Source of the DNA: Dorea formicigenerans
Lineage (GTDB): Bacteria > Bacillota > Clostridia > Lachnospirales > Lachnospiraceae
Direction of reading: 5' to 3'
DNA length: 64,000 nt
Assembly: GCF_025150245.1 (NCBI RefSeq)
Contig: NZ_CP102279.1
Coordinates: 2,725,423-2,789,422 of the forward strand
The position numbers and the translations under genes are program-made. Positions 1 to 64,000 of this stretch are shown in pieces (position 1 is the stretch's first letter; each line of letters starts with the position of its first letter). The notes under the pieces are model-generated. The model searched no databases. It was given only the letters and a program-made list of their open reading frames with translations, and was not told where the DNA came from.

Positions 1-410
<410 letters not shown>

Positions 411-484
411 TCACTTCTTTGATCAGCAACATATTTATTTCGTTATTTATTTAACCCTTCACGCTACATTGTATATGAATTGCC

Positions 485-3400
485 TTAGCTTTTCAATGGT
501 TTTTCCACCACTTTTACGCAAGATTCACCAAAATAATTCATAAGCCTGCTTAGCAATCCAGGTTCTATATTCACATTTCGGTTAGATGGAAGGCGTTTTA
601 CCGCCCGCTCTGCCTTACAATATACTATAACTTCATCATTTCCATCAGAAGATGCAAGCATATCATATAGCATCTTCTCTCCCTGAAGAAATGTTTCTTT
701 ATCCGGATACTGGATCCAGAGTTCCTGTTTCTTCTGTCCAAATGGAATAACTTTCTCACAGATCAGTTTGCTGGAGGCTTCATCCTCTTCTGACACCCGT
801 CCCTTAACAAAGACAACATTTTCCTCTTCCAGATATTGATGATAGCGCTCATAATCTCTTGGGAATACAACGACTTCTACTGATCCCATAATATCTTCGA
901 TCGTCAGGAAACACATGGTCTTATTATTCTTCGTGTATTTGATTGTCTTGCTCGCAATGATTCCACCAATGATCTCTGCTGCGCCATCACTGACTCTTGA
1001 AAATCCCAATTCCTCATCAAACTGGAAATCCTGTGTCGTTTTGGAAATGCCTTTTCTCCACTGCTCCTCGTACTCTTCCATCGGATGTCCGCTTAAGTAG
1101 ATTCCAAGCACTTCTTTTTCGAAAGCAAGTTTCGTAGACTTCTCGTATTCACCTACATTTGGCAGCGGAATATCGAACTCGGATTTCTGTTCTTCTCCTA
1201 CAATATCAAAAAGAGTCATCTGACCTGTCATGGAATTTTTCTTCTCCCGGTTCACCTGGTCGAGAATCTGTACATAGATGACCATGAATTGCTTTCTTGT
1301 TCCTCCAAGTTCGTCAAATGCACCGGATTTGATAAAGTTCTCAATCGTTCTCTTATTGATATCTTTTCCTGACATCCGCTCAATGAAATCTTTCAGATTC
1401 TTAAACTCTCCGTTTGCTTTCCGCTCTGCAACAATTTCTTTGATGACTGGTCTGCCGATGCTCTTGATCGCTGCCAGTCCGTACCGGATACTTCCATTAT
1501 CTACAGAAAAGCTGCTGTAACCATGGTTAATGTCCGGCGGCAGAATCTTGATTCCCATCTGGCGGCAACTGTAAATGTACTCGGCTACCTTTCCTGGATT
1601 ATCAATGACTGAGGTCATAAGAGCTGCCATATACTCTACTGGATAATAATATTTGAGCCATGCTGTCTGGTAAGAAACGACCGCATATGCTGCCGCATGG
1701 GATTTGTTAAACGCATACTTGGCAAAATCTGTCATTTCATCATAAATCTTATTGGCAGTCTTCTCGTCAATACCATTTGCAATACAGCCTGGTACACCTT
1801 CCTCTGGATTTCCGTACACAAAATTCTGGCGTTCCTTTGCCATGACATCGGCTTTCTTCTTAGACATAGCGCGGCGCACAAGGTCGCTTCGTCCAAGTGT
1901 ATATCCTGCCAGATCACGCACAATCTGCATAACCTGCTCCTGATAGACGATACAGCCATAAGTTGGCGACAGGATCGGCTCTAGCTGTGGGCAGTCATAG
2001 GTGATCAGCTCCGGATGTTCTTTTCCTTTAATATACTGAGGGATAAAATCCATCGGCCCCGGACGATACAGAGAAATTCCGGCGATAATATCTTCCAGAC
2101 TCTGCGGTTTCAGCTCTTTCATAAAGTTCTTCATTCCTGCGCTCTCTAACTGGAACACACCGTCTGTCTTTCCCGTTCCAATAGAATCCAGTACTGCTTT
2201 ATCGTCAAAATTAATCTTGTTAATGTTGATCTCTTTTCCGGAACTGTAGCTTGCAAACTTCTCTGCATCCCGGATCACCGTCAAGGTGCGAAGCCCCAGA
2301 AAGTCCATTTTCAAAAGTCCCAGCTCTTCCAGCGTGGTCGCTACGAACTGAGTCGTTACAGATCCATCTGATCCAAGTGACAGCGGCACATATTCTTCTA
2401 CCGGCTTCTGGCTGATAACAACTCCGGCTGCATGCATGGAAGTATGTCTTGGAAGTCCTTCCAGACGCATGGACATGTCAATCAGTTCTTTTACCTGTGG
2501 GTCTTCCTCATAGGACTTTCGAAGTTCTGAACTGGTCTTGAGTGCCTTATCCAAAGTAATATTCAGCTCCTTCGGAATAAGCTTCGCTATATTATCTACA
2601 AATGCATACGGCAGATCCATCACACGTCCTACATCCCGAATCACACCTCTGGCAGCCAGTGTACCAAATGTGACGATCTGAACGACTCGGTCTGCGCCGT
2701 ACTTTCTTCCTACATAGTCGATCACTTCCTGACGCCTCTCGTAACAGAAATCCACGTCAATATCGGGCATGGACACACGCTCCGGATTCAGGAAACGTTC
2801 GAACAGAAGCTGGTATTTAATCGGATCAATACTTGTAATCTCCAGACAATACGCCACAATACTTCCGGCACCGGAACCACGTCCCGGTCCGACCATAATC
2901 TTCTGTGACCTTGCATAGTGAATAAAATCCCACACAATCAGGAAATAATCGACATAGCCCATCTTGTGAATAACTGACAGTTCATAGTCCAGTCTGTCTT
3001 TCAAATCCTGTGAAGGATTCGGGTAACGTCTTTCCAGCCCTTCGTAACACAATTTGTTCAAATATTCCCAGGAGGAAAGTCCATCCGGAACATCGTATTT
3101 TGGAAGTTTGGTCACACCAAATTCGATTTCCACGTCACAACGGTCTGCAATCTTCTGTGTGTTCTCAAGAGCCTGCAATGCATATGGGAACAGCTTCTTC
3201 ATTTCCTCTTCTGACTTGATATAATACTGTCCGCCCTCATAGCGCATACGATCCTCGTCTGCCAACTTCTTACCTGTCTGGATACAGAGCAGAATATCGT
3301 GTGCCCGCGCATCTTCTGCATAAGTATAATGTATATCGTTCGTTGCTACCAGTTCAATTCCCGTCTCCTGTGACATGCGCATCAATGCCTGATTGACCGT

Positions 3401-3955
3401 CTGCTGCTCCGGAATTCCATGATCCTGCAGCTCCAGGAAAAAATTCCCTTTTCCAAATATTTCCTCATACCTAAGAGCTGCTGCTCTTCCTTCACTGTAC
3501 ATGCCTCTTGTGATATTTTTCTGAACCTCACCTGCCAGGCACGCGCTAAGCGCAATGATTCCTTCGTGAAATTCCCTCAAAAGCTCCAGATCCACACGTG
3601 GTTTATAATAATATCCTTCTGTGTAACCACGAGATACAATTTTCATCAAATTGTGGTATCCTTCATCATTTTCTGCCAGAAGAACCAGATGATAATATCT
3701 GTCATCTCCGCTTCCTACAGCCTCTTTGTCAAACCTGGATCCTGGTGCCACATAAACTTCACAGCCAAGGATCGGCTTGATTCCCTGAGCACGGGCAGCA
3801 CGGTAAAAGTCGATCACGCCGAACATACAGCCATGATCAGTAATTGCCACGCTGTTCATTCCAAGCTCTTTGACCCGCGCCACACACTCTTTAATTTTAT
3901 TGGAGCCGTCCAGCAGACTGTACTCTGTATGAACATGTAAATGTGCAAAGCTCAT
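485..3955 (-). CDS. dnaE: DNA polymerase III subunit alpha
   Basis: Replicative polymerase alpha subunit of the DnaE type, 1156 residues, a usual family length. It opens with the PHP domain (HLHVHTEYSLLDG, about residues 6-18, metal-binding histidines). The palm carries PDIDVDF near residue 400, the catalytic aspartates, just after the GPGRGSGAGS loop. Helix-hairpin-helix and OB-fold parts should fill the C-terminal third, where a long run of charged residues ends the protein. In Firmicutes PolC does bulk synthesis and DnaE extends primers; this is the DnaE form because the PHP is intact and no exonuclease domain is inserted. Start at 3955 has AGGGAG eight bases upstream. It probably shares transcripts with pfkA. 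Confidence 0.97.
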   Translation of the reverse strand: MSFAHLHVHTEYSLLDGSNKIKECVARVKELGMNSVAITDHGCMFGVIDFYRAARAQGIKPILGCEVYVAPGSRFDKEAVGSGDDRYYHLVLLAENDEGYHNLMKIVSRGYTEGYYYKPRVDLELLREFHEGIIALSACLAGEVQKNITRGMYSEGRAAALRYEEIFGKGNFFLELQDHGIPEQQTVNQALMRMSQETGIELVATNDIHYTYAEDARAHDILLCIQTGKKLADEDRMRYEGGQYYIKSEEEMKKLFPYALQALENTQKIADRCDVEIEFGVTKLPKYDVPDGLSSWEYLNKLCYEGLERRYPNPSQDLKDRLDYELSVIHKMGYVDYFLIVWDFIHYARSQKIMVGPGRGSGAGSIVAYCLEITSIDPIKYQLLFERFLNPERVSMPDIDVDFCYERRQEVIDYVGRKYGADRVVQIVTFGTLAARGVIRDVGRVMDLPYAFVDNIAKLIPKELNITLDKALKTSSELRKSYEEDPQVKELIDMSMRLEGLPRHTSMHAAGVVISQKPVEEYVPLSLGSDGSVTTQFVATTLEELGLLKMDFLGLRTLTVIRDAEKFASYSSGKEININKINFDDKAVLDSIGTGKTDGVFQLESAGMKNFMKELKPQSLEDIIAGISLYRPGPMDFIPQYIKGKEHPELITYDCPQLEPILSPTYGCIVYQEQVMQIVRDLAGYTLGRSDLVRRAMSKKKADVMAKERQNFVYGNPEEGVPGCIANGIDEKTANKIYDEMTDFAKYAFNKSHAAAYAVVSYQTAWLKYYYPVEYMAALMTSVIDNPGKVAEYIYSCRQMGIKILPPDINHGYSSFSVDNGSIRYGLAAIKSIGRPVIKEIVAERKANGEFKNLKDFIERMSGKDINKRTIENFIKSGAFDELGGTRKQFMVIYVQILDQVNREKKNSMTGQMTLFDIVGEEQKSEFDIPLPNVGEYEKSTKLAFEKEVLGIYLSGHPMEEYEEQWRKGISKTTQDFQFDEELGFSRVSDGAAEIIGGIIASKTIKYTKNNKTMCFLTIEDIMGSVEVVVFPRDYERYHQYLEEENVVFVKGRVSEEDEASSKLICEKVIPFGQKKQELWIQYPDKETFLQGEKMLYDMLASSDGNDEVIVYCKAERAVKRLPSNRNVNIEPGLLSRLMNYFGESCVKVVEKPLKS

Positions 3956-4106
3956 ATATTTTTCTCCCTTATTTTCCTTATCTTAGCATTCGAAAAATGC
4001 CCTTGCATTCTTGCTGCTCTGATACAGATAGAAAAGAAAGCGCTGACAGACTTTTTCGCCCGCCAACGCTAATACTCTCATCAATACTTCATTCTCTCTT
4101 CTGATC

Positions 4107-4340
4107 CTAGCCGTTAATCATATAGGAAATCAGCCTGTCGATGTCTTCTTTTTCATGTGCGACGATTTCCATTTCCGGAATCTCTCCATTTGAAAAGATG
4201 GTCGCGAGTGATACATACTGGGATAATTTTGATTTTAAATTCAGTCTGTCTCCCTCACCAGTAACAAGCTCAACTTTTCCTTTACAACCGTCGATTGCTT
4301 TAAAAAATCCTTCGATATCTGTAATATTCTGTACTTTCAT
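4107..4340 (-). CDS. HPr-like small protein without the phospho-histidine
   Basis: A 77-residue protein that looks like the HPr/PTS phosphocarrier fold: an N-terminal strand-helix, then a segment like the HPr regulatory-serine helix (around LNLKSKLSQYVSLAT) and a C-terminal helix (EKEDIDRLISYM). The active-site histidine expected near residue 15 of HPr is absent; the region reads DIEGFFKAIDGCKG. It therefore should not carry phosphate from enzyme I, and a regulatory or structural role is more likely (inference). AAAGGAG sits nine bases before the ATG. It lies between cvfB and dnaE on the same strand. The fold assignment rests on pattern only. Confidence 0.6.
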   Translation of the reverse strand: MKVQNITDIEGFFKAIDGCKGKVELVTGEGDRLNLKSKLSQYVSLATIFSNGEIPEMEIVAHEKEDIDRLISYMING

Positions 4341-4383
4341 GCGCTCGCGCTCCTTTCAAAGTTTATCACGCCCCCATTATACC

Positions 4384-5226
4384 TTATTTGTGCAGAAATT
4401 CAATAGATTTTTCGGTAATAATGACTTTGTTTTCCTTTAAAAGACGTCCTACTGCACGTTTAAATGCATTTTTGCTCAGTCCCAGTTCATTTTTAATTTT
4501 TTCCGGATCTGCCTTGTCTGTAAATGGCAGTTTTCCCCCGTGCTCTTCCATCCGTTTTACGATCAGCTCTGCATCTGCATCCATCTGGATAAATGCTTTC
4601 TCACGCACACTTAAGTCCAGCTTTCCATCTTCACGTACCTTTATAACTCTTGCATGGACTTTATCCCCAACCTGAAGATGTCCGCCGTACGCTTCACGCT
4701 TCGGGATCAGTGCAGAATACTTATTGTCTACTGCTACAAAAACTCCAAAGTTATCGCTTCTCTCATAGACGATTCCTTCTACATGATCGTCTTTCTTATA
4801 CGGAGAGTCTGTCTCTAATTTTTCATAAACCTTCATAGTCGCACATAATCTCTCGGACTTGTCCACATAAAGCGTAACCAGCACCTGATCTCCTTTTTTC
4901 ACCTTAGCAGTCTGCTCTTTGAATGGAAGTAGCAGGTCTTTCGGCAGTCCCCAGTCGAGAAATGCTCCAATCTTTCCGGTATCTTTCACTGTCAGAACAG
5001 CCAGTTCACCCAATGTGATCTTTGGTTCTGCTGTTGTTGCAATCAATCTGTCGCTGGAATCCTTGTAAAGAAATACTTCCACCGGATCTCCAATCTCAAT
5101 TTCTTTTGGTACTTCTTTCTTTGGAAGCAGTACACGTTCCTCACTTGTTCCAAGATATATTCCAAAATCAACTGTCTTTACAACTGTCAGCATTCTTCGT
5201 TTTCCGAGTTCTTCGATTAACTTCAT
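4384..5226 (-). CDS. cvfB: CvfB-like S1 RNA-binding protein
   Basis: A 280-residue protein with the layout of CvfB/YitL: tandem S1-like OB folds followed by a winged helix. An N-terminal S1-like unit contains DFGIYLG near residue 20, a second covers about residues 70-140, and the clearest S1 repeat lies at about 143-210 (VEGIVYERSDNFGVFVAVD). The C-terminal 60 residues (LGLSKNAFKRAVGRLLKENK) form the winged-helix part. CvfB of Staphylococcus binds RNA and affects virulence gene expression; the job in gut Clostridia is not established. RBS AAAGGAT lies upstream of the ATG at 5226. Confidence 0.85.
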   Translation of the reverse strand: MKLIEELGKRRMLTVVKTVDFGIYLGTSEERVLLPKKEVPKEIEIGDPVEVFLYKDSSDRLIATTAEPKITLGELAVLTVKDTGKIGAFLDWGLPKDLLLPFKEQTAKVKKGDQVLVTLYVDKSERLCATMKVYEKLETDSPYKKDDHVEGIVYERSDNFGVFVAVDNKYSALIPKREAYGGHLQVGDKVHARVIKVREDGKLDLSVREKAFIQMDADAELIVKRMEEHGGKLPFTDKADPEKIKNELGLSKNAFKRAVGRLLKENKVIITEKSIEFLHK

Positions 5227-5284
5227 CTGTCTTATCCTTTCTCTCTACAATCATCTATCATCAGCCTATTTTATGTAAATGCCC

Positions 5285-5986
5285 TTACACCCATGCAAAT
5301 TCTACTGCTGCATACAATTCTCCTTCTGTCGTACACAGTTCCACAACTGTCCGGCCATCTCTGTCACCTGTCCTGGGAACAATCATATCCCCCAGCACTG
5401 CTGATTTCTTATATTCCACCCGCACCTGACGGATTACTCTCTCTTGATCCAACATTTCCATAGCCATCTGTACATACTGGCAATTATTTACATGTTCATT
5501 CGTATCAATATGGTATCTGCGCACCGGAAACGGCTCCAGACTCATACATTCTTCCGGCAGTGCAATTTTTCTGGATTCATAGTCCATCTCCAGCGGTTCA
5601 CACTGTCCATAGGCATCCAGTTCTTCCTGATCTGGTCTTACCGGACGCCCCTTTTCTACATCCATATATACCCAGACTGACTGTGCGTACGCAGCCTTTT
5701 CTCCATTCTCATCTGTCATACAGAAGTTGCGCTCTGCAAGCATTCCCTTGAACTTTGAAGCCCATGTGCTGACCTGGATCTTATCATTCATTTTCGGATA
5801 ATGATCGATTACGATCTGCCAGTAAGTCAGAATCCACGCTTTTTTCTTTTTTGAAAGTACGTCCAGACCGACTCCGATATCTTCTGACTGAAATGTACTG
5901 CAATCTTGAAAATAATTGATGATCGATGGAACTGTAATCTTTCTTGTGTGGTCGATCTCGCTGAAGCGGACGCGGCCGTCAATCAT
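5285..5986 (-). CDS. Acyl-ACP thioesterase (FatA/FatB-like)
   Basis: A hot-dog fold thioesterase of about 233 residues, with two domains as in bacterial acyl-ACP thioesterases, which release free fatty acids from acyl-ACP. The second hot-dog repeat has the family signature DTNEHVNNCQYV with the Asn-His pair used for catalysis; the first repeat starts RVRFSEIDHTRK. I chose the ATG at 5986 because AAGGAG lies nine bases upstream and it follows the stop of the cation transporter by 4 bp; the longer reading from 6043 would overlap that gene. It is far from the fatty-acid operon, so co-regulation is not shown. Chain-length preference cannot be read. Confidence 0.88.
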   Translation of the reverse strand: MIDGRVRFSEIDHTRKITVPSIINYFQDCSTFQSEDIGVGLDVLSKKKKAWILTYWQIVIDHYPKMNDKIQVSTWASKFKGMLAERNFCMTDENGEKAAYAQSVWVYMDVEKGRPVRPDQEELDAYGQCEPLEMDYESRKIALPEECMSLEPFPVRRYHIDTNEHVNNCQYVQMAMEMLDQERVIRQVRVEYKKSAVLGDMIVPRTGDRDGRTVVELCTTEGELYAAVEFAWV

Positions 5987-5990
5987 GTAT

Positions 5991-7181
5991 TTATACTCCT
6001 TCTTTGGCACTTGCAACGTAACTCCTTTCCACTGTAATGACACACTGATATCTTGGATCTACAATCTGTAAAACTCCCATAATCGCAGACCGGATATGAT
6101 CCTGTTTTTTCTGATCATATTCAAATGGTACGACCAGATCAAAAATCAGATTGATCTGATCCGTTCCGGGAACCATTCGAAAGTCATGGATACTAAGCTT
6201 AGGATCCATCGCCCGCAGCACCTTCTCGACTTTCTCCTTTGCCTCCAGCACATGCTCGTCTTTTGTCTCTACAGGATCCATATGTATTACGAGCATAATC
6301 CCAAGCTGTTCTAATGCTTCTCGCTCCACCCGGTCGATAACCTCATGGGATGTCTCAATATTCACATCATTCGGGACCTCCGCATGAATGGATGCCATGC
6401 TCCTTCCTGGTCCGTAATTATGTACGATCAAATCATGGCTTCCAAGAATCCCGTCATATTTCTCCACAAAGTCACTGATCTGCTTATAGACCTGTGGGTC
6501 CACCGGTGCCCCGATCAATGGCTCCAGCGTATCTTTTGCGATTCCGATACCGGCCCACATAACGACTAACGATACACCAAGTCCTACATATCCGTCAATA
6601 TTAATTCCTGTAAAATAAAAAAATAATACTGAAGCGATAGTCGCCCCCGTTGTAATCACATCTCCCATGGAATCTGCTGCAGTCGCCATCATAACCTGGG
6701 AATTGATACGTTTTCCAAGATTTTTATTAAACACTCCCATCCACAGCTTCACTGCCACTGACAGAAATAATATGAGCATAGATACCGCCTGGAAATGTAA
6801 CTCTTCCGGTTCCCTGATCTTCGCAATAGCGCTTTTAAAAAATGTGAATCCAACTTCCATTACAAGAAAGGCCACGATCAGCGCCGCAATATATTCAATT
6901 CTTCCATGTCCGAACGGGTGCTCCTTATCTGCCGGTTTTCCTGCCATCTTCACCCCGATCAGACTGATGATCGAAGAACCTGCATCAGACAGGTTGTTAA
7001 ATGCATCTGCCATAACAGAAATACTGTGAAGCAGATAGCCAATCAGCCATTTTGCCGCAAATAGCAATATATTACAAAAGATGCCTGTCACGCTTGCCAG
7101 CACTCCATATGCTGTACGCACAGACACCTTACTCGTATTCTCATAATCTTTTACAAAATGTCGTACAAGAAACTCTGTCAT
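5991..7181 (-). CDS. Cation diffusion facilitator (CDF) family transporter
   Basis: A 396-residue membrane protein of the CDF family, which exports divalent metals (Zn, Mn, Fe, Co) in exchange for protons. Six hydrophobic segments lie in the first ~210 residues. Metal-site residues are visible in MADAFNNLSDAGSS (TM2) and in DKEHPFGHGRIEY, the conserved loop before TM3. A cytosolic C-terminal metal-binding domain follows and is longer than usual, with a second ferredoxin-like repeat after residue ~290. The ATG at 7181 has AGGAG eight bases before it and begins 11 bp after the spoIIR stop, so the pair is probably co-transcribed. The metal is not predictable. Confidence 0.9.
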   Translation of the reverse strand: MTEFLVRHFVKDYENTSKVSVRTAYGVLASVTGIFCNILLFAAKWLIGYLLHSISVMADAFNNLSDAGSSIISLIGVKMAGKPADKEHPFGHGRIEYIAALIVAFLVMEVGFTFFKSAIAKIREPEELHFQAVSMLILFLSVAVKLWMGVFNKNLGKRINSQVMMATAADSMGDVITTGATIASVLFFYFTGINIDGYVGLGVSLVVMWAGIGIAKDTLEPLIGAPVDPQVYKQISDFVEKYDGILGSHDLIVHNYGPGRSMASIHAEVPNDVNIETSHEVIDRVEREALEQLGIMLVIHMDPVETKDEHVLEAKEKVEKVLRAMDPKLSIHDFRMVPGTDQINLIFDLVVPFEYDQKKQDHIRSAIMGVLQIVDPRYQCVITVERSYVASAKEGV

Positions 7182-7192
7182 CTCATACTCTC

Positions 7193-7918
7193 CTAATCTC
7201 CGAAGAAAAACCATTTCACCTTAAGTTCTTTATTATCCGTAAGCAGTTGATATTCCTCATCAGTAAGCACCCCTTTAAGGTCTTCTTTCCCTTCATCACT
7301 CACCACCGCACAAGTCTTGTCCAGAAAACAGAGATTTGGATATAACACACACCACCAGTTATGTCCGGCCGCCTCACCCAATGTGATCCTCAGCGCCTCA
7401 TACTCGCCTTGTGGAAATGTCATATCTCCGTATTTTTTTTCTGGGAAGCAGCACTTCGTCACGTGCGCATCTGCCTGATAATCCATGCCTTCCCGTTCAA
7501 GCACCTCGTCAGCCACCAGGATCAGATCATTTAAGTGAGACTCTGCCCATTTCTTCGTTGCCTGTGCAGAATTTTTATGAATGCCTGGATTCATCTGCTC
7601 CGCCTGATCCATTGTCACTGCGTGATCCATCTGGTTTGTGGTACCTGGCATCTCAGATGTCATATAGGCAATCACTGCGTCCCGGACTTTTAGCTTCACC
7701 CGCTGGTCTTTTTCACTGTCACTGTTGGCCAGCACATGAAAACGAAAGACTTCATCTGCAATCCCCCGCTGCGTCTCGCAGATTTTCTTATCCACCAAAG
7801 CCACGCGCCATGCAGTAAAACTCCACATCCATCCAACTGCTATACAAATACCAAGTATACCACAAATCAGATGCTTTGTCCCGATTTTATTTCTCAACAG
7901 ATCCCATAACTTTCGCAT
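7193..7918 (-). CDS. spoIIR: Stage II sporulation protein R
   Basis: SpoIIR is the secreted or membrane-anchored signal made in the forespore under sigma-F that triggers SpoIIGA to process pro-sigma-E in the mother cell. The 241-residue product has one N-terminal membrane segment (about residues 16-35) and then the SpoIIR domain, seen in FRFHVLANSDSEKDQ and WCVLYPNLCF. I use the ATG at 7918 because AGGAGG is nine bases upstream. The presence of this gene says the organism is a spore former or a recent descendant of one. No sigma-F promoter was identified with confidence. Confidence 0.93.
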   Translation of the reverse strand: MRKLWDLLRNKIGTKHLICGILGICIAVGWMWSFTAWRVALVDKKICETQRGIADEVFRFHVLANSDSEKDQRVKLKVRDAVIAYMTSEMPGTTNQMDHAVTMDQAEQMNPGIHKNSAQATKKWAESHLNDLILVADEVLEREGMDYQADAHVTKCCFPEKKYGDMTFPQGEYEALRITLGEAAGHNWWCVLYPNLCFLDKTCAVVSDEGKEDLKGVLTDEEYQLLTDNKELKVKWFFFGD

Positions 7919-8007
7919 ATCTATGTACCTCCTGCAATCACTCAAACATTTAAATTGAATTTATACAGAAAGTATGGACAGATATCCGTAGATTATACAG
8001 GTATCTG

Positions 8008-8688
8008 CTAATTATTCTTCGTTCTGATCTTGTCCGTCACCGCAGATACCTGATTATCAATATGCTGACATGTAACTGCTGTTGCTTCTACTTTTTCTCT
8101 TCTCTTGATATGGTACACGATCTCTTCGTGTTCCTGGGTCAATTGCTCGTGCACATCTGGGTTCTTCAAATATTCTACACGATAGCGGTACATCTGTTCT
8201 CTTAATTTATTCAGCAGATGAATCAGTTTCTGATTATCCGTTGCCATATAGATCACATCATGGAATCGCACATCTGCCTCTGCTACTTCTGTGATGTCTT
8301 TACTTCTTTTCAGGACTTTTTTAAAATTCTCTCCGGCCTTTTCCAATTCTTCCAACTCTTCCTGAGTGATCTTCTCACATGCGAGCTGCACTGCCAGTTC
8401 TTCCAGTGCTTTTCTGACTTCCAGCACATCTCGCAGGCTTTTCTCCGTAATGTCCGCCACTTCCGCACCTTTTCTCGGAATCATAATGACCAGACCTTCC
8501 AACTCCAGCTTACGGATTGCCTCACGGATCGGGGTACGGCTCACACCCAGTTTATTTGCAAGCTGGATTTCCATCAATCTTTCACCCGGTTTAAACTCTC
8601 CTCGAAGGATTGCCTGTCTGAGTGTATTGAATACCACATCCCTGAGCGGAAGGTATTCATTTTCATTGACTTTCAAATTTTGCTCCAT
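8008..8688 (-). CDS. GntR family regulator, FCD (FadR) type
   Basis: A 226-residue transcription factor: winged HTH at about residues 10-75 (LANKLGVSRTPIREAIRKLE is the recognition helix region) and an all-helical FCD ligand domain at about 80-215 with metal-type residues (RFHDVIYMATDN). FCD regulators usually bind carboxylic acids. It starts 5 bp after ispE ends, so both are on one transcript. A perfect TTGTATACAA palindrome sits in the ispE leader (9599-9608), the kind of site FCD-GntR proteins bind, which suggests autoregulation. A related palindrome precedes the pxp operon at 49484-49498. The ligand is unknown. Confidence 0.9.
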   Translation of the reverse strand: MEQNLKVNENEYLPLRDVVFNTLRQAILRGEFKPGERLMEIQLANKLGVSRTPIREAIRKLELEGLVIMIPRKGAEVADITEKSLRDVLEVRKALEELAVQLACEKITQEELEELEKAGENFKKVLKRSKDITEVAEADVRFHDVIYMATDNQKLIHLLNKLREQMYRYRVEYLKNPDVHEQLTQEHEEIVYHIKRREKVEATAVTCQHIDNQVSAVTDKIRTKNN

Positions 8689-8693
8689 GCTTT

Positions 8694-9569
8694 CTACTTC
8701 CTCCTTGCCTGGTGTATACTCGTTACATATACCTGTTTTGCCAGTTTCTGTTCCTTTATCTTCTGTGCCGCACGTCTCGCTGACTGTCTGTCTTCAAATA
8801 AGCCAAATACGGTCGGACCACTTCCGCTCATCATAGCGTTCATGGCTCCGCCTTCTTTCATGACATTTTTGATCTGTTCAATGACCGGATAGACAGGAAT
8901 CGTCACCTGCTCCAGTACATTTCCCATACACTCTGCCACCTTATGGATATTCTTTCTCGCAAGTCCGTTTAAAATACCATCGATATCCGGGTGTTCTGTA
9001 ATTTCCAATGCATCCAGTTTTTCATAGACCATCTTCGTCGATACACTGATCGGTGGTTTTGCCAGCAGCACAAAACACTTTGGACAGGCCAAAAGAGGTG
9101 TCAGCTTCTCGCCGATTCCCTCTGCCAGAACTGTCCCACGCATCAGACAGTATGGTACATCTGCGCCAAGCTTTACCCCCCGTTCTTCAAGCTCAGTCAT
9201 GCTAAGTCCCAGTCCGAACATCTTATTGATTCCAAAAAGAACTGCTGCCGCATCTGCGCTTCCGCCGGCCATACCTGCTGATACCGGAATTTTCTTGTCC
9301 ATGGAAATGTGCACTCCTTCGGTAATGTTAAACTCATCGATCAGCATCTTTGCTGCCCGGCATGCAAGATTATTCTCATCTACCGGAAGATAAAAAAGAT
9401 TCGTCTCTGCCTTTACTCCCGGCTGCTTTGTCTTCGTTATCACGATCTGATCATACAGATATACTGTCTGCATAACCATACGAACATCGTGATATCCGTT
9501 CTCCCTGCGACCAAGCACATCCAATCCAAGATTGATCTTTCCAAGTGCCTTTAATTCCATTTTATCCAT
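8694..9569 (-). CDS. ispE: 4-diphosphocytidyl-2-C-methyl-D-erythritol kinase
   Basis: IspE phosphorylates the 2-hydroxyl of CDP-methylerythritol in the MEP isoprenoid pathway, using ATP. The GHMP-kinase phosphate loop PVSAGMAGGSADAAA is at about residues 95-109, and the C-terminal GHMP motif MSGSGPTVFGLF is near 255. The product is 291 residues from the ATG at 9569, which has GAGGAG eight bases upstream; the upstream in-frame ATG at 9608 lacks a good site. It forms an operon with the GntR gene. A DXS-like gene elsewhere in this window would feed the same pathway. Confidence 0.95.
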   Translation of the reverse strand: MDKMELKALGKINLGLDVLGRRENGYHDVRMVMQTVYLYDQIVITKTKQPGVKAETNLFYLPVDENNLACRAAKMLIDEFNITEGVHISMDKKIPVSAGMAGGSADAAAVLFGINKMFGLGLSMTELEERGVKLGADVPYCLMRGTVLAEGIGEKLTPLLACPKCFVLLAKPPISVSTKMVYEKLDALEITEHPDIDGILNGLARKNIHKVAECMGNVLEQVTIPVYPVIEQIKNVMKEGGAMNAMMSGSGPTVFGLFEDRQSARRAAQKIKEQKLAKQVYVTSIHQARRK

Positions 9570-9598
9570 AACTTTTTCTCCTCGTATCCAGCCCCGTC

Positions 9599-9608
9599 TT
9601 GTATACAA
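9599..9608. promoter_or_regulatory. GntR-type palindrome TTGTATACAA before ispE-gntR
   Basis: A perfect 10-bp palindrome lies about 30 bp upstream of the ispE start codon, in the promoter or leader of the ispE-gntR operon. The sequence fits sites bound by FCD-type GntR regulators. Binding by the neighbouring GntR is an inference. Confidence 0.4.
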
Positions 9609-9613
9609 TATAC

Positions 9614-11179
9614 CTACAGTATACTGGCATTTTCCTTAAAAATCAATAGTTTGTCGCCACATTTCAACTGTTCCGACTCCATATGATTGATGTCCATGAT
9701 CCCTTCCTTTGTCGTGCCGTAGTATTTCGCCAGATTCCACAGTTCATCGCCTTCTTTTACGATATATCCAATGATTCCCGGTCTTTGTTCCAACACTTTA
9801 TAATCTATCTCTTTCTCTTCTACTGAATCTATGTTACGAAATGTCACTTTCCCACGAAGGAAACTCCGAAATGCCAGCACCGCCTTTACTTCTATCTCTC
9901 CATTTCCAAGGAGACTGATGCCAAGCTGTTCCAGAGACGGCATCATATCCAATGTCATATCCGCTTGGACTTCATTGCTTTCCAACAGCCAGGAAAATGG
10001 TATCATCCCCTGCCACAGAGCAAATGGTATCTGATCGTCCGGTCTGACATACATAAAACGGATATGGAGTACTCCTTCTATCTGAATACCTGTGTCTTGA
10101 ACCGTCATCTGCTCGACTTGAATTCTCGCATCACTATAGCAGATCTGTAAAATGTCATCTTTAATCTCAGGCAGTGACAACCGCTCTGCGATTTTACATT
10201 TGGAATGATTCTGCATCAGAACATTTTCCACCTTGCACTGCGTATACGCTGGAACACAACATGTTTTCAGTGAATATAAATCGTCTAATATCTGTATCTT
10301 TTCCTCCGTGCACAAAAAGAACCGCATAGAAAGGGTTGCCTCAATGCCAAGCAGACGCATTTCTCCGTCCTCGTCCATAGCTGGCTCTAAAAGTGCATCT
10401 GTAAGAATCGGATAAATCTGATGGTACATACCTTCCTCTGCACCAAAGCACTCTACCTGTCCCTCATACGGAACATTTTCACAGATCCAGTCTGTCTTTC
10501 CATCCACTGATTCATAAAGACAAAACACAAGAAGTTCTCCCTGAAGTTTTAATGTATCTGCCTCCAGCCTTGTGTCCAGACGGCGGCTGAGTACTTCTTT
10601 CCACAAAATGTTTCCGATACTTTCTTTTGTTCCGGAGATTGTCAGCTGCTCTTTGATGCGGTATGTATCTTTTTTCACAGTGTGAAGAGTCAGGATCTGC
10701 TTCTCCTGGTATTTTGTATAAATCTGCTCCCCACTCTCAATCCCGGTCGTCACTTCTTCACTTACCTGACTGTCCGAACTCATGGTTACTTCCGCCATCG
10801 CTTTCACATTGATTTTCCGGGAATGGATCAGATTGACAGTCAGCTCTGTCTGCGCTGCTTTCAAAAATAACGTTTCTTCCAAAGTCTCGTCTACATAATA
10901 CATTTCCTCAAAGGGAATTTTCCCTTCCAGAGAAGATAAGGTATTGTCACTGTTATCTGCAACATATAAAACTTGAAAAGCAAGCCGCCCGGTGATCCGG
11001 ATATAATTCTCCACAAGCTTCAGGTCGATTTCCTCCATAACCGCATCGCTCTCTATAATCTCCCGGATATCAGCTTTCGTGTCTGGCACATTATAATCCT
11101 CATCTACATAGAACTGGTCCGTAAAAGTTTTCCCCTGTCGGTAAATATTCAGCATCTTTTTTTCACAATTCACACACAT
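9614..11179 (-). CDS. SPOCS (DUF3794) and LysM domain protein, SipL-like
   Basis: About 521 residues. Three SPOCS/DUF3794-like segments fill the first ~450 residues (for instance DEDYNVPDTKADIREI near the N-terminus), and a LysM domain closes the protein (IVKEGDELWNLAKYYGTT). This layout matches SipL of Clostridioides difficile, which binds SpoIVA through LysM and is needed for spore coat encasement. Start choice is uncertain: the ATG at 11179 has AAGGGGG only two bases away, while a GTG two codons later (11173) has six-base spacing. Function is inferred from domain order. Confidence 0.8.
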   Translation of the reverse strand: MCVNCEKKMLNIYRQGKTFTDQFYVDEDYNVPDTKADIREIIESDAVMEEIDLKLVENYIRITGRLAFQVLYVADNSDNTLSSLEGKIPFEEMYYVDETLEETLFLKAAQTELTVNLIHSRKINVKAMAEVTMSSDSQVSEEVTTGIESGEQIYTKYQEKQILTLHTVKKDTYRIKEQLTISGTKESIGNILWKEVLSRRLDTRLEADTLKLQGELLVFCLYESVDGKTDWICENVPYEGQVECFGAEEGMYHQIYPILTDALLEPAMDEDGEMRLLGIEATLSMRFFLCTEEKIQILDDLYSLKTCCVPAYTQCKVENVLMQNHSKCKIAERLSLPEIKDDILQICYSDARIQVEQMTVQDTGIQIEGVLHIRFMYVRPDDQIPFALWQGMIPFSWLLESNEVQADMTLDMMPSLEQLGISLLGNGEIEVKAVLAFRSFLRGKVTFRNIDSVEEKEIDYKVLEQRPGIIGYIVKEGDELWNLAKYYGTTKEGIMDINHMESEQLKCGDKLLIFKENASIL

Positions 11180-11247
11180 GTCCCCCTTATTGTTTGTTTT
11201 ATTATAATGTTGTATCAAAAACCCCAACTATGGCTGGCACATTACTT

Positions 11248-11655
11248 TTACTCAAATATCACATCTTTCTCTCTATATTCTGTTTTCATCACCACATACG
11301 GATATGTCTTCTTTTCTTTTGTCTTCTCGCCCTTTGCCGGACCGAGAAGTGTTGTCTGGATTCTGATAGCATCTGATGTTTCGTAGCATGCGTTGACCTC
11401 TACACTGTACCCTGTTTTTTCTTTTTCTCCATACCCTCGCGCCATGTAAAGATACCCCTGATCTGCATAAGTCAGACGAAATGGGGTATCCCGCGCCTTT
11501 TCGATATCTTCTTTCAGTTCCTCTGGTACGTCTTCTGGTGCTACTACCGTAAATTCAATATCCTGTATCTTTTTTGTATCTTCCTTTTTAATACTGCACC
11601 CAGCCAGTGCCAGAATAAAAATCCCTGCAATTATGTAGAAATGTTTTCGATTCAT
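11248..11655 (-). CDS. PrcB-like lipoprotein
   Basis: A 135-residue secreted lipoprotein. The N-terminus has a signal peptide with lipobox LALAGC, so Cys19 should be lipidated and the protein held on the outer face of the membrane. The mature part resembles the C-terminal domain of PrcB, a partner of the PrtP protease in Treponema: YLYMARGYGEKEKTGYSVEV and a C-terminal beta hairpin. No protease is adjacent. It lies 68 bp upstream of the SPOCS gene on the same strand. The role in this organism is unknown. Confidence 0.7.
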   Translation of the reverse strand: MNRKHFYIIAGIFILALAGCSIKKEDTKKIQDIEFTVVAPEDVPEELKEDIEKARDTPFRLTYADQGYLYMARGYGEKEKTGYSVEVNACYETSDAIRIQTTLLGPAKGEKTKEKKTYPYVVMKTEYREKDVIFE

Positions 11656-11842
11656 GATGCTCTCTTTCTTCTTGAAAAACCTTTTATAACATCATACACA
11701 CCAAGTCTAGGAAAAATTCCAAAATTGTTGTATACTTAATAAAATACCATGTCCAAGAATGCCTCGGCTTGACTTTGTATAAGCAGGCATTAAGTTTAAA
11801 AGTTCCTACTTTAACATGGTTTTAAAAGGAGATTACAAAAAT

Positions 11843-13351
11843 ATGATAAATAACGAACGCTTATCCGGCATTTTGCTTCACCCGACTTCTCTGCCTTCCC
11901 CTTACGGGATTGGGGATCTTGGAGATGAAGCATATGCCTTTATCGATTTTCTGGCACGGGCAGGTCAACATCTCTGGCAGGTACTGCCACTGACCCACAC
12001 AGGTTTCGGAGACTCTCCGTACCAGAGTTTTTCTGCTTTTGCAGGTCAGCCTCTTCTCATTGATCCAAGACATTTGATCCGTCTTGGACTGATCGGTGGC
12101 TGGGAACTTACCGATTGCCCGATTGCAGACCCAAGTCACGTAGATTATGGACAGGTCATTCCGTGGAAGGAGAAAGTTCTGGCCCTTGCCTACAGCCGTT
12201 TTCCACAGAAACGCCATGAAATCCCAGGCATGGACCAGTCTTTCCAGGAATTTTATGAAAGCAACCGCTACTGGCTGGATGACTATGCTTTGTTTATGGC
12301 ATGTAAGAAATTACACCATGGCGCTGACTGGCTCCACTGGCCGGATGAATACCGGTGTCCGACTTTGGAATTCAAAGCCGGCCTTTTTAAATCCATGCAC
12401 GAAGATATAGAATACTATCGTTTCATTCAATTCTTATTCTTTGACGAGTGGAAACGAATCAAAAAATATGCAAATGACCACGGTATCCGCATCATCGGTG
12501 ATATCCCGATTTTTGTATCTATGGACAGCGCCGATGTGTGGGCGAACCAGCATCTGTTCCAACTGGACTCCAAAGGGTATCCGACTCGCGTAGCCGGAGT
12601 ACCGCCGGATTATTTTTCAGCCACCGGACAGTTATGGGGTAATCCATTGTACAACTGGGAAGCTCATGAGGCGGAACATTTTTCCTGGTGGATATCCCGT
12701 ATCCGTGCACAGCTCCACAACCTGGATATTCTGCGTGTAGATCACTTCCGCGGATTTGAAGCTTTCTGGTCCATTCCTTACGGCGAACCGACCGCTGTGA
12801 ATGGCGAATGGGTAAAGGCTCCGGGCCATGCATTATTTTCCGCAGTCCGTGATGCTTTTGAGGGAGACCTTCCAATTATTGCAGAAGATCTGGGCGTTAT
12901 CACCCCGGAAGTGGAAGCTCTGCGAGATGAATTTGGATTCCCGGGCATGAAGGTTCTGCAGTTTGCATTTGACTCTCTGGATGAAGGAAGCTACCTGCCA
13001 CACCGCTACACTTCTCCAGTATGCGTATGTTATACCGGAACTCATGATAACGACACGACTCGCAGCTGGTATCAGACACTGCGCCCGGAATGCCGCGACA
13101 AAGTACGCCGCTACACACACTGCAGCAATGATACACATTTCCCATTGGATCTTATTAGAACCGCACTTGCAAGTGTTGCTGCATATGCAATCTTTCCTCT
13201 TCAGGATGTTCTGTGTGTCGGTGCAGAAGGGCGCATGAACACACCAGGTATCGGCGCCGGGAACTGGAGCTGGCGATATCAGCAGTCCGCGCTCAAAGGC
13301 GAACTTGCCGATGAACTTCGTGGCATGACTATTTTATATGGAAGATATTAG
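11843..13351 (+). CDS. malQ: 4-alpha-glucanotransferase
   Basis: MalQ (amylomaltase, GH77) moves 1,4-alpha-glucan chains between maltodextrins in the cytosol. The 502-residue product has the family N-terminus SGILLHPTSLPSPYGIGDLG, the nucleophile region DILRVDHFRGFEAFW, the acid/base IIAEDLG and the GTHDNDT motif. The ATG at 11843 has GGAGAT nine bases upstream, preferred over an upstream in-frame ATG at 11816. The upstream region holds an AATGCCT/AGGCATT hairpin and a TTGTATAC stretch that could be part of a promoter. No maltose regulator is adjacent. Confidence 0.96.
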   Translation: MINNERLSGILLHPTSLPSPYGIGDLGDEAYAFIDFLARAGQHLWQVLPLTHTGFGDSPYQSFSAFAGQPLLIDPRHLIRLGLIGGWELTDCPIADPSHVDYGQVIPWKEKVLALAYSRFPQKRHEIPGMDQSFQEFYESNRYWLDDYALFMACKKLHHGADWLHWPDEYRCPTLEFKAGLFKSMHEDIEYYRFIQFLFFDEWKRIKKYANDHGIRIIGDIPIFVSMDSADVWANQHLFQLDSKGYPTRVAGVPPDYFSATGQLWGNPLYNWEAHEAEHFSWWISRIRAQLHNLDILRVDHFRGFEAFWSIPYGEPTAVNGEWVKAPGHALFSAVRDAFEGDLPIIAEDLGVITPEVEALRDEFGFPGMKVLQFAFDSLDEGSYLPHRYTSPVCVCYTGTHDNDTTRSWYQTLRPECRDKVRRYTHCSNDTHFPLDLIRTALASVAAYAIFPLQDVLCVGAEGRMNTPGIGAGNWSWRYQQSALKGELADELRGMTILYGRY

Positions 13352-13368
13352 TTGGAGGAACTTGACAT

Positions 13369-14103
13369 ATGTTACGATTTATACTCGTTGCAATATTTTT
13401 ATTGTTATATTTTCTGCTCGGGATTCCTGTACTCGGAATTCTCTGGCTTATTGGCAAAGTGAATAAACGCTCAGCCGATCTCGCAGCACTACGTATCGTT
13501 CAATGGGGATTTAAAGTGATCCTGAAAATTTCCGGTGTCGAAGTGACCGTCATCGGAGAAGACCGTGTTCCTGATGAACCGGTTCTCTACGTGGGCAACC
13601 ACAGAAGTTATTTTGACATTTTGCTGACTTATTCCCGCTGCAGGGATCTGACCGGATTCGTTGCCAAAAAGGAAATGTTAAATTACCCGTTCCTTCGCAC
13701 CTGGATGAAACGGGTATACTGCCTGTTTTTGGATCGCGACAATATAAGAGAAGGTCTTAAAACCATCCTAACTGCGATCGATCAGGTGAAAAATGGAATT
13801 TCTGTTTTTATTTTCCCAGAAGGGACACGCAACAAAGGAGAAGAATTAAGTCTTCTTCCATTCCATGCCGGTTCCTTTAAAATTGCAGAAAAGAGCGGAT
13901 GTCCGATCGTACCTGTTGCACTGAATAACACCATTAATATTTTTGAGGGACATTTGCCATATATCAGAAAAACACACGTTGTTTTGGAGTACTGCTCCCC
14001 TATATATATGAATGAAATGGAAAAAGAAGACCGCAAGAAAATCGATGTTCACTGCCAGAAGATCATAAAGGACACGATTGAGAAAAATCATACCCTTGTA
14101 TAA
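13369..14103 (+). CDS. plsC: 1-acyl-sn-glycerol-3-phosphate acyltransferase
   Basis: A membrane-bound PlsC-family acyltransferase (244 residues) that acylates lysophosphatidate at sn-2 to make phosphatidic acid. The N-terminus is hydrophobic (residues 1-28). The catalytic HX4D is in NHRSYFD at 77-83, and the phosphate-binding FPEGTR is at 149-154. It begins 17 bp after malQ with GGAGG upstream, so it may be on the same transcript. The assignment to PlsC rather than a specialised lysophospholipid acyltransferase is by family only. Confidence 0.92.
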   Translation: MLRFILVAIFLLLYFLLGIPVLGILWLIGKVNKRSADLAALRIVQWGFKVILKISGVEVTVIGEDRVPDEPVLYVGNHRSYFDILLTYSRCRDLTGFVAKKEMLNYPFLRTWMKRVYCLFLDRDNIREGLKTILTAIDQVKNGISVFIFPEGTRNKGEELSLLPFHAGSFKIAEKSGCPIVPVALNNTINIFEGHLPYIRKTHVVLEYCSPIYMNEMEKEDRKKIDVHCQKIIKDTIEKNHTLV

Positions 14104-14220
14104 AGGTACCATTATGATATATAATACACAAGATATCATGAAATGTACGATACGAAGCAATCCGTGGTATCATCAATTATGAAAACAAAGCTTACGATTC
14201 AGTCATGAAAGGAGCTCACT

Positions 14221-15675
14221 ATGAACAAACAAGATTTAACACTGCTGACTGATTTATATGAACTGACAATGATGCAGGGTTATTATAAAAAAGGTCAACA
14301 TGAGACGGTTGTATTCGATGTGTTTTACCGTCACAATCCCTGCGGCAATGGTTATTCCGTCTGCGCGGGACTTGACCAGGTCATTGACTATATTAAGAAC
14401 CTGAATTTCACCTACGAAGATGTGGACTACTTACGAAGTCTTCACATTTTTGATGATGATTTTCTTCAGTATTTAAGTGGTTTTCACTTTACAGGAGATA
14501 TCTATGCAATTCCGGAAGGAAGCGTAGTATTCCCAAAAGAACCACTGCTTAAGGTCATTGCTCCGATCATGGAAGCTCAGCTTGTCGAGACAACTATCCT
14601 GAATCTGATCAATCACCAGTCTCTCATCGCTACTAAGACTTCCCGTGTTGTCTATGCCGCCGACGGAGACGGAATCATGGAGTTCGGACTGCGCCGTGCA
14701 CAGGGACCGGATGCCGGACTTTACGGAGCACGTGCCGCTATGATCGGCGGATGTGTCGGTACGTCAAATGTACTGGCAGGTCAGCTTTTTGATGTCCCTG
14801 TTATGGGAACTCACGCACATAGCTGGATCATGACATTCCCGGACGAATACACTGCATTTAAATATTATGCAGAGCTATATCCGGACAACTGTACACTTCT
14901 GGTAGACACTTATGACACATTAAAATCTGGCGTCCCAAATGCCATCCGTGTCTTCCAGGAATTTAAAGACGCAGGAAAACCATTAAAAAAATACGGAATC
15001 CGTCTGGACAGCGGAGACCTTGCATATCTTTCCAAAAAAGCACGTAAAATGTTAGATGAAGCCGGATTCCCGGACGCTTCCATCTGCGCTTCCAATGATC
15101 TTGACGAATATCTGCTCCATGATCTGAAGGCACAGGGTGCAGCAATCAACTCCTGGGGTGTTGGTACTCATCTGATCACGTCCAAAGACTGCCCGTCATT
15201 TGGCGGTGTATACAAATTGTCTGCAATCAAGAATGAAAACGGAGAATTTATCCCGAAGATCAAGATTTCTGAAAACACAGAAAAGATCACCAATCCAGGA
15301 AATAAGACAATCTACCGTATCTATGAAAAAGAGACCGGCAAGATCAAAGCTGATCTGATCTGCTTCGCTGATGAAACATTTGACGAAAGTCAGGATCTTC
15401 TTCTCTTTGACCCGCTGGAGACATGGAAGAAAACAAAGCTTACAGGCGGCACTTATGCCATGCGTGAAATGCTTGTTCCGATCTTCAAAAACGGAGAATG
15501 TATTTACACTTCCCCTTCTGTCACGGAGATTGCAGAATATTGTAAACAGGAAAAAGACTCCCTGTGGGACGAGACAAAACGTCTCTTCTATCCACACCGG
15601 GTTTATGTAGATTTATCCCAGAGATTATATGATGTAAAGAAAGCCTTACTCGATCAGGCACACAAACCAGAATAA
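14221..15675 (+). CDS. pncB: Nicotinate phosphoribosyltransferase
   Basis: PncB joins nicotinate with PRPP, at the cost of ATP, to give nicotinate mononucleotide for NAD salvage. The 484-residue protein has the long form seen in Firmicutes. Typical stretches are the N-terminus LLTDLYELTMMQGYY, the PRPP-site region GTSNVLAGQLFDVPVMGTHAH and RLDSGDLAYLSK. AAAGGAG lies upstream of the ATG. A 117-bp gap follows plsC, so it may have its own promoter. The ddl and murF genes follow closely. Confidence 0.95.
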   Translation: MNKQDLTLLTDLYELTMMQGYYKKGQHETVVFDVFYRHNPCGNGYSVCAGLDQVIDYIKNLNFTYEDVDYLRSLHIFDDDFLQYLSGFHFTGDIYAIPEGSVVFPKEPLLKVIAPIMEAQLVETTILNLINHQSLIATKTSRVVYAADGDGIMEFGLRRAQGPDAGLYGARAAMIGGCVGTSNVLAGQLFDVPVMGTHAHSWIMTFPDEYTAFKYYAELYPDNCTLLVDTYDTLKSGVPNAIRVFQEFKDAGKPLKKYGIRLDSGDLAYLSKKARKMLDEAGFPDASICASNDLDEYLLHDLKAQGAAINSWGVGTHLITSKDCPSFGGVYKLSAIKNENGEFIPKIKISENTEKITNPGNKTIYRIYEKETGKIKADLICFADETFDESQDLLLFDPLETWKKTKLTGGTYAMREMLVPIFKNGECIYTSPSVTEIAEYCKQEKDSLWDETKRLFYPHRVYVDLSQRLYDVKKALLDQAHKPE

Positions 15676-15691
15676 AAGGAGAGCATTCATT

Positions 15692-16759
15692 ATGAAAATT
15701 ATAGTATTAGCAGGCGGCTTAAGTCCGGAGCGTGACGTCTCACTGACTTCCGGTGCCGGCATCTGCAAAACACTGTTGGAAAACGGACACCAGGCTTATC
15801 TTCTTGACCTGTACTTCGGTCTTGAAAATGCGCCTGCGAATCTGGAAGATGTATTTACTCTTCCGGGCGCAGGTCTTGAGATTGCAAAAAATATCAGCAC
15901 AAAAGAACCTGACCTTGAAGCCCTTAAGAAATCTCGCCCGGATCAGTCCGACTGCATGTTTGGACCAAACGTCATTGAACTGTGCCGTATGGCAGACATT
16001 ACATTTGTCGCTCTGCACGGCTCTGTCGGAGAAAACGGTAAACTTCAGGCTGCCTTTGATCTTCTTGGAATCAAATATACAGGCTGCAACTCTTTTGGCT
16101 GTGCCCTGTCTATGAACAAACTAGTAACAAAACAGATTTATAAAATGAGTGGTGTACCGACTCCTCGTGGAACACATCTGACAAAATACACAAAGGATCT
16201 TCCTTTATCTGAACTTGGATATTATCTCCCACTGGTCGTAAAACCATGTGAAAATGGTTCCAGTATCGGAGTTTACATCTGTCATACAGAAGAAGAATAT
16301 AACAATGCAGTTCGTGAATCATTTGAAAAGAACCCGGATGAAGAACTGGTCATTGAGCCTTACATCAAAGGCCGTGAGTTTGCCAGTGCTGTCATTGCCG
16401 GAAAAGCACTCCCATTAGTTGAGATCATTCCGAAAGATGGTGTCTTCAACTATGAGAATAAATATCAGGCTGGCGGAGCACAGGAAATCTGTCCACCGGT
16501 ATCTATTGATGAAGAAACTCAGCAGCGCATGATGCGTGCCGGAGAAGAAGCATTTGCCGCACTCCGTATGGATGTGTATGCACGTGCTGACTTTATCATT
16601 GATGACGAAGACGGCGAATTCTACAGTTTGGAAATGAATGCACTTCCAGGAATGACTGCCGCAAGTCTGCTTCCGAAGGCTGCAAAAGCCGCAGGCATCG
16701 AGTACAACGAATTATGCGAACGCATCATTGAAGAATCTATGAATGCGCGTTACAGATAA
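15692..16759 (+). CDS. ddl: D-alanine--D-alanine ligase
   Basis: Ddl makes the D-Ala-D-Ala dipeptide for peptidoglycan stem peptides, using ATP. The 355-residue ATP-grasp protein starts VLAGGLSPERDVSLTSG and contains the ligand loop CENGSSIGVYIC and the metal site SLEMNALPGMT. It is followed 13 bp later by murF, which attaches the dipeptide, so the two consecutive steps are coded together. Compared with the common form it carries an insertion after the first strand (LYFGLENAPANLEDVF). A D-Ala-D-Lac ligase cannot be strictly excluded from sequence, but context favours Ddl. Confidence 0.92.
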   Translation: MKIIVLAGGLSPERDVSLTSGAGICKTLLENGHQAYLLDLYFGLENAPANLEDVFTLPGAGLEIAKNISTKEPDLEALKKSRPDQSDCMFGPNVIELCRMADITFVALHGSVGENGKLQAAFDLLGIKYTGCNSFGCALSMNKLVTKQIYKMSGVPTPRGTHLTKYTKDLPLSELGYYLPLVVKPCENGSSIGVYICHTEEEYNNAVRESFEKNPDEELVIEPYIKGREFASAVIAGKALPLVEIIPKDGVFNYENKYQAGGAQEICPPVSIDEETQQRMMRAGEEAFAALRMDVYARADFIIDDEDGEFYSLEMNALPGMTAASLLPKAAKAAGIEYNELCERIIEESMNARYR

Positions 16760-16772
16760 GAGGAAATCCATC

Positions 16773-18140
16773 ATGAAAAACCTTACTTTAAGAAATATTA
16801 CTAAGGCCTGCCACGGAGAGTACCGGGGGCCTGAAAATCTTTTGGACAAAGAAGTTGCCGGTGTTACAATTGACAGCCGGAAAGTTGAAAAAGACTATCT
16901 GTTCATTGCCATTGACGGTGAACGCGTCAACGCTCACAAATTCATTCCAGATACCATTAAAAAAGGCGCAATGTGCGTGATTTCCCATGAAGATCTTGGC
17001 GAGACAGATTTTCCATATATCCTGGTAGAGTCTACTGGCCAGGCACTTCTTGATACTGCAAAGCTTTATCGTGATTCTTTCGATATTAAGGTTGTCGGAA
17101 TCACAGGAAGTGTCGGAAAGACAAGCACAAAGGAAATGATTGCTTCTGTACTGTCTCAGAAATACTGTGTACATAAAACACTTGGAAACTTCAACAATGA
17201 ATGGGGGCTTCCAATTACAATTTTTGAAATGAATGAAAAGCATCAGGTCGCTGTTCTGGAAATGGGTGTCAACCACTTTGGTGAGATGCGTCGTCTTTCC
17301 AGCGTAGCAAGCCCGGATATCTGTGTGATCACGAATATCGGTATCGCACATTTGGAATTTTTCAAGACAAGAGAAGGGATTCTTCAGGAAAAATCTCAGA
17401 TGATCCAGGATATGAAGACCGGTGGTTCTATTCTTCTGAACGGAGACGATGATCTGCTCCGTGATATGGGACCGGTCAAAGGCGTAGATCCTGAATTTTT
17501 CGGTCTTGGAAAGAACTGCCAGTTCTATGCAACTGACGTAGAATCACTTGGACTTCGCGGTTCTTCCTGTACGATTCATCTTCCGTCCGGCGAAAGCTTT
17601 GACTGCATCGTTCCACTTCCTGGTGCTCACATGGTACAAAACGCTCTTGCCGGAACTGCTGTCGGCTATCAACTTGGACTTACACCAGCAGAAATCAAAG
17701 CCGGAATTGAAGGACTGCCTTCAATCCCTGGAAGAAATAATATCATTCAAACAGATAAAATCATCATCTTAGATGACTGCTATAATGCAAATCCAATTTC
17801 CATGCAGGCTTCCTTAGATGTTCTGAATATGGCAATCGGACGAAAAGTCGCTGTTCTTGGCGACATGGGCGAACTGGGCGAGACCGGAAAAGAACTCCAC
17901 TACGAAACCGGTGCACATGCAGGTGATATAGGCATCGACCTTGTATGCGGAATTGGCGAGCTTTCCAAAGAGCTTGTAGCCGGAGCTTCTGAACATGGCT
18001 GCGAGGCAAAATGGTTCCCTGCAAAAGCAGACTTTCTTGCAGAGATGAAACATCTGATTCAACCAGGTGACAATATCCTTGTGAAAGCTTCACATGGTAT
18101 GCAGTTCCCTGAAATCGTAGATGAATTACAAAAATTTTAG
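16773..18140 (+). CDS. murF: UDP-N-acetylmuramoyl-tripeptide--D-alanyl-D-alanine ligase
   Basis: MurF adds D-Ala-D-Ala to UDP-MurNAc-tripeptide, the last cytosolic step before lipid I. The 455-residue product has the Mur ligase P-loop GITGSVGKTST near residue 109, the central-domain motif LEMGVNHFGEM and the C-terminal ligase segment ILDDCYNANPISM. The ATG at 16773 has GAGGAAATC upstream and starts 13 bp after ddl. An upstream in-frame ATG overlaps ddl and has no good site. Confidence 0.96.
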   Translation: MKNLTLRNITKACHGEYRGPENLLDKEVAGVTIDSRKVEKDYLFIAIDGERVNAHKFIPDTIKKGAMCVISHEDLGETDFPYILVESTGQALLDTAKLYRDSFDIKVVGITGSVGKTSTKEMIASVLSQKYCVHKTLGNFNNEWGLPITIFEMNEKHQVAVLEMGVNHFGEMRRLSSVASPDICVITNIGIAHLEFFKTREGILQEKSQMIQDMKTGGSILLNGDDDLLRDMGPVKGVDPEFFGLGKNCQFYATDVESLGLRGSSCTIHLPSGESFDCIVPLPGAHMVQNALAGTAVGYQLGLTPAEIKAGIEGLPSIPGRNNIIQTDKIIILDDCYNANPISMQASLDVLNMAIGRKVAVLGDMGELGETGKELHYETGAHAGDIGIDLVCGIGELSKELVAGASEHGCEAKWFPAKADFLAEMKHLIQPGDNILVKASHGMQFPEIVDELQKF

Positions 18141-18152
18141 GAGTATAAAACT

Positions 18153-18965
18153 ATGAACTACCAGCTTCTGGCACTGGATCTGGATGGGACACTGACCAAT
18201 TCCAGAAAAGAGATCACACCATCGACCAGAGATGCTCTGATCGACATTCAGAAAAACGGAAAAAAAGTTGTATTAGCCAGTGGACGTCCTTCTCAGGGCG
18301 TCCTTCCTCTGGCAGAGGAACTTCACCTTGGAGACTATGGAAGTTATATTCTCTCCTACAACGGTGGTCGTATCACAGACTGCCGATCCGGTGAGATCAT
18401 TTACAGCAAATATCTTCCAAATGATGTTGCGGCTCCGCTTCTTGAAATCGTGAAAAAATATCCGGGGATTGACATTCTTGCCTACACCGATACCGAGCTG
18501 ATTTCAGGTGGAGATACGAATGAATACAGCGAAAAAGAATCTTTCATCAATCATATGCCGATTACAAAAGTGGATGATTTCGTCTCTTACGTCACTAAAA
18601 ATAATAACAATAAATTTCTGATTACCGGAGAACCGGAACTGATTCAGGAAGTAAAAGCTGAAGCTGAAAAACAATTTCACTCTTATCTGTCTATTTACTG
18701 CTCAGATCCGTTCTTTCTCGAAATTATGCCCCAGGGTATTGACAAAGCTCACTCCCTTACAAAGCTGCTCACCAGCATCGGACTTTCTACCGATGCCATG
18801 ATCTGTTGTGGGGACGGATACAATGATATGACTATGATTGAGACTGCCGGACTTGGAGTTGCCATGGCAAATGCTCAGCCACTGGTGAAAGAATCTGCAG
18901 ATTACATCACAAAATCCAACGATGAAGACGGTGTGTTACACGTAATCAATGAATTTATGAGATAG
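18153..18965 (+). CDS. Cof-type HAD phosphatase
   Basis: A 270-residue HAD hydrolase of the Cof/IIB class, which dephosphorylates sugar phosphates or flavin-type phosphates. Motif I is LALDLDGTLTNS at residues 6-17, motif IV is GDGYNDMTMIE near 216, and the large C2 cap lies between. It sits 12 bp after murF with GGAG upstream, so it is likely co-transcribed with the cell wall genes, though no functional link is known. Substrate cannot be assigned. Confidence 0.9.
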   Translation: MNYQLLALDLDGTLTNSRKEITPSTRDALIDIQKNGKKVVLASGRPSQGVLPLAEELHLGDYGSYILSYNGGRITDCRSGEIIYSKYLPNDVAAPLLEIVKKYPGIDILAYTDTELISGGDTNEYSEKESFINHMPITKVDDFVSYVTKNNNNKFLITGEPELIQEVKAEAEKQFHSYLSIYCSDPFFLEIMPQGIDKAHSLTKLLTSIGLSTDAMICCGDGYNDMTMIETAGLGVAMANAQPLVKESADYITKSNDEDGVLHVINEFMR

Positions 18966-18980
18966 GAAAAGAGGTCACAA

Positions 18981-19757
18981 ATGAGAGGTACTAATAAGTC
19001 TTGGTTTGCCAAGGGTATGCGGGACGCAATTCCCATTGCCCTTGGCTATCTTGCAGTTTCATTTACCCTTGGTATTGCTGCGAAAAATGCCGGGTTCACA
19101 CCCTTTCAGGCATTTCTCGTAAGTTTTACTAATAATGCATCAGCCGGTGAATTTGCCGGATTTACGCTGATTGCCGCAGGTGGCGGCTATCTGGAGGTCG
19201 CGATTCTGATATTGATCACAAATGCCCGTTATCTTCTGATGTCTTGCGCATTAAGTCAGAAACTTCCACCAGACACACCGATGATCCAGCGTCTGCTTCT
19301 AAGTTATGATGTCACTGATGAGTTATTTGGAATCTCCGTGGCCGTACCGGGTAAATTGAATCCATACTATTCTTTTGGTGCATATACTGTAGCACTTCCC
19401 GGCTGGGCTTTCGGAACACTTTTTGGAACTTTGATGGGATCCATTCTACCGGCTAATATCGTCAGTGCATTAAGTGTCGGTCTTTACGGCATGTTCCTGG
19501 CAATCATTATCCCGCCTGCAAGAAAAAATAAGATTCTTGCGGGCGTTGTCTTGATTTCCATGGGAGCAAGCTTTGCATTTACAAAACTTCCAGTCGTCCA
19601 CACACTTTCTACCGGAACAAGAACGATTCTGCTTACGATTCTCATTGCCGGAGGTGCTGCAATCCTGTTCCCAATCAATGAGGAGGAAGACGATACAAAA
19701 AGCACTGAATCTAGTGTATTAAATAACAATGAAAGGCAGGCAAGTCATGAGTCATAA
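18981..19757 (+). CDS. azlC: AzlC family branched-chain amino acid permease subunit
   Basis: AzlC is the large membrane subunit of the AzlCD exporter, known from Bacillus for branched-chain amino acids and 4-azaleucine. The 258-residue protein has seven or so hydrophobic segments and the family start MRDAIPIALGYLAVSFTLG. It overlaps azlD by 11 bp, the usual arrangement. The C-terminal tail is acidic (NEEEDDT). Substrate is inferred from the family. Confidence 0.9.
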   Translation: MRGTNKSWFAKGMRDAIPIALGYLAVSFTLGIAAKNAGFTPFQAFLVSFTNNASAGEFAGFTLIAAGGGYLEVAILILITNARYLLMSCALSQKLPPDTPMIQRLLLSYDVTDELFGISVAVPGKLNPYYSFGAYTVALPGWAFGTLFGTLMGSILPANIVSALSVGLYGMFLAIIIPPARKNKILAGVVLISMGASFAFTKLPVVHTLSTGTRTILLTILIAGGAAILFPINEEEDDTKSTESSVLNNNERQASHES

Positions 19758-20052
19758 TATTTATATCTATATCCTGGTCATGGCCGGAGTATCTTATCTG
19801 ATCCGTATGCTGCCTCTGACCTTGATTCGAAAAGAAATTAAAAATAAAACGATTCGGTCATTTCTATACTATGTACCATACGTCACACTGGCAGTGATGA
19901 CCTTCCCGGCAATCCTGTCCGCGACCGGAAGTGTCTGGTCTGCATGGGCAGCTCTGATTGTTGCCACAGCACTTGCATGGTTTGGGAAAAGCCTGCTGCA
20001 AGTATCCGTATGCGCATGCATGGTGGTGTTCCTGTTAGAATTGTTTTTGTAA
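19747..20052 (+). CDS. azlD: AzlD family transport subunit
   Basis: The small partner of AzlC, 101 residues with three to four hydrophobic segments. The family motif is YLIRMLPLTLIRKEI near the N-terminus, followed by YYVPYVTLAVMTFPAIL. The ATG at 19747 lies inside the end of azlC, with AAAGGCAGG upstream. The coding end is followed within 20 bp by a long palindrome that probably ends the transcript. Confidence 0.9.
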   Translation: MSHNIYIYILVMAGVSYLIRMLPLTLIRKEIKNKTIRSFLYYVPYVTLAVMTFPAILSATGSVWSAWAALIVATALAWFGKSLLQVSVCACMVVFLLELFL

Positions 20053-20070
20053 AATGGAAAAATTATATAA

Positions 20071-20257
20071 AATTAAAGCAGAAAAAATCCTGTCCTATGA
20101 CACGGGTAAAATTCTATGTCTGCTGCGCCGCTTATCTATGTCTTTCTATGTAAACTCGCCTTACGGCTCAGACAGTACATAGAAAGACATGCTATGCTCG
20201 CAGACATGTCGAATTTTATCCTATCGTCATAGGACAAGACTTTTTCTGTTTTATTTT
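20071..20257. repeat. Long nested palindrome 1 with conserved loop
   Basis: A 187-bp imperfect palindrome between azlD and a symporter remnant. The outer arms (about 20071-20137 and 20191-20257) match at roughly three of four bases. An inner perfect 15-bp stem (20138-20152 with 20176-20190) encloses a 23-nt loop reading AACTCGCCTTACGGCTCAGA plus CAG. U-rich DNA follows on both sides, so it may act as a two-way terminator. The loop is shared with the element at 22702-22916, while the arms are not. Confidence 0.85.
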
Positions 20258-20288
20258 GCGATAAGTCTTTTATATTTTTCTCATATTT

Positions 20289-20727
20289 TTATTTTACATC
20301 TTGCACATACGTGTTTTGTTCGGAACGTTTTTCTGTATGTCTGTTGTCTATCTCTGGCTGGAATGCTTTGATGTCCTGTGCTACTTCTTTACTAAGTATG
20401 AGCATGCAGATCAGGTTCGGGATTGCCATGAGCGCATTTGCTATATCTGAAAAGCTCCATACAAGATTAAGTGTCTGTGTGAAGCCAAGTTCAAGAATGC
20501 TTTTTCTCCATGATATTCCCATCCGAGGATTGTAGAAAATGCAAATAATGTAATCCCGATTGTTACAAGCCAGCACTGTGATCACAATTCCAGTGATCCA
20601 TGTCGGGATATGAAATGTTGCATGCAGTGCACCTGAAATAGAATTTCCCTGTGTCTTATTTCCAATACCAAATGAAGCAATCACTGCAAAGAGTGCAAAC
20701 AACCATGCAAGAGCAGAACCTAATGTC
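20289..20727 (-). pseudogene. AGCS sodium:alanine/glycine symporter remnant
   Basis: A deleted and frameshifted fragment of an AGCS-family amino acid symporter. One frame gives FAVIASFGIGNKTQGNSIS and later [20 protein letters not shown], both characteristic of the family's C-terminal half. Between them a different frame reads [14 protein letters not shown], the conserved motif expected there, so at least two frameshifts are present. The N-terminal half is missing: the fragment begins right at the stop codon of fdhD. An apparently open 137-codon frame is therefore not a real protein. Confidence 0.85.
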
Positions 20728-21540
20728 TTATTCTTTATACAGCGTATATTGCATCATCTTGTGATTCTTCGCTCTTCCAATCATCGTCAATCCATATTCC
20801 TGTGCCAGTTTTACAGCTTCTGCCGTCGGAGTCTTTTTACTTGCCACAAGTGGAATTCCTGCCCGGATTACTTTTGTAATCATGTCAATCGGGAGCCGTC
20901 CGGTCGTAAATACTGCACATTCATGAAAATCATAATCCTGCATAAGTGCATAGCCAATCGCTTTGTCCAGTGCATTATGGCGTCCGATATCCTCACAGGA
21001 ATACACAATCTTTCCCTTATATGCAAGAAAGCAACTGTGTGTTGACCATGTCGCCTCATGCAATGGCATATCCTGATGAAAGGCTTCGTCGAATGCATAC
21101 ATAAGTTCCAGACTAACTTCTACCGGCTCCAGATGCTGCAATTCTTTTTCCACTGCAAATCTACTATATATGGTCTTATTATCCGTACAACAAGTCGGCG
21201 TATCCATAACCTCTGCGCTCAGATTATCATTAACCAATCCACAATGTTCTGAACCAAGCTGTACTCTCGCCCTGGTTCCATGCTCACAGATATAAAGGTA
21301 TTCCACTTCCTCTGATGAATGAATCATGCCTTCGCTGACCATTCGTCCCAGTACCAGCCCCGGCAAATCCTTCGGTGTACACACTAATTTCATCGTCAGC
21401 ACATCATTAATATACACGTCCATACGATGCTCCGATAAAAGCATCTCTGACTTTTCTACAGCATTCCCGTCCGGATCAATATATAATCCTGTAACTGGAT
21501 AAATCGCTTCTGCTTCCTCATATTGATTATTTATCTTCAT
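20728..21540 (-). CDS. fdhD: Formate dehydrogenase accessory sulfurtransferase FdhD
   Basis: FdhD carries sulfur from cysteine desulfurase to the molybdenum or tungsten cofactor of formate dehydrogenase. The 270-residue product has the family motifs CEDIGRHNALDKAIGYA and FTTGRLPIDMITK. The cysteine loop, CxxC in Escherichia coli, is here PTCCTDNKT with two adjacent cysteines. It implies a molybdo- or tungsto-formate dehydrogenase in the genome; none is in the window. A MobA-like enzyme at 59507 may be part of the same cofactor chemistry. Confidence 0.93.
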   Translation of the reverse strand: MKINNQYEEAEAIYPVTGLYIDPDGNAVEKSEMLLSEHRMDVYINDVLTMKLVCTPKDLPGLVLGRMVSEGMIHSSEEVEYLYICEHGTRARVQLGSEHCGLVNDNLSAEVMDTPTCCTDNKTIYSRFAVEKELQHLEPVEVSLELMYAFDEAFHQDMPLHEATWSTHSCFLAYKGKIVYSCEDIGRHNALDKAIGYALMQDYDFHECAVFTTGRLPIDMITKVIRAGIPLVASKKTPTAEAVKLAQEYGLTMIGRAKNHKMMQYTLYKE

Positions 21541-21686
21541 ACCACTTCGTCCTTTTCATACAACATATATTTGACACACACACATATCAGTGTTAATATA
21601 CTTATATAAAAGGTACTGCCAATGGCGATTTACCTGATCATTGTAAATAAAAAATAACCGTATTAGTTTCTCAGGCTAACAGGCGG
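21541..21686. other. Intergenic stretch between fdhD and small ORF
   Basis: About 145 bp, AT-rich, with the fdhD promoter region and the shared AAATAACCG/CGGTTATTT hairpin at its right end. I see no gene in it. Confidence 0.5.
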
Positions 21687-21695
21687 TTATTTTTT
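21654..21695. terminator. Two-way terminator hairpin
   Basis: AAATAACCG pairs with CGGTTATTT around a 24-nt loop, with T-rich DNA on both sides. The stop codon of the 33-residue small ORF lies within the right arm, so the hairpin probably ends that transcript. Confidence 0.7.
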
Positions 21696-21788
21696 TGTGG
21701 TCTTATTGTTACATCCCATTGCATATCCAAGACCAAATGAGGTTAAGCAGAGACTAAGTACTGCAATCAAGTCAGCCATTGTTAGCAT
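21687..21788 (-). CDS. 33-residue hydrophobic small protein
   Basis: Reads MLTMADLIAVLSLCLTSFGL then GYAMGCNNKTTKK. One hydrophobic helix covers residues 4-25, then a short polar, lysine-rich tail. AAGGAG lies nine bases before the ATG and a terminator overlaps the stop codon, so it looks like a compact expressed unit. The shape, a single membrane helix with a basic tail, is that of type I toxins and of small holin-like peptides. No antitoxin RNA promoter was confirmed. Function is unknown. Confidence 0.55.
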   Translation of the reverse strand: MLTMADLIAVLSLCLTSFGLGYAMGCNNKTTKK

Positions 21789-21897
21789 AAGTATGTTCTC
21801 CTTTCCATAATAGTTCATCGTCCGAATCATCTATGTAATCAGAGCTATAGACTCCCTGTAAAAAATAAACCGCCAGACACACCAGTGCTGACAGCAC
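21772..21897 (-). CDS. Possible 41-residue small membrane ORF (GTG start)
   Basis: An open frame overlapping the start of the 33-residue ORF in another frame. It reads VLSALVCLAVYFLQGVYSSD, then an acidic stretch and WKGEHTYANNG. The initiator would be GTG with only TAAG upstream, so translation is doubtful. If made, it would be a single-span membrane peptide coupled to the next ORF. It could equally be a leader with no product. Confidence 0.25.
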   Translation of the reverse strand: MLSALVCLAVYFLQGVYSSDYIDDSDDELLWKGEHTYANNG

Positions 21898-21990
21898 CTT
21901 ACATTTATTGTATCAATTCTATGCTTTTCATGCAATACTTTTGTATATTTTTAAGATATATTATTTGTCTAAAAATAAACGAATCATTTT

Positions 21991-22656
21991 TTATATCTTT
22001 TCCAACGCCGCCATCGGTGTCTCTAGCTGTTCAAACTTCTCTTTTCGGATATCCAGTTCCGGCACCTCTTTGATGTACCACCGTGCCTGAAGCGCAGTCA
22101 TTCCCATAATATCTGCCGCTTCCAGTTCATGGCTCCCGCCATCTCCGATGTACAAACATTCTCCGGCTCTCACTCCAAGCCCTTCCATACACTTTAGGAA
22201 TATTTCCGGATCTGGCTTTTTCATTCCCAGTTCATAAGACAAACATGTCTCATCAAAATATGGAAATAACTGGCTTTCCCGGATCAATACCGCTTCCTCA
22301 GAATAACAGTTACTAATCAGTCCGATTTTAATCTTTTTTTCTTTTAATGCCTGAAGCATCGGAATAATTTCCGGGTGAAGATGACAAAAACAGTCTGCTT
22401 TTGCTACCTTTCTTCCAGAAATAATAGTCTGGAATGTCTCCTCGCTGTATTTTCCGGTCTGTCTCAATATCTGCTCAATTGTCTCTTCCAATGTCTGCTT
22501 TCCAATGGTCCGGTCATTCTCACTCGGAATCCAAAGTGCATCAAATAACACCGGATCTATACCGGCATCTGCTGCCATCTGCGCCCGGAAATATACCGGT
22601 CCGCCATACTGTGTAATCAAGGTCTCATACATATCAAAAATAACTGCTTTTATCAT
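21991..22656 (-). CDS. HAD family hydrolase (haloacid dehalogenase-like)
   Basis: A 221-residue HAD phosphatase or dehalogenase-like enzyme. Motif I is VIFDMYETL, with Tyr at the position of the second aspartate as in the L-2-haloacid dehalogenase group. Motif II is ISNCYSE and motif IV GDGGSHELEAA. A helical C1 cap lies at about 20-90. The ATG at 22656 has AAGGAG six bases away. A second long palindrome separates it from mgtE upstream. Substrate unknown. Confidence 0.85.
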   Translation of the reverse strand: MIKAVIFDMYETLITQYGGPVYFRAQMAADAGIDPVLFDALWIPSENDRTIGKQTLEETIEQILRQTGKYSEETFQTIISGRKVAKADCFCHLHPEIIPMLQALKEKKIKIGLISNCYSEEAVLIRESQLFPYFDETCLSYELGMKKPDPEIFLKCMEGLGVRAGECLYIGDGGSHELEAADIMGMTALQARWYIKEVPELDIRKEKFEQLETPMAALEKI

Positions 22657-22701
22657 AAATATCTCCTTTTTAGTTAAATTACTCTCTCTTACCACCACCT
22701 T

Positions 22702-22916
22702 GCGAAGTAAGAAAATATAAAACCCGCCGGATACCAATTTTGTACTAATTGTAGCATTTTAGGATATTTTACAAGTCTAGCGACATAAAAATCCAACTGT
22801 TTGAGCTCTGCGAGTTTTTGGATTTTTATGTCAATAGGCGATGCAGTAAAATGTTCTAAAATCTACATAGTAAAAAATTGGTATCCAGCGGGTTCCATTA
22901 TATTTCCTTACCCCGC
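22702..22916. repeat. Long nested palindrome 2 with conserved loop
   Basis: A 215-bp imperfect palindrome that starts in the leader of the HAD gene and ends inside the last codons of mgtE. Outer arms (22702-22781 with 22833-22916) match at roughly four of five bases. The inner perfect 15-bp stem (22782-22796 with 22818-22832) encloses the loop CTGTTTGAGCTCTGCGAGTT plus T. Read along the mgtE transcript the loop is AAACTCGC...GCTCAAACAG, almost the same as palindrome 1 read along azlD. Confidence 0.85.
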
Positions 22917-24302
22917 AAGATGCAACATCTCAATAAGGAAAATCCAGCTCAGTCCATAGTAAGTCACAACTGCTACCAGGTCATTGATGGTCGTGATCAA
23001 TGGTCCGGATGCTACAGCCGGATCAACATTAATTTTCTTAAAGAACAGCGGAATACATGTTCCGACTGCCCCGGAAATGACCATCGCAACTACAAGTGCT
23101 ATTCCGATGCAGCCTGAAACTGCATAAGCGAACATAAAAGTCTTTCCTTTAAAGAGTGCAATATAAAGTCCGATTACAATAAATGACAATGTTCCCAGAA
23201 TCAGACCGTTCGAAAATCCGATTGTCATTTCCTTCCATACTAATTCTGCCTTCTGTTTTCCGGTCAGGGACTCGTCCATCAGAACACGGATTGTTACGGC
23301 CAGTGACTGTGTTCCCACATTTCCTGCCATATCCAGGATCAGTGACTGGAAACACATAATAATCGTAAGCTGACTTACAACTGTCTCAAATACACCAACT
23401 ACTGATGAAACAACCATGCCAAGTCCTAACAATACCAGCAGCCACGGAAGTCTCTTTTTCAGGCTCTCACGCAGAGGCTCTTTCAAATCTTCCTCCGCTG
23501 TCAGACCGGCAAACATTGCGTAGTCCTCTCCCATCTCGTCATCGACCAATTCTACGATGCTCTGAGATGTGATAACTCCAAGCAATTTGTTATCATTATC
23601 CAGTACCGGAATGGAATTCTCGGAATAATCTTTCAGCTTTTCAATACAATCATCTATCAGTTCATTTCCATATACATATGGGTATGATGTCACAATCAGA
23701 TCTTCCAGACATGCATCCTGTCTTGCAATAATCAAATCTTTCAAATCTAATGCTCCGTAAAATGTGGAATCTTCTGTCACCATAAATATAGTAGAAATGT
23801 TATCGTTCTTTGCTGCCTGACCGATTAAGCTGCTCATTGCCTGCTTTACAGTCAGATTCTCACGGATCATGATGCAGTTAGTTGTCATCTTACTTCCGAT
23901 TTCTTCCTCGTCAAATGAAGCAATGATTGCCATATCTTTTCTCGCCTCATCATCCATCAGCTCGATCAAAAGTACTTTTTTCTCCTTCGGTGTCATACGG
24001 AGAACATCTACAACGGCATCTGTCTCCATTCCTGAAAGAATACCCGCTGCCTTACGCACATCCATCTCATCCAGATACTCTGCTGCCTGTTTCTCATCAA
24101 TATACTCGAAAATGTCTGAAAGCATATCCAGGTTCAGAATTCTGCAGACTTTCCGTCTCTCTGCTGCTGTCAGCTCGGAAAATACATCTGCCAGGTCATT
24201 TTCATGATAATCCTCCAGTTTGTTACGCATAACTCCCGGTGAAGTATTACCTCTGATGATAGCCAAGATTTCTGACTGATAATCCTGTGTTTTGTTTTCC
24301 AT
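22908..24302 (-). CDS. mgtE: Magnesium transporter MgtE
   Basis: MgtE is a Mg2+-gated magnesium channel of the plasma membrane. The 464-residue product shows the order expected: N-terminal superhelical domain (about 1-130, with ENDLADVFSEL), a CBS pair (about 130-260) that senses cytosolic Mg2+, a plug helix and five membrane segments. The pore region carries DMAGNVGTQSLAV. The ATG at 24302 has AAGGAGG nine bases before it. A ~380-nt leader with a short ORF and an intrinsic terminator lies upstream, suggesting attenuation by Mg2+. The last codons overlap the arm of palindrome 2. Confidence 0.95.
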   Translation of the reverse strand: MENKTQDYQSEILAIIRGNTSPGVMRNKLEDYHENDLADVFSELTAAERRKVCRILNLDMLSDIFEYIDEKQAAEYLDEMDVRKAAGILSGMETDAVVDVLRMTPKEKKVLLIELMDDEARKDMAIIASFDEEEIGSKMTTNCIMIRENLTVKQAMSSLIGQAAKNDNISTIFMVTEDSTFYGALDLKDLIIARQDACLEDLIVTSYPYVYGNELIDDCIEKLKDYSENSIPVLDNDNKLLGVITSQSIVELVDDEMGEDYAMFAGLTAEEDLKEPLRESLKKRLPWLLVLLGLGMVVSSVVGVFETVVSQLTIIMCFQSLILDMAGNVGTQSLAVTIRVLMDESLTGKQKAELVWKEMTIGFSNGLILGTLSFIVIGLYIALFKGKTFMFAYAVSGCIGIALVVAMVISGAVGTCIPLFFKKINVDPAVASGPLITTINDLVAVVTYYGLSWIFLIEMLHLAG

Positions 24303-24500
24303 CTTGGGAAACCTCCTTATCCTGTTTTCTAATTTCCGCAAGAAGCACAAAAATTAAAACATCAAGAGACACTTTAGCTGTTGACATTAAAATCTTTATC
24401 CTTCTTGCATCTGTTTTTCACAGATCAGATAGCTGCATTTTTATGCATATGTTCGCTCATTGGAAAATAGGATAAGAAATGAATTGATAAATTCTATTTA

Positions 24501-24581
24501 GAAAAAACAGAACAGACTGTTACTCATATCTGATCCTATGTTCTTAGTTCGCCCATGACTATCGCAACTGTCCATTCTGTT
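24501..24581 (-). terminator. Intrinsic terminator inside the mgtE leader (attenuator)
   Basis: On the minus strand AACAGAATGGACAGTTGC (24564-24581) pairs with GTAACAGTCTGTTCTGTT (24506-24523), 17 of 18 positions counting GU, with a ~40-nt structured loop and six U residues right after. It lies about 100 nt into the leader and about 200 nt before the mgtE start codon, so RNA polymerase must read through it to express mgtE. Confidence 0.75.
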
Positions 24582-24608
24582 CACCTGCCTTTTTTCTTAG
24601 AAATTTTG

Positions 24609-24659
24609 CTAATCATCCATTCCAGGCTCCATTTTGATTTCTGCCTGAAAATGAATCAT
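24609..24659 (-). CDS. Candidate mgtE leader peptide (16 residues)
   Basis: An ATG-TAG frame reading MIHFQAEIKMEPGMDD. CAGGA lies nine bases before the ATG, and the frame starts about 23 nt after the predicted transcription start. Start and stop lie in opposite arms of a 16-bp hairpin (24643-24660 with 24611-24627). The EP and DD residues recall MgtL of enterobacteria, whose acidic, proline-containing peptide destabilises ribosomes when Mg2+ is low. Whether it is translated is unknown. Confidence 0.45.
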   Translation of the reverse strand: MIHFQAEIKMEPGMDD

Positions 24660-24688
24660 TGTAGGAGTTCCTGATTACTCCTTCACAC

Positions 24689-24717
24689 ATTATAGTATTA
24701 TCCCCCTGACATTTCAA
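24689..24717 (-). promoter_or_regulatory. mgtE promoter
   Basis: On the minus strand TTGAAA (24712-24717), a 17-bp spacer and TATAAT (24689-24694). Transcription should begin near 24682, giving a leader of about 380 nt. Confidence 0.7.
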
Positions 24718-24855
24718 CCACCTTTTATTATTTTACAAGAATTTATCACTGCACAACGAAGTTATTTTCTCATACTGCTCTTCTGTAATTTTTTCTTAAT
24801 TTTTGTCTGCAGTTTACTCTGCAATTTTTTCTTAATTATCCTCTTAGTTTTTCTC

Positions 24856-24884
24856 TTGACATTCTATTATATTGTCCATATAAT
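24856..24884 (+). promoter_or_regulatory. marR-ABC operon promoter
   Basis: TTGACA at 24856-24861 and TATAAT at 24879-24884 with a 17-bp spacer: a consensus sigma-A promoter. It ends about 50 bp before the marR start. Confidence 0.85.
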
Positions 24885-24891
24885 GTTAAAA

Positions 24892-24905
24892 GTTAGGAAG
24901 CTAAC
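24892..24905 (+). promoter_or_regulatory. Probable MarR operator GTTAG-N4-CTAAC
   Basis: A dyad GTTAGGAAGCTAAC sits just downstream of the -10 box, over the expected transcription start. MarR repressors that control linked exporters usually bind such a site in their own promoter. Confidence 0.6.
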
Positions 24906-24934
24906 AATTATTTTTTTGAGAATTGAGGTGAATT

Positions 24935-25426
24935 ATGCAAGATACAAACAACAAAAATGCTCCTCTGGAACTGGGACGTCTGATCCACATTCTTTCCTGT
25001 AAGATGAAATGTCAAAATGACTGCTATACTATTTTAGAAGATAGTGATCTGACACCTGTCCAGCAACAGCTTTTAAAATTTATCTTATTAGAATCTGCTC
25101 ACAAACCAATATTCCAGCGGGATATTGAGGAAGCATTCCAGATCCGGCGGTCTACTGTCACCGGTATTATTAAACTGATTGAGCAAAAGGGCTATATTAC
25201 ACGAACCAGTGTTGAAAGCGATGCAAGACTGAAGCAACTGGTTCCGACAGAAAAAGCTGAGGCTTTGCGTCCACATATTATAGAACATATCAAAAAGTGT
25301 GAGGCCGCTCTGTCCGCCGGTATTCCTGATGACAAGCTCCATGTTTGCCGGGAAGTTCTCTGTCAGATGCTTGATAATCTTGCAGCTTCAAAATGTAATT
25401 GTACTGACAATAAAAAGGAGGCATAA
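24935..25426 (+). CDS. MarR family transcriptional regulator
   Basis: A 163-residue winged-helix repressor. The recognition helix region is RRSTVTGIIKLIEQKGYI (about residues 68-86), followed by the wing TRTSVESDARLKQLVPT. The N-terminus has a cysteine pair (SCKMKCQNDC) that could sense oxidation, though this is inference. The gene ends 1 bp before the first ABC gene, and the operator-like dyad in its promoter suggests it represses the whole operon until an effector binds. Confidence 0.9.
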   Translation: MQDTNNKNAPLELGRLIHILSCKMKCQNDCYTILEDSDLTPVQQQLLKFILLESAHKPIFQRDIEEAFQIRRSTVTGIIKLIEQKGYITRTSVESDARLKQLVPTEKAEALRPHIIEHIKKCEAALSAGIPDDKLHVCREVLCQMLDNLAASKCNCTDNKKEA

Positions 25427-25427
25427 T

Positions 25428-27161
25428 ATGAATAAAACACTGTTAAGATCAGTACGGGAATATAAAAAGCAGTCTATTCTTGCTCCGCTTCTCGTTATTC
25501 TCGAAGTGCTGATGGAAGTTCTGATTCCACTCGAGATGGCAAAAATCATCGATGTAGGAATCGCAAATGGAGATATGTCCTACATTTTACAGCGCGGTCT
25601 GATTCTTGTAGTCATGGCTATGCTTGCCCTGTTCTTTGGTGTTCAGGCTGGTAACATGGCAGCAATCGCAGGTGCCGGATACGCCAGAAACCTGCGCCAC
25701 GACATCTTTTATAAGGTACAGGATTTCTCTTTCAAAAACATTGACCATTTTTCTACTTCAGGACTAGTTACACGTATGACAACAGATATCACAAATATCC
25801 AGATGGCATACATGATGAGTATCCGTCTTCTTGCAAGAGCTCCATTTATGATTATCTTATCATGGATCATGACACTGCTCCTCAATAAGACAATTTCACT
25901 CTTATTCCTGATTGTAATCCCGCTTCTTGGAGGAACACTGATCTACATTGCCAAAAAAGCGCACCCACATTTTATCAAAGTATTCGACGAATACGATGTA
26001 CTGAACAACTCTGTCCAGGAAAATGTGAATGCTTCCCGTGTAGTAAAAGCATTTGTCCGAGAGGATTATGAAATTGACAAGTTCCACGACATTTCCAAAT
26101 ATGTATACAACCTTTTCACAAAGGCTGAGAAAATTGTTGCCTGGAACTCACCGGTCATGCAGTTTACCATGTACTCAGTCGTTCTGATCATGGTTCTGAT
26201 CGGAGGCAAGAGCATCATTGCCGGCACTATGGAGACAGGCGAACTTACAAGTGTCATCGTTTACGCACTACAGATTATCGGATCTCTGATGATGGTTACA
26301 TTTGTATTCGTTATGATCATGATTGCAGAGGCATCTTCTGACCGTATCACTGAAGTCATGAATGAGATTCCGGAAATGCAAGATCAGCCTGATGCAGTGA
26401 CAGAAGTTCCAAACGGAGACATTGTATTCGACCATGTAGACTTCAGCTACGCAGGCGAAGGCGGAAATTTATCTCTGAAAGACGTTAATCTTCATATTGA
26501 ATCCGGACAGACTATCGGTATCATCGGTGGAACCGGAAGTGCAAAATCTTCCCTTGTCCAGCTCATCCCAAGACTTTACGATGTCACAAAAGGACATGTC
26601 AAAGTCGGCGGCATTGATGTTCGTGATTATAGCCTGGAATCCCTGCGCGACCAGGTATCCATGGTTCTTCAGAAAAATGTACTGTTCTCTGGAACCATTT
26701 ATGAAAACATCCGCTGGGGTGATGAAACTGCAAGCGATGAAGAAGTCAAACGTGTATGTAAGCTTGCGCAGGCTGACGGATTCGTTCAGGAGTTCCCGAA
26801 CGGTTACAATACAAAAATCGTCCAGGGAGGTAACAATGTATCCGGTGGGCAGAAGCAGCGTCTGTGTATCGCAAGGGCGCTCCTTAAGAAACCAAAGATC
26901 CTGATTCTGGATGACTCTACCAGTGCAGTAGATACAAAGACGGATGCCCTGATCCGGAAAGCATTCCGTGAGGAAATTCCGAACACCACCAAGATCATCA
27001 TTGCGCAGCGCGTTTCTTCTATCGAAGATGCTGACCAGATCATCGTTCTGGATGGTGGACAGATCATGGGAATCGGAACATCTGAAGAATTATTAAAGAC
27101 AAATGAAATTTACCGGGAAGTATATGAATCACAGGTAAAAGGAGGTGGCGACCATGAATAA
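25428..27161 (+). CDS. ABC exporter half-transporter with degenerate ATP site
   Basis: A 577-residue half-transporter: six membrane helices (about 1-310) and a nucleotide-binding domain (about 335-577). Walker A is GGTGSAKSS, the signature VSGGQKQRL. The Walker B is followed by Asp (LILDDSTSAVD) instead of the catalytic Glu, and the H-loop His is Gln (IIAQRVSS). This is the degenerate partner of heterodimeric exporters such as LmrCD, BmrCD and TM287/288. AAGGAGG precedes the ATG at 25428. It overlaps the next gene by 8 bp. Drug export is likely given the MarR control. Confidence 0.92.
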   Translation: MNKTLLRSVREYKKQSILAPLLVILEVLMEVLIPLEMAKIIDVGIANGDMSYILQRGLILVVMAMLALFFGVQAGNMAAIAGAGYARNLRHDIFYKVQDFSFKNIDHFSTSGLVTRMTTDITNIQMAYMMSIRLLARAPFMIILSWIMTLLLNKTISLLFLIVIPLLGGTLIYIAKKAHPHFIKVFDEYDVLNNSVQENVNASRVVKAFVREDYEIDKFHDISKYVYNLFTKAEKIVAWNSPVMQFTMYSVVLIMVLIGGKSIIAGTMETGELTSVIVYALQIIGSLMMVTFVFVMIMIAEASSDRITEVMNEIPEMQDQPDAVTEVPNGDIVFDHVDFSYAGEGGNLSLKDVNLHIESGQTIGIIGGTGSAKSSLVQLIPRLYDVTKGHVKVGGIDVRDYSLESLRDQVSMVLQKNVLFSGTIYENIRWGDETASDEEVKRVCKLAQADGFVQEFPNGYNTKIVQGGNNVSGGQKQRLCIARALLKKPKILILDDSTSAVDTKTDALIRKAFREEIPNTTKIIIAQRVSSIEDADQIIVLDGGQIMGIGTSEELLKTNEIYREVYESQVKGGGDHE

Positions 27162-29052
27162 GACAACAAAAAAACCAGGTAAAAGGCTAAGTGCTGAAAA
27201 TATTGCTACTGGAAAACGTCTCCTCAAATATATTATGGACCTGTACAAGTACCGTTTTATCATGGTATTCATCTGCATCCTTTTAAGTGCTGTTGCATCC
27301 ATTTCTGTATCTCTGTCCTTAAAATATTTGCTTGATGATTATATTATTCCACTAATTGGGCAAAAATCTCCGAATTATACAGAGCTTTATCGGGCACTGA
27401 CCGTTTTGGGATGCATTTTCCTCGTAGGTGTGATTGCAACATTTACCTATACAAGAATGATGGTATACATTGGACAGGGCGTGTTAAAAAAAGTGCGCGA
27501 CGATATGTTTGAGCACATGCAGACACTGCCAATCCGCTACTTTGACCAGAACACGAACGGATCTATCATGAGCCTTTACACGAACGATACTGATACATTA
27601 AGACAGATGATCAGCCAGGCTATCCCACAGGCACTGATGTCATTTTTCACTATCGTCGTAACATTTATCTCCATGCTCGTGCTAAGCCCGCTTCTTACCG
27701 TTCTTGCAGTGCTCATCATCGGGGTTCTGATCTCTGCAACAAAGGCTATCGGCGCAAACAGTGGAAAATATTTCATCCGTCAGCAGATGGCGCTGGCAGA
27801 TGTGACTGGATTTATTGAAGAGCGTATGAACGGGCAGCGTGTCATCAAAGTCTTCAATCACGAAGAAATTTCAGAAAAAGAGTTCGACGAACTAAATGAC
27901 GCATTGTTCGAGTGCGCTGCAAATGCAAACAAATATGCAAATATGATGGGACCGGTCATCGGAAACATCGGAAACCTCCAGTTCGTACTGACTGCAGTTC
28001 TCGGTGGACTTCTTTCAGTCACTGGTGTGGGCGGTATTACCATCGGTGTCATCGCTTCTTACCTGCAGTTTACAAAGAGCTTTACCCAGCCATTCATGCA
28101 GGTTGCACAGCAGTTCAATTCCATCGTCATGGCACTTGCAGGAGCAGAACGTATCTTTAAGCTCATTGACGAAGAACCGGAACAGGATACCGGTTCTGTC
28201 ACACTGGTCAATGCAAAAAAAGATGAGAATGGAACGATTACTGAATGCACAGAACGTACCGGTATGTGGGCATGGAAAAAGCCTGCTGACGAAAATGGTA
28301 CTGTGACTTATACTGAACTGACCGGAGATGTAAGATTCAAAGATGTGACATTTGGATACGATGAAGACAAAATTATTCTTCATGATATCAGCCTCTTTGC
28401 CAAACCTGGCCAGAAGCTGGCATTCGTAGGATCTACAGGCGCCGGCAAGACAACGATCACCAACCTGATCAATCGTTTCTACGACATTCAAAGCGGTGAG
28501 ATCCTTTATGACGGCATCGACATTACAAAAATCAGAAAAGATGACTTGCGCCGTTCCCTCGGAATCGTTCTTCAGGATACACATTTGTTCACCGGAACGA
28601 TCAAAGACAATATCCGTTACGGTAAACTGAATGCCACTGACGAAGAAATCTACAATGCTGCAAAACTTGCTCACGCGGACCAGTTCATCCAGATGCTGCC
28701 AAATGGTTACGATACATTACTAAGCGGTGACGGCGAGGAATTGTCCCAGGGACAAAGACAGCTTCTGTCTATTGCAAGAGCCGCTGTTGCCGATCCACCG
28801 GTACTGATTCTGGACGAGGCAACATCAAGTATTGATACCCGTACCGAGAGTATCGTACAGAAAGGTATGGACAATCTGATGAAGGGGCGTACCGTATTTG
28901 TTATCGCACACAGACTGTCCACAATTCGCAACAGTAACGCAATTATCGTCCTGGATCACGGTCGGATCATCGAACGCGGTGATCACGATGACCTGATTCA
29001 GCAAAAAGGAACCTATTATCAGCTTTATACCGGAAAATTGGAACTTTCCTAG
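27154..29052 (+). CDS. ABC exporter half-transporter with consensus ATP site
   Basis: The 632-residue partner of the preceding gene. Six membrane helices lie at about 30-340. A ~50-residue insert rich in acidic residues and Trp (TGMWAWKKPADENG) sits before the nucleotide-binding domain, as in other LmrD-type subunits. The ATP site is intact: GSTGAGKTT, LSQGQRQ, LILDEATSSID and VIAHRLST. So in the heterodimer one ATP site hydrolyses and the other regulates. GGAGGTGG precedes the ATG at 27154. Confidence 0.93.
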   Translation: MNKTTKKPGKRLSAENIATGKRLLKYIMDLYKYRFIMVFICILLSAVASISVSLSLKYLLDDYIIPLIGQKSPNYTELYRALTVLGCIFLVGVIATFTYTRMMVYIGQGVLKKVRDDMFEHMQTLPIRYFDQNTNGSIMSLYTNDTDTLRQMISQAIPQALMSFFTIVVTFISMLVLSPLLTVLAVLIIGVLISATKAIGANSGKYFIRQQMALADVTGFIEERMNGQRVIKVFNHEEISEKEFDELNDALFECAANANKYANMMGPVIGNIGNLQFVLTAVLGGLLSVTGVGGITIGVIASYLQFTKSFTQPFMQVAQQFNSIVMALAGAERIFKLIDEEPEQDTGSVTLVNAKKDENGTITECTERTGMWAWKKPADENGTVTYTELTGDVRFKDVTFGYDEDKIILHDISLFAKPGQKLAFVGSTGAGKTTITNLINRFYDIQSGEILYDGIDITKIRKDDLRRSLGIVLQDTHLFTGTIKDNIRYGKLNATDEEIYNAAKLAHADQFIQMLPNGYDTLLSGDGEELSQGQRQLLSIARAAVADPPVLILDEATSSIDTRTESIVQKGMDNLMKGRTVFVIAHRLSTIRNSNAIIVLDHGRIIERGDHDDLIQQKGTYYQLYTGKLELS

Positions 29053-29097
29053 GAAAAAATTGGTAATTTTGCACCGGAGGAATTTGTTAAAAATTTA

Positions 29098-29125
29098 TTG
29101 ATTTTGGAAATTAATAATGTATAAT
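29098..29125 (+). promoter_or_regulatory. pckA promoter
   Basis: TTGATT at 29098-29103 and TATAAT at 29120-29125 with a 16-bp spacer. A GGGAAATG/CATTTCCC hairpin (29138-29168) lies in the leader between it and pckA. Confidence 0.65.
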
Positions 29126-29201
29126 TAAATATGAATGGGGGAAATGTTCCAGCTATCGACCATTTCCCTTATTACATTTAAGAAAAGAGGTTTGGTTTAA
29201 G

Positions 29202-30806
29202 ATGGCAGAAATCAATTTAAGCAAGTATGGTATTACTGGAACTACAGAAATCGTGTATAACCCTTCCTACGAGTTATTATTTGAGGAGGAGACAAAACCT
29301 GAACTTGAAGGTTACGAAAAAGGACAGGTCAGTGAGCTCGGTGCAGTAAATGTAATGACAGGCATCTATACAGGACGTTCTCCTAAAGACAAATTTATTG
29401 TTATGGACGAGAATTCAAAAGACACAGTATGGTGGACATCTGATGAGTACAAGAATGACAATCATCCAGCTTCTGAAGAGACATGGAACGCTGTAAAGGA
29501 TCTTGCAATCAAAGAACTCTCCAACAAAAAGCTTTATGTTGTAGATGCATTCTGCGGTGCTAACAAAGATACCCGTATGGCAATTCGTTTTATCGTAGAA
29601 GTAGCTTGGCAGGCTCATTTCGTTACAAATATGTTCATTCAGCCAACTGAGGAGGAACTTAAAGATTTCGAGCCAGATTTCGTTGTATATAATGCTTCTA
29701 AAGCTAAAGTTGAAAACTACAAAGAGTTAGGCTTAAATTCAGAGACAGCTGTATTATTCAACATCACAAGCAAAGAGCAGGTTATCGTAAACACATGGTA
29801 TGGCGGAGAGATGAAAAAAGGACTGTTCTCTATGATGAATTACTTCCTTCCACTGAAGGGCATCGCTGCTATGCACTGCTCAGCTAACACAGATAAGAAT
29901 GGTGAGAACACAGCAATCTTCTTCGGACTTTCCGGAACAGGTAAGACAACACTTTCCACAGACCCGAAACGTCTTCTGATCGGTGACGATGAGCACGGTT
30001 GGGATGACAACGGAGTATTCAACTTCGAGGGTGGATGCTACGCTAAGGTTATCAACCTTGATAAAGAGTCTGAGCCAGATATCTACAATGCAATTAAGCG
30101 CAATGCTCTTCTTGAGAACGTAACACTTGACGCTGAAGGAAAGATTGATTTTGCTGATAAGAGCGTAACAGAGAACACTCGTGTTTCTTACCCGATTCAG
30201 CATATCGAGAACATTGTACGCCCGATTTCTTCTGCACCTGCAGCTAAGAACGTCATCTTCCTGTCAGCAGACGCATTCGGAGTACTTCCTCCAGTATCTG
30301 TACTGACACCAGAGCAGACACAGTACTACTTCCTGTCAGGATTTACAGCAAAACTTGCAGGAACAGAGCGTGGAATCACAGAGCCTACACCTACATTCTC
30401 AGCTTGCTTCGGACAGGCATTCTTAGAGCTGCATCCTACAAAATATGCAGAAGAGCTTGTTAAGAAGATGGAGAAGAGTGGAGCAAAGGCTTACCTTGTA
30501 AATACAGGATGGAATGGAACAGGAAAACGTATCTCCATCAAAGATACTCGTGGTATCATCGATGCAATCCTGAATGGAGATATCAAGAACGTTCCAACAA
30601 AGAAGATTCCTTACTTCAACTTTGAGGTTCCTACAGAGCTTACAGGTGTTGACACAGGAATCCTTGATCCTCGTGATACTTACGCTGACGCTTCCGAGTG
30701 GGAAGAGAAAGCAAAAGATCTTGCCGGAAGATTCATCAAGAACTTCGCAAAATACGAAGGAAACGAAGCTGGAAAAGCACTCGTATCCGCTGGACCACAG
30801 TTATAA
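29202..30806 (+). CDS. pckA: Phosphoenolpyruvate carboxykinase (ATP)
   Basis: The 534-residue ATP-type PckA interconverts oxaloacetate and PEP. In gut anaerobes it often runs toward oxaloacetate, fixing CO2 and making ATP. The kinase P-loop [11 protein letters not shown] is at about 241-251 and the metal site [11 protein letters not shown] shortly after. The arginine for the carboxylate is in GRSPKDKF near residue 58. Codon choice is noticeably stricter than in neighbours (GAG, ACA, AAG-rich), as in highly expressed genes. It is monocistronic, with its own promoter and a strong terminator. Confidence 0.97.
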
Positions 30807-30823
30807 AAATTATAAAGACAAAC

Positions 30824-30883
30824 GTGCGCCACAAGGCGCACATACAAAGCTCCCGGGTTTTTACATCAACCCGGGAGCTTTTT
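30824..30883 (+). terminator. pckA terminators
   Basis: Two hairpins in a row: GTGCGCC/GGCGCAC (30824-30841), and AAAGCTCCCGGGTT with AACCCGGGAGCTTT (30846-30883) followed by a T run. The second is a classic strong intrinsic terminator. Confidence 0.9.
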
Positions 30884-30897
30884 CATTGTAAAATCTA

Positions 30898-31242
30898 TTA
30901 CTTAGTCTGTTTCAGTTTTGCAATTGACTTCTTCACGCACCACAGGCAGGTCGGAACACTGTAACAGCATGCTGCAATCCATGCTGCCTAATCCGCAAAA
31001 CAGATTGCTGTGTAGCCAAATGTTCCTACAAATCCAAGGCTGACAACTGCTCTTGCGACCATCTCCGCAGCACCTGAAAAAAACGGTTCTTCCGGAATAT
31101 CCAAGACCTTGTGCCACCATTCTTGTAACCGTCAGGATTCCAAGGCTCCAATAAAAAATTCCCATACAACTCAAATATTTTGCAGAAGCATCAAGCGCTC
31201 CAACAGCTTCAGCGGACTTTCCTTTACCATAGATGTCGTCAT
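30898..31242 (-). pseudogene. MATE efflux transporter remnant with internal deletion
   Basis: A short relic of a MATE-family drug/Na+ antiporter. The first codons (MTTSMVKESPLKLL, with AAAGGG upstream) match the family's N-terminus. Almost at once the frame shifts into sequence typical of the C-terminal end: ILTVTRMVAQGLGYSGRTVF in one frame and EMVARAVVSLGFVGTFGYTA in another, ending KKSIAKLKQTK. About 1 kb of middle sequence is missing. The apparent 90-codon ORF here is a by-product. Confidence 0.8.
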
Positions 31243-31321
31243 GGCCCTTTACCTCTGTCTGATATTTATTAGAGTATTATAGCACCATTTTTACACGTTT
31301 TCTATGTTCCATGTTTTATTC

Positions 31322-31552
31322 TCAATCATTATTCTCTTTCTTCTTTTCCTCTAACATATATTCGACCATCACTTCTCGAATATCGGAAGAACATCATGTC
31401 CCTTTTGGGCTTAATTCTTTGCATCTGTGCAAGGTGCAGGCTCCGGTCATTTTTCTGATATCATTTAACGTCTTTGCCCCTTGCTCCATTGCCTTTATAA
31501 TCTGACCTTTTGTAACATTTGAACAGTAACAAATAATCTCTTCATTTTTCAT
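31322..31552 (-). pseudogene. BFD-like (2Fe-2S) protein with an in-frame UGA
   Basis: Starts MKNEEIICYCSNVTKGQI, the pattern of small BFD-like [2Fe-2S] proteins, with the CxC pair at residues 8 and 10 and further cysteines in GACTLHRCKEL. At codon 53 a TGA (31394-31396) interrupts the frame exactly where relatives have the first Cys of a CC pair; reading on gives CSSDIREVMVEYMLEEKKKE to a second stop. It is either a gene broken by one TGC-to-TGA change or, less likely, a selenocysteine codon. A MATE relic next to it favours decay. RBS AGAGGA overlaps a long palindrome. Confidence 0.7.
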
Positions 31553-31561
31553 ATTCTATTC

Positions 31562-31605
31562 CTCTATGGCAAAATATTAATTTTTATTAATATTTTACCA
31601 TAGAG
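31562..31605. repeat. 19-bp-arm palindrome over the BFD-gene start region
   Basis: CTCTATGGCAAAATATTAA pairs with its inverted copy with a single mismatch and a 6-nt loop. In the BFD transcript it would cover the ribosome binding site. It may be an operator or the end of the dxs transcript; the lack of a clean U run on the minus strand argues against a simple terminator. Confidence 0.7.
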
Positions 31606-31699
31606 AATTTTTAGTTTCAACTTATATCTGATGTTTTCCTACGTATTTTCTGGAATTCCAAAATCCTGCCCTGGCTTAGGAACTTAGTCCGTACAACTC

Positions 31700-33457
31700 T
31701 TATGCAAAAATCCTTGCAACATCTTCCACAATCTGCTCTTTTGTAAGATGGTTGTCTTTTAATACTTCTGTCACATCGTATCGATCCAGGAACTCTTTTT
31801 TCAGTCCGAAATTTAAAACTTTCATATGACTGTCACCATAGAATCTGGCAATCTTCTCACCAAAACCACCGTCCAGAATTCCGTCTTCCAATGTAATTAC
31901 AACACTATGATCTTTCTTAAGATCTTCAAGCATTTCTTCATCCAGACCTGTAATGTAATACGGATTGATAACGGTTGCGTCTATTCCTGCTTTCTCTTTC
32001 ATCAGATCCGCCACATCATTTCCTAATCCGTAAAATGTTCCAAGTCCGAGAATTGCAACCTTACTTCCTTTTCTCGTCATCTCATACTTGTTTAGAATAC
32101 CGAAATCTTTTGTGACTTCTTTTCCGTCTGAAATCACCTCTCCACCGGGAAGCTTGATTGCAACCGGATGTTCTTTCTGCTCTATGCTCCAGTCCAGCAT
32201 TGCCAGATATTCTTCTTTTGTTGTCGGCGCAAGATAGACAAGATTCGGAATATTTGCCATCATCGGGATATCCTGCAGTCCAAGATGTGTCACATCGCTC
32301 ATTCCATAGACAGAACCACTGAACGTAACAATCGTTGCCGGGCTATTATCGATACATACATCCTGTGCAATCTGATCAAAGGTTCTCTGTACAAATGTGC
32401 TATACACACCATAGACCGGCTTTCCGCCATTTGCTGCGATTCCTGCTGCCAGTGCAACCGCTGTCTCCTCTGCAATTCCAACATCGACAAACTGCTGTCC
32501 TGCTTCTTTTCGCTTATCCTCTGTAAATCCCAGAACTGTCGGAGTTCCGGAAGTAATGGCAACAACTGCCGGATCTTCTTTCATCTTCTTCATGAGATAA
32601 TTGCACGTCACATCTGAGTAGTCTTCTTCTTCCATCTCATACAGAGGCTTTCCAGTCTCGATATGAAATGGTCCGTTGAAATGCCACTGCTCTTTGTGTT
32701 GTTCTGCCGGCGCATAACCTTTTCCTTTTAATGTATTGATATGCACAACGACTGCTTTTTTACTGTCCTTCACACTCTCAAATGCCTGAATCAGCTCAGC
32801 CACATCATTTCCATGGTCCACATAGATATAATCTAAGCCCATGGCACAGAACAGATTACACTCGGCCTGTCCATTCGTCTCACGAAGCAGCTTCAGATTC
32901 TGATAGATACCTCCGTGGTTCTCAGCAATCGACATATCATTGTCATTGACTACAATAATCAGATTGCCGCCAAGCTCTGCCGCGTAATCCAGTCCTTCTA
33001 ACGCCTCACCGCCGCTTAAAGAACCATCTCCGATTACCGCGATTACATTGCCATCTTCCCCATTGAGATCACGGGCTTTTGCAAGACCGCACGCCAGGCT
33101 CACAGATGTAGATGTATGTCCGACAGTAAAGAAATCATGCTCACTTTCATGCGGATTTGTATAACCGGACACATCGTCGTAATGCTCTTCATAGAGATAT
33201 GCGTCTTTTCTTCCTGTCAGCATCTTATGTGGATAGCTCTGGTGTGACACATCAAATACAATTTTATCTTTCGGCGAATCAAACACATAATGAAGCGCGA
33301 TTGTTGCCTCCACCATACCGAAATTCGGTCCGAAATGTCCGCCATGTTTACTTGCACGAATCAAAAGTGCATGGCGCATTTCCTCTGCAAGCTTTGGAAG
33401 TTCTGATACTTCTATCTTCTTCACATCCTCTGGTCCATTTATCTTTTCAATATACAT
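31700..33457 (-). CDS. dxs: 1-deoxy-D-xylulose-5-phosphate synthase-like enzyme
   Basis: A thiamine diphosphate enzyme of the DXS family, which condenses pyruvate and glyceraldehyde 3-phosphate for isoprenoid, thiamine and pyridoxal synthesis. Motifs: FDVSHQSYPHKMLTGR near residue 70, the ThDP site GDGSLSGGEALEGLDYA near 142-158 and NDNDMSIAENHGG; a transketolase pyrimidine-binding domain follows from about 285. At 585 residues it is some 35 shorter than housekeeping DXS, and it is paired with a MerR gene, so it may be an inducible paralogue (inference). AAGGAG lies 11 bases before the ATG. Confidence 0.85.
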   Translation of the reverse strand: MYIEKINGPEDVKKIEVSELPKLAEEMRHALLIRASKHGGHFGPNFGMVEATIALHYVFDSPKDKIVFDVSHQSYPHKMLTGRKDAYLYEEHYDDVSGYTNPHESEHDFFTVGHTSTSVSLACGLAKARDLNGEDGNVIAVIGDGSLSGGEALEGLDYAAELGGNLIIVVNDNDMSIAENHGGIYQNLKLLRETNGQAECNLFCAMGLDYIYVDHGNDVAELIQAFESVKDSKKAVVVHINTLKGKGYAPAEQHKEQWHFNGPFHIETGKPLYEMEEEDYSDVTCNYLMKKMKEDPAVVAITSGTPTVLGFTEDKRKEAGQQFVDVGIAEETAVALAAGIAANGGKPVYGVYSTFVQRTFDQIAQDVCIDNSPATIVTFSGSVYGMSDVTHLGLQDIPMMANIPNLVYLAPTTKEEYLAMLDWSIEQKEHPVAIKLPGGEVISDGKEVTKDFGILNKYEMTRKGSKVAILGLGTFYGLGNDVADLMKEKAGIDATVINPYYITGLDEEMLEDLKKDHSVVITLEDGILDGGFGEKIARFYGDSHMKVLNFGLKKEFLDRYDVTEVLKDNHLTKEQIVEDVARIFA

Positions 33458-33459
33458 CT

Positions 33460-33849
33460 TTACTTACACTCCTTTTCTTCCCAGGTTAAAACCCCTGTCT
33501 TCACAGCCTCTTCATACCTGGACACTTTATATTTCAAGCGTTCCATCGTTGCCTCAATCTGCTGTTTCTGTTCCTCTAAAATGTCATACTGTTCCTTTAG
33601 AAGCTGTCTTCTCGCCTCAAATGTAGAGTCTCCTATCTGGAATAATTTTACATATTCAATCAATGCTTCAATTGGAACTCCTGCACTTCGCATACAAACA
33701 GCATGCTCTACCCAGCCAAGATCCGATTCCTGATAGTTACGAATCCCACTTGCCGTTCTCGAAACTGGCGGGATTAAACCAATACGCTCATAATATCTAA
33801 GCGTATCTTGAGAAATCTTAAATTTCTCACTGACTTCTTTAATTGTCAT
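33460..33849 (-). CDS. MerR family transcriptional regulator
   Basis: A 129-residue MerR activator: winged HTH at 1-70 (EVSEKFKISQDTLRYYERIG) and a long dimer coiled coil at about 80-115 (LLKEQYDILEEQKQQIEAT). There is one cysteine in the DNA-binding half (AVCMRSAG) and one at the C-terminal end. It is two bases from dxs and its promoter has the 19-bp spacer of MerR-activated promoters. It resembles the AdhR/YraB group that senses aldehydes, but that is by operator shape only. Start ATG 33849 has AGGTG eight bases upstream. Confidence 0.9.
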   Translation of the reverse strand: MTIKEVSEKFKISQDTLRYYERIGLIPPVSRTASGIRNYQESDLGWVEHAVCMRSAGVPIEALIEYVKLFQIGDSTFEARRQLLKEQYDILEEQKQQIEATMERLKYKVSRYEEAVKTGVLTWEEKECK

Positions 33850-33878
33850 ACACAAAACACCTGCCTTCTACATGACAT

Positions 33879-33909
33879 ACTATAGCATCTGGAGTGAACT
33901 CCAAGTCAA
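33879..33909 (-). promoter_or_regulatory. MerR-type promoter with 19-bp spacer and dyad
   Basis: On the minus strand TTGACT (33904-33909), 19-bp spacer, TATAGT (33879-33884). The spacer contains the perfect palindrome TGGAGTTCACTCCA (33890-33903). The long spacer and central dyad are the hallmark of promoters twisted into register by MerR activators. Confidence 0.85.
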
Positions 33910-33957
33910 GAAAAATATGCAAATTCAAGAATGCCTCGGTGTTCTAGATTTTTCTTA

Positions 33958-33986
33958 GAAAAAAGAATGTGCCAGGGCACATTCTT
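33958..33986 (-). terminator. Terminator of the hypothetical gene at 34034-34546
   Basis: AAGAATGTGC pairs with GCACATTCTT around a CAGG-type loop, with six T residues following on the minus strand. Confidence 0.85.
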
Positions 33987-34033
33987 ACGCTAAGTGCATT
34001 GCATAACGCCAATGACGCTGCGCAACGACTAAA

Positions 34034-34546
34034 TTAAATAATATTCCAAAAACTCTTTTTCTTCTCTTCTATTGGCACAGGTTTCTTCTTACTGCGTACA
34101 ATCTGCGCCCGCATACCTATGTTGGTAAACTCCTGGCAAAGTTTTACCGCCTGCTCTTTGTTAAGACCATCTTTTGCCGCAAATGGTGTCTGGGATAATT
34201 GGATTTTTCTACTAAAATCGTATTTTTTTGCAAGCTGCACAAAGTCACTGCGCTGTCCAAAATATTCCATCACTCGTCCCAGTACGATTATCTGTCTTGA
34301 TGGGAACTTTGGAATGTCGCATTCTTCCGGCATCGACAGTATCTTATATTCTGCCTGATAATAATCCAGTGCTTCTTCAAAATATCCCGCACATTCCTCG
34401 TCCAGATTATCATAAAGTACCACCGGGACATTCGATACTATCCTGTCTGCATCCTCTTTTTCAATTCTTGTAAGAATCTGCAGATATCTTGATATTTCAA
34501 TATTATGGTTATTGCAATTTATCAGTTGAAACTGATATGTTTTCAT
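34034..34546 (-). CDS. Hypothetical protein (170 residues)
   Basis: I do not recognise this protein. It begins MKTYQFQLINCNNHNIEISR and has mixed alpha/beta character with no signal peptide or membrane segment. The C-terminal third (LNKEQAVKLCQEFTNIGMRAQIVRSKKK) resembles the helix-strand end of ribosomal L7/L12-like folds, where a lysine-rich tail follows. AGGAG sits six bases before the ATG at 34546 and a good terminator follows, so it looks like a real gene. It starts 10 bp after a GNAT gene and may be co-transcribed with it. Confidence 0.75.
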   Translation of the reverse strand: MKTYQFQLINCNNHNIEISRYLQILTRIEKEDADRIVSNVPVVLYDNLDEECAGYFEEALDYYQAEYKILSMPEECDIPKFPSRQIIVLGRVMEYFGQRSDFVQLAKKYDFSRKIQLSQTPFAAKDGLNKEQAVKLCQEFTNIGMRAQIVRSKKKPVPIEEKKKSFWNII

Positions 34547-34556
34547 ATGTGTCTCC

Positions 34557-35069
34557 TTAAAAAGCATAACTCATCTCATGCCATTCTTCATCGCCCCATA
34601 CAGAAGCAGAGATACCTTCGTCTTTGTAGCCCATTTTTTTATACATTTCCACTTTCTGTTCAAGGCATGTCAGTTTCAGCATCTTACGTCCGTTTGCCTG
34701 CTCACGCTTTACGTACTGGTTCATGATTTCTCTCGCAAGACCCTGCCTGCGGTATTCTGGCCGGACATCCAGCCCCAGAAGGAAAATATTCTTTCCTTTC
34801 GGATTATGTACTGTTATATCTGTGAAAAACTCATCACGAAATGCTTCTTCATCCGTTGCCAGTCCATTTAAAAATCCTGCGATCGTCCCAGTCTCTTTGT
34901 CCACTGCAACAAGAAAAAGTTCCGGTGCATGTTCCACCCTTTCAAACATATCTTTTTTAGAACATACCTCATGTGGTGGAAAACAAATCTTCTCAATCTC
35001 TGCTACTTCCTCTGCTTCATTTGCCCTGACAGATCGAAATTCGAATCTGTCTAATACATTTGCCGCCAT
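34557..35069 (-). CDS. GNAT family N-acetyltransferase
   Basis: A 170-residue acetyl-CoA-dependent acetyltransferase. The acetyl-CoA loop is in LDVRPEYRRQGLAREIM (motif A, RxxGxA type), and the N-terminal part (VAEIEKICFPPHE) resembles the arylalkylamine N-acetyltransferase-like group. Substrate unknown. GGAGG precedes the ATG. Confidence 0.85.
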   Translation of the reverse strand: MAANVLDRFEFRSVRANEAEEVAEIEKICFPPHEVCSKKDMFERVEHAPELFLVAVDKETGTIAGFLNGLATDEEAFRDEFFTDITVHNPKGKNIFLLGLDVRPEYRRQGLAREIMNQYVKREQANGRKMLKLTCLEQKVEMYKKMGYKDEGISASVWGDEEWHEMSYAF

Positions 35070-35154
35070 CTTTCTTTCCTCCCTATACTTTAATTACTGA
35101 CACTATATGATGCGAAGGTAAAACCCCCAATTATAATAGCCGCTTCATCTTTCG

Positions 35155-36129
35155 TTAAAAATGCAGACCTTGTATCGTACCTGCTATGATCATCATACCT
35201 CCGGTCACAGCCAAAGCCAGGGCAAGTGCCAGCCAGATGAACTGTTGTTTGCGTTTTTCTTTTGGAAATAATTCTTTTGGATAACCTTCCCGCCCAAGAT
35301 GTAACACATGATTGCCCAGATACAAAATTGCCAGTCCCACGCTGCCATCTATCATATAAATTCCCATAAACGCCGGTGAAAGCTGAGAAACCTGGCTGGT
35401 TGCTGTATCCATTACAAAGTTCCACATTCCACTTCCATTCATTCCAAGTGCTCTTGCCATCAGCTGCATCAAAAACTGCATCCCATAAAGCACCAGTACC
35501 GGAATGATATTATTGATTGCATGAAACATCACATTATAAAACATGTTGTTCGTCTCATAGACAAGATATCCGAGTACAATTCCAAGGAGAAATGTTGGGA
35601 AAAATCGTATGATACTTCCATGAAACAGACCAAACACTGCCGCTGTAACTAAAATTGGAATCCATTTTCCGTGTGTCTGATTCCAAATAGAATTAAAAAA
35701 TACACCACGAAACACTGCTTCTTCACAGATTGCTGGTGCAATTCCAACAACTATAATTGCTACTATCATGGAGGAACTTGTGAACATACTGCTTAATCCG
35801 ATTGATGTTTCAGTAACCATCTCCGGGGCAATATACATTTCAATCATGGTCACAACAGAAATTGCCTGACTCGCACCAAGGTAAATCAGTATCGTCCCCA
35901 TGACCTCTGTAAGCTTTGGCTTATGAATCGGAAACACCGACCGGAATTTTCCACCAAACACTGCCACTGCTCCAACTGCTGTGCCCAGTAAAATCAATTC
36001 TCCGATCAAAGACCGTCCCATTCCTAACCATCGTGGCAGAAAGTCACTGAACACAAATACTTCCAGACCTGCCAGGATGATTACCAGTAATCCCTGCCAA
36101 AGTCTTAACTGCTTTTTCTCATTTTCCAT
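35155..36129 (-). CDS. CPBP family intramembrane metalloprotease
   Basis: A 324-residue polytopic membrane protein with the CPBP/Abi domain. The glutamate pair lies in AICEEAVFRGVFFN (EExxxR), then FGLFHGSIIRFFPTFLLG and NVMFHAINN supply the conserved histidines. About eight membrane segments are visible. In other bacteria such proteases process peptides or give self-immunity to bacteriocins; no peptide gene is next to it. Start ATG 36129 has AAGGTG six bases upstream. Confidence 0.88.
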   Translation of the reverse strand: MENEKKQLRLWQGLLVIILAGLEVFVFSDFLPRWLGMGRSLIGELILLGTAVGAVAVFGGKFRSVFPIHKPKLTEVMGTILIYLGASQAISVVTMIEMYIAPEMVTETSIGLSSMFTSSSMIVAIIVVGIAPAICEEAVFRGVFFNSIWNQTHGKWIPILVTAAVFGLFHGSIIRFFPTFLLGIVLGYLVYETNNMFYNVMFHAINNIIPVLVLYGMQFLMQLMARALGMNGSGMWNFVMDTATSQVSQLSPAFMGIYMIDGSVGLAILYLGNHVLHLGREGYPKELFPKEKRKQQFIWLALALALAVTGGMMIIAGTIQGLHF

Positions 36130-36162
36130 ATATTTCACCTTACCATCCAAGTCTGCTGTATT

Positions 36163-36750
36163 CTAGTCCTTCAACATGTCCGCATCAAATTTCTTTGGAA
36201 ACGTTTGAATTTCTTCATGAATTCCAATGCTCTTCTCCATCCATATCATATTGTACCAGCGATGGAACTTGTATCCACATTTTTCAAATTCTCCTATCAT
36301 ACGATAGCCAAGATGTTCATGAAACTGTGCACTGTTCTTTGTCAGATACTCATCGTCTTCCTCGGGATATCCAATACATGCTTCCATATTTAAAATTCCC
36401 ATTTCTTTCAGACAATGTTCCAATGCACTATGAAGTTTTTTTCCTATTCCCATACGTTTACAATTCTGATCTACATATATGGAGGTTTCCACCGCCCAGG
36501 CATAAGCTGCGCGCTCCTTAAATGGACTGACATATGCATACCCCACGATTTTTCCATCATGTTCTGCCACCAGATATGGATATTTTTCAAGTGTATGTGC
36601 AATTCTTTCACGAAATTCCTCTGGGGAGGGAACTTCATATTCAAATGTAATTGCAGTTTCCCTGACATATGGTGCATAAATCTCCAACAATTCTTCTGCA
36701 TCCTCTAATGCCGCAACACGAATCACGATTTCTTTTTTTAATGTACTCAT
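36163..36750 (-). CDS. GNAT acetyltransferase, phosphinothricin acetyltransferase-like
   Basis: A 195-residue GNAT resembling Pat/YncA: VRVAALEDAEELLEIYAPYV-like N-terminus (IRVAALEDAEE), YAWAVETSIYVDQNCKRMG with the acetyl-CoA loop, and GFEKCGYKFHRWYNMIWME-like C-terminus. Its ATG overlaps the stop of cobB by 4 bp (ATGA), which suggests translational coupling. Acetylation of an amino acid analogue or amine is likely but unproven; the pairing with a deacylase is suggestive. Confidence 0.85.
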   Translation of the reverse strand: MSTLKKEIVIRVAALEDAEELLEIYAPYVRETAITFEYEVPSPEEFRERIAHTLEKYPYLVAEHDGKIVGYAYVSPFKERAAYAWAVETSIYVDQNCKRMGIGKKLHSALEHCLKEMGILNMEACIGYPEEDDEYLTKNSAQFHEHLGYRMIGEFEKCGYKFHRWYNMIWMEKSIGIHEEIQTFPKKFDADMLKD

Positions 36751-37469
36751 ACTGTAATCTGACTCAATACCTCCCCGATCGGTGCGGCAATCGTAAGTTC
36801 TGCACGAACTGATTTTGCCGTATCGCTCTTATTGATCACGACAAGATGTTTTCCTCTAAAATAATCTACAAATCCAGCTGCCGGATAAACGACCAGAGAT
36901 GTTCCCCCTATGATCAGTGTGTCTGCCTGGCTGATCGCACGGATACTCTTGTCAATCATATTTTCATCCAGACTTTCCTCATAAAGTACGACATCCGGCT
37001 TGATCACTCCTCCACACTCACAATGTGGAACTCCTTTGCTGTTCTTTACATATGCTGCATCGTAGAAATTTCCGCATTTTTGGCAGTAATTGCGATGAAT
37101 GCTTCCATGGATCTCATATACATTCTTGCTTCCTGCTGCCTGATGAAGTCCGTCAATATTCTGTGTAATGATTGCTTTAAGTTTTCCTGCCTGCTCAAGT
37201 TCTGCCAGCTTTTTGTGCGCGGCATTCGGCTTCGCATCTAAAAACATCATCTTTTCTTTGTAAAATTCATAAAATCCTTCTGTATTGCGCATAAAGAAGG
37301 TATGACTGACGATCTGTTCCGGTGAATACTTATATTTCTGCTGATACAGGCCGTCCGCACTTCGAAAATCCGGAATATTGCTCTCTGTAGATACTCCTGC
37401 TCCTCCGAAAAAGACAATATTTTCACTGTCATCAATGATTTCCTGCAACTTTTCGATTTCTTTATTCAC
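36747..37469 (-). CDS. cobB: NAD-dependent protein deacylase (SIR2 family)
   Basis: A 240-residue sirtuin that removes acyl groups from lysines using NAD. Motifs: GAGVSTESNIPDFRS (NAD), TQNIDGLHQAAGS and the catalytic His in YEIHGSI. The zinc module has CQKC and CECGG. The loop lacks the Tyr/Arg pair of the CobB desuccinylase type in the positions I can see, so deacetylation is the safer guess. The start is GTG at 37469 with GGGAG upstream. Confidence 0.93.
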   Translation of the reverse strand: MNKEIEKLQEIIDDSENIVFFGGAGVSTESNIPDFRSADGLYQQKYKYSPEQIVSHTFFMRNTEGFYEFYKEKMMFLDAKPNAAHKKLAELEQAGKLKAIITQNIDGLHQAAGSKNVYEIHGSIHRNYCQKCGNFYDAAYVKNSKGVPHCECGGVIKPDVVLYEESLDENMIDKSIRAISQADTLIIGGTSLVVYPAAGFVDYFRGKHLVVINKSDTAKSVRAELTIAAPIGEVLSQITV

Positions 37470-37481
37470 AAAATCATCTCC

Positions 37482-38135
37482 CTATTTTACATTTTCCATC
37501 CACTCAATGATCTGACCCAGATCCTCCAGACTGGCTGATGCATGTTCCAGTACCTCTTCCGGCACATCTACCATATCATGAATATAAATCGTTTCTCCAC
37601 CGGCTGCGATTCCTGCCATGACTCCCGGTATACTATCTTCAACTACCAGACACTCCTTCGGATCACGTCCGATCTCTTTTGCTGCATTCCAGAAAATATC
37701 CGGTTTTGGTTTACTTGCTTTTTGCGTGTCTCCATAGATAAATGCTGCAAAATATTCCGCTATTCCTGACATTTGAAGAACTTTTTCTCCACGCGATTGT
37801 CTTGTAGAAGTTGCAACTGCTGCCGGAATCTTCTTTTCTTCCAAATAGGAAATGAGCTCCATAAGCCCCTTCTTTTTAGGAACTCCGTCCCGCGCAAGCA
37901 TCTCCATAAAAATCTCATCTTTTCGCTGTCTTGCTTCTTCATAACGAAATTCTTTGCCAAATGTATCTTCAAATATTCCCCTGATAATCGCTGCCGTCTT
38001 TCCCCGGCATTGATTCAGAAGTTCTGTCGTAATGGAATACCCCATTTCTTCTCCGACTTGCTTCCACGCAATCGTATACAGCCTCTCTGTATCAAACAAA
38101 GTGCCATCCATGTCAAATATCACGCCTCGGATCAT
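37482..38135 (-). CDS. HAD phosphatase, beta-phosphoglucomutase-like
   Basis: A 217-residue HAD enzyme with C1 cap. Motif I IFDMDGTLFDTERLY, motif II VATSTRQSRGEK, motif III KPKPDIF and motif IV VVEDSIPGVMAGIAAG are all intact. The family includes beta-phosphoglucomutase, phosphoglycolate phosphatase and sugar-phosphate phosphatases. It ends 12 bp before cobB, so they are likely co-transcribed. Substrate cannot be assigned. Confidence 0.9.
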   Translation of the reverse strand: MIRGVIFDMDGTLFDTERLYTIAWKQVGEEMGYSITTELLNQCRGKTAAIIRGIFEDTFGKEFRYEEARQRKDEIFMEMLARDGVPKKKGLMELISYLEEKKIPAAVATSTRQSRGEKVLQMSGIAEYFAAFIYGDTQKASKPKPDIFWNAAKEIGRDPKECLVVEDSIPGVMAGIAAGGETIYIHDMVDVPEEVLEHASASLEDLGQIIEWMENVK

Positions 38136-38186
38136 ATTGTACGCCTCACTCTTCTATACGTTCTCTCATCGTCAGTCATTTTTTGT

Positions 38187-38669
38187 CTATTCTTTATCCA
38201 TGCTGTCCGACGATTTTTCTTTGCTTTCTCTTGTATAATCGGTAAAGAATCCAGTCAGTGCGTCCAGCGTCTTTAACAGTACCGGGATCTCGCTCTCATC
38301 TAACTTGTCCACAATGGCCTGTGTCATCTGCTTATGATAATCTTCGTGATGATGATATGCATTTTCCCCTTTTTCCAGAAGACGCACATATACGACCCGT
38401 CGATCCTCTTTGCTGCGGAACCGGTCAACATACCCCTTTTTCACAAGACTATTCACAGCAGTTGTAAGTGATCCTACTGTAATATTCAGCTTCTTTGCAA
38501 TGGTAGACATATTATTGCCCTCTCCAAGTCCGATTGCCTCTATGACGTGCATATCATTGTTGGTAATATCTTTAAATTCATCCGTAATAATTGCCTTACC
38601 TTCTACCTCCCAGATCTCATTAATCAGATTCACCAGGACATAGTTAATTGTTGCATATACATCACTCAT
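38187..38669 (-). CDS. fabT: MarR family regulator, FabT-like
   Basis: A 160-residue MarR protein. The HTH is MSTIAKKLNITVGSLTTAVN, followed by the wing RFRSKEDRRVVYVRL. It lies 142 bp past the end of the fatty-acid operon on the same strand and has its own promoter. In many Firmicutes the MarR protein FabT, helped by acyl-ACP, represses fab genes; here three FabT-shaped sites precede fabH. It differs from the usual order, in which fabT lies at the head of the operon. Start ATG 38669 has GAAGGAG eight bases upstream. Confidence 0.85.
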   Translation of the reverse strand: MSDVYATINYVLVNLINEIWEVEGKAIITDEFKDITNNDMHVIEAIGLGEGNNMSTIAKKLNITVGSLTTAVNSLVKKGYVDRFRSKEDRRVVYVRLLEKGENAYHHHEDYHKQMTQAIVDKLDESEIPVLLKTLDALTGFFTDYTRESKEKSSDSMDKE

Positions 38670-38702
38670 TCGCACTGCTCCTTCATCCTTTACTTGCTTT
38701 TC

Positions 38703-38732
38703 ATTATAGACGTTTTTTGTCAAAGAAGTCAA
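38703..38732 (-). promoter_or_regulatory. fabT promoter
   Basis: On the minus strand TTGACT (38727-38732), 18-bp spacer and TATAAT (38703-38708). The spacer contains TTTGACAAA, a possible half-site for the FabT-like protein. Confidence 0.65.
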
Positions 38733-38811
38733 CCTGCTCCTGCATTCCTTCTGAATTCTCTGACACTTGCATTTTACAGACAACTTTGCACTTATATATT
38801 TCAGATCCTGC

Positions 38812-40512
38812 TTACATCCGACGGAAGCGTTCATATCGGGAATCCACTAATTCTTGGATGTCTTTGTTTGTATATTCCTCCAGATACCCTTCGATATTTT
38901 TCTCCAGTTCATCTGCAATATTGCTCATCGTTTCTGCTGTAAAATGTTCTGGTTCTGCAAACACCTTCTCTACAATCCCCATTTCTTTTAAATCTGCTGC
39001 TGTCAGACGCATAACTTTTGCAGCCTGCGCAGCTTTCGTACTGTCCTTCCATAAAATGCTTGCAAAGCCTTCTGGTGAAAGAATGGAATAAATGGAATTC
39101 TCCAGCATCCATACCTGGTCTGAAACCGCCATTGCAAGTGCGCCGCCGCTTCCACCTTCTCCGATAACAATACTAAGTATCGGGGTCTTCAGCGCTGACA
39201 TCTCATACAGATTTCTTGCAATCGCCTCTCCCTGGCCGCGCTCTTCTGCGGAAATTCCGCAAAATGCTCCCGGCGTATCTACGAAGCAAATGACCGGGCG
39301 GTGGAATTTTTCTGCCTGCTTCATAAGACGCAATGCCTTCCGGTAGCCTTCTGGTGACGGCATACCAAAATTGTGTCCGATATTCTCTTTTGTATTCTGT
39401 CCCTTCGCCTGGGCAATGACTGTCACTGCTCTTCCGTGAAAGGTTGCGATTCCTCCAACAATTGCCGGATCATCGGCAAAATACCGATCTCCATGCAGTT
39501 CTACAAAATCCTGGAACAAAGCTTGTATATAGTGACCTGCAACCGGGCGGTCATTTCTTCTGGAAATCTGTACACGATCCCAGGCTTCCAGAGTTTTTGA
39601 TCTGGTTTTTCTATTTTGAAATTCTTTTGTTGCTTTTTCGACTTTTTCATTTCCAGTCTGATGCATTTTCAGGATTTTTCCCAGCGTCTGCCGCATCTTC
39701 TGGCGTTCTACAATCTGGTCTACAAATCCATGTTCTTTTAAGAACTCGGATCTTTGGAATCCTTTCGGAAGTTTCTGACCGATCGTCTGCTCAATGACAC
39801 GAGGACCTGCAAATCCAATCAGTGCTCCCGGCTCTGCCAGTATGATATCTCCAAGCATAGCAAAACTTGCCGTCACGCCACCGGTTGTTGGATCTGTCAG
39901 CACCGTAATATAAAGAAGTCCAGCGTCGCTGTGACGTTTCAGTGCAGCGGATGTCTTTGCCATCTGCATCAAAGACACGATTCCTTCCTGCATTCTTGCT
40001 CCGCCAGAGCATGTAAAGATGATAACCGGAAGCTTTTCTTCTGTCGCACGTTCTACCATTCTTGTAATTTTCTCACCTACGACTTCTCCCATGCTCGCCA
40101 TTAAAAAACGTCCGTCACAGACTCCAAGCGCTGTCTCAATTCCATGAATTGCAGCTTTTCCAGTCACCACTGCCTCATCTAATCCAGTTGTTTGTTTTAA
40201 TGCTTCCACCTTTTCCGGATACCCTTTGTATCCAATCGGGTTCGTATTTTCAATTCCTCTGTCCCACTCTTCGAACGTATCCTCATCTGCAATTGACCGA
40301 ATCCGCTCCGGTGCCGGCATGCGAAAATACCCATGACATTTCGGGCAAATATATCCGCCTGTTATAACGTCCTCTGTAATAATTGCTTTCTGACATTTGT
40401 TACATTTACACAGAAGTCCCTCCGGAACTTCCGGGCTTTGGTGTTTCCCACCGATATGCCCTTTTTTTCCGGAAGGACGTCTTGTTTTCTTAAACATATT
40501 ATCTAACTTCAT
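38812..40512 (-). CDS. accDA: Acetyl-CoA carboxylase carboxyltransferase, fused beta-alpha (AccDA)
   Basis: One 566-residue chain holds both carboxyltransferase subunits, which move CO2 from carboxybiotin to acetyl-CoA to give malonyl-CoA. The beta half (about 1-290) has the zinc finger cysteines in CNKC and CPKC near residues 35-60 and the crotonase-type core IIFTCSGGARMQEG. The alpha half (from about 300) has FVDTPGAFCGISAEERGQ and IGEGGSGGALA. Separate AccD and AccA are the common state; the fusion fixes 1:1 stoichiometry. It is the last gene of the fatty-acid operon. AAGGAG precedes the ATG. Confidence 0.95.
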   Translation of the reverse strand: MKLDNMFKKTRRPSGKKGHIGGKHQSPEVPEGLLCKCNKCQKAIITEDVITGGYICPKCHGYFRMPAPERIRSIADEDTFEEWDRGIENTNPIGYKGYPEKVEALKQTTGLDEAVVTGKAAIHGIETALGVCDGRFLMASMGEVVGEKITRMVERATEEKLPVIIFTCSGGARMQEGIVSLMQMAKTSAALKRHSDAGLLYITVLTDPTTGGVTASFAMLGDIILAEPGALIGFAGPRVIEQTIGQKLPKGFQRSEFLKEHGFVDQIVERQKMRQTLGKILKMHQTGNEKVEKATKEFQNRKTRSKTLEAWDRVQISRRNDRPVAGHYIQALFQDFVELHGDRYFADDPAIVGGIATFHGRAVTVIAQAKGQNTKENIGHNFGMPSPEGYRKALRLMKQAEKFHRPVICFVDTPGAFCGISAEERGQGEAIARNLYEMSALKTPILSIVIGEGGSGGALAMAVSDQVWMLENSIYSILSPEGFASILWKDSTKAAQAAKVMRLTAADLKEMGIVEKVFAEPEHFTAETMSNIADELEKNIEGYLEEYTNKDIQELVDSRYERFRRM

Positions 40513-40556
40513 ATGTCCACTCCTTATACTCTTTCACTCCACGGTTGTTGTATGCC

Positions 40557-41897
40557 TTAATGCTTTATAGTATCTATGAAATTCACATTAAATTCTCCGG
40601 ATTGATATACCGGGTTATTTAATAATTCATAGAGATAATCCACATTCGTGTCGATGCCCTCAATAATAACCTCTCCAAGTGCGCTCTGCATTTTCTGGAT
40701 TGCTTCATCCCGGTTCTTCGCCCAGACGATGAGCTTTGCAACCATGGAATCATAATATGGAGAAATGCTGCATCCACTGTAAATTGCGGAATCTACACGG
40801 ATTCCTTTTCCTCCCGGCAAATGAAGATCTGTAATGGTTCCAGGTGACGGCCGGAATCCTTTTTCCGGATTTTCCGCATTGATCCGGCACTCAATGGCAT
40901 GCCCATTGATTTCAATATCCTGTTGAGTAAATGACAGCTTCTGTCCATCTGCAATACGGATCTGTTCTTTGATCAAGTCAATTCCAGTCACCCACTCAGT
41001 CACCGGATGCTCCACCTGAATTCGGGTATTCATCTCCATAAAGTAAAAGGCATCATTGTTCTCTAAAAGAAATTCAATGGTTCCGGCATTGACATAGCCT
41101 GCGGCTTTCGCAGCTTTTACTGCTGCCTCTCCCATCTTCTTTCGAAGCTTTGAAGACAACGCCGCTGACGGAGCCTCCTCAATCATTTTCTGATGATTTC
41201 TCTGAATAGAGCAGTCACGTTCTCCGAGATGCACTACATTTCCATAGGAATCTGCCAGAATCTGAAATTCGATATGTCTCGGCTCCTCCATAAAATGTTC
41301 AATATACATGGTATCATCGCCAAACGCCATCTGGCTTTCCTTCTGTGCGGTCTGAAAGCTTTGCGTGAATTCTTCTTCGGAATATGCCACACGCATGCCT
41401 TTTCCACCTCCGCCGAGGGCAGCTTTTATAATAACCGGGTAACCGATTTCCCGTGCAAGCAAAAGTCCGGTATGCACCTCACAGACTGGCTCCTTACTTC
41501 CTGGAATGACCGGAACACCTGCTGCTTCCATCGTATTTCTTGCTTCCTGTTTATTGCCAAGCTTTGCAATGACATTTGCCGGCGGTCCGATAAAGGTAAT
41601 TCCGCACTGCTCACACAGTTCTGCAAATTTACTGTTCTCTGACAAAAAGCCAAAACCCGGGTGAATGGCGTCTGCCCCACTCACCACCGTTGCACTGATA
41701 ATATTCTCCATACTTAAATAACTCTGAGATGACGGTGCCGGTCCGATACAGACCGCTTCATCTGCAAGCTTTGTATGAAGGGCTTCTGCGTCTGCCTCTG
41801 AATATACTGCAACCGTCTCAATTCCCATTTCCCGGCACGCACGGATAATCCGAACTGCAATCTCACCACGGTTCGCAATCAAAATCTTCTTAATCAC
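40557..41897 (-). CDS. accC: Acetyl-CoA carboxylase, biotin carboxylase subunit
   Basis: AccC carboxylates the biotin on AccB with bicarbonate and ATP. The ~446-residue ATP-grasp protein starts KKILIANRGEIAVRIIRACR, has the glycine-rich ATP loop AALGGGGKGMRV and the active-site region EMNTRIQVEHPVTEWV. The most likely start is GTG at 41897, because AGGTG lies six bases upstream; a GTG at 41906 is too close to its putative site. It follows fabZ directly. A second accC in this window (52989-54335) is a clear paralogue. Confidence 0.94.
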   Translation of the reverse strand: MIKKILIANRGEIAVRIIRACREMGIETVAVYSEADAEALHTKLADEAVCIGPAPSSQSYLSMENIISATVVSGADAIHPGFGFLSENSKFAELCEQCGITFIGPPANVIAKLGNKQEARNTMEAAGVPVIPGSKEPVCEVHTGLLLAREIGYPVIIKAALGGGGKGMRVAYSEEEFTQSFQTAQKESQMAFGDDTMYIEHFMEEPRHIEFQILADSYGNVVHLGERDCSIQRNHQKMIEEAPSAALSSKLRKKMGEAAVKAAKAAGYVNAGTIEFLLENNDAFYFMEMNTRIQVEHPVTEWVTGIDLIKEQIRIADGQKLSFTQQDIEINGHAIECRINAENPEKGFRPSPGTITDLHLPGGKGIRVDSAIYSGCSISPYYDSMVAKLIVWAKNRDEAIQKMQSALGEVIIEGIDTNVDYLYELLNNPVYQSGEFNVNFIDTIKH

Positions 41898-41906
41898 ACA
41901 GATCAC

Positions 41907-42335
41907 CTACCCTACTGCAAATGTCAGTACCGCGCTGACTACTTTTTTACCGTCCACTGTAGCGACAGCCTCTCCGACACCAATCGGTCCTTTTTTCCGG
42001 ATAATTCTTGTTTCCAGACGAAGCTTGTCCCCCGGCACGACCTTTCCTTTGAATTTGCATTTATCAATTCCGCCAAAATATGCGACTTTTCCCTGATTCT
42101 CCGGCTCACTTAAAATCGCTACCGCACCTGCCTGTGCCAGCGCTTCCACGATCAGCACACCCGGCATGACCGGCTCCTGTGGAAAATGTCCGGCAAAGAA
42201 CTCTTCCCGGTAGGAAACACATTTGTACGCCACTGCATACTCACCCGGCTCGTAATCTTCTACATAATCCAATAACAGAAACGGATGTCTGTGAGGTATG
42301 ATTTCCTGAATCTGTTTAATATCCAAATGTTTCAT
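41907..42335 (-). CDS. fabZ: 3-hydroxyacyl-ACP dehydratase FabZ
   Basis: A 142-residue hot-dog dehydratase that removes water from 3-hydroxyacyl-ACP in the elongation cycle. The catalytic His is in [21 protein letters not shown], with Glu in LIVEALAQ, as in FabZ. No fabA or fabM is in the window; in Clostridia FabZ may also supply the isomer branch. GGAGG precedes the ATG at 42335. Confidence 0.95.
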
Positions 42336-42344
42336 GATAACCTC

Positions 42345-42827
42345 CTACGCAATTCTGAATAATGGCTGGCCGTACTCTACTGCCTGGCCATTCTTTACAA
42401 GAATCTCCGTGACTGTTCCATCAAAATCACTCTCGATTTCATTCATCAGCTTCATGGCCTCAATAATTGCAACCGACTGACCTTTTTTCACGGAATCGCC
42501 AACCTGAATAAATGGCTCTGCATCCTCTGCCGGAGCCGCGTAAAATGTTCCCACAAGCGGAGCTTTGACTACATTTCCAACAGGAGCCGCCTCAGATGTC
42601 CCAGTCTGTTTCTGTACGCCTTCTTCTAAATCTGTGGCTGCTTTAGAAGAAGCACCTGTAACTTTCACAGCTTCCGGTGTAACAGCCTGCACTGCCGCAG
42701 TCGTTCCCATCACCAGGTTCTCTTTCTTATTCAGCTGCAATTTTATACCATTTTCTTCATATTTAAATCCAGTCAGGTCTGACTCAGAGACTTTATCAAT
42801 CAGTTTCATCAACTGTTCTACATCCAT
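42345..42827 (-). CDS. accB: Acetyl-CoA carboxylase biotin carboxyl carrier protein
   Basis: A 160-residue BCCP. The C-terminal biotinyl domain has the lysine in VAIIEAMKLMNEIESD, the MKL(M) motif that BirA modifies. The N-terminal ~30 residues (VEQLMKLIDKVSESDLTGF) bind AccC, and an Ala/Pro/Thr-rich linker joins them. The thumb loop typical of AccB is at PAEDAEPF. It lies between fabF and fabZ. GGGGGAA is upstream of the ATG. Confidence 0.93.
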   Translation of the reverse strand: MDVEQLMKLIDKVSESDLTGFKYEENGIKLQLNKKENLVMGTTAAVQAVTPEAVKVTGASSKAATDLEEGVQKQTGTSEAAPVGNVVKAPLVGTFYAAPAEDAEPFIQVGDSVKKGQSVAIIEAMKLMNEIESDFDGTVTEILVKNGQAVEYGQPLFRIA

Positions 42828-42841
42828 TTCCAGGTTCCCCC

Positions 42842-44098
42842 TTACGCTTCATACTTCTGAATTAAAATTGTTGCATTGTGTCCGCCAAATCCAAGTGAAT
42901 TGCTCATGGCTGCCTTGATTTCTTTCTCTACCGGACTTCCAATTGCATAATTTAAGTCACATTCTTCATCGGCCTCTTTTGTTCCGACCGTCTGATGGAT
43001 AAATCCATCTTCCATGCTTTTGACACAAGTAATAAATTCTACTCCGCCTGCTGCTCCAAGCAAGTGACCGATCATGGATTTCGTAGAGTTGATCACCACG
43101 TCTTTCGCTGCCTCGCCAAATGCTTTCTTAATGGCGCGTGTCTCGAACAGGTCATTGTGATGGGTACTTGTTCCATGGGCATTGATGTAATCTACCTGTG
43201 CCGGTGTAATCTGGGCCTCTTCCATGGCAAGCTCCATTGCCTTCGCTGCACCGCTTCCGTCTTCTGCCGGAGAAGTAATATGATAAGCATCCCCTGTACA
43301 TCCGTAACCGGTCACTTCTGCGTAAATTTTTGCCCCACGCGCTTTTGCATGCTCCAGCTCTTCCAGCATTACAACTCCCGCACCTTCACCAAGTACGAAT
43401 CCATCCCGGTCTTTATCAAATGGAATGGAGGCACGAAGTGGATCGGTAGAAGCAGAAAGTGCTGTCAGTGCTGTAAATCCGGCAATACCAAGTGGGCATA
43501 CACAGCCTTCGGTTCCTCCTGCAAGCATCATATCTGCGTCACCATACTGGATTGTACGGAATGCATCACCAATACAGTTCGTTCCTGTGGCGCAGGCAGT
43601 TACGACATTGCTGCATTTTCCACGGAATCCTAACTGAATTGATACATTTCCCGCTGCCATATTGGAAATCATCAAAGGCACCATAAGCGGATTCACTCTT
43701 GCCGGTCCCTTGGTCAGAATTTTTTCATAGCTCTGCTCTGCTACCTGAAGACTTCCAATTCCGGAACCAATCATCACACCAGCGCGAAATGGGTCTTCTT
43801 TTTCAATCTCCAGTCCAGAATCTTCATAAGCTTCTCTGGCTGCTGCAACCGCATATTGAGAAAATGCTTCCATACGTCTGGCTGCTTTTTTATCCATATG
43901 ATCTCCCGGCACAAAGTCTTTGACTTCTGCTGCCAGTTTTACTTTATAATCTGTAGTGTCGAACTTTGTGATCTCACCAATTCCAACCTTACCTTTGCGG
44001 ATTCCGTCCCAAAATTCAGCTACACTATTTCCAATTGGAGTAATTGCACCAAGTCCGGTCACGACCACTCTTCTTTTTAAGACTTTATTATTTGCCAT
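42842..44098 (-). CDS. fabF: 3-oxoacyl-ACP synthase II
   Basis: FabF condenses acyl-ACP with malonyl-ACP in elongation. The 418-residue thiolase-fold protein has the catalytic Cys in VTACATGTNC (near residue 166), His in NAHGTSTHHND and His in KSMIGHLLGAAGG. The N-terminus VVVTGLGAITPIG is typical. It is the only KAS I/II type in the operon. GGAAGGAG precedes the ATG. Confidence 0.96.
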   Translation of the reverse strand: MANNKVLKRRVVVTGLGAITPIGNSVAEFWDGIRKGKVGIGEITKFDTTDYKVKLAAEVKDFVPGDHMDKKAARRMEAFSQYAVAAAREAYEDSGLEIEKEDPFRAGVMIGSGIGSLQVAEQSYEKILTKGPARVNPLMVPLMISNMAAGNVSIQLGFRGKCSNVVTACATGTNCIGDAFRTIQYGDADMMLAGGTEGCVCPLGIAGFTALTALSASTDPLRASIPFDKDRDGFVLGEGAGVVMLEELEHAKARGAKIYAEVTGYGCTGDAYHITSPAEDGSGAAKAMELAMEEAQITPAQVDYINAHGTSTHHNDLFETRAIKKAFGEAAKDVVINSTKSMIGHLLGAAGGVEFITCVKSMEDGFIHQTVGTKEADEECDLNYAIGSPVEKEIKAAMSNSLGFGGHNATILIQKYEA

Positions 44099-44129
44099 CT
44101 TTTTTGTACTCCTTCCCCTGCATCACTTT

Positions 44130-44867
44130 CTACATTACCATGCCGCCGTCTACATGCAGCACTTGTCCGGTAATATAAGAAGCATCTTCCGATGCGAGAA
44201 ATGCAACTGCTTTTGCCACCTGCTCAGGCTCTCCAAATTTTCCAAGAGGAATCTGGGCAAGCGTAGCCTCTACAACCTTTTCCGGCAGGCTCTGCGTCAT
44301 ATCAGTATCAATAAATCCAGGAGCTACTGCATTCACAGTAATTCCTCTGGAGCCAAGCTCTTTTGCCACAGCTTTTGTAAGTCCGATGATTCCGGCCTTA
44401 GAAGCTGCATAATTGGCCTGTCCTGCATTCCCAGACACACCAACTACAGATGAAATATTCACGATGCGCCCGCTTCTTTGCTTTAACATCTGTCTGGATA
44501 CTGCCTGGATCGTATGAAATGCACCTTTTAAATTCGTATCTAACACAGCGTCAAAATCTTCTTCTGACATCCGCATCAACAGACCATCTCTTGTAATACC
44601 TGCATTATTCACCAGCACATCCAGATGTCCGTATTCTGCGATCACATTTCCAATAAATTCTTTACATGCCACGTTGTCAGAAACATCACATTTATATATA
44701 GAAGCTTCTCCTCCATTTTGCTCAATTTCTGTCTTTAATTCCTGTGCTTTTTCCTCGCTGCCACAGTAATTGATCACAACATACATGCCCGCTACTGCCA
44801 GCTCTCTTGCGATTGCCGCACCAATTCCACGGGAAGCTCCTGTCACAACTGCTACCTTTTTTTCCAT
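44130..44867 (-). CDS. fabG: 3-oxoacyl-ACP reductase
   Basis: FabG reduces 3-oxoacyl-ACP with NADPH. The ~245-residue SDR has the NADP loop VTGASRGIGAAIA, NNAGITRDGLLMRM and the catalytic YAASKAG. Start choice: ATG at 44867 fits the family N-terminus (MEKKVAVVTG) but has AGGAG 11 bases away; an ATG at 44888 has AAGG five bases away and would add seven residues. I list the shorter. Confidence 0.94.
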   Translation of the reverse strand: MEKKVAVVTGASRGIGAAIARELAVAGMYVVINYCGSEEKAQELKTEIEQNGGEASIYKCDVSDNVACKEFIGNVIAEYGHLDVLVNNAGITRDGLLMRMSEEDFDAVLDTNLKGAFHTIQAVSRQMLKQRSGRIVNISSVVGVSGNAGQANYAASKAGIIGLTKAVAKELGSRGITVNAVAPGFIDTDMTQSLPEKVVEATLAQIPLGKFGEPEQVAKAVAFLASEDASYITGQVLHVDGGMVM

Positions 44868-44901
44868 TTTATTTATAACTCCTGTCATTTTCGCCTTGTT
44901 T

Positions 44902-45810
44902 CTATATGATCTTTTCCAGATCTTCCCATGTTGTTACATTGCAGACCTTGACGCTTCGGTCGATCTTTTTCATAAATCCTGCCAAAGTCTTGCCCGGCCC
45001 GATTTCGATAAATGTATCAACTCCGTCTGCGATCATTTTCTCCATGCTCTGTTGCCAGCGAACGGACGATGTAAGCTGTGTCACAAGTAATCCCGGACTC
45101 TTACGAACATCCGTAACTGCTTCTGCCGTCACATTTGTAATATAAGGGATCATAAGCTCATGAAATTCTGTCTTATCTAGCTCCATTTCCAGTTCCTTTG
45201 CCGCCGAGAGTAAGAGCGTAGAATGAAACGGACCACTAACATTTAACATTACGGTACGTTTTGCACCCGCCTCTTTCAAATGTTCTGCCGCTTTTTCAAC
45301 TGCTTTTGTTTTTCCTGTAATAACAATCTGACCCGGACAGTTATAGTTCGCTACAGACACACCTTCAATCTCTGCTGTCACTGCTTCGATTTTCTCTGCA
45401 TCTAATCCAAGAATCGCGCACATAGCGCCTTCTCCTGCCGGAACTGTATGCTGCATCAAAATTCCACGTTTTCTCACAAGGCGGATCGCATCGATCGGCT
45501 CCAGCCCGCCGGCCACAGAGATGGCTGCGTATTCGCCAAGGCTCAGTCCCGCTGTAATATCTGGTTTTACTCCACGTTCCATCAGAACTTCTGTCATGGC
45601 AAGGCATGTTGTTACCATAGCCGCCTGTGTATATTCTGTCTGGTCTAAGAGATCATTTTCCTCAAAACACAATGCTTTCATATCCAGCCCCAGCTGTTCG
45701 CCTGCTTCATCAAAGAGCTTTCTGACACTGGCGCTGTTTTCGTAAAAATCTGCACCCATGCCACATTTCTGCGCCCCTTGTCCCGGATAGATAAATGCAA
45801 TCTTACTCAT
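44902..45810 (-). CDS. fabD: Malonyl-CoA:ACP transacylase
   Basis: FabD moves malonyl from CoA to ACP, feeding the condensing enzymes. The 302-residue product begins AFIYPGQGAQKCGMG and has the nucleophile in GLSLGEYAA (GxSxG) and the catalytic His in NVSGPFHSTLL. Start ATG 45810 has GGAGG nine bases upstream. It sits between fabK and fabG. Confidence 0.95.
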   Translation of the reverse strand: MSKIAFIYPGQGAQKCGMGADFYENSASVRKLFDEAGEQLGLDMKALCFEENDLLDQTEYTQAAMVTTCLAMTEVLMERGVKPDITAGLSLGEYAAISVAGGLEPIDAIRLVRKRGILMQHTVPAGEGAMCAILGLDAEKIEAVTAEIEGVSVANYNCPGQIVITGKTKAVEKAAEHLKEAGAKRTVMLNVSGPFHSTLLLSAAKELEMELDKTEFHELMIPYITNVTAEAVTDVRKSPGLLVTQLTSSVRWQQSMEKMIADGVDTFIEIGPGKTLAGFMKKIDRSVKVCNVTTWEDLEKII

Positions 45811-45831
45811 ATATTTCTTATCCTCCAATTA

Positions 45832-46779
45832 CTACACTTCGGTTTCATACAGATTCAGAGTGCCTATCAAAGCGTCTGTTTCTCTGACCAGTTTTTGGAT
45901 CAATGCCTGACAGCTCATCTGCTCATTTACCAGTCCCGCGATCTGGCCTGACATGACACTTCCAGTCTTCACATCACCGTCTACGACAGCTTTTCTAAGA
46001 CCTCCAAGAGTCATAAGTTCCAGTTCTTCAAATGGAGCACCTTCCTGTTCCATCTTCAAGTATTTTTTTGTCATCTCATTGCGAAGTGCCCGTACCGGGT
46101 GTCCTGTTGTACGTCCTGTGACTCTTGTATCAATGTCACTTGCCTTTAAAATCTTATCCTTGTAATTCTGGTGCACCTGTGCCTCTTCTGTGACAACAAA
46201 TGCAGTTCCCATCTGTACAGCCTTTGCTCCCAGCATAAATGCTGCTGCAATTCCTCTTCCGTCTCCGATTCCACCTGCGGCAATAACCGGAATATCGACT
46301 GCATCAACGACCTGTGGTACAAGTGTCATAGTCGTGCTCTCTCCGACATGTCCGCCAGACTCGCAGCCTTCTGCAACAATTGCATCTGCTCCTGCCCGCT
46401 CCATACGTTTCGCAAGAGCCACAGAAGCAACAACAGGAATTACTTTCACTCCTGCTTCCTTCCACATTTCCATATATTTTCCCGGACTTCCGGCTCCAGT
46501 CGTCACGACCTGGACATCTTCTTCCACAATTACTTTCGCAACATCAGCCGCATAAGGGCTCATAAGCATAATATTCACTCCAAATGGTTTGTCCGTCAGC
46601 TTGCGTGCTGCCCGTATCTGCTCGCGCACCCACTCTGCCGGAGCACTGGCGGCACCAATAAGTCCAAGACCACCTGCTTCTGAAACAGCAGCCGCCAGAT
46701 GATGCTCAGCTACCCATGCCATACCACCTTGGATGATCGGGTATTTTATTCCGAGAAGTCTTGTTATTTCTGTCTGCAT
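45832..46779 (-). CDS. fabK: Enoyl-ACP reductase II (FMN)
   Basis: FabK is the FMN-dependent enoyl-ACP reductase that ends each elongation cycle; it is not inhibited by triclosan. The 315-residue TIM-barrel shows the N-terminal YPIIQGGMAWVA, the His-containing loop EGCESGGHVGE and the FMN-phosphate site IAAGGIGDGRGIAAA. Its place between acpP and fabD is typical of Firmicutes such as Streptococcus. Start ATG 46779 has AAAGGAA upstream. Confidence 0.94.
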   Translation of the reverse strand: MQTEITRLLGIKYPIIQGGMAWVAEHHLAAAVSEAGGLGLIGAASAPAEWVREQIRAARKLTDKPFGVNIMLMSPYAADVAKVIVEEDVQVVTTGAGSPGKYMEMWKEAGVKVIPVVASVALAKRMERAGADAIVAEGCESGGHVGESTTMTLVPQVVDAVDIPVIAAGGIGDGRGIAAAFMLGAKAVQMGTAFVVTEEAQVHQNYKDKILKASDIDTRVTGRTTGHPVRALRNEMTKKYLKMEQEGAPFEELELMTLGGLRKAVVDGDVKTGSVMSGQIAGLVNEQMSCQALIQKLVRETDALIGTLNLYETEV

Positions 46780-46843
46780 AATTTGTTTCCTTTCTTGCAT
46801 TCACACTTCTAAAAGAGTCTGCAATTTGTCGAAGGCTATATCT

Positions 46844-47071
46844 TTATTCTTTATGTGCTTCCACGTATTTCACTACGTCGCCGACTGTTTTGAGTGTTGG
46901 AAGGTCTTCTTCCGGAATTTCGATCTCATATTCATCTTCTAATGCTGTTACCATCTCGAAGAGGTCTAAGGAATCTGCGTCTAAATCCTCTTTGAAATCT
47001 GCACTCTCTGTAACCTTCTCCACATCAATTGCTAAATTCTCTGCGATAATCTCTCTAATCTGCTCTAACAT
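46844..47071 (-). CDS. acpP: Acyl carrier protein
   Basis: A 75-residue acidic four-helix carrier. The phosphopantetheine serine is in DADSLDLFEMV (near residue 36). It carries the growing chain between all the enzymes of this operon. AAGGAG precedes the ATG. Confidence 0.96.
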   Translation of the reverse strand: MLEQIREIIAENLAIDVEKVTESADFKEDLDADSLDLFEMVTALEDEYEIEIPEEDLPTLKTVGDVVKYVEAHKE

Positions 47072-47086
47072 AATTTTTTTCTCCTT

Positions 47087-48079
47087 TTACCATTCAATAA
47101 TTGTTGCGCCCCAGGTCAGGCCTGCCCCGAATCCTGCCAGCACGATTTTCTGTCCTCGTTTTAATCTTCCGTCTCTATTCATTTCATCTAACAGAATCGG
47201 AATACTTGCGGAAGATGTATTTCCATACTCTTCCATGTTCATTGGGAATTTTTCGACCGGTTCGCCCATTCGTTTTGCTACGGCTTCCAGAATTCTCCGG
47301 TTCGCCTGATGTAAAATGTACCAATCGATTTCTTCTGGTTTTACTTCATTTTTTTCCAGCACTTCCTGAATGACTTCCGGTACCTGCTTAATTGCAAACC
47401 GGAATACTCCCTGACCGTCCATCTGCATGAGATAGTCTTCACTGTTCAAATGTTTCCCGCCAATCTCATCATTTTTCTGAAAAGGAAGTCCATTCTCCTC
47501 TCGCTTACTGTAACACAAAAGCGCCTCTCCTCGAGTCCCGTCAGAATGTGCCGCCGGAATATAACTGGCTCTTTCATCTTTTTTTATTACTGCTGCACCG
47601 GCGCCGTCTCCGAAAAGAATACACGTCCCACGGTCCTTCCAGTTCGTCAGCCTGGACAGCGATTCACTTCCTACGATCAGAACTGTCTGATAAATCCCAC
47701 TTTCTATGTATGCCAATGCTGTATTGTATGCCAGTACAAACCCGGTACATGCTCCATTTAAATCAAAACAGACTGCTTTGTCTGCACCAATGGCCTTTTG
47801 CACTTCGCATGCGCCACATGGAATAATGACATCCGAAGAAATCGTGGACATCAGAATCAGATCCAGTTCTTCTGGCAAAACTCCTGCATTATCAAGAGCT
47901 CGTTTTGCAGCTTCATTCGCCATGGACACGGTCGTCTCTTTCACTGCAATATGGCGTCTCGCAATTCCGGTCCGTTCTCTGATCCATGAATCACTTGTCT
48001 CTACAAGCTCTGCAACCCCATCATTATCCATAACATAATCCGGGACACAGGAGCCTGTTCCACAAAATCTTGCACTCAT
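47087..48079 (-). CDS. fabH: 3-oxoacyl-ACP synthase III
   Basis: FabH starts the chain by joining acetyl-CoA (or branched acyl-CoA) with malonyl-ACP. The 330-residue enzyme has the triad Cys in DLNGACTGFV, His in LHQANRRI and Asn in EYGNTSSASIP. It is the first gene of the fatty-acid operon and lies next to the three-site operator. AAAGGAAAG precedes the ATG. Primer preference is not predictable. Confidence 0.96.
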   Translation of the reverse strand: MSARFCGTGSCVPDYVMDNDGVAELVETSDSWIRERTGIARRHIAVKETTVSMANEAAKRALDNAGVLPEELDLILMSTISSDVIIPCGACEVQKAIGADKAVCFDLNGACTGFVLAYNTALAYIESGIYQTVLIVGSESLSRLTNWKDRGTCILFGDGAGAAVIKKDERASYIPAAHSDGTRGEALLCYSKREENGLPFQKNDEIGGKHLNSEDYLMQMDGQGVFRFAIKQVPEVIQEVLEKNEVKPEEIDWYILHQANRRILEAVAKRMGEPVEKFPMNMEEYGNTSSASIPILLDEMNRDGRLKRGQKIVLAGFGAGLTWGATIIEW

Positions 48080-48101
48080 ATCTTTCCTTTCTGAAGTTTT
48101 T

Positions 48102-48148
48102 CTTTGAGCTTCAATTTATTTGAGTTTCAATTATTTTGACCTTCAAAG
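48102..48148 (-). promoter_or_regulatory. Triple FabT-type operator before fabH
   Basis: Three TTGA-N3-TCAA palindromes (spacers AGG, AAC and AGC) repeat with an exact 16-bp period. The first overlaps the -10 box and the others extend over the start and leader. The half-sites and three-base spacing match FabT sites of streptococci and lactococci. Confidence 0.85.
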
Positions 48149-48175
48149 TATACATAACAAAAAAAGCTTTGTCAA
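48147..48175 (-). promoter_or_regulatory. Fatty-acid operon promoter
   Basis: On the minus strand TTGACA (48170-48175), 17-bp spacer and TATACT (48147-48152). Confidence 0.85.
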
Positions 48176-48219
48176 GAACATTTTTCTTAAATCAGACTTT
48201 TCTCCTCTTCCAAAACCCA

Positions 48220-48248
48220 TTGATTTTCCCCCGAAAACTCTCTATACT
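48220..48248 (+). promoter_or_regulatory. Promoter of the DUF4317 gene
   Basis: TTGATT (48220-48225), 17-bp spacer and TATACT (48243-48248), about 40 bp before the ATG. Confidence 0.65.
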
Positions 48249-48290
48249 ATCTTTTATGGTAACTATATCGTAAGGGAGTGTATCTGATTT

Positions 48291-49409
48291 ATGAATAAAA
48301 AAGAAGTTTTGGAGATCCGCAAGCAGTTTACCCCGGAAAACTGCACAATTACCCGTATCTGCGGCTGTTATGTGGATCATGAAAAAGAGAAAAAAATGGA
48401 GATGAAAAAAGCTTTTCTTTCCATGCCGGAGGAAGAAGCTTTCAAGTATTTTGACATTTTCAAGCATACATTATCCGGAACTGTTGGCAAGAACCTGATG
48501 ACTATGGAATTCCCGCTGGACCAGGAGCTGGAAGGCGGCGCGCAGGAGCTCCTTTTAAGGCTGCGCGATACGAAACTTACTGATGATCTGCTTTTGGAAG
48601 AATTCTACGACAAGGTTATTGAGAACTACGAATTCGCGGAAAACTACTATATTATATTGATTCATGCTGCATACGATGTGCCGGGGAAATCTTCCGATAA
48701 TATGGAAATGTTTGACGCTTCCGATACCGTATATGAACATATCATGTGCAGTATCTGCCCGGTAAAATTGACGAAAGCCGGACTTACATATAACGCCGAA
48801 AAGAACAATATTGAAGACCGTATCCGTGACTGGTTCGTGGAGATGCCTGCGACCGGTTTTCTCTTCCCGGCTTTCCAGGATCGTGCAAGTGACGTTCATC
48901 ACGTCCTGTACTACTCCAAGAAACCAGAAGATCTCCAGCCTGACTTTATTGCAAATGTACTTGGCAATATTACACCGCTTACTGCAAAGGATCAAAAGAC
49001 AACGTTCCAGTCTCTTGTCAGTGATACACTCGGTGAGGATTGTGACTATGACACCGTCCGCAATATCCACGACAATCTGAATGAACTTATGGAAGAAGCC
49101 AAGGAATCTCCTGACCCACTGGAGCTGTCCCGTCCAGACGTGAAACACCTGTTAGAGCGAAGTGGAGTCCCGGAAGAAAAAATGGAACATTTCGATAAGA
49201 ATTTTGAGGAAGCTGTCGGTGAGAAAAATACTCTCCTTGCTTCCAACATTGCCAGTGTCAAAACTTTCCAGATTGAGACACCTGATATTGTAGTAAAAGT
49301 TAATCCGGAAAGATCCGACCTCGTAGAGACCCGTGAAATCGATGGAAGACGTTGTCTTGTCATCGCGATTGACGACCATCTTGAGGTAAATGGCATCGAA
49401 GTCCGTTAA
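48291..49409 (+). CDS. DUF4317 family protein
   Basis: A 372-residue cytosolic protein of the DUF4317 family, common in Lachnospiraceae and without known function. It begins MNKKEVLEIRKQFTPENCTI and contains CGCYVDHEKEK near residue 25, shared by the family. It has no signal peptide or membrane segment and is acidic overall. It is monocistronic, with its own promoter and terminator, and is divergent from the fatty-acid operon with 211 bp between. Confidence 0.85.
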   Translation: MNKKEVLEIRKQFTPENCTITRICGCYVDHEKEKKMEMKKAFLSMPEEEAFKYFDIFKHTLSGTVGKNLMTMEFPLDQELEGGAQELLLRLRDTKLTDDLLLEEFYDKVIENYEFAENYYIILIHAAYDVPGKSSDNMEMFDASDTVYEHIMCSICPVKLTKAGLTYNAEKNNIEDRIRDWFVEMPATGFLFPAFQDRASDVHHVLYYSKKPEDLQPDFIANVLGNITPLTAKDQKTTFQSLVSDTLGEDCDYDTVRNIHDNLNELMEEAKESPDPLELSRPDVKHLLERSGVPEEKMEHFDKNFEEAVGEKNTLLASNIASVKTFQIETPDIVVKVNPERSDLVETREIDGRRCLVIAIDDHLEVNGIEVR

Positions 49410-49419
49410 AATGTAGTTA

Positions 49420-49453
49420 AAAACAGAAAGTTTTTCTAAACTTTCTGTTTTTT
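49420..49453 (+). terminator. Terminator of the DUF4317 gene
   Basis: AAACAGAAAG pairs with CTTTCTGTTT, followed by a T run. Confidence 0.9.
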
Positions 49454-49483
49454 ATTTGCGTATTCCCCCGAGTTTCTGTATAA

Positions 49484-49498
49484 TTGTATACTATACAA
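49484..49498 (+). promoter_or_regulatory. Perfect palindrome TTGTATACTATACAA at the pxp promoter
   Basis: Arms of seven bases around a central C begin at the last base of a TATAAT -10 box (49479-49484), so the site covers the transcription start. It contains the TTGTATAC half-site also seen in the ispE-gntR leader. A GntR-type operator is likely. Confidence 0.6.
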
Positions 49499-49525
49499 AA
49501 TGATTTATCGAAAGGAAGAGTAGTT

Positions 49526-50749
49526 ATGGAGAAAAACACAAACAAAAAAAGTGCCAGTGCTCTCATTGGCGCAGCATTTCTTATGGCAACCTCTGCAATT
49601 GGTCCTGGATTCCTTACACAGACAGGACAGTTCACAGGAAACCTCAAAGGAAGCTTTGGCTTCGTAATCTTAGTATCAGTTATTTTAGCAGCAATCGTTC
49701 AGCTTAACGTATGGAGAGTCTTATGCGTATCCGGTATGCGTGGCCAGGATGTTGCTAACAAAGTTCTGCCAGGTCTTGGATATGTGATCGCCTTCCTCGT
49801 TGTAGCCGGCGGACTTGTATTCAACATTGGTAACGTTGGCGGCGGTGCCCTCGGATTCAACAGCTTGCTTGGCATCCCGACTACATATGGCTGCTTCCTC
49901 GCAGGAGCAATCGCAATCTGTGTATTCCTTTACAAAAATGCATTAGATGCAATGGACACACTGACAAAAATTCTTGGTGGTATCATGATCGTCGTTATTT
50001 TTGTTGTCATCCTGATTGTAAAACCACCAGTAGGAATGGCTGTAAAGGAAACATTTGTACCAACTGCTCCTATGGACAGTATCTTCCCTGCAATTCTGAC
50101 ACTTCTTGGCGGAACTGTTGGCGGATACATCACATTTGCCGGTGCACATCGTCTGATCGATGCCGGTATTACAAAAGAAGAGAATTTAAAAGAGATCAAC
50201 AAGAGTTCTGTTATGGGAATCGGAATTGCAACGATTGTTCGTATCTTGCTGTTCCTTGCAATCTTAGGCGTTGTTGTTGAGACTGCAACTTCCCCGGCTA
50301 CAACTCTTGATGCAAGCAACCCGGCTGCCGACGCATTTTTACAGGGTGCAGGTCAGATCGGATACCGTTTCTTCGGACTGGTACTTTTGTGTGCGGCTGT
50401 TACATCTATCATCGGATGCGCCTACACATCTGTATCTTTCCTGAAAACTTTCAGCAAGACAATTGCCAACAATGAAAAATGGTTCATCGTTGGATTTATC
50501 GCTCTTAGCACCGTTGTTATGGCTCTCATCGGACAGCCTGCAACTCTGCTCGTATTAGCAGGTGCCCTCAACGGACTGATCCTTCCTATTACATTGGGAG
50601 TATGTCTGATCGCATCTCAGAAGAAGTCTATCATGGGCGAGAACTACAAACACCCAATCGTGCTTCTGATCCTTGGAATTATTGTAGTTGTAATCTCTGC
50701 ATACCTTGGAATCACTTCCCTTGGAAAGCTGAGCGCACTGTTCGGATAA
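49526..50749 (+). CDS. Nramp-related transporter (YcsG-like) of the pxp cluster
   Basis: A 407-residue membrane protein with eleven or so helices and the Nramp fold pattern. The metal-binding signatures are missing: TM1 reads SAIGPGFLTQTGQ instead of DPGN, and TM6 GGYITFAGAHRLID instead of the MPH motif. It therefore is not a normal Mn/Fe transporter. Bacillus ycsG, of the same group, also lies beside pxpA, pxpB and pxpC, which points to import of 5-oxoproline or a related compound (inference). AAAGGAAG lies upstream of the ATG at 49526. Confidence 0.85.
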   Translation: MEKNTNKKSASALIGAAFLMATSAIGPGFLTQTGQFTGNLKGSFGFVILVSVILAAIVQLNVWRVLCVSGMRGQDVANKVLPGLGYVIAFLVVAGGLVFNIGNVGGGALGFNSLLGIPTTYGCFLAGAIAICVFLYKNALDAMDTLTKILGGIMIVVIFVVILIVKPPVGMAVKETFVPTAPMDSIFPAILTLLGGTVGGYITFAGAHRLIDAGITKEENLKEINKSSVMGIGIATIVRILLFLAILGVVVETATSPATTLDASNPAADAFLQGAGQIGYRFFGLVLLCAAVTSIIGCAYTSVSFLKTFSKTIANNEKWFIVGFIALSTVVMALIGQPATLLVLAGALNGLILPITLGVCLIASQKKSIMGENYKHPIVLLILGIIVVVISAYLGITSLGKLSALFG

Positions 50750-50762
50750 GGAGATGTTTTTT

Positions 50763-51491
50763 ATGGAAGAAATTAAAATCCACACAGCCGGTGACTCTTC
50801 TGTCCTGATTGAATTCGGACAGGAGATCTCCCCGGAGATCAATGCAAAAATTACGGCCTTCGTCCATCTGATGAAGGCCCAGCATGTTGAAGGAGTCAAA
50901 GATATGATTCCTGCATTTACAAGTCTTCTGATCAACTACGATCCAAGAGTTGTAAATTACGGCGCATTAAAAGAGCGTCTGGAAAAGCTGTTAAAACTTG
51001 AGGTCAGCCAGGAAACTGCTCCATCACGGATCTTTGATATTCCGGTCTGCTACGGTGGCGAATATGGACCTGACCTGGAAAATATCGCAATGCATGCCAA
51101 TCTTTCTACTCAGGAAGTAATTGATATCCACAGCAGTGAAGACTATCTGATCTACATGCTCGGATTCCTTCCTGGATTTTCTTATCTTGGAGGACTGGAC
51201 AAACGGATCCACACACCAAGACTTGCAAATCCGCGTATTAAGATTCCGGCAGGAAGCGTCGGCATCGGCGGTTCCCAGACGGGAATCTATCCGCTCGACT
51301 CCCCTGGAGGCTGGCAGCTTCTGGGGCTGACTCCGGTAAAGACTTATGATCCGAACCGCGAGATTCCAATCCTTTTCGAAGCCGGTGATTATATTCATTT
51401 TGTACCGGTCACAGAAAAAGATTTTCTTGAGATTAAAGAACAGGTGAATCAGGGAACTTACGAGTGTGTGATTCGCCAGAAAGGAGTGTAA
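50763..51491 (+). CDS. pxpB: 5-oxoprolinase subunit PxpB
   Basis: PxpB (KipI-like, 242 residues) with PxpA and PxpC forms the ATP-dependent 5-oxoprolinase that opens pyroglutamate to glutamate. It has the KipI/allophanate hydrolase C-terminal features: AGDSSVLIEFG near the start, GFLPGFSYLGGLD and SVGIGGSQTGIYPLDSPGGW. In Bacillus KipI also inhibits the sporulation kinase KinA. The ATG at 50763 has AAGGAG nine bases upstream. It overlaps nothing and is 1 bp from pxpC. Confidence 0.93.
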   Translation: MEEIKIHTAGDSSVLIEFGQEISPEINAKITAFVHLMKAQHVEGVKDMIPAFTSLLINYDPRVVNYGALKERLEKLLKLEVSQETAPSRIFDIPVCYGGEYGPDLENIAMHANLSTQEVIDIHSSEDYLIYMLGFLPGFSYLGGLDKRIHTPRLANPRIKIPAGSVGIGGSQTGIYPLDSPGGWQLLGLTPVKTYDPNREIPILFEAGDYIHFVPVTEKDFLEIKEQVNQGTYECVIRQKGV

Positions 51492-51492
51492 T

Positions 51493-52497
51493 ATGGGAAT
51501 TCGCATTTTAAAAGGCGGAATGCTTACAACTGTACAGGACAGTGGGCGCCCGGGCTATCAGAGCCAGGGGTTCGGCGTATCTGGTGTTATGGACCGCCGC
51601 TCCTTCAAAATTGCCAATCTTCTTCTGGATAATCCGGAAAATGAAGCAGTTCTCGAATTCACTCTTCTTGGACCAACACTGGAATTTACTTCCGAGACGA
51701 TCATCGCTATCACGGGAGGTGATTTTCAGCCACAGGTCAACGGAAAGCCTGTGAAAATGTATACGGCGCTCTATATGCACCGTGGAGATATCCTCTCATT
51801 TCGTGGCTGCCGTACCGGAAGCCGCGGCTACATCGCATTTTCCAGTTATCTGGAAATCCCGGTCGTTATGGGAAGCCGCTCTACCAACATCAAATGTGGA
51901 CTTGGAGGATTTAAGGGACGCCGCCTCTTAGACGGTGACTATATCAGCTTCCGTGCCAAAAGAAGATACTTGCCTTATTTCCTGTCTAGAAGCCTGGATC
52001 TCAACGAGTTTGATCAGGACAACATTACACTGCGCGTGATTATGGGACCACAGGACGATGCATTTACCGCGGCAGGAAAAGAGACATTTCTATCTTCCGA
52101 ATATGTTGTAACGAGTGAGTTCGACCGCATGGGCTGCCGTCTGGAAGGACCATTTATTGCATCAAAGTCAACAACAGACATTATCTCTGATGGAATCGCA
52201 TTCGGTTCTGTTCAGGTACCTAGCCATGGAAAACCAATCATTCTGCTGGCAGACAGACAGACTACCGGCGGATATGCGAAGATTGCTACGGTCATCTCTG
52301 TAGATATTCCAAAACTGGTTCAGAGAAAGACAGATCATAAAGTGAAGTTCCAGGCAGTTACTGTAGAAGAAGCTCAGGAACTCCTTGCACTGGAAGCAAA
52401 AGAAATGAACGAATTCAGACATCAGATCTACCAGCCTTGTAAAGAGGTTCTGGACTGCCGTCTGGTCGCAAAACGAATCAGCAAATTATTCCAGTAA
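51493..52497 (+). CDS. pxpC: 5-oxoprolinase subunit PxpC
   Basis: PxpC (KipA-like, 334 residues), partner of PxpB. The family N-terminus is MLTTVQDSGRPGYQSQG, then GVMDRRSFKIANLLLDN and DRMGCRLEGP. Database entries often name it a biotin-dependent carboxyltransferase because it is homologous to part of urea amidolyase. That name may be more than historical here, since a biotin carrier and biotin carboxylase follow directly. GGAG lies before the ATG. Confidence 0.93.
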   Translation: MGIRILKGGMLTTVQDSGRPGYQSQGFGVSGVMDRRSFKIANLLLDNPENEAVLEFTLLGPTLEFTSETIIAITGGDFQPQVNGKPVKMYTALYMHRGDILSFRGCRTGSRGYIAFSSYLEIPVVMGSRSTNIKCGLGGFKGRRLLDGDYISFRAKRRYLPYFLSRSLDLNEFDQDNITLRVIMGPQDDAFTAAGKETFLSSEYVVTSEFDRMGCRLEGPFIASKSTTDIISDGIAFGSVQVPSHGKPIILLADRQTTGGYAKIATVISVDIPKLVQRKTDHKVKFQAVTVEEAQELLALEAKEMNEFRHQIYQPCKEVLDCRLVAKRISKLFQ

Positions 52498-52515
52498 AAA
52501 GAAAGGAAGGACATC

Positions 52516-52977
52516 ATGAATTTAGATAAAATTGAAAAGCTTGTAAAGATTATCGAAGAGTCTTCCCTGCAGGAATTTTCCATTCAGGAAGGCGATATTA
52601 AAATAAAAATGAGTAAACGCGCAGGCGAAACCGTTGCCGTCCCATTTGCACCAGGTATGGGAATGCCGGTTGCAGGAACTGCTGCACCGGAAGCTGCTAC
52701 TGCAGATGAGACTTCTGGAGAAGTGGAAGAAGAAACATACATTACTTCCCCGATTGTCGGAACATTTTACTCCGCACCTTCACCAGAAGCTAAAGCTTTC
52801 GTAAAAGTCGGTGACCGCGTAAAAGCCGGCGAGACTGTATGTATTCTGGAAGCTATGAAACTGATGAATGAGATTGAAAGTGATTTTGACTGCGAGATCG
52901 AGGCCGTTCTTGTCAGCAACGAACAGAGAGTTGAATATGGTCAGCCACTCTTTAAAGTAAAGAAGCTTGACGACTAA
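52516..52977 (+). CDS. accB: Biotin carboxyl carrier protein, pxp-linked paralogue
   Basis: A 153-residue BCCP with the biotinyl lysine in CILEAMKLMNEIESD. The N-terminal AccC-binding segment reads DKIEKLVKIIEESSLQEF. It is paralogous to the carrier in the fatty-acid operon. It is 18 bp after pxpC and 11 bp before accC, so all lie on one transcript. No carboxyltransferase gene follows, so PxpBC or the AccDA of the fab operon would have to take the CO2 (inference). Confidence 0.92.
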   Translation: MNLDKIEKLVKIIEESSLQEFSIQEGDIKIKMSKRAGETVAVPFAPGMGMPVAGTAAPEAATADETSGEVEEETYITSPIVGTFYSAPSPEAKAFVKVGDRVKAGETVCILEAMKLMNEIESDFDCEIEAVLVSNEQRVEYGQPLFKVKKLDD

Positions 52978-52988
52978 GGAGGAGTTCC

Positions 52989-54335
52989 ATGTTTCATAAA
53001 ATATTGATTGCAAACCGCGGAGAGATTGCTGTTCGTATTATCCGCGCCTGCCGTAATATGGGTATCCGCAGCGTAGCAGTCTATTCCAAAGAAGATAAAG
53101 ACAGTCTTCACGTACAGCTCGCCGACCAGCGTATCTGTATCGGTGAAGGCCCTGCCAGAAACAATTACCTGAATATGCAGCAAATTGTCACAGCTGCCCT
53201 GAACATCGGAGCCGATGCGATCCACCCTGGATTTGGTTTCCTCTCTGAGAATTCAGACTTTGTACGTCTGTGCGAAGAACACGGTATTACATTTATCGGA
53301 CCAAGTGCAGATGTTATCGACAGCATGGGAAATAAATCCCACGCCAGAAAGACAATGATGGAGGCCGGAGTTCCGGTCGTTCCAGGTACGAAAGATCCAG
53401 TCTACGACGTAGAGACCGGCGAAAAGCTTGCAGACGAAATCGGTTATCCGGTTATGATCAAAGCCTCCTCCGGCGGAGGTGGAAAAGGTATGCGTGTCTC
53501 CCGCTCTAAAGATGATTTTGAATTCAACTTCAACATGGCTCAAAGAGAGTCTGCCAACGCATTTGGCGATGACACCATGTACATTGAAAAATATATTGAA
53601 AACCCACGCCATGTAGAGATCCAGATCATGGCTGACACTCATGGAAATGTAGTGGCTCTCGGCGAACGTGACTGTTCTGTACAGCGCAACCACCAGAAGT
53701 TGATTGAAGAATCTCCTTCTCCGGCTATCACAGCCAATACCCGCGCTTCCATGAACCACGATGCCGTTCTTGCCGCAAAAGCTGTTGGTTACACAAATGC
53801 CGGAACGATCGAGTTCATTCTTGACCAAAGCGGAACTTACTATTTCATGGAAATGAATACCCGTATTCAAGTCGAGCACGGTGTCACAGAAATGGTTACA
53901 GGCACAGACCTGATCATTGAACAGATCCGTGTTGCCATGGGCGAGCCGCTTAGCTTCACTCAGGAAGAGGTCACACCACGCGGACATGCCATTGAGTGCC
54001 GTATCAACGCTGAAATTCCGGAGAAAAACTTTATGCCAAGTCCTGGTGTGGTAAAACATTTGCACCTTCCTTCTGGAAATGGTGTGCGTGTTGATACCGG
54101 TCTTTACACTGGCTACCGCATTCCTTCCGAGTACGACTCCATGATCGCGAAAGTTATCGTTCATGCACCGGACAGAGATGCTGCAATCCAGAAAATGCGG
54201 TCTGCGCTGGACGAGATGGTGATTCTGGGCGTTGAGACAAATCTGGACTTCCAGTACCGGATCATGAAAAATCCTGAATTCTGTGAAGGAAATGCAGATA
54301 CTGGATTTATTGAGCGGTTGTTAAAAATTGATTAA
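52989..54335 (+). CDS. accC: Biotin carboxylase, pxp-linked paralogue
   Basis: A 448-residue biotin carboxylase: KILIANRGEIAVRIIRACR at the N-terminus, ATP loop ASSGGGGKGMRVS, and EMNTRIQVEHGVTEMV (Gly-Val where the other copy has Pro-Val). It makes carboxybiotin on the adjacent carrier. It differs from the fab-operon AccC throughout, so the two are old paralogues. GGAGGAG precedes the ATG. A long terminator hairpin follows. Confidence 0.93.
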   Translation: MFHKILIANRGEIAVRIIRACRNMGIRSVAVYSKEDKDSLHVQLADQRICIGEGPARNNYLNMQQIVTAALNIGADAIHPGFGFLSENSDFVRLCEEHGITFIGPSADVIDSMGNKSHARKTMMEAGVPVVPGTKDPVYDVETGEKLADEIGYPVMIKASSGGGGKGMRVSRSKDDFEFNFNMAQRESANAFGDDTMYIEKYIENPRHVEIQIMADTHGNVVALGERDCSVQRNHQKLIEESPSPAITANTRASMNHDAVLAAKAVGYTNAGTIEFILDQSGTYYFMEMNTRIQVEHGVTEMVTGTDLIIEQIRVAMGEPLSFTQEEVTPRGHAIECRINAEIPEKNFMPSPGVVKHLHLPSGNGVRVDTGLYTGYRIPSEYDSMIAKVIVHAPDRDAAIQKMRSALDEMVILGVETNLDFQYRIMKNPEFCEGNADTGFIERLLKID

Positions 54336-54370
54336 TTATCTTGCTGAAATAATTTTCAAACAATAACACT

Positions 54371-54444
54371 AAGAGCAGAAGCATTACCCCAGCCTCCGTT
54401 ATGCAAAACATTCCGATGAGACTTATGCTTCTTGCTCTTTTTTT
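54371..54444 (+). terminator. Terminator after the pxp-linked accC
   Basis: AAGAGCAGAAGCAT (54371-54384) pairs with ATGCTTCTTGCTCTT (54425-54439) over a 40-nt loop, with seven T residues following. The rest of the 303-bp gap up to pxpA is AT-rich and holds a TATAAT box near 54519; no gene is seen. Confidence 0.8.
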
Positions 54445-54638
54445 CGTGTTGAAAATCCATGTTTTACATATCTCATATGCAATTTTTATGTTATTATATA
54501 TGTAATTAGTCAATGTTTTGAATATTTATAATTTGTGTAGAAGTCATGTATGTGGAAAGGTAGATATATATCTACAGAACCTTCTGATTTTCTATATAAA
54601 TTATTGAATTTTATAAAAGAAGGGCAGGTTATGTTATT

Positions 54639-55409
54639 ATGTACAAAGTTGATTTAAATAGTGATTTAGGTGAGAGTTTTGGCCGTTATACGATTGGAAA
54701 TGATGACAAGATTATTCCACTGATTTCTTCTGCGAATATTGCATGTGGTTTTCATGCATCTGATCCGGTTGTGATGACGACCGCGATCGAGCAAACGAAG
54801 GAGGCCGGGATTCAGATTGGTGCGCACCCGGGATTTCCGGATCTGATGGGATTTGGACGTAGAAATCTGGCCGTTTCTCCGGCAGAAGCAAAAGCGTATA
54901 CTCTGTATCAGATCAGCGCTCTTGGAGGTATGTGCAAAGCCCATAATATGCGCCTGCAGCACGTAAAACCACATGGAGCCCTCTATAATATGGCTGCAAA
55001 AGATTATGAGCTTTCTAAGGCTATCTGTGAGGCTATTAAGTCCTATGATCCGGAAATCATCGTAATGGGACTCTCTGGCAGTGAAATGATCCGTGCAGCA
55101 AAAGATCTGGGGCTTAAAGCAGCCAGCGAAGTATTTGCAGACCGCGCTTATGAAGAAGACGGAACACTTGTGAACCGCCGCAAAGAAGGTGCAGTCATCA
55201 AAGACGAGAACGAAGCAATTGCCCGCGTGATCCGCATGGTAAAAGAGCAGAAAGTTACAACAATCACCGGAAAAGATATTTCCATTCAGGCTGATTCCGT
55301 ATGCGTTCACGGTGATGGCGAAAAAGCTCTTCTTTTCGTTGAGAAAATCCGAAAAGCTATGGCAGAAGAAGGTATTACGATCAGCCCATTAAAAGACATT
55401 TGTAATTAA
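54639..55409 (+). CDS. pxpA: 5-oxoprolinase subunit PxpA (LamB/YcsF family)
   Basis: PxpA (256 residues) cleaves the phosphorylated lactam to glutamate with PxpBC. The N-terminus VDLNSDLGESFGRY, ANIACGFHASDPVVM, GAHPGFPDLMGFGRR and HVKPHGALYN are invariant features. It is separated from pxpBC by accB-accC and a terminator, so it seems to have its own promoter. That split is unusual, since the three genes are normally contiguous. Confidence 0.95.
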   Translation: MYKVDLNSDLGESFGRYTIGNDDKIIPLISSANIACGFHASDPVVMTTAIEQTKEAGIQIGAHPGFPDLMGFGRRNLAVSPAEAKAYTLYQISALGGMCKAHNMRLQHVKPHGALYNMAAKDYELSKAICEAIKSYDPEIIVMGLSGSEMIRAAKDLGLKAASEVFADRAYEEDGTLVNRRKEGAVIKDENEAIARVIRMVKEQKVTTITGKDISIQADSVCVHGDGEKALLFVEKIRKAMAEEGITISPLKDICN

Positions 55410-55464
55410 CTTTCCTTCCACCGAAAGAACAACAACAATTTTTCAAAAAAATTCAAAAAAGTGT

Positions 55465-55493
55465 TTGCATTTTCCGTCAACCTATGATATCAT
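55465..55493 (+). promoter_or_regulatory. tRNA-Leu promoter
   Basis: TTGCAT (55465-55470), 17-bp spacer and TATCAT (55488-55493), ending 12 bp before the tRNA. Confidence 0.7.
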
Positions 55494-55505
55494 ATCTTTT
55501 GTCGA

Positions 55506-55588
55506 GCGGAGATGGCGGAATGGCAGACGCGCTAGATTCAGGTTCTAGTGGGAGCAATCCTGTGAGGGTTCAAGTCCCTTTCTCCGCA
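55506..55588 (+). tRNA. tRNA-Leu (anticodon CAG)
   Basis: A class II tRNA with acceptor GCGGAGA/TCTCCGC, anticodon stem CTAGA/TCTAG with loop TTCAGGT giving CAG, a long variable arm, T-loop GGTTCAAGTCC and discriminator A. The CCA end is not encoded. Confidence 0.96.
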
Positions 55589-55606
55589 TTGGACATAAGA
55601 TGCAAG

Positions 55607-55638
55607 ACACCGTAAACTCGAGGGTTTATGGTGTTTTT
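55607..55638 (+). terminator. tRNA-Leu terminator
   Basis: ACACCGTAAACTC pairs with GGTTTATGGTGT and is followed by TTTTTC. Confidence 0.85.
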
Positions 55639-55690
55639 CTTTGCTCAAAAATAGAAAAGGGGGCAAAAAAGGGACACCCCTAATCAACGA

Positions 55691-55738
55691 TGAGGACGTA
55701 GCACTTTAACAAAGTACTACGTCCTCAGTTATTTTTTA
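55691..55738 (+). terminator. Second terminator-like hairpin after tRNA-Leu
   Basis: TGAGGACGTAG (55691-55701) pairs with CTACGTCCTCA (55717-55727), with a T-rich tail on the plus strand only. Two plus-strand terminators follow one tRNA, which hints at a lost gene or inserted DNA between them. Confidence 0.75.
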
Positions 55739-55745
55739 ACATTTT

Positions 55746-56672
55746 TTAGTTCAGGAAGTTTTCGATTATGACTCCTTCTGCTTCTTCTTCTGTCATTCCC
55801 AGTGTACGGAGTTTTACAAGTTGCTCGTCGTTGATCCTTCCGATAGCCGCCTCATGGATAATTGCTGCGTCTACATGTTTTGCGTTAATCTCCGGAATAG
55901 AGCTGACTTCTGCGTGATCCATGATAATAGAGTCGCATTGTACATGAGCATGGCAGAGATTTTTACCGACTGCTCTTGGGTGAAATATCTGCCTGGAGCT
56001 GCCTTTTGCAACGGATCTGGATACGATCTGTGCAGAACTTCCTTCACCATTCATTTCTACCATCATATTGGAAGTTGCTTCCTGGTTTCCATGTGTCATC
56101 AGCTTCTCTATAACGTACAGTTTTGAGTTTGCTTCCAGATATACATTATTCTCACGTACAGTGGAATCTACACCTTTTATCTGTGCGGTATCAAGTGTAA
56201 ATACGGAATTCTCGCCAAGATAAACTTCTGTGACCGGGTTGAGGACTCTTGTTCCTGTTCCTTCGCCTTCTCCATAATGTTTCTCCACATAACGTACGTT
56301 GCAGTTTTTTTCTACGTGAAATGTGTGGATTCCATCATGGCGGCTTTCATTGCAACCGCTGTTGTGAATTCCACAGCCTGCAACAATCGTTACATTTGCT
56401 CCTTCTTCTATATAAAAATCATTATAAACCACATCGGTCATTCCTGTGGCATCTACAACGACCGGAATATGTACTTCTTCTCCATCTGTCTTACCATCGA
56501 TATAAATGTCGATGCCCGGCTTATCCTGCTTTTTCTTAATTTTGATATGCTCGCTGTCACCGTGGCAGAGGGCAATTCCATTGTGTCGTAAATTAAATGC
56601 ACCTGACTGTTTAAATCCACTTGCATCGATCTGTTCCAGTACTTTTTTTGTAATTTCATCTAACGTCATCAT
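55746..56672 (-). CDS. smsB: SufB/SufD-like scaffold of a minimal Fe-S system (SmsB)
   Basis: A 308-residue SufBD-fold protein, shorter than SufB (~470). It has the beta-helix core, with GCGIHNSGCNESRHDGIH near residue 115 and AEVSSIPEINAKHVDAAIIH in the C-terminal half, and cysteines that could bind a cluster. Together with the adjacent ATPase it matches the two-gene SMS (SUF-like minimal) arrangement. It lacks its own cysteine desulfurase. The start at 56672 has GAGG eight bases upstream. Confidence 0.85.
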   Translation of the reverse strand: MMTLDEITKKVLEQIDASGFKQSGAFNLRHNGIALCHGDSEHIKIKKKQDKPGIDIYIDGKTDGEEVHIPVVVDATGMTDVVYNDFYIEEGANVTIVAGCGIHNSGCNESRHDGIHTFHVEKNCNVRYVEKHYGEGEGTGTRVLNPVTEVYLGENSVFTLDTAQIKGVDSTVRENNVYLEANSKLYVIEKLMTHGNQEATSNMMVEMNGEGSSAQIVSRSVAKGSSRQIFHPRAVGKNLCHAHVQCDSIIMDHAEVSSIPEINAKHVDAAIIHEAAIGRINDEQLVKLRTLGMTEEEAEGVIIENFLN

Positions 56673-56689
56673 ATTGCTTTCCTCCCTCC

Positions 56690-57415
56690 TTATCTGCATG
56701 TCAGACAGCTATAAGAATCTGCTGTCTTTCCTAATAGTTGTGGAAGGATCTCGTCAGTTGCTCCAATGGACGCGATCTTACCGTCTTCGATGACCATGAT
56801 CCGGTCTGCCATCTGAATGATTCTCTCCTGATGTGAAATGAGAACCAGACTTTCCTTCTTTTCTTTGTGGATTTTCTCGAACTGTTCGATCAGCATGGAA
56901 AAACTCCAAAGGTCTATTCCTGCCTCCGGCTCATCAAAAATACATAATTTGTGCGATTTTGCAAGTACGGTTGCAATCTCCAGACGTTTCATTTCACCGC
57001 CTGATAGTGTGCCGTCCACTTCTCTTTCAATGTACTCATTTGCGCAAAGACCGACCGTACTTAAAAGCTTACAACACTCTTCTCTTTTTAATTCTTTACC
57101 TGCTGAGAGTGACAACAGCTTCATAACAGTCATTCCTTTAAATCTCGGTGGCTGCTGAAATGCATAACCGATTCCTGCATCTGCTCTGTGATTGATATCA
57201 TAATTGCTGATATCCTCTCCATCTAAAATAATCTGCCCGGCGCTTGCTTTTTCAATTCCCATTAAAACTTTCGCAAGTGTGGACTTTCCTCCACCATTTG
57301 GTCCGGTAATGACAAGCATCTCGCCATCCGCAACATCGAAACTGATGTTTTCAACAATGCTTCTCTCTACTCCATTCTCCTGAACCTGGAATGTAAGATT
57401 CTTTACCTCCAGCAT
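56690..57415 (-). CDS. smsC: SufC-like ABC ATPase of a minimal Fe-S system (SmsC)
   Basis: A 241-residue soluble ABC ATPase of the SufC type. Walker A GPNGGGKSTLAKVL, signature LSGGEMKRLEIA, Walker B LCIFDEPEAGIDLW (acidic pair as in SufC) and H-loop VLISHQER. The C-terminus ends SYSCLTCR, a CxxC not found in standard SufC, which could add a metal or thiol site. It starts the two-gene operon; a consensus promoter lies at 57484-57512. GGGAG precedes the ATG at 57415. Confidence 0.88.
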   Translation of the reverse strand: MLEVKNLTFQVQENGVERSIVENISFDVADGEMLVITGPNGGGKSTLAKVLMGIEKASAGQIILDGEDISNYDINHRADAGIGYAFQQPPRFKGMTVMKLLSLSAGKELKREECCKLLSTVGLCANEYIEREVDGTLSGGEMKRLEIATVLAKSHKLCIFDEPEAGIDLWSFSMLIEQFEKIHKEKKESLVLISHQERIIQMADRIMVIEDGKIASIGATDEILPQLLGKTADSYSCLTCR

Positions 57416-57483
57416 AACATAATCTCCCTTCTGACCCATATCAGATTTCAAAATGTCCTGGCAAAAGCCCCAGACACCTTTCT

Positions 57484-57512
57484 ATTATAAATCATGTGAA
57501 AAATGTTGTCAC
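57484..57512 (-). promoter_or_regulatory. smsCB promoter
   Basis: On the minus strand GTGACA (57507-57512), 17-bp spacer and TATAAT (57484-57489). Confidence 0.7.
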
Positions 57513-57567
57513 CTTTTATTCCAAGTGATTTAGTATATTTTACATTTTTTTCTTCCTGATACTCCAT

Positions 57568-57627
57568 GCCTCCAGCCGCGTCACCTCTATTTTATTTCCT
57601 GCCTCTAATCGCGTCACCTCTATTTAT
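57568..57627. repeat. Two direct copies of a ~27-bp unit
   Basis: GCCTCCAGCCGCGTCACCTC at 57568 and GCCTCTAATCGCGTCACCTC at 57601, each followed by TATTT, have a 33-bp period. They lie between the divergent promoters of smsCB and the EAL gene. The rest of this 353-bp gap shows only the two promoters. Confidence 0.7.
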
Positions 57628-57688
57628 CAAATTCAGAATGTGGAAAATTTTTCCATAAGAATTTTCCCCTTTCTTTTTCCTCTCCATG

Positions 57689-57717
57689 TTGAACTCATAT
57701 TTGACGAATGTTATAAT
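57689..57717 (+). promoter_or_regulatory. Promoter of the GGDEF-EAL gene
   Basis: TTGAAC (57689-57694), 17-bp spacer and TATAAT (57712-57717). Confidence 0.75.
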
Positions 57718-57768
57718 AGTAATTGGCGTAAAATGAATTGATAATTTTGATAACAGGAGGACTTCTTT

Positions 57769-59544
57769 ATGCCTAATTACCCGGACTCAATCCAGGATCT
57801 AGAACCGCTTAGCGGTCTATATATAAGAAAAAGATTTTTAAATGAAGTGCGTACTTTTTTGGACCAGAAGCATCCGCAAGGCTGGTGTATTGTAGCCATC
57901 GATATTGAGAATTTTAAATTATTCAATGACTGGTACGGGCAGGACAGCGGTGATTATCTGCTTCTGGAAATTGCTGCCTATCTTCGAAACCTTCACCAGG
58001 AAGATAACTACATCACCGGACACTTTAGTGCCGATGACTTTTTTATCTGCATGCCAGATGACGGTCACAAACTCCGCCACATTTATGCAACAATTTATCA
58101 TTACATTGATAAACTGGAACAAGATGATAGTTTCCTTCCATCCATCGGCGTCTATCGGATTGAAGACGAATCTCTGAATGTCAGCACGATGTGCAACAAT
58201 GCGCAGATTGCGGCTTCCAGTGTTGATGGAAAGATTGGAAACAGAATCTGCTATTTCGAATCCGGCATGGCTAAAAAAATAGAATTAAAGCAGCGTATTC
58301 TCCGGGATGCTCGTCATGGACTGGAAAATCACGAATTTATCTTCTATCTTCAGCCCAAATGTAACATGGCGACCGGTGAACTGGTCAGCATGGAGGCGCT
58401 TGCCAGATGGCAGAAATCTGACGGAACTTTTGTCTCACCTGAAGAATTTATCCCACTGTTCGAAAGCAGTGGATTTATTACCCGCTTTGACATGTACATC
58501 TGGAAATCTGTCTGCAAGACTTTAGCCGCCTGGCAGGATAAAGGCTGCAAACTTGTTCCGATTTCCATCAATGTCTCTATGATAGACATTACGAATATTG
58601 ACGTGCCTCAATATTTGTCAATGCTTACAGAGCAGTACCACATTTCCCCAGAATATCTGCCTGTGGAAATTACAGAATCTGTCTTTGCAGAGAGCAACAC
58701 CATTGTAAAAAATACTATTACCCGTTTCCACAAAAAGGGTTTTTACGTGCTCATGGACGATTTTGGCAGTGGATATTCTTCTTTAAATGTGTTAAAAGAC
58801 GCGAATGTAGATTATCTGAAACTAGATATGAAGTTCATGCAGATTGATGCAAAGAATAAAGGAAAAGGAATTCAGATTCTGAAATCTATCGTAGATATGG
58901 CTTACCGGCTTGGTCTTGTAATCATCGCAGAAGGTGTTGAGACAAAGGAACAGTCCGAGATTCTGAAATCCATGAACTGTAACTATGGTCAAGGATTTTA
59001 TTTTCACAGACCTATGTCGGTAGAAGCTGCTGAGGAACTCATTCAGACGATTCCAATCGAGAACTTCCGGGCCGCCCATGAACAGGTCAGCCGGATTCGT
59101 AATGTCTGCGAAGCGCTCCCTGATTCTCCGGAAATGTGGAAGTTAGGTGACAATATTTTCCGGATTCTTCTGGATCATATGCTTCTGCTCTCCAGATTTA
59201 ATCTGATTACCGGAGGTATGGAAACGATCAAAAGAGATTCGTCTCTTGCAGGTTTTGGAATTGAATATGAAACCGATTATCAGACCTACATGTCCCGCCT
59301 ACTGGACGAACAGTTAGTCCATCCGGACGATGCAGATGAATTTCGCTCTATCATGACTCTCGACCAGCTTCGTTTGCGTATGTTCCATGAAAAAGGATCT
59401 GTCATCTATCGCTTCCGCAGAAAATTCAAAGCCGGATATTTCTGGACATCACTGGAACTTTTCCCGGATACTGAATGTTCCAAAGAAAATCCTTGGGTCG
59501 TTATGGTTATTCATGAATCTCCGTCAGTGAATCCAGATCTTTAA
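57769..59544 (+). CDS. Degenerate GGDEF and EAL domain phosphodiesterase
   Basis: A 591-residue cytosolic signalling protein. The N-terminal GGDEF-type domain (about 1-165) has SADDF in place of GGDEF, so it should not make c-di-GMP. The EAL domain (about 180-430) keeps the catalytic pieces: SMEALARW, INVSMID, DDFGSGYSSL near residue 329 and IIAEGVETKEQ. It should hydrolyse c-di-GMP. The C-terminal ~150 residues look like a PAS-type sensor (HPDDADEFR). There is no membrane segment. Its 3' end overlaps a convergent gene by 38 bp. Confidence 0.9.
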   Translation: MPNYPDSIQDLEPLSGLYIRKRFLNEVRTFLDQKHPQGWCIVAIDIENFKLFNDWYGQDSGDYLLLEIAAYLRNLHQEDNYITGHFSADDFFICMPDDGHKLRHIYATIYHYIDKLEQDDSFLPSIGVYRIEDESLNVSTMCNNAQIAASSVDGKIGNRICYFESGMAKKIELKQRILRDARHGLENHEFIFYLQPKCNMATGELVSMEALARWQKSDGTFVSPEEFIPLFESSGFITRFDMYIWKSVCKTLAAWQDKGCKLVPISINVSMIDITNIDVPQYLSMLTEQYHISPEYLPVEITESVFAESNTIVKNTITRFHKKGFYVLMDDFGSGYSSLNVLKDANVDYLKLDMKFMQIDAKNKGKGIQILKSIVDMAYRLGLVIIAEGVETKEQSEILKSMNCNYGQGFYFHRPMSVEAAEELIQTIPIENFRAAHEQVSRIRNVCEALPDSPEMWKLGDNIFRILLDHMLLLSRFNLITGGMETIKRDSSLAGFGIEYETDYQTYMSRLLDEQLVHPDDADEFRSIMTLDQLRLRMFHEKGSVIYRFRRKFKAGYFWTSLELFPDTECSKENPWVVMVIHESPSVNPDL

Positions 59545-60115
59545 GCTCTGACGCTGGCATTTCAAACATCTGGACATCGTCCAGGTGTTTTTTTAATACA
59601 CATTTTCCCCCCACATCACCTTCAAGTTTTTTTAGTTCCTCGTAATATTTGTATGCAAAAATCACAGGATTCCCCATTCTTCCAGCATTTTCACTAACCA
59701 AGATACCTTTCTTTGAGACTTCCCATGTTTCCACCATGTTTTCAAGTGATTCTCTTGTCAGATATGGCTGGTCTGCCACTGCAAACATACAGCCTTCCCT
59801 CTTTCGGCTGCCTGTTTTTCCACATTTTTCTTCCAATTCTATGAGCTTTTCCACTCCAAGACGGATAGAGCCGGATATTCCGGCTTCCGGATGTGGATTA
59901 TTCACGGTTTTCATGTACGGAAAATGTGCTTCTATGTCATAGATGATCTCTTCATACTGCGTCACAATCACTATGGTATCTAAAAGCCCTTTCTGCCACA
60001 ATGCAGCTACAACTTCCAGTCCGTAGCGGTACATACATTTTCCATTCAACCTATATAACAACTTGTTCGAGCCAAACCGGGTGCTGTTGCCCGCTGCCAG
60101 AAAAATCAAATTCAT
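59507..60115 (-). CDS. MobA-like nucleotidyltransferase
   Basis: A 202-residue NTP transferase of the MobA/MocA group. The nucleotide loop is FLAAGNSTRFGSNKLL and the metal site is in FAVADQPYLTRESL. Relatives attach CMP or GMP to molybdopterin, or process selenium-linked molybdenum hydroxylase cofactors. With fdhD in the genome a cofactor role is reasonable but not proved. It is downstream of ktrA on the same strand and overlaps the 3' end of the EAL gene head-on. Confidence 0.85.
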   Translation of the reverse strand: MNLIFLAAGNSTRFGSNKLLYRLNGKCMYRYGLEVVAALWQKGLLDTIVIVTQYEEIIYDIEAHFPYMKTVNNPHPEAGISGSIRLGVEKLIELEEKCGKTGSRKREGCMFAVADQPYLTRESLENMVETWEVSKKGILVSENAGRMGNPVIFAYKYYEELKKLEGDVGGKCVLKKHLDDVQMFEMPASELKDLDSLTEIHE

Positions 60116-60133
60116 TCGTTTTTCTCCATTCTT

Positions 60134-60778
60134 CTACTGTATAGCTTCCAGTGCCTGATTTGATCCAATCAAAATCAGAACATTCCCTTCCTTCAGCTGT
60201 TCTTTTGGATCTGGATTGACTTCTACTTTGTCTCCCATCTTGATTCCCACAACAATAACGTCATAACTTTTTCTTACATCTAACTCTAAAAGCGTCCTGC
60301 CAACCCATTTTTCCGGCACTTCTGTTTCGACCAAGCTATAATCCGGTGAGAGCGCGATCCAGTCCGTAAAGTTTGCAGACATCAGATTCCTTGCCACACG
60401 CATTCCCATCTCTTTTTCCGGAAAAATAACAGAATCTGCTTCGATTTTCTCAAGCACTGTTGCATGAAGTTCATTTTTTGCCTTTGCCATAACATATGGA
60501 ACACCAATTTCCTTGCACACAAGTGTTGCCATGATACTCGCTTCCATATTGTCTGATGCCGCTACTACAACTCCATCCAGATTCCTCGTTCCAAGCGAAC
60601 GGATAAAATCTGCATCTTCAATGTCTGCTTTCATAGCATAGGACACCTGATTCGCAATTGCCTCCACACGCTCCATATTTGCATCGATTGCAACCACTTC
60701 ACAACCTAATTTTTGAAGCTCAATGGCAACACTTTCTCCAAAACTACCTAACCCAAATACCGCATACTGCTTCTTCAC
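60134..60778 (-). CDS. ktrA: Potassium uptake regulatory subunit KtrA (TrkA family)
   Basis: A 214-residue RCK protein that gates the KtrB channel. The NAD/ATP-binding N-domain starts FGLGSFGESVAIELQKLG, and the C-terminal TrkA_C domain covers about 135-214. The single-RCK length marks the Ktr type. In Firmicutes KtrA binds ATP and often c-di-AMP through TrkA_C. The start is GTG at 60778 with GGAGGAG upstream. It follows ktrB. Confidence 0.93.
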   Translation of the reverse strand: MKKQYAVFGLGSFGESVAIELQKLGCEVVAIDANMERVEAIANQVSYAMKADIEDADFIRSLGTRNLDGVVVAASDNMEASIMATLVCKEIGVPYVMAKAKNELHATVLEKIEADSVIFPEKEMGMRVARNLMSANFTDWIALSPDYSLVETEVPEKWVGRTLLELDVRKSYDVIVVGIKMGDKVEVNPDPKEQLKEGNVLILIGSNQALEAIQ

Positions 60779-60819
60779 TGTATCTCCTCCATATCACATT
60801 TTCTTTCATTTTTCTTACT

Positions 60820-62205
60820 TTATCCTACCAGTATATTATTCGTCGGAAGTGTGCGCACCCTGTCTTTTTGATTCTTTTTTCCTGCAAACAAAAGTGCAAT
60901 TGTCATAGGTCCGACTCTTCCAATATACATTAGTGCAATAATTACCGCCTGACTTTCCCTGCACAGATGGGAAGTCAGGTCTGCAGTCAGACCGACGGTT
61001 CCAAGCGCAGAAGCCGTCTCATACATAATGTTCAGAAAGGATAACCTGTCTGCTTCAAATACTGCAATCAATGTTGTTCCAGTTAAGTAACAGATCAGTG
61101 CAAGCACGACTGTCACAAATCCCATTCTGACATTTTGTGCGGATATTCTTCTTCCAAAACATTCCGTATCCTGTCCCCCACGGACAAATGCAATGCATGT
61201 AAGCATGAGCATTGCTATAGTAGTAGTCTTCACACCTCCTGCCGTTCCTCCAGGTGATCCTCCGATAAACATCAAAAGGATATTCAGAAATCTTGTCTCT
61301 TCATGCATACCTGCCTGTGAAAATGTAGAATATCCCGCTGTTCTGGTCGTCACTGACTGAAAGGCAGATGCCATCCATTTCTCTCCAAAACTTAAGTGTC
61401 CAATTGTATCCGGATTATGATATTCCAGTAAAAATGTCAGCAATGTTCCCACTGCCAGCAATATCAAGGTTGTTACGATTGCAAGCTTTGAATGCAACCG
61501 TAGCCTTGTAAACCACCATTTTCCAGGAATTTCTTTCTTTCGGATTTTTTTAATATTCCCCAGCACATCATACCAGACACTAAATCCAATACCACTTAAG
61601 ATGATTAGAAGCATTGTCGTAATATTAATGAGTGGATTACAGATATATTTTGCCAGACTGTCTGAACCTAGTATATCAATTCCTGCATTGCAGAACGCAG
61701 ATACCGAATGAAAGATGCTATACCCAATTCCACGCAGCAATCCATATTCCGGCACGAACTGCACTGCATAGAATAAAGCTCCCACGCCCTCAACCGTAAA
61801 TGTTCCGATCAGAATTCTTCTGACCATTCCTACAATACCACCAATAGAATCTGCGTTATACGTCTCCTGGATAACCATACGCTCCCTGACAGTAATCTGT
61901 CTGCGTAAGAGAAAAAAGAATGCCGTTACACAGGCAATGATTCCAAGTCCGCCAATCTGTATCAATATCAACAAAATTACTTTTCCAAATAATGTGAATT
62001 GAGTTTGCGGAATGATTGTGACCAGCCCTGTCACACACACTGCAGATGCCGATGTAAATAACGCATCAAAGAATTCAATCGGCTTCTGGTTGCTGACCGG
62101 AAGCCATAAAAGAACTGCTCCGGTCACAATTACAAGCAAAAATCCGGTTACCAGAATCTTCATCGTATTCCAGCGGATATTTTTCTTTCTATTATATCTT
62201 TTCAT
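60820..62205 (-). CDS. ktrB: Potassium uptake channel subunit KtrB (TrkH family)
   Basis: A 461-residue membrane protein of the TrkH/KtrB superfamily, with four pore-like repeats (for example TSASAVCVTGL and GGSPGGTAGGVKTTT with selectivity-filter glycines). It imports K+ with Na+ and pairs with KtrA downstream, 41 bp away. AAGGAAG precedes the ATG. Confidence 0.93.
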   Translation of the reverse strand: MKRYNRKKNIRWNTMKILVTGFLLVIVTGAVLLWLPVSNQKPIEFFDALFTSASAVCVTGLVTIIPQTQFTLFGKVILLILIQIGGLGIIACVTAFFFLLRRQITVRERMVIQETYNADSIGGIVGMVRRILIGTFTVEGVGALFYAVQFVPEYGLLRGIGYSIFHSVSAFCNAGIDILGSDSLAKYICNPLINITTMLLIILSGIGFSVWYDVLGNIKKIRKKEIPGKWWFTRLRLHSKLAIVTTLILLAVGTLLTFLLEYHNPDTIGHLSFGEKWMASAFQSVTTRTAGYSTFSQAGMHEETRFLNILLMFIGGSPGGTAGGVKTTTIAMLMLTCIAFVRGGQDTECFGRRISAQNVRMGFVTVVLALICYLTGTTLIAVFEADRLSFLNIMYETASALGTVGLTADLTSHLCRESQAVIIALMYIGRVGPMTIALLFAGKKNQKDRVRTLPTNNILVG

Positions 62206-62306
62206 ATGTTTTCTTCCTTTGATTTTTCAATAACCACATTATGCTCTTTTTCTTTTCTTTTGTCTACTTTTTTATATATTCTATATAAGTCTATACTTTT
62301 TATTTC

Positions 62307-62335
62307 TTGCGAAACTTCTTTCCAGGTACTATACT
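62307..62335 (+). promoter_or_regulatory. galM promoter
   Basis: TTGCGA (62307-62312), 17-bp spacer and TATACT (62330-62335). Confidence 0.6.
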
Positions 62336-62390
62336 AAATTTAGTTTCAGTTTTAGTTTTATATATTTGTTTTCTACGAGGAGATTGGATT

Positions 62391-63434
62391 ATGATTACAA
62401 CTACTGATTTCGGAACTTTATGTGACGGCAGAACAGTCAGATTATATACATTAAAAAATGACGCCATCGAACTTTCTGTCACAGATTACGGCAGCACTCT
62501 CGTACGCCTGCTCGTCCCGGATAAGAATGGCAAGCCAACGGATGTTGTCCTTGGCTATGATGATCTTGCAGGCTATGTGGCCGATGACACCTGCTTTGGA
62601 AATAATGTCGGCAGAAGTGCCAATCGTATCGGAGGTGCTTCATTTACACTGAATGGTACAGAATATAAACTGGCTGCCAACGATGGTGAAAATAATCTTC
62701 ACAGCGGTCCGGACTCTTACTCGAAACGGATCTGGAACGTAGCCGCTAAAACAGACACCTCCATTACATTTTCTCTGGAAAGTCCTCATATGGATCAGGG
62801 ATTCCCAGGAGCACTGACCATGTCTGTCACCTACGAGATTTCCGGCCAGAACGAAGAGCCTGCTTTCTCGATTACATACGAAGCAGTTCCGGATCAGGAT
62901 ACATTGATCAGCATGACGCACCACAGTTACTACAATCTGAACGGAGAAGGTTCCGGTGATATTCTGAATCATAAGGTTACGCTGGCAGCAGACTTCTATA
63001 CTCCAACTGATGCTGCTTCTGTTCCAACCGGAGAAATTACTTCTGTCACCGGAACGGTTATGGATTTTCGTGACGGACGTTATCTTGGCACTGATATTGA
63101 AGATTCTACGTTACAGACTGCCCGCGGCTACGATCACAACTGGGTAATTGGAACCGGATATGGCGTTCCTCACAAAGTGTTGACCGCAACAGGTGACCAG
63201 AGCGGCATCTCCATGGACTTATCGACAGATTATCCTGGAATCCAGCTTTACACTGCCAACTATCTGGAGCATGTTGCCGGAAAGCAAGGGCATGTATACG
63301 AAGCAAGAGATGCTGTGTGCTTCGAGCCACAATATTTTCCAGATGCTATTCATCATCCGAATTTTCCAAGCCCCGTGGTAAAAGCCGGTGAAACTTATAA
63401 AAAACAAATTATTTATCATTTTTATACAGACTAA
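62391..63434 (+). CDS. galM: Aldose 1-epimerase
   Basis: GalM interconverts alpha and beta anomers of galactose and glucose. The 347-residue product has NNVGRSANRIGGASFTLNG, the His in NNLHSGPDSY, HHSYYNLNGEGSG and the catalytic Glu near the C-terminus in FEPQYFPDAIHHPNFPSP. The ATG at 62391 has GGAGATT upstream; an earlier in-frame ATG at 62307 falls inside the promoter. It is monocistronic. Confidence 0.95.
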   Translation: MITTTDFGTLCDGRTVRLYTLKNDAIELSVTDYGSTLVRLLVPDKNGKPTDVVLGYDDLAGYVADDTCFGNNVGRSANRIGGASFTLNGTEYKLAANDGENNLHSGPDSYSKRIWNVAAKTDTSITFSLESPHMDQGFPGALTMSVTYEISGQNEEPAFSITYEAVPDQDTLISMTHHSYYNLNGEGSGDILNHKVTLAADFYTPTDAASVPTGEITSVTGTVMDFRDGRYLGTDIEDSTLQTARGYDHNWVIGTGYGVPHKVLTATGDQSGISMDLSTDYPGIQLYTANYLEHVAGKQGHVYEARDAVCFEPQYFPDAIHHPNFPSPVVKAGETYKKQIIYHFYTD

Positions 63435-63447
63435 CTGCAGTAAAATG

Positions 63448-63503
63448 ATAAAAATCCCAAGATGGACAGCTCTTCTATAAGCTCTTCATCTTGGGATTTT
63501 TAT
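63448..63503. terminator. Two-way terminator after galM
   Basis: ATAAAAATCCCAAGATG (63448-63464) pairs perfectly with CATCTTGGGATTTTTAT (63487-63503). It serves the convergent galM and SGNH genes. Confidence 0.9.
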
Positions 63504-63517
63504 GAAATTCTAACAAC

Positions 63518-64000
63518 CTAATATCCTGTCTCCGTTGTATACTGCGATGCCATCGTATCCCAGCTCGTAAATTTCTCATCGCCTCTGTGATCCGGCAGCA
63601 TATAATGCTCCTGCAAATACATGGTCATGTAATCTGTAACTTTATGTGCTCCTGACAGGTTCAAATGATCGCCTTTATCCAGGGTGTCATTTTTCCAGTC
63701 GATTCCCAGTTCCTTAAGCTTCTGATTAAAATCAATATAAGGAATTCCATACTTCCCGGCGTATTTTAGCACTGCATTGTATCTCTTGTAATTATGATTC
63801 ACCGGAGAAGCCGATGTGTAAAGCAAGAGCTGAATTTTGTTTTTCTCACACAGTTTCCGGATTTTATCCAAATACCAGAGATTTATTTGGGGTATTTCTT
63901 TTTCCTTTTTCGTCTTCTTCATGTAACTGCCTTTGCTGTATGCTGCCACTCCCGACCGGATTGCAAAGCCTTTGTAAGACTGCCATCCTTCTGGTATCTG
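63518..64000 (-). CDS. SGNH hydrolase-like protein, C-terminal part (cut by window edge)
   Basis: The last 160 residues of a protein continuing past the right edge; the frame is open to base 64000. The C-terminal block KGDHLNLSGAHKVTDYM has the Asp-x-x-His of SGNH/GDSL esterases, and LLLYTSASPVNHN resembles the middle of DltD-like or MBOAT-linked members, which acylate cell-surface polymers. A basic KKTKKEKE stretch lies before. Substrate cannot be named from this part. Confidence 0.75.
   Translation of the reverse strand, partial: QIPEGWQSYKGFAIRSGVAAYSKGSYMKKTKKEKEIPQINLWYLDKIRKLCEKNKIQLLLYTSASPVNHNYKRYNAVLKYAGKYGIPYIDFNQKLKELGIDWKNDTLDKGDHLNLSGAHKVTDYMTMYLQEHYMLPDHRGDEKFTSWDTMASQYTTETGY

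What the first reader, a model, noticed from the sequence alone, without database searches (positions are those of the whole stretch)
20071..22916. Two ~200-bp nested palindromes share one loop but not their arms
Seen: both elements have outer arms, a perfect 15-bp inner stem and a 21-23-nt loop. The stems are unrelated in sequence, but the loops nearly match: CTGTCTGAGC..GCGAGTT and CTGTTTGAGC..GCGAGTTT. Both loops point the same way relative to the upstream transporter gene (azlD, mgtE). In element 2 an arm includes the last codons and stop of mgtE, as if host sequence had been copied in inverted form. Inference: a repeat family with a fixed core and locus-made arms, acting as a 3'-end RNA structure, perhaps made by template switching.
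Basis: partly seen in the sequence, partly recalled or inferred. Interest (0 to 1): 0.8.

Follow-up and report, generated by a model that had tools for sequence, protein, structure and literature searches.

The report
Fixed-loop hairpin repeats behind genes
Two large DNA hairpins in this window belong to a scattered family, also found in other bacterial groups, whose loop stays fixed while its two arms tend to change in step as mirror images, probably because DNA copying uses one arm as a template for the other.

Summary
In detail: both elements are strong nested hairpins (z -12.5 and -15.3). They belong to a repeat family with 7 exact-core copies and 17 model matches in this genome. The exact core is in 15 of 144 other relatives (one lacks a hairpin), and hairpin-borne cores occur in several phyla. 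In 11 of 17 copies here the element sits directly behind a stop codon, always in one orientation.

The arms do not look made afresh from host DNA at each insertion. In 17 hand-picked orthologous pairs, double changes that keep pairing number 76 and one-sided changes 72; about 3 such doubles are expected if arms changed independently. The excess is strong in one genus (71 versus 45) and weak in Acidithiobacillus (5 versus 27). Mirrored changes are mostly transversions. In 6 of 17 pairs the core is inverted relative to its flanks. This fits template switching between arms. At element 2 the palindrome seems to have grown into mgtE.

Most likely an unnamed REP-like repeat, spread by an unknown factor; RAYT transposases are not linked to it. 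No Rfam family matches above its cut-off, and the literature listings I saw held no description.

The parts
20051..20276 (.). Element 1: nested palindrome whose foot begins at the azlD stop codon
20153..20175 (-). Element 1 conserved loop CTGTCTGAGCCGTAAGGCGAGTT
20138..20152 (.). Element 1 inner stem, one arm (perfect 15 bp)
20176..20190 (.). Element 1 inner stem, other arm
20192..20201 (-). Element 1 second conserved internal loop, 5' side (GCGAGCATAG on the - strand)
   Evidence: coordinates read
20122..20135 (-). Element 1 second conserved internal loop, 3' side (ATAAGCGGCGCAGC on the - strand)
   Evidence: coordinates read
20051..20101 (.). Element 1 outer arm (51 nt, 76% complementary to 20226-20276)
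20226..20276 (.). Element 1 outer arm, partner
22699..22921 (.). Element 2: nested palindrome between the HAD-hydrolase gene and mgtE (stretch as folded)
22797..22817 (+). Element 2 conserved loop CTGTTTGAGCTCTGCGAGTTT
22782..22796 (.). Element 2 inner stem, one arm (perfect 15 bp)
22818..22832 (.). Element 2 inner stem, other arm
22771..22780 (+). Element 2 second internal loop, 5' side (ACAAGTCTAG, diverged form)
   Evidence: coordinates read
22834..22847 (+). Element 2 second internal loop, 3' side (ATAGGCGATGCAGT)
   Evidence: coordinates read
22721..22747 (.). Element 2 outer arm (27 nt, 93% complementary to 22868-22894)
22868..22894 (.). Element 2 outer arm, partner
22699..22720 (.). Outermost left arm of element 2: mirror of the mgtE end
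22895..22919 (.). Outermost right arm of element 2: includes last codons and stop (22908-22910) of mgtE
19729..20052 (+). azlD (Pfam AzlD), gene upstream of element 1
22908..24350 (-). mgtE (Pfam MgtE, MgtE_N, CBS), gene upstream of element 2

Best explanation
Both elements belong to a dispersed, REP-like family of long DNA hairpins that often lies directly behind stop codons. The conserved, presumably recognised part is the folded core: the loop CTGTYTGA-[small stem]-GAGTT plus further internal loops. The arms are inherited and kept self-complementary mainly by replication template switching: a change in one arm is copied into the other, the core can be inverted, and the palindrome can grow into host sequence, as at mgtE. 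Shown: the family, its position, mirrored changes above an independence estimate, cores inverted between orthologs (draft assemblies), and an ancestral mgtE end in one arm. Inferred: that template switching rather than compensatory selection is the cause, and that the core spreads as non-autonomous mobile DNA through an unidentified factor. A side effect as terminator or 3'-end stabiliser is plausible but untested.
For: Family and position: 7 exact-core copies in the genome, 0 for the reversed pattern; 17 covariance-model matches here, the 7 training copies included, and at least 73 in G015; 31 of 41 predicted stem pairs have a both-sides change in at least one of 7 copies; 11 of 17 copies have their right end within -15 to +42 bp of a stop codon, same orientation. 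Mirroring: 76 mirrored, 3 other double and 72 one-sided changes at 1,565 paired positions in 17 pairs; about 3 complementary doubles expected under independence. Mirrored changes are 44 transversions and 34 transitions, one-sided 26 and 44, so G-U intermediates are not the main route. In 39 Acidithiobacillus copies median within-copy arm complementarity is 0.96 (mean 0.78), between-copy arm identity 0.54, core identity 0.93. Core inverted relative to flanks in 6 of 17 pairs. Template switching is reported to homogenise arms and invert spacers (PMC8604942, abstract) and to make compensatory pairs (PMC8794818, passages). mgtE: homologues end at about the same place.
Against: In Acidithiobacillus pairs mirrored changes are few (5 versus 27 one-sided, about 0.3 expected) and arms are mostly as conserved as flanks. 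No mobilising enzyme was found: no protein family near more than 3 of 45 loci; RAYT genes neither track nor flank the elements. No clean empty site was recovered. Compensatory selection would also give mirrored changes. 59 of 67 mirrored runs are single bases, not tracts. Clustered GU-type mismatches lean to the core strand (202 versus 173; G015/G145 33 versus 11). Core inversions and long perfect arms in draft genomes could be assembly errors. The orientation bias sits uneasily with free core inversion.
Confidence: 0.55

Rival explanations
1. Structured RNA under selection: the hairpin is a transcribed 3'-end RNA (terminator or stabiliser), and mirrored changes are compensatory mutations fixed by selection for base pairing.
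For: Position behind stop codons; strong covariation; conserved unpaired loops kept while stems change (108 unchanged mismatched positions); 5' outer arm purine-rich in 65 of 65 G015/G145 and 5 of 5 own-genome copies measured, weaker in the other groups; clustered GU-type mismatches lean to the core strand, 202 versus 173.
Against: No clear strand bias of isolated GU-type mismatches, 77 versus 70, and the core strand is the antisense one; mirrored changes mostly transversions; a coreless derivative keeps arms that look perfect (L456); neither element is called by a simple terminator scan, which allows loops of 3-8 only; most relatives lack the exact core.
Confidence: 0.27
2. Arms are made at insertion: each new copy captures host DNA on one side and copies it in inverted form to the other, so arms are locus-made.
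For: Outer arms differ between loci while cores are similar; an arm of element 2 mirrors the mgtE end.
Against: Arms of orthologous copies are mostly alignable and co-vary. The exact Acidithiobacillus arm consensus occurs only beside core sequence, 10 of 10 hits. In G015/G145 many variable arms have similar end sequences outside them (by eye).
Confidence: 0.1
3. The element inserts into the loop of pre-existing palindromes such as intrinsic terminators or REPs, so arms are the old stems.
For: Arms lie where terminators lie, behind stop codons; many Acidithiobacillus arms have an A-tract, GC stem and T-tract (by eye).
Against: No solo arms among the 10 exact hits of the arm consensus in G146/G147; arms of 98-204 nt per side, core stems included, in the G015/G145 copies are long for terminators.
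Confidence: 0.08

Closest known systems
REP (repetitive extragenic palindromic) elements, GTAG and CGTC families, with RAYT transposases
   Same: Extragenic palindromes in many copies, mostly downstream of coding regions, often in inverted pairs, in several phyla (PMC3733652, abstract and one section seen).
   Different: REPs are given as 20-40 bp with a GTAG or CGTC tag; here arms are mostly 70-200 nt per side, with a different fixed loop in the middle, mirrored variable arms, and no RAYT found beside the elements.
Template-switch mutations in quasi-palindromes
   Same: Arm homogenisation and spacer inversion (PMC8604942, abstract; PMC8794818, passages).
   Different: The cases I saw there are yeast coding genes, a microRNA and rRNA stems; here it would act on a dispersed repeat family and leave a conserved, mismatched core intact.
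Intrinsic (rho-independent) terminators
   Same: Hairpin just behind stop codons, sometimes with A-tract and T-tract arms.
   Different: Far longer, with conserved unpaired loops shared between phyla; a simple terminator scan, limited to short loops, calls neither element.
TIRs of TIRYT (RAYT-like) elements
   Same: Moderately abundant inverted-repeat families (PMC3733652, section on tyrosine transposases).
   Different: Those flank a transposase gene; of 13 Y1-transposase loci examined here (10 with long reading frames) none carried the exact core.

Membership tests
REP elements | Palindrome of 20-40 bp | tested here: not met
   Arms mostly about 70-200 nt per side
REP elements | Unpaired GTAG or CGTC tag at one end | tested here: inconclusive
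   By eye: GTAG-like GYAGG at the left foot of many G015/G145 copies, not evident in own-genome or Acidithiobacillus copies
REP elements | Extragenic, mostly downstream of genes | tested here: met
   11 of 17 own copies abut a stop codon; within 60 bp a stop codon faces the element in 74 instances and a start in 24, over 133 copies (recounted)
REP elements | Inverted pairs | tested here: met
   Divergent (- then +) pairs within about 500 bp: 3 in G000 and 3 in G015; 1 tandem pair in G000; no + then - pair that close among the places listed
REP elements (GTAG type) | Associated RAYT transposase | tested here: not met
   Y1_Tnp in a frame of at least 220 aa: 9 of 16 genomes with and 5 of 17 without the exact core; no exact core in 13 Y1 loci, 10 of them long-frame, one 3-mismatch match; G148 has 29 element matches and no Y1_Tnp hit
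Known Rfam RNA family | Covariance-model match above gathering score | tested here: not met
   No match over an element above gathering score; miRNA-precursor matches below it over L049 and L020 elements
Intrinsic terminator | GC stem, short loop, directly followed by a T-run | tested here: not met
   Neither element called; termination itself not testable here
Template-switch-maintained palindrome | Mirrored arm changes in excess, and spacer inversion | tested here: met
   strong in G015/G145, weak in Acidithiobacillus; causation inferred

The most novel reading that the evidence does not exclude
The folded core is the recognition unit of an undescribed mobile system shared across phyla: an enzyme acting on hairpin DNA (or its transcript) spreads it to gene 3' ends, and the element uses host template switching to keep renewing its arms, so it stays a long hairpin while its sequence drifts freely and escapes homology-based recognition.
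Probability: 0.25. Interest if true: 0.85.

Novelty: new variant of a known kind. Interest (0 to 1): 0.6.

Why it matters
If right, it is a natural, many-copy record of template-switch evolution in bacteria: the core stays while long arms are rewritten in step. That gives many replicate sites per genome in which to measure how palindromes are made perfect, inverted, grown and lost. It also warns that covariation alone (31 of 41 pairs with a both-sides change) need not mean RNA-level selection. And it points to a repeat family, unnamed in the listings I saw, with no known mobiliser, that sits where transcripts end.

Tried and rejected
RAYT/HUH mobilisation: tested in 33 and 30 genomes and at 13 Y1 loci; not supported. 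Recurrent neighbour protein: comparison of open frames in 45 loci gave no group in more than 3 loci. Rfam. Copies of one G015 element in annotated phages and plasmids: none by blastn. Viral contigs: 7 of 121 core matches sit in a hairpin scoring at least 34, against 44 of 117 in genome contigs and 4 of 1,500 random positions. Arms made at insertion, or old palindromes entered by the core: see rivals.

Literature: I saw no description of the family, but mostly in capped listings: 15 of 33 papers listed; 0 found; 15 of 1,133; 40 of 364, ten-base strings, none looked relevant; 20 of 30; 12 of 38; 0 found; 6 of 7; 6 of 61. Papers opened: PMC3733652 (abstract, outline, one section), PMC8794818 (passages), PMC8604942 (abstract, outline).

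Limits of the counts. The 17 ortholog pairs were picked by hand from the flank matches; the rest were left out as repeat-driven or ambiguous. One search uses 16 of the same pairs and replaces L409/L385 by L459/L062. Two pairs (L448/L036, L442/L038) have low core identity (0.81, 0.75) and may not be the same insertion. L077/L046 has 97-99% identical flanks and no changes. One search counts 78 mirrored and 70 one-sided changes where one search counts 76 and 72, because the pairing choice differs; one search set aside 280 positions that did not align. One search left out the 10 G148 loci. In one search only 74 candidates per genome were scored under stricter filters, so 73 in G015 is a lower bound; G010, with 5 exact cores, gave no model match, so the model reaches only near subfamilies. 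In one search the match in G076 (L017) lies in no hairpin. Gene calls are mechanical open frames. Confidence in the best explanation was lowered from 0.6 to 0.55, and that of the RNA rival raised to 0.27, on recounting Acidithiobacillus apart; the rival that arms are old palindromes was lowered from 0.1 to 0.08 on checking the solo-arm hits.
Full report
What is there. The window is bases 2,725,423-2,789,422 of a 3.19-Mb single-contig genome. Element 1 lies behind azlD and element 2 behind mgtE. Both are nested palindromes around a loop that reads CTGTYTGAGC..GCGAGTT on the strand antisense to the upstream gene. They fold far better than shuffled sequence (z -12.49 and -15.30).

The exact core occurs 7 times in the genome and the reversed control pattern 0 times; all 7 sit in palindromes. 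Aligned, the copies share a second internal loop, GCGAGCATAG on the 5' side and ATAAGCGGCGCAGC on the 3' side, with some divergence. Inside the loop a small stem varies between genomes (GCGAAGC, GCCTCGAAGAGGC and others). RNAalifold places 41 pairs, 31 of them with a both-sides change in at least one copy. A covariance model from these 7 copies finds 17 matches here, the 7 included, and at least 73 in G015; the other 39 genomes searched gave none, though one of them, G010, has 5 exact cores of another subfamily. The exact core is in 16 of 145 genomes counting this one, so in 15 of 144 others, and in one of these (G076) it lies in no hairpin. The distribution is patchy.

Beyond this family. Of 117 core matches in genome contigs with enough flank, 44 lie in a hairpin scoring at least 34; of 1,500 random positions 4 do; of 121 viral matches 7 do. 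Titles of hairpin-bearing records listed include Clostridium, Lachnospiraceae, Bacteroidaceae, Flavobacteriales, Burkholderiales, Acidithiobacillus, Desulfobacterales, Nitrospirae and Patescibacteria/Parcubacteria (scores). A second motif, CTTAGAA or TTTAGAA on the 3' side, is present in 9 of 41 hairpin-borne cores and 0 of 72 others. That supports common descent for part of the set, not for all of it.

Position. In 11 of the 17 own-genome copies the right end of the palindrome (core-strand sense) lies within -15 to +42 bp of the stop codon of a gene on the opposite strand; the equivalent on the left side was seen once. Over 133 copies in five groups a stop codon faces the element within 60 bp 52 times on the right and 22 times on the left, and a start codon 24 times (recounted). 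In G015/G145 the tendency is weaker: 27 stop-facing instances over 67 copies. Adjacent copies within about 500 bp are divergent (- then +) in 3 cases in G000 and 3 in G015, with one tandem case. That is expected if each of two convergent genes has its own element.

The arms. Between loci the arms look unrelated. Two genera with many copies show more. In Acidithiobacillus (G146, G147) 39 copies have a median arm complementarity of 0.96 within a copy (mean 0.78), arm identity of 0.54 between copies and core identity of 0.93 between copies. The exact arm-consensus pattern gave 10 hits, 9 beside a full core and 1 beside a 20-nt core remnant, so arms do not look like old palindromes that the core entered. 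In G015 versus G145, 10 of 12 pairs keep core identity of 0.90 or more (two have 0.81 and 0.75). Apart from one identical pair, outer arms fall to 0.67-0.93, while each copy's own arms stay 0.90-0.99 complementary. Best flank identity in these pairs is 0.79-1.00, so arms are less conserved than flanks in some pairs and alike in others. L459 versus L062 is a clear case: core 0.96, outer arms 0.73-0.75, each copy's arms 0.94-0.99 complementary, outer ends conserved. In Acidithiobacillus orthologs the arms are mostly as conserved as the flanks.

Counting changes. Over 17 hand-picked ortholog pairs and 1,565 paired positions, 76 positions changed on both sides with pairing kept, 3 changed on both sides otherwise, and 72 changed on one side. 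If arms changed independently at the observed rate, about 8 double changes and about 3 complementary ones would be expected. Split by genus: G015/G145 71 mirrored to 45 one-sided, Acidithiobacillus 5 to 27, where about 0.3 is expected. Mirrored changes concentrate in the outer arms (61 mirrored and 35 one-sided from position 55 outward; 15 and 37 inside). They are 44 transversions to 34 transitions, while one-sided changes are 26 to 44. Isolated GU-type mismatches are split 77 to 70 between the strands; clustered ones 202 to 173. On balance this fits copying of one arm from the other better than stepwise compensation through G-U pairs on one RNA strand, but selection on pairing is not excluded. 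In 6 of 17 pairs the core is inverted relative to its flanks, which template switching is reported to cause (PMC8604942 abstract; PMC8794818 passages). Draft assemblies may flip such cores by error, so this needs long reads. A coreless derivative in G145 (L456) looks like a perfect palindrome where G015 (L049) has a full element. Several G146 copies look like deletions at short repeats.

Host sequence in an arm. The last codons of mgtE (..HLAG stop) are in the outermost right arm of element 2. In 7 of 9 homologues that the script could read, the protein ends within a few residues of the same place (..MLHITG..MLHVA..MLHIA and others). So this side looks ancestral and the left arm its mirror.

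Mobility. Dispersed similar cores, patchy distribution, and four loci with both flanks matched and an element in G015 but not in G145 (L035/L457, L043/L462, L076/L458, L078/L465) argue for gain and loss. A fifth, L045/L463, matched on one flank only. No exact target was recovered. No partner gene recurs near the elements, and Y1 transposases do not track them. The mobiliser is unknown.

Verdict. A real, widespread repeat family, undescribed in the listings I saw, REP-like in kind, whose arms tend to evolve in mirror image, most likely by template switching.

Noticed in passing
window 20289-20702 (-): An open frame behind element 1 resembles a decayed sodium:alanine symporter (recalled resemblance, not searched).
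   Followed up: no
window 21649-21695: A perfect 12-bp hairpin (AAAAAATAACCG/CGGTTATTTTTT, 23-nt loop) followed by a T-run, terminator-like by eye.
   Followed up: no
L075 positions 200-900 (reverse strand); similar stretches in L051, L073, L077, L058: Another palindromic repeat family in G015/G145, in direct and inverted copies, without the present core.
   Followed up: no
L339 992-1098; L345 1303-1384 and 2183-2354: RAYT-like genes in G004 and G080 lie beside hairpins rich in CCCGTCCCC, which look like their own REPs, different from the present element.
   Followed up: partly
L087, L107, L199, L265, L267, L276, L300 just beyond the element: In these loci the element is followed, by eye, by a second hairpin of the type TTCTTTCTTG..CAAGAAAGAA.
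   Followed up: no
G015/G145 copies: The 5' outer arm is purine-rich in 65 of 65 copies measured, so the arms carry a composition bias although their sequence drifts; weaker in other groups.
   Followed up: partly
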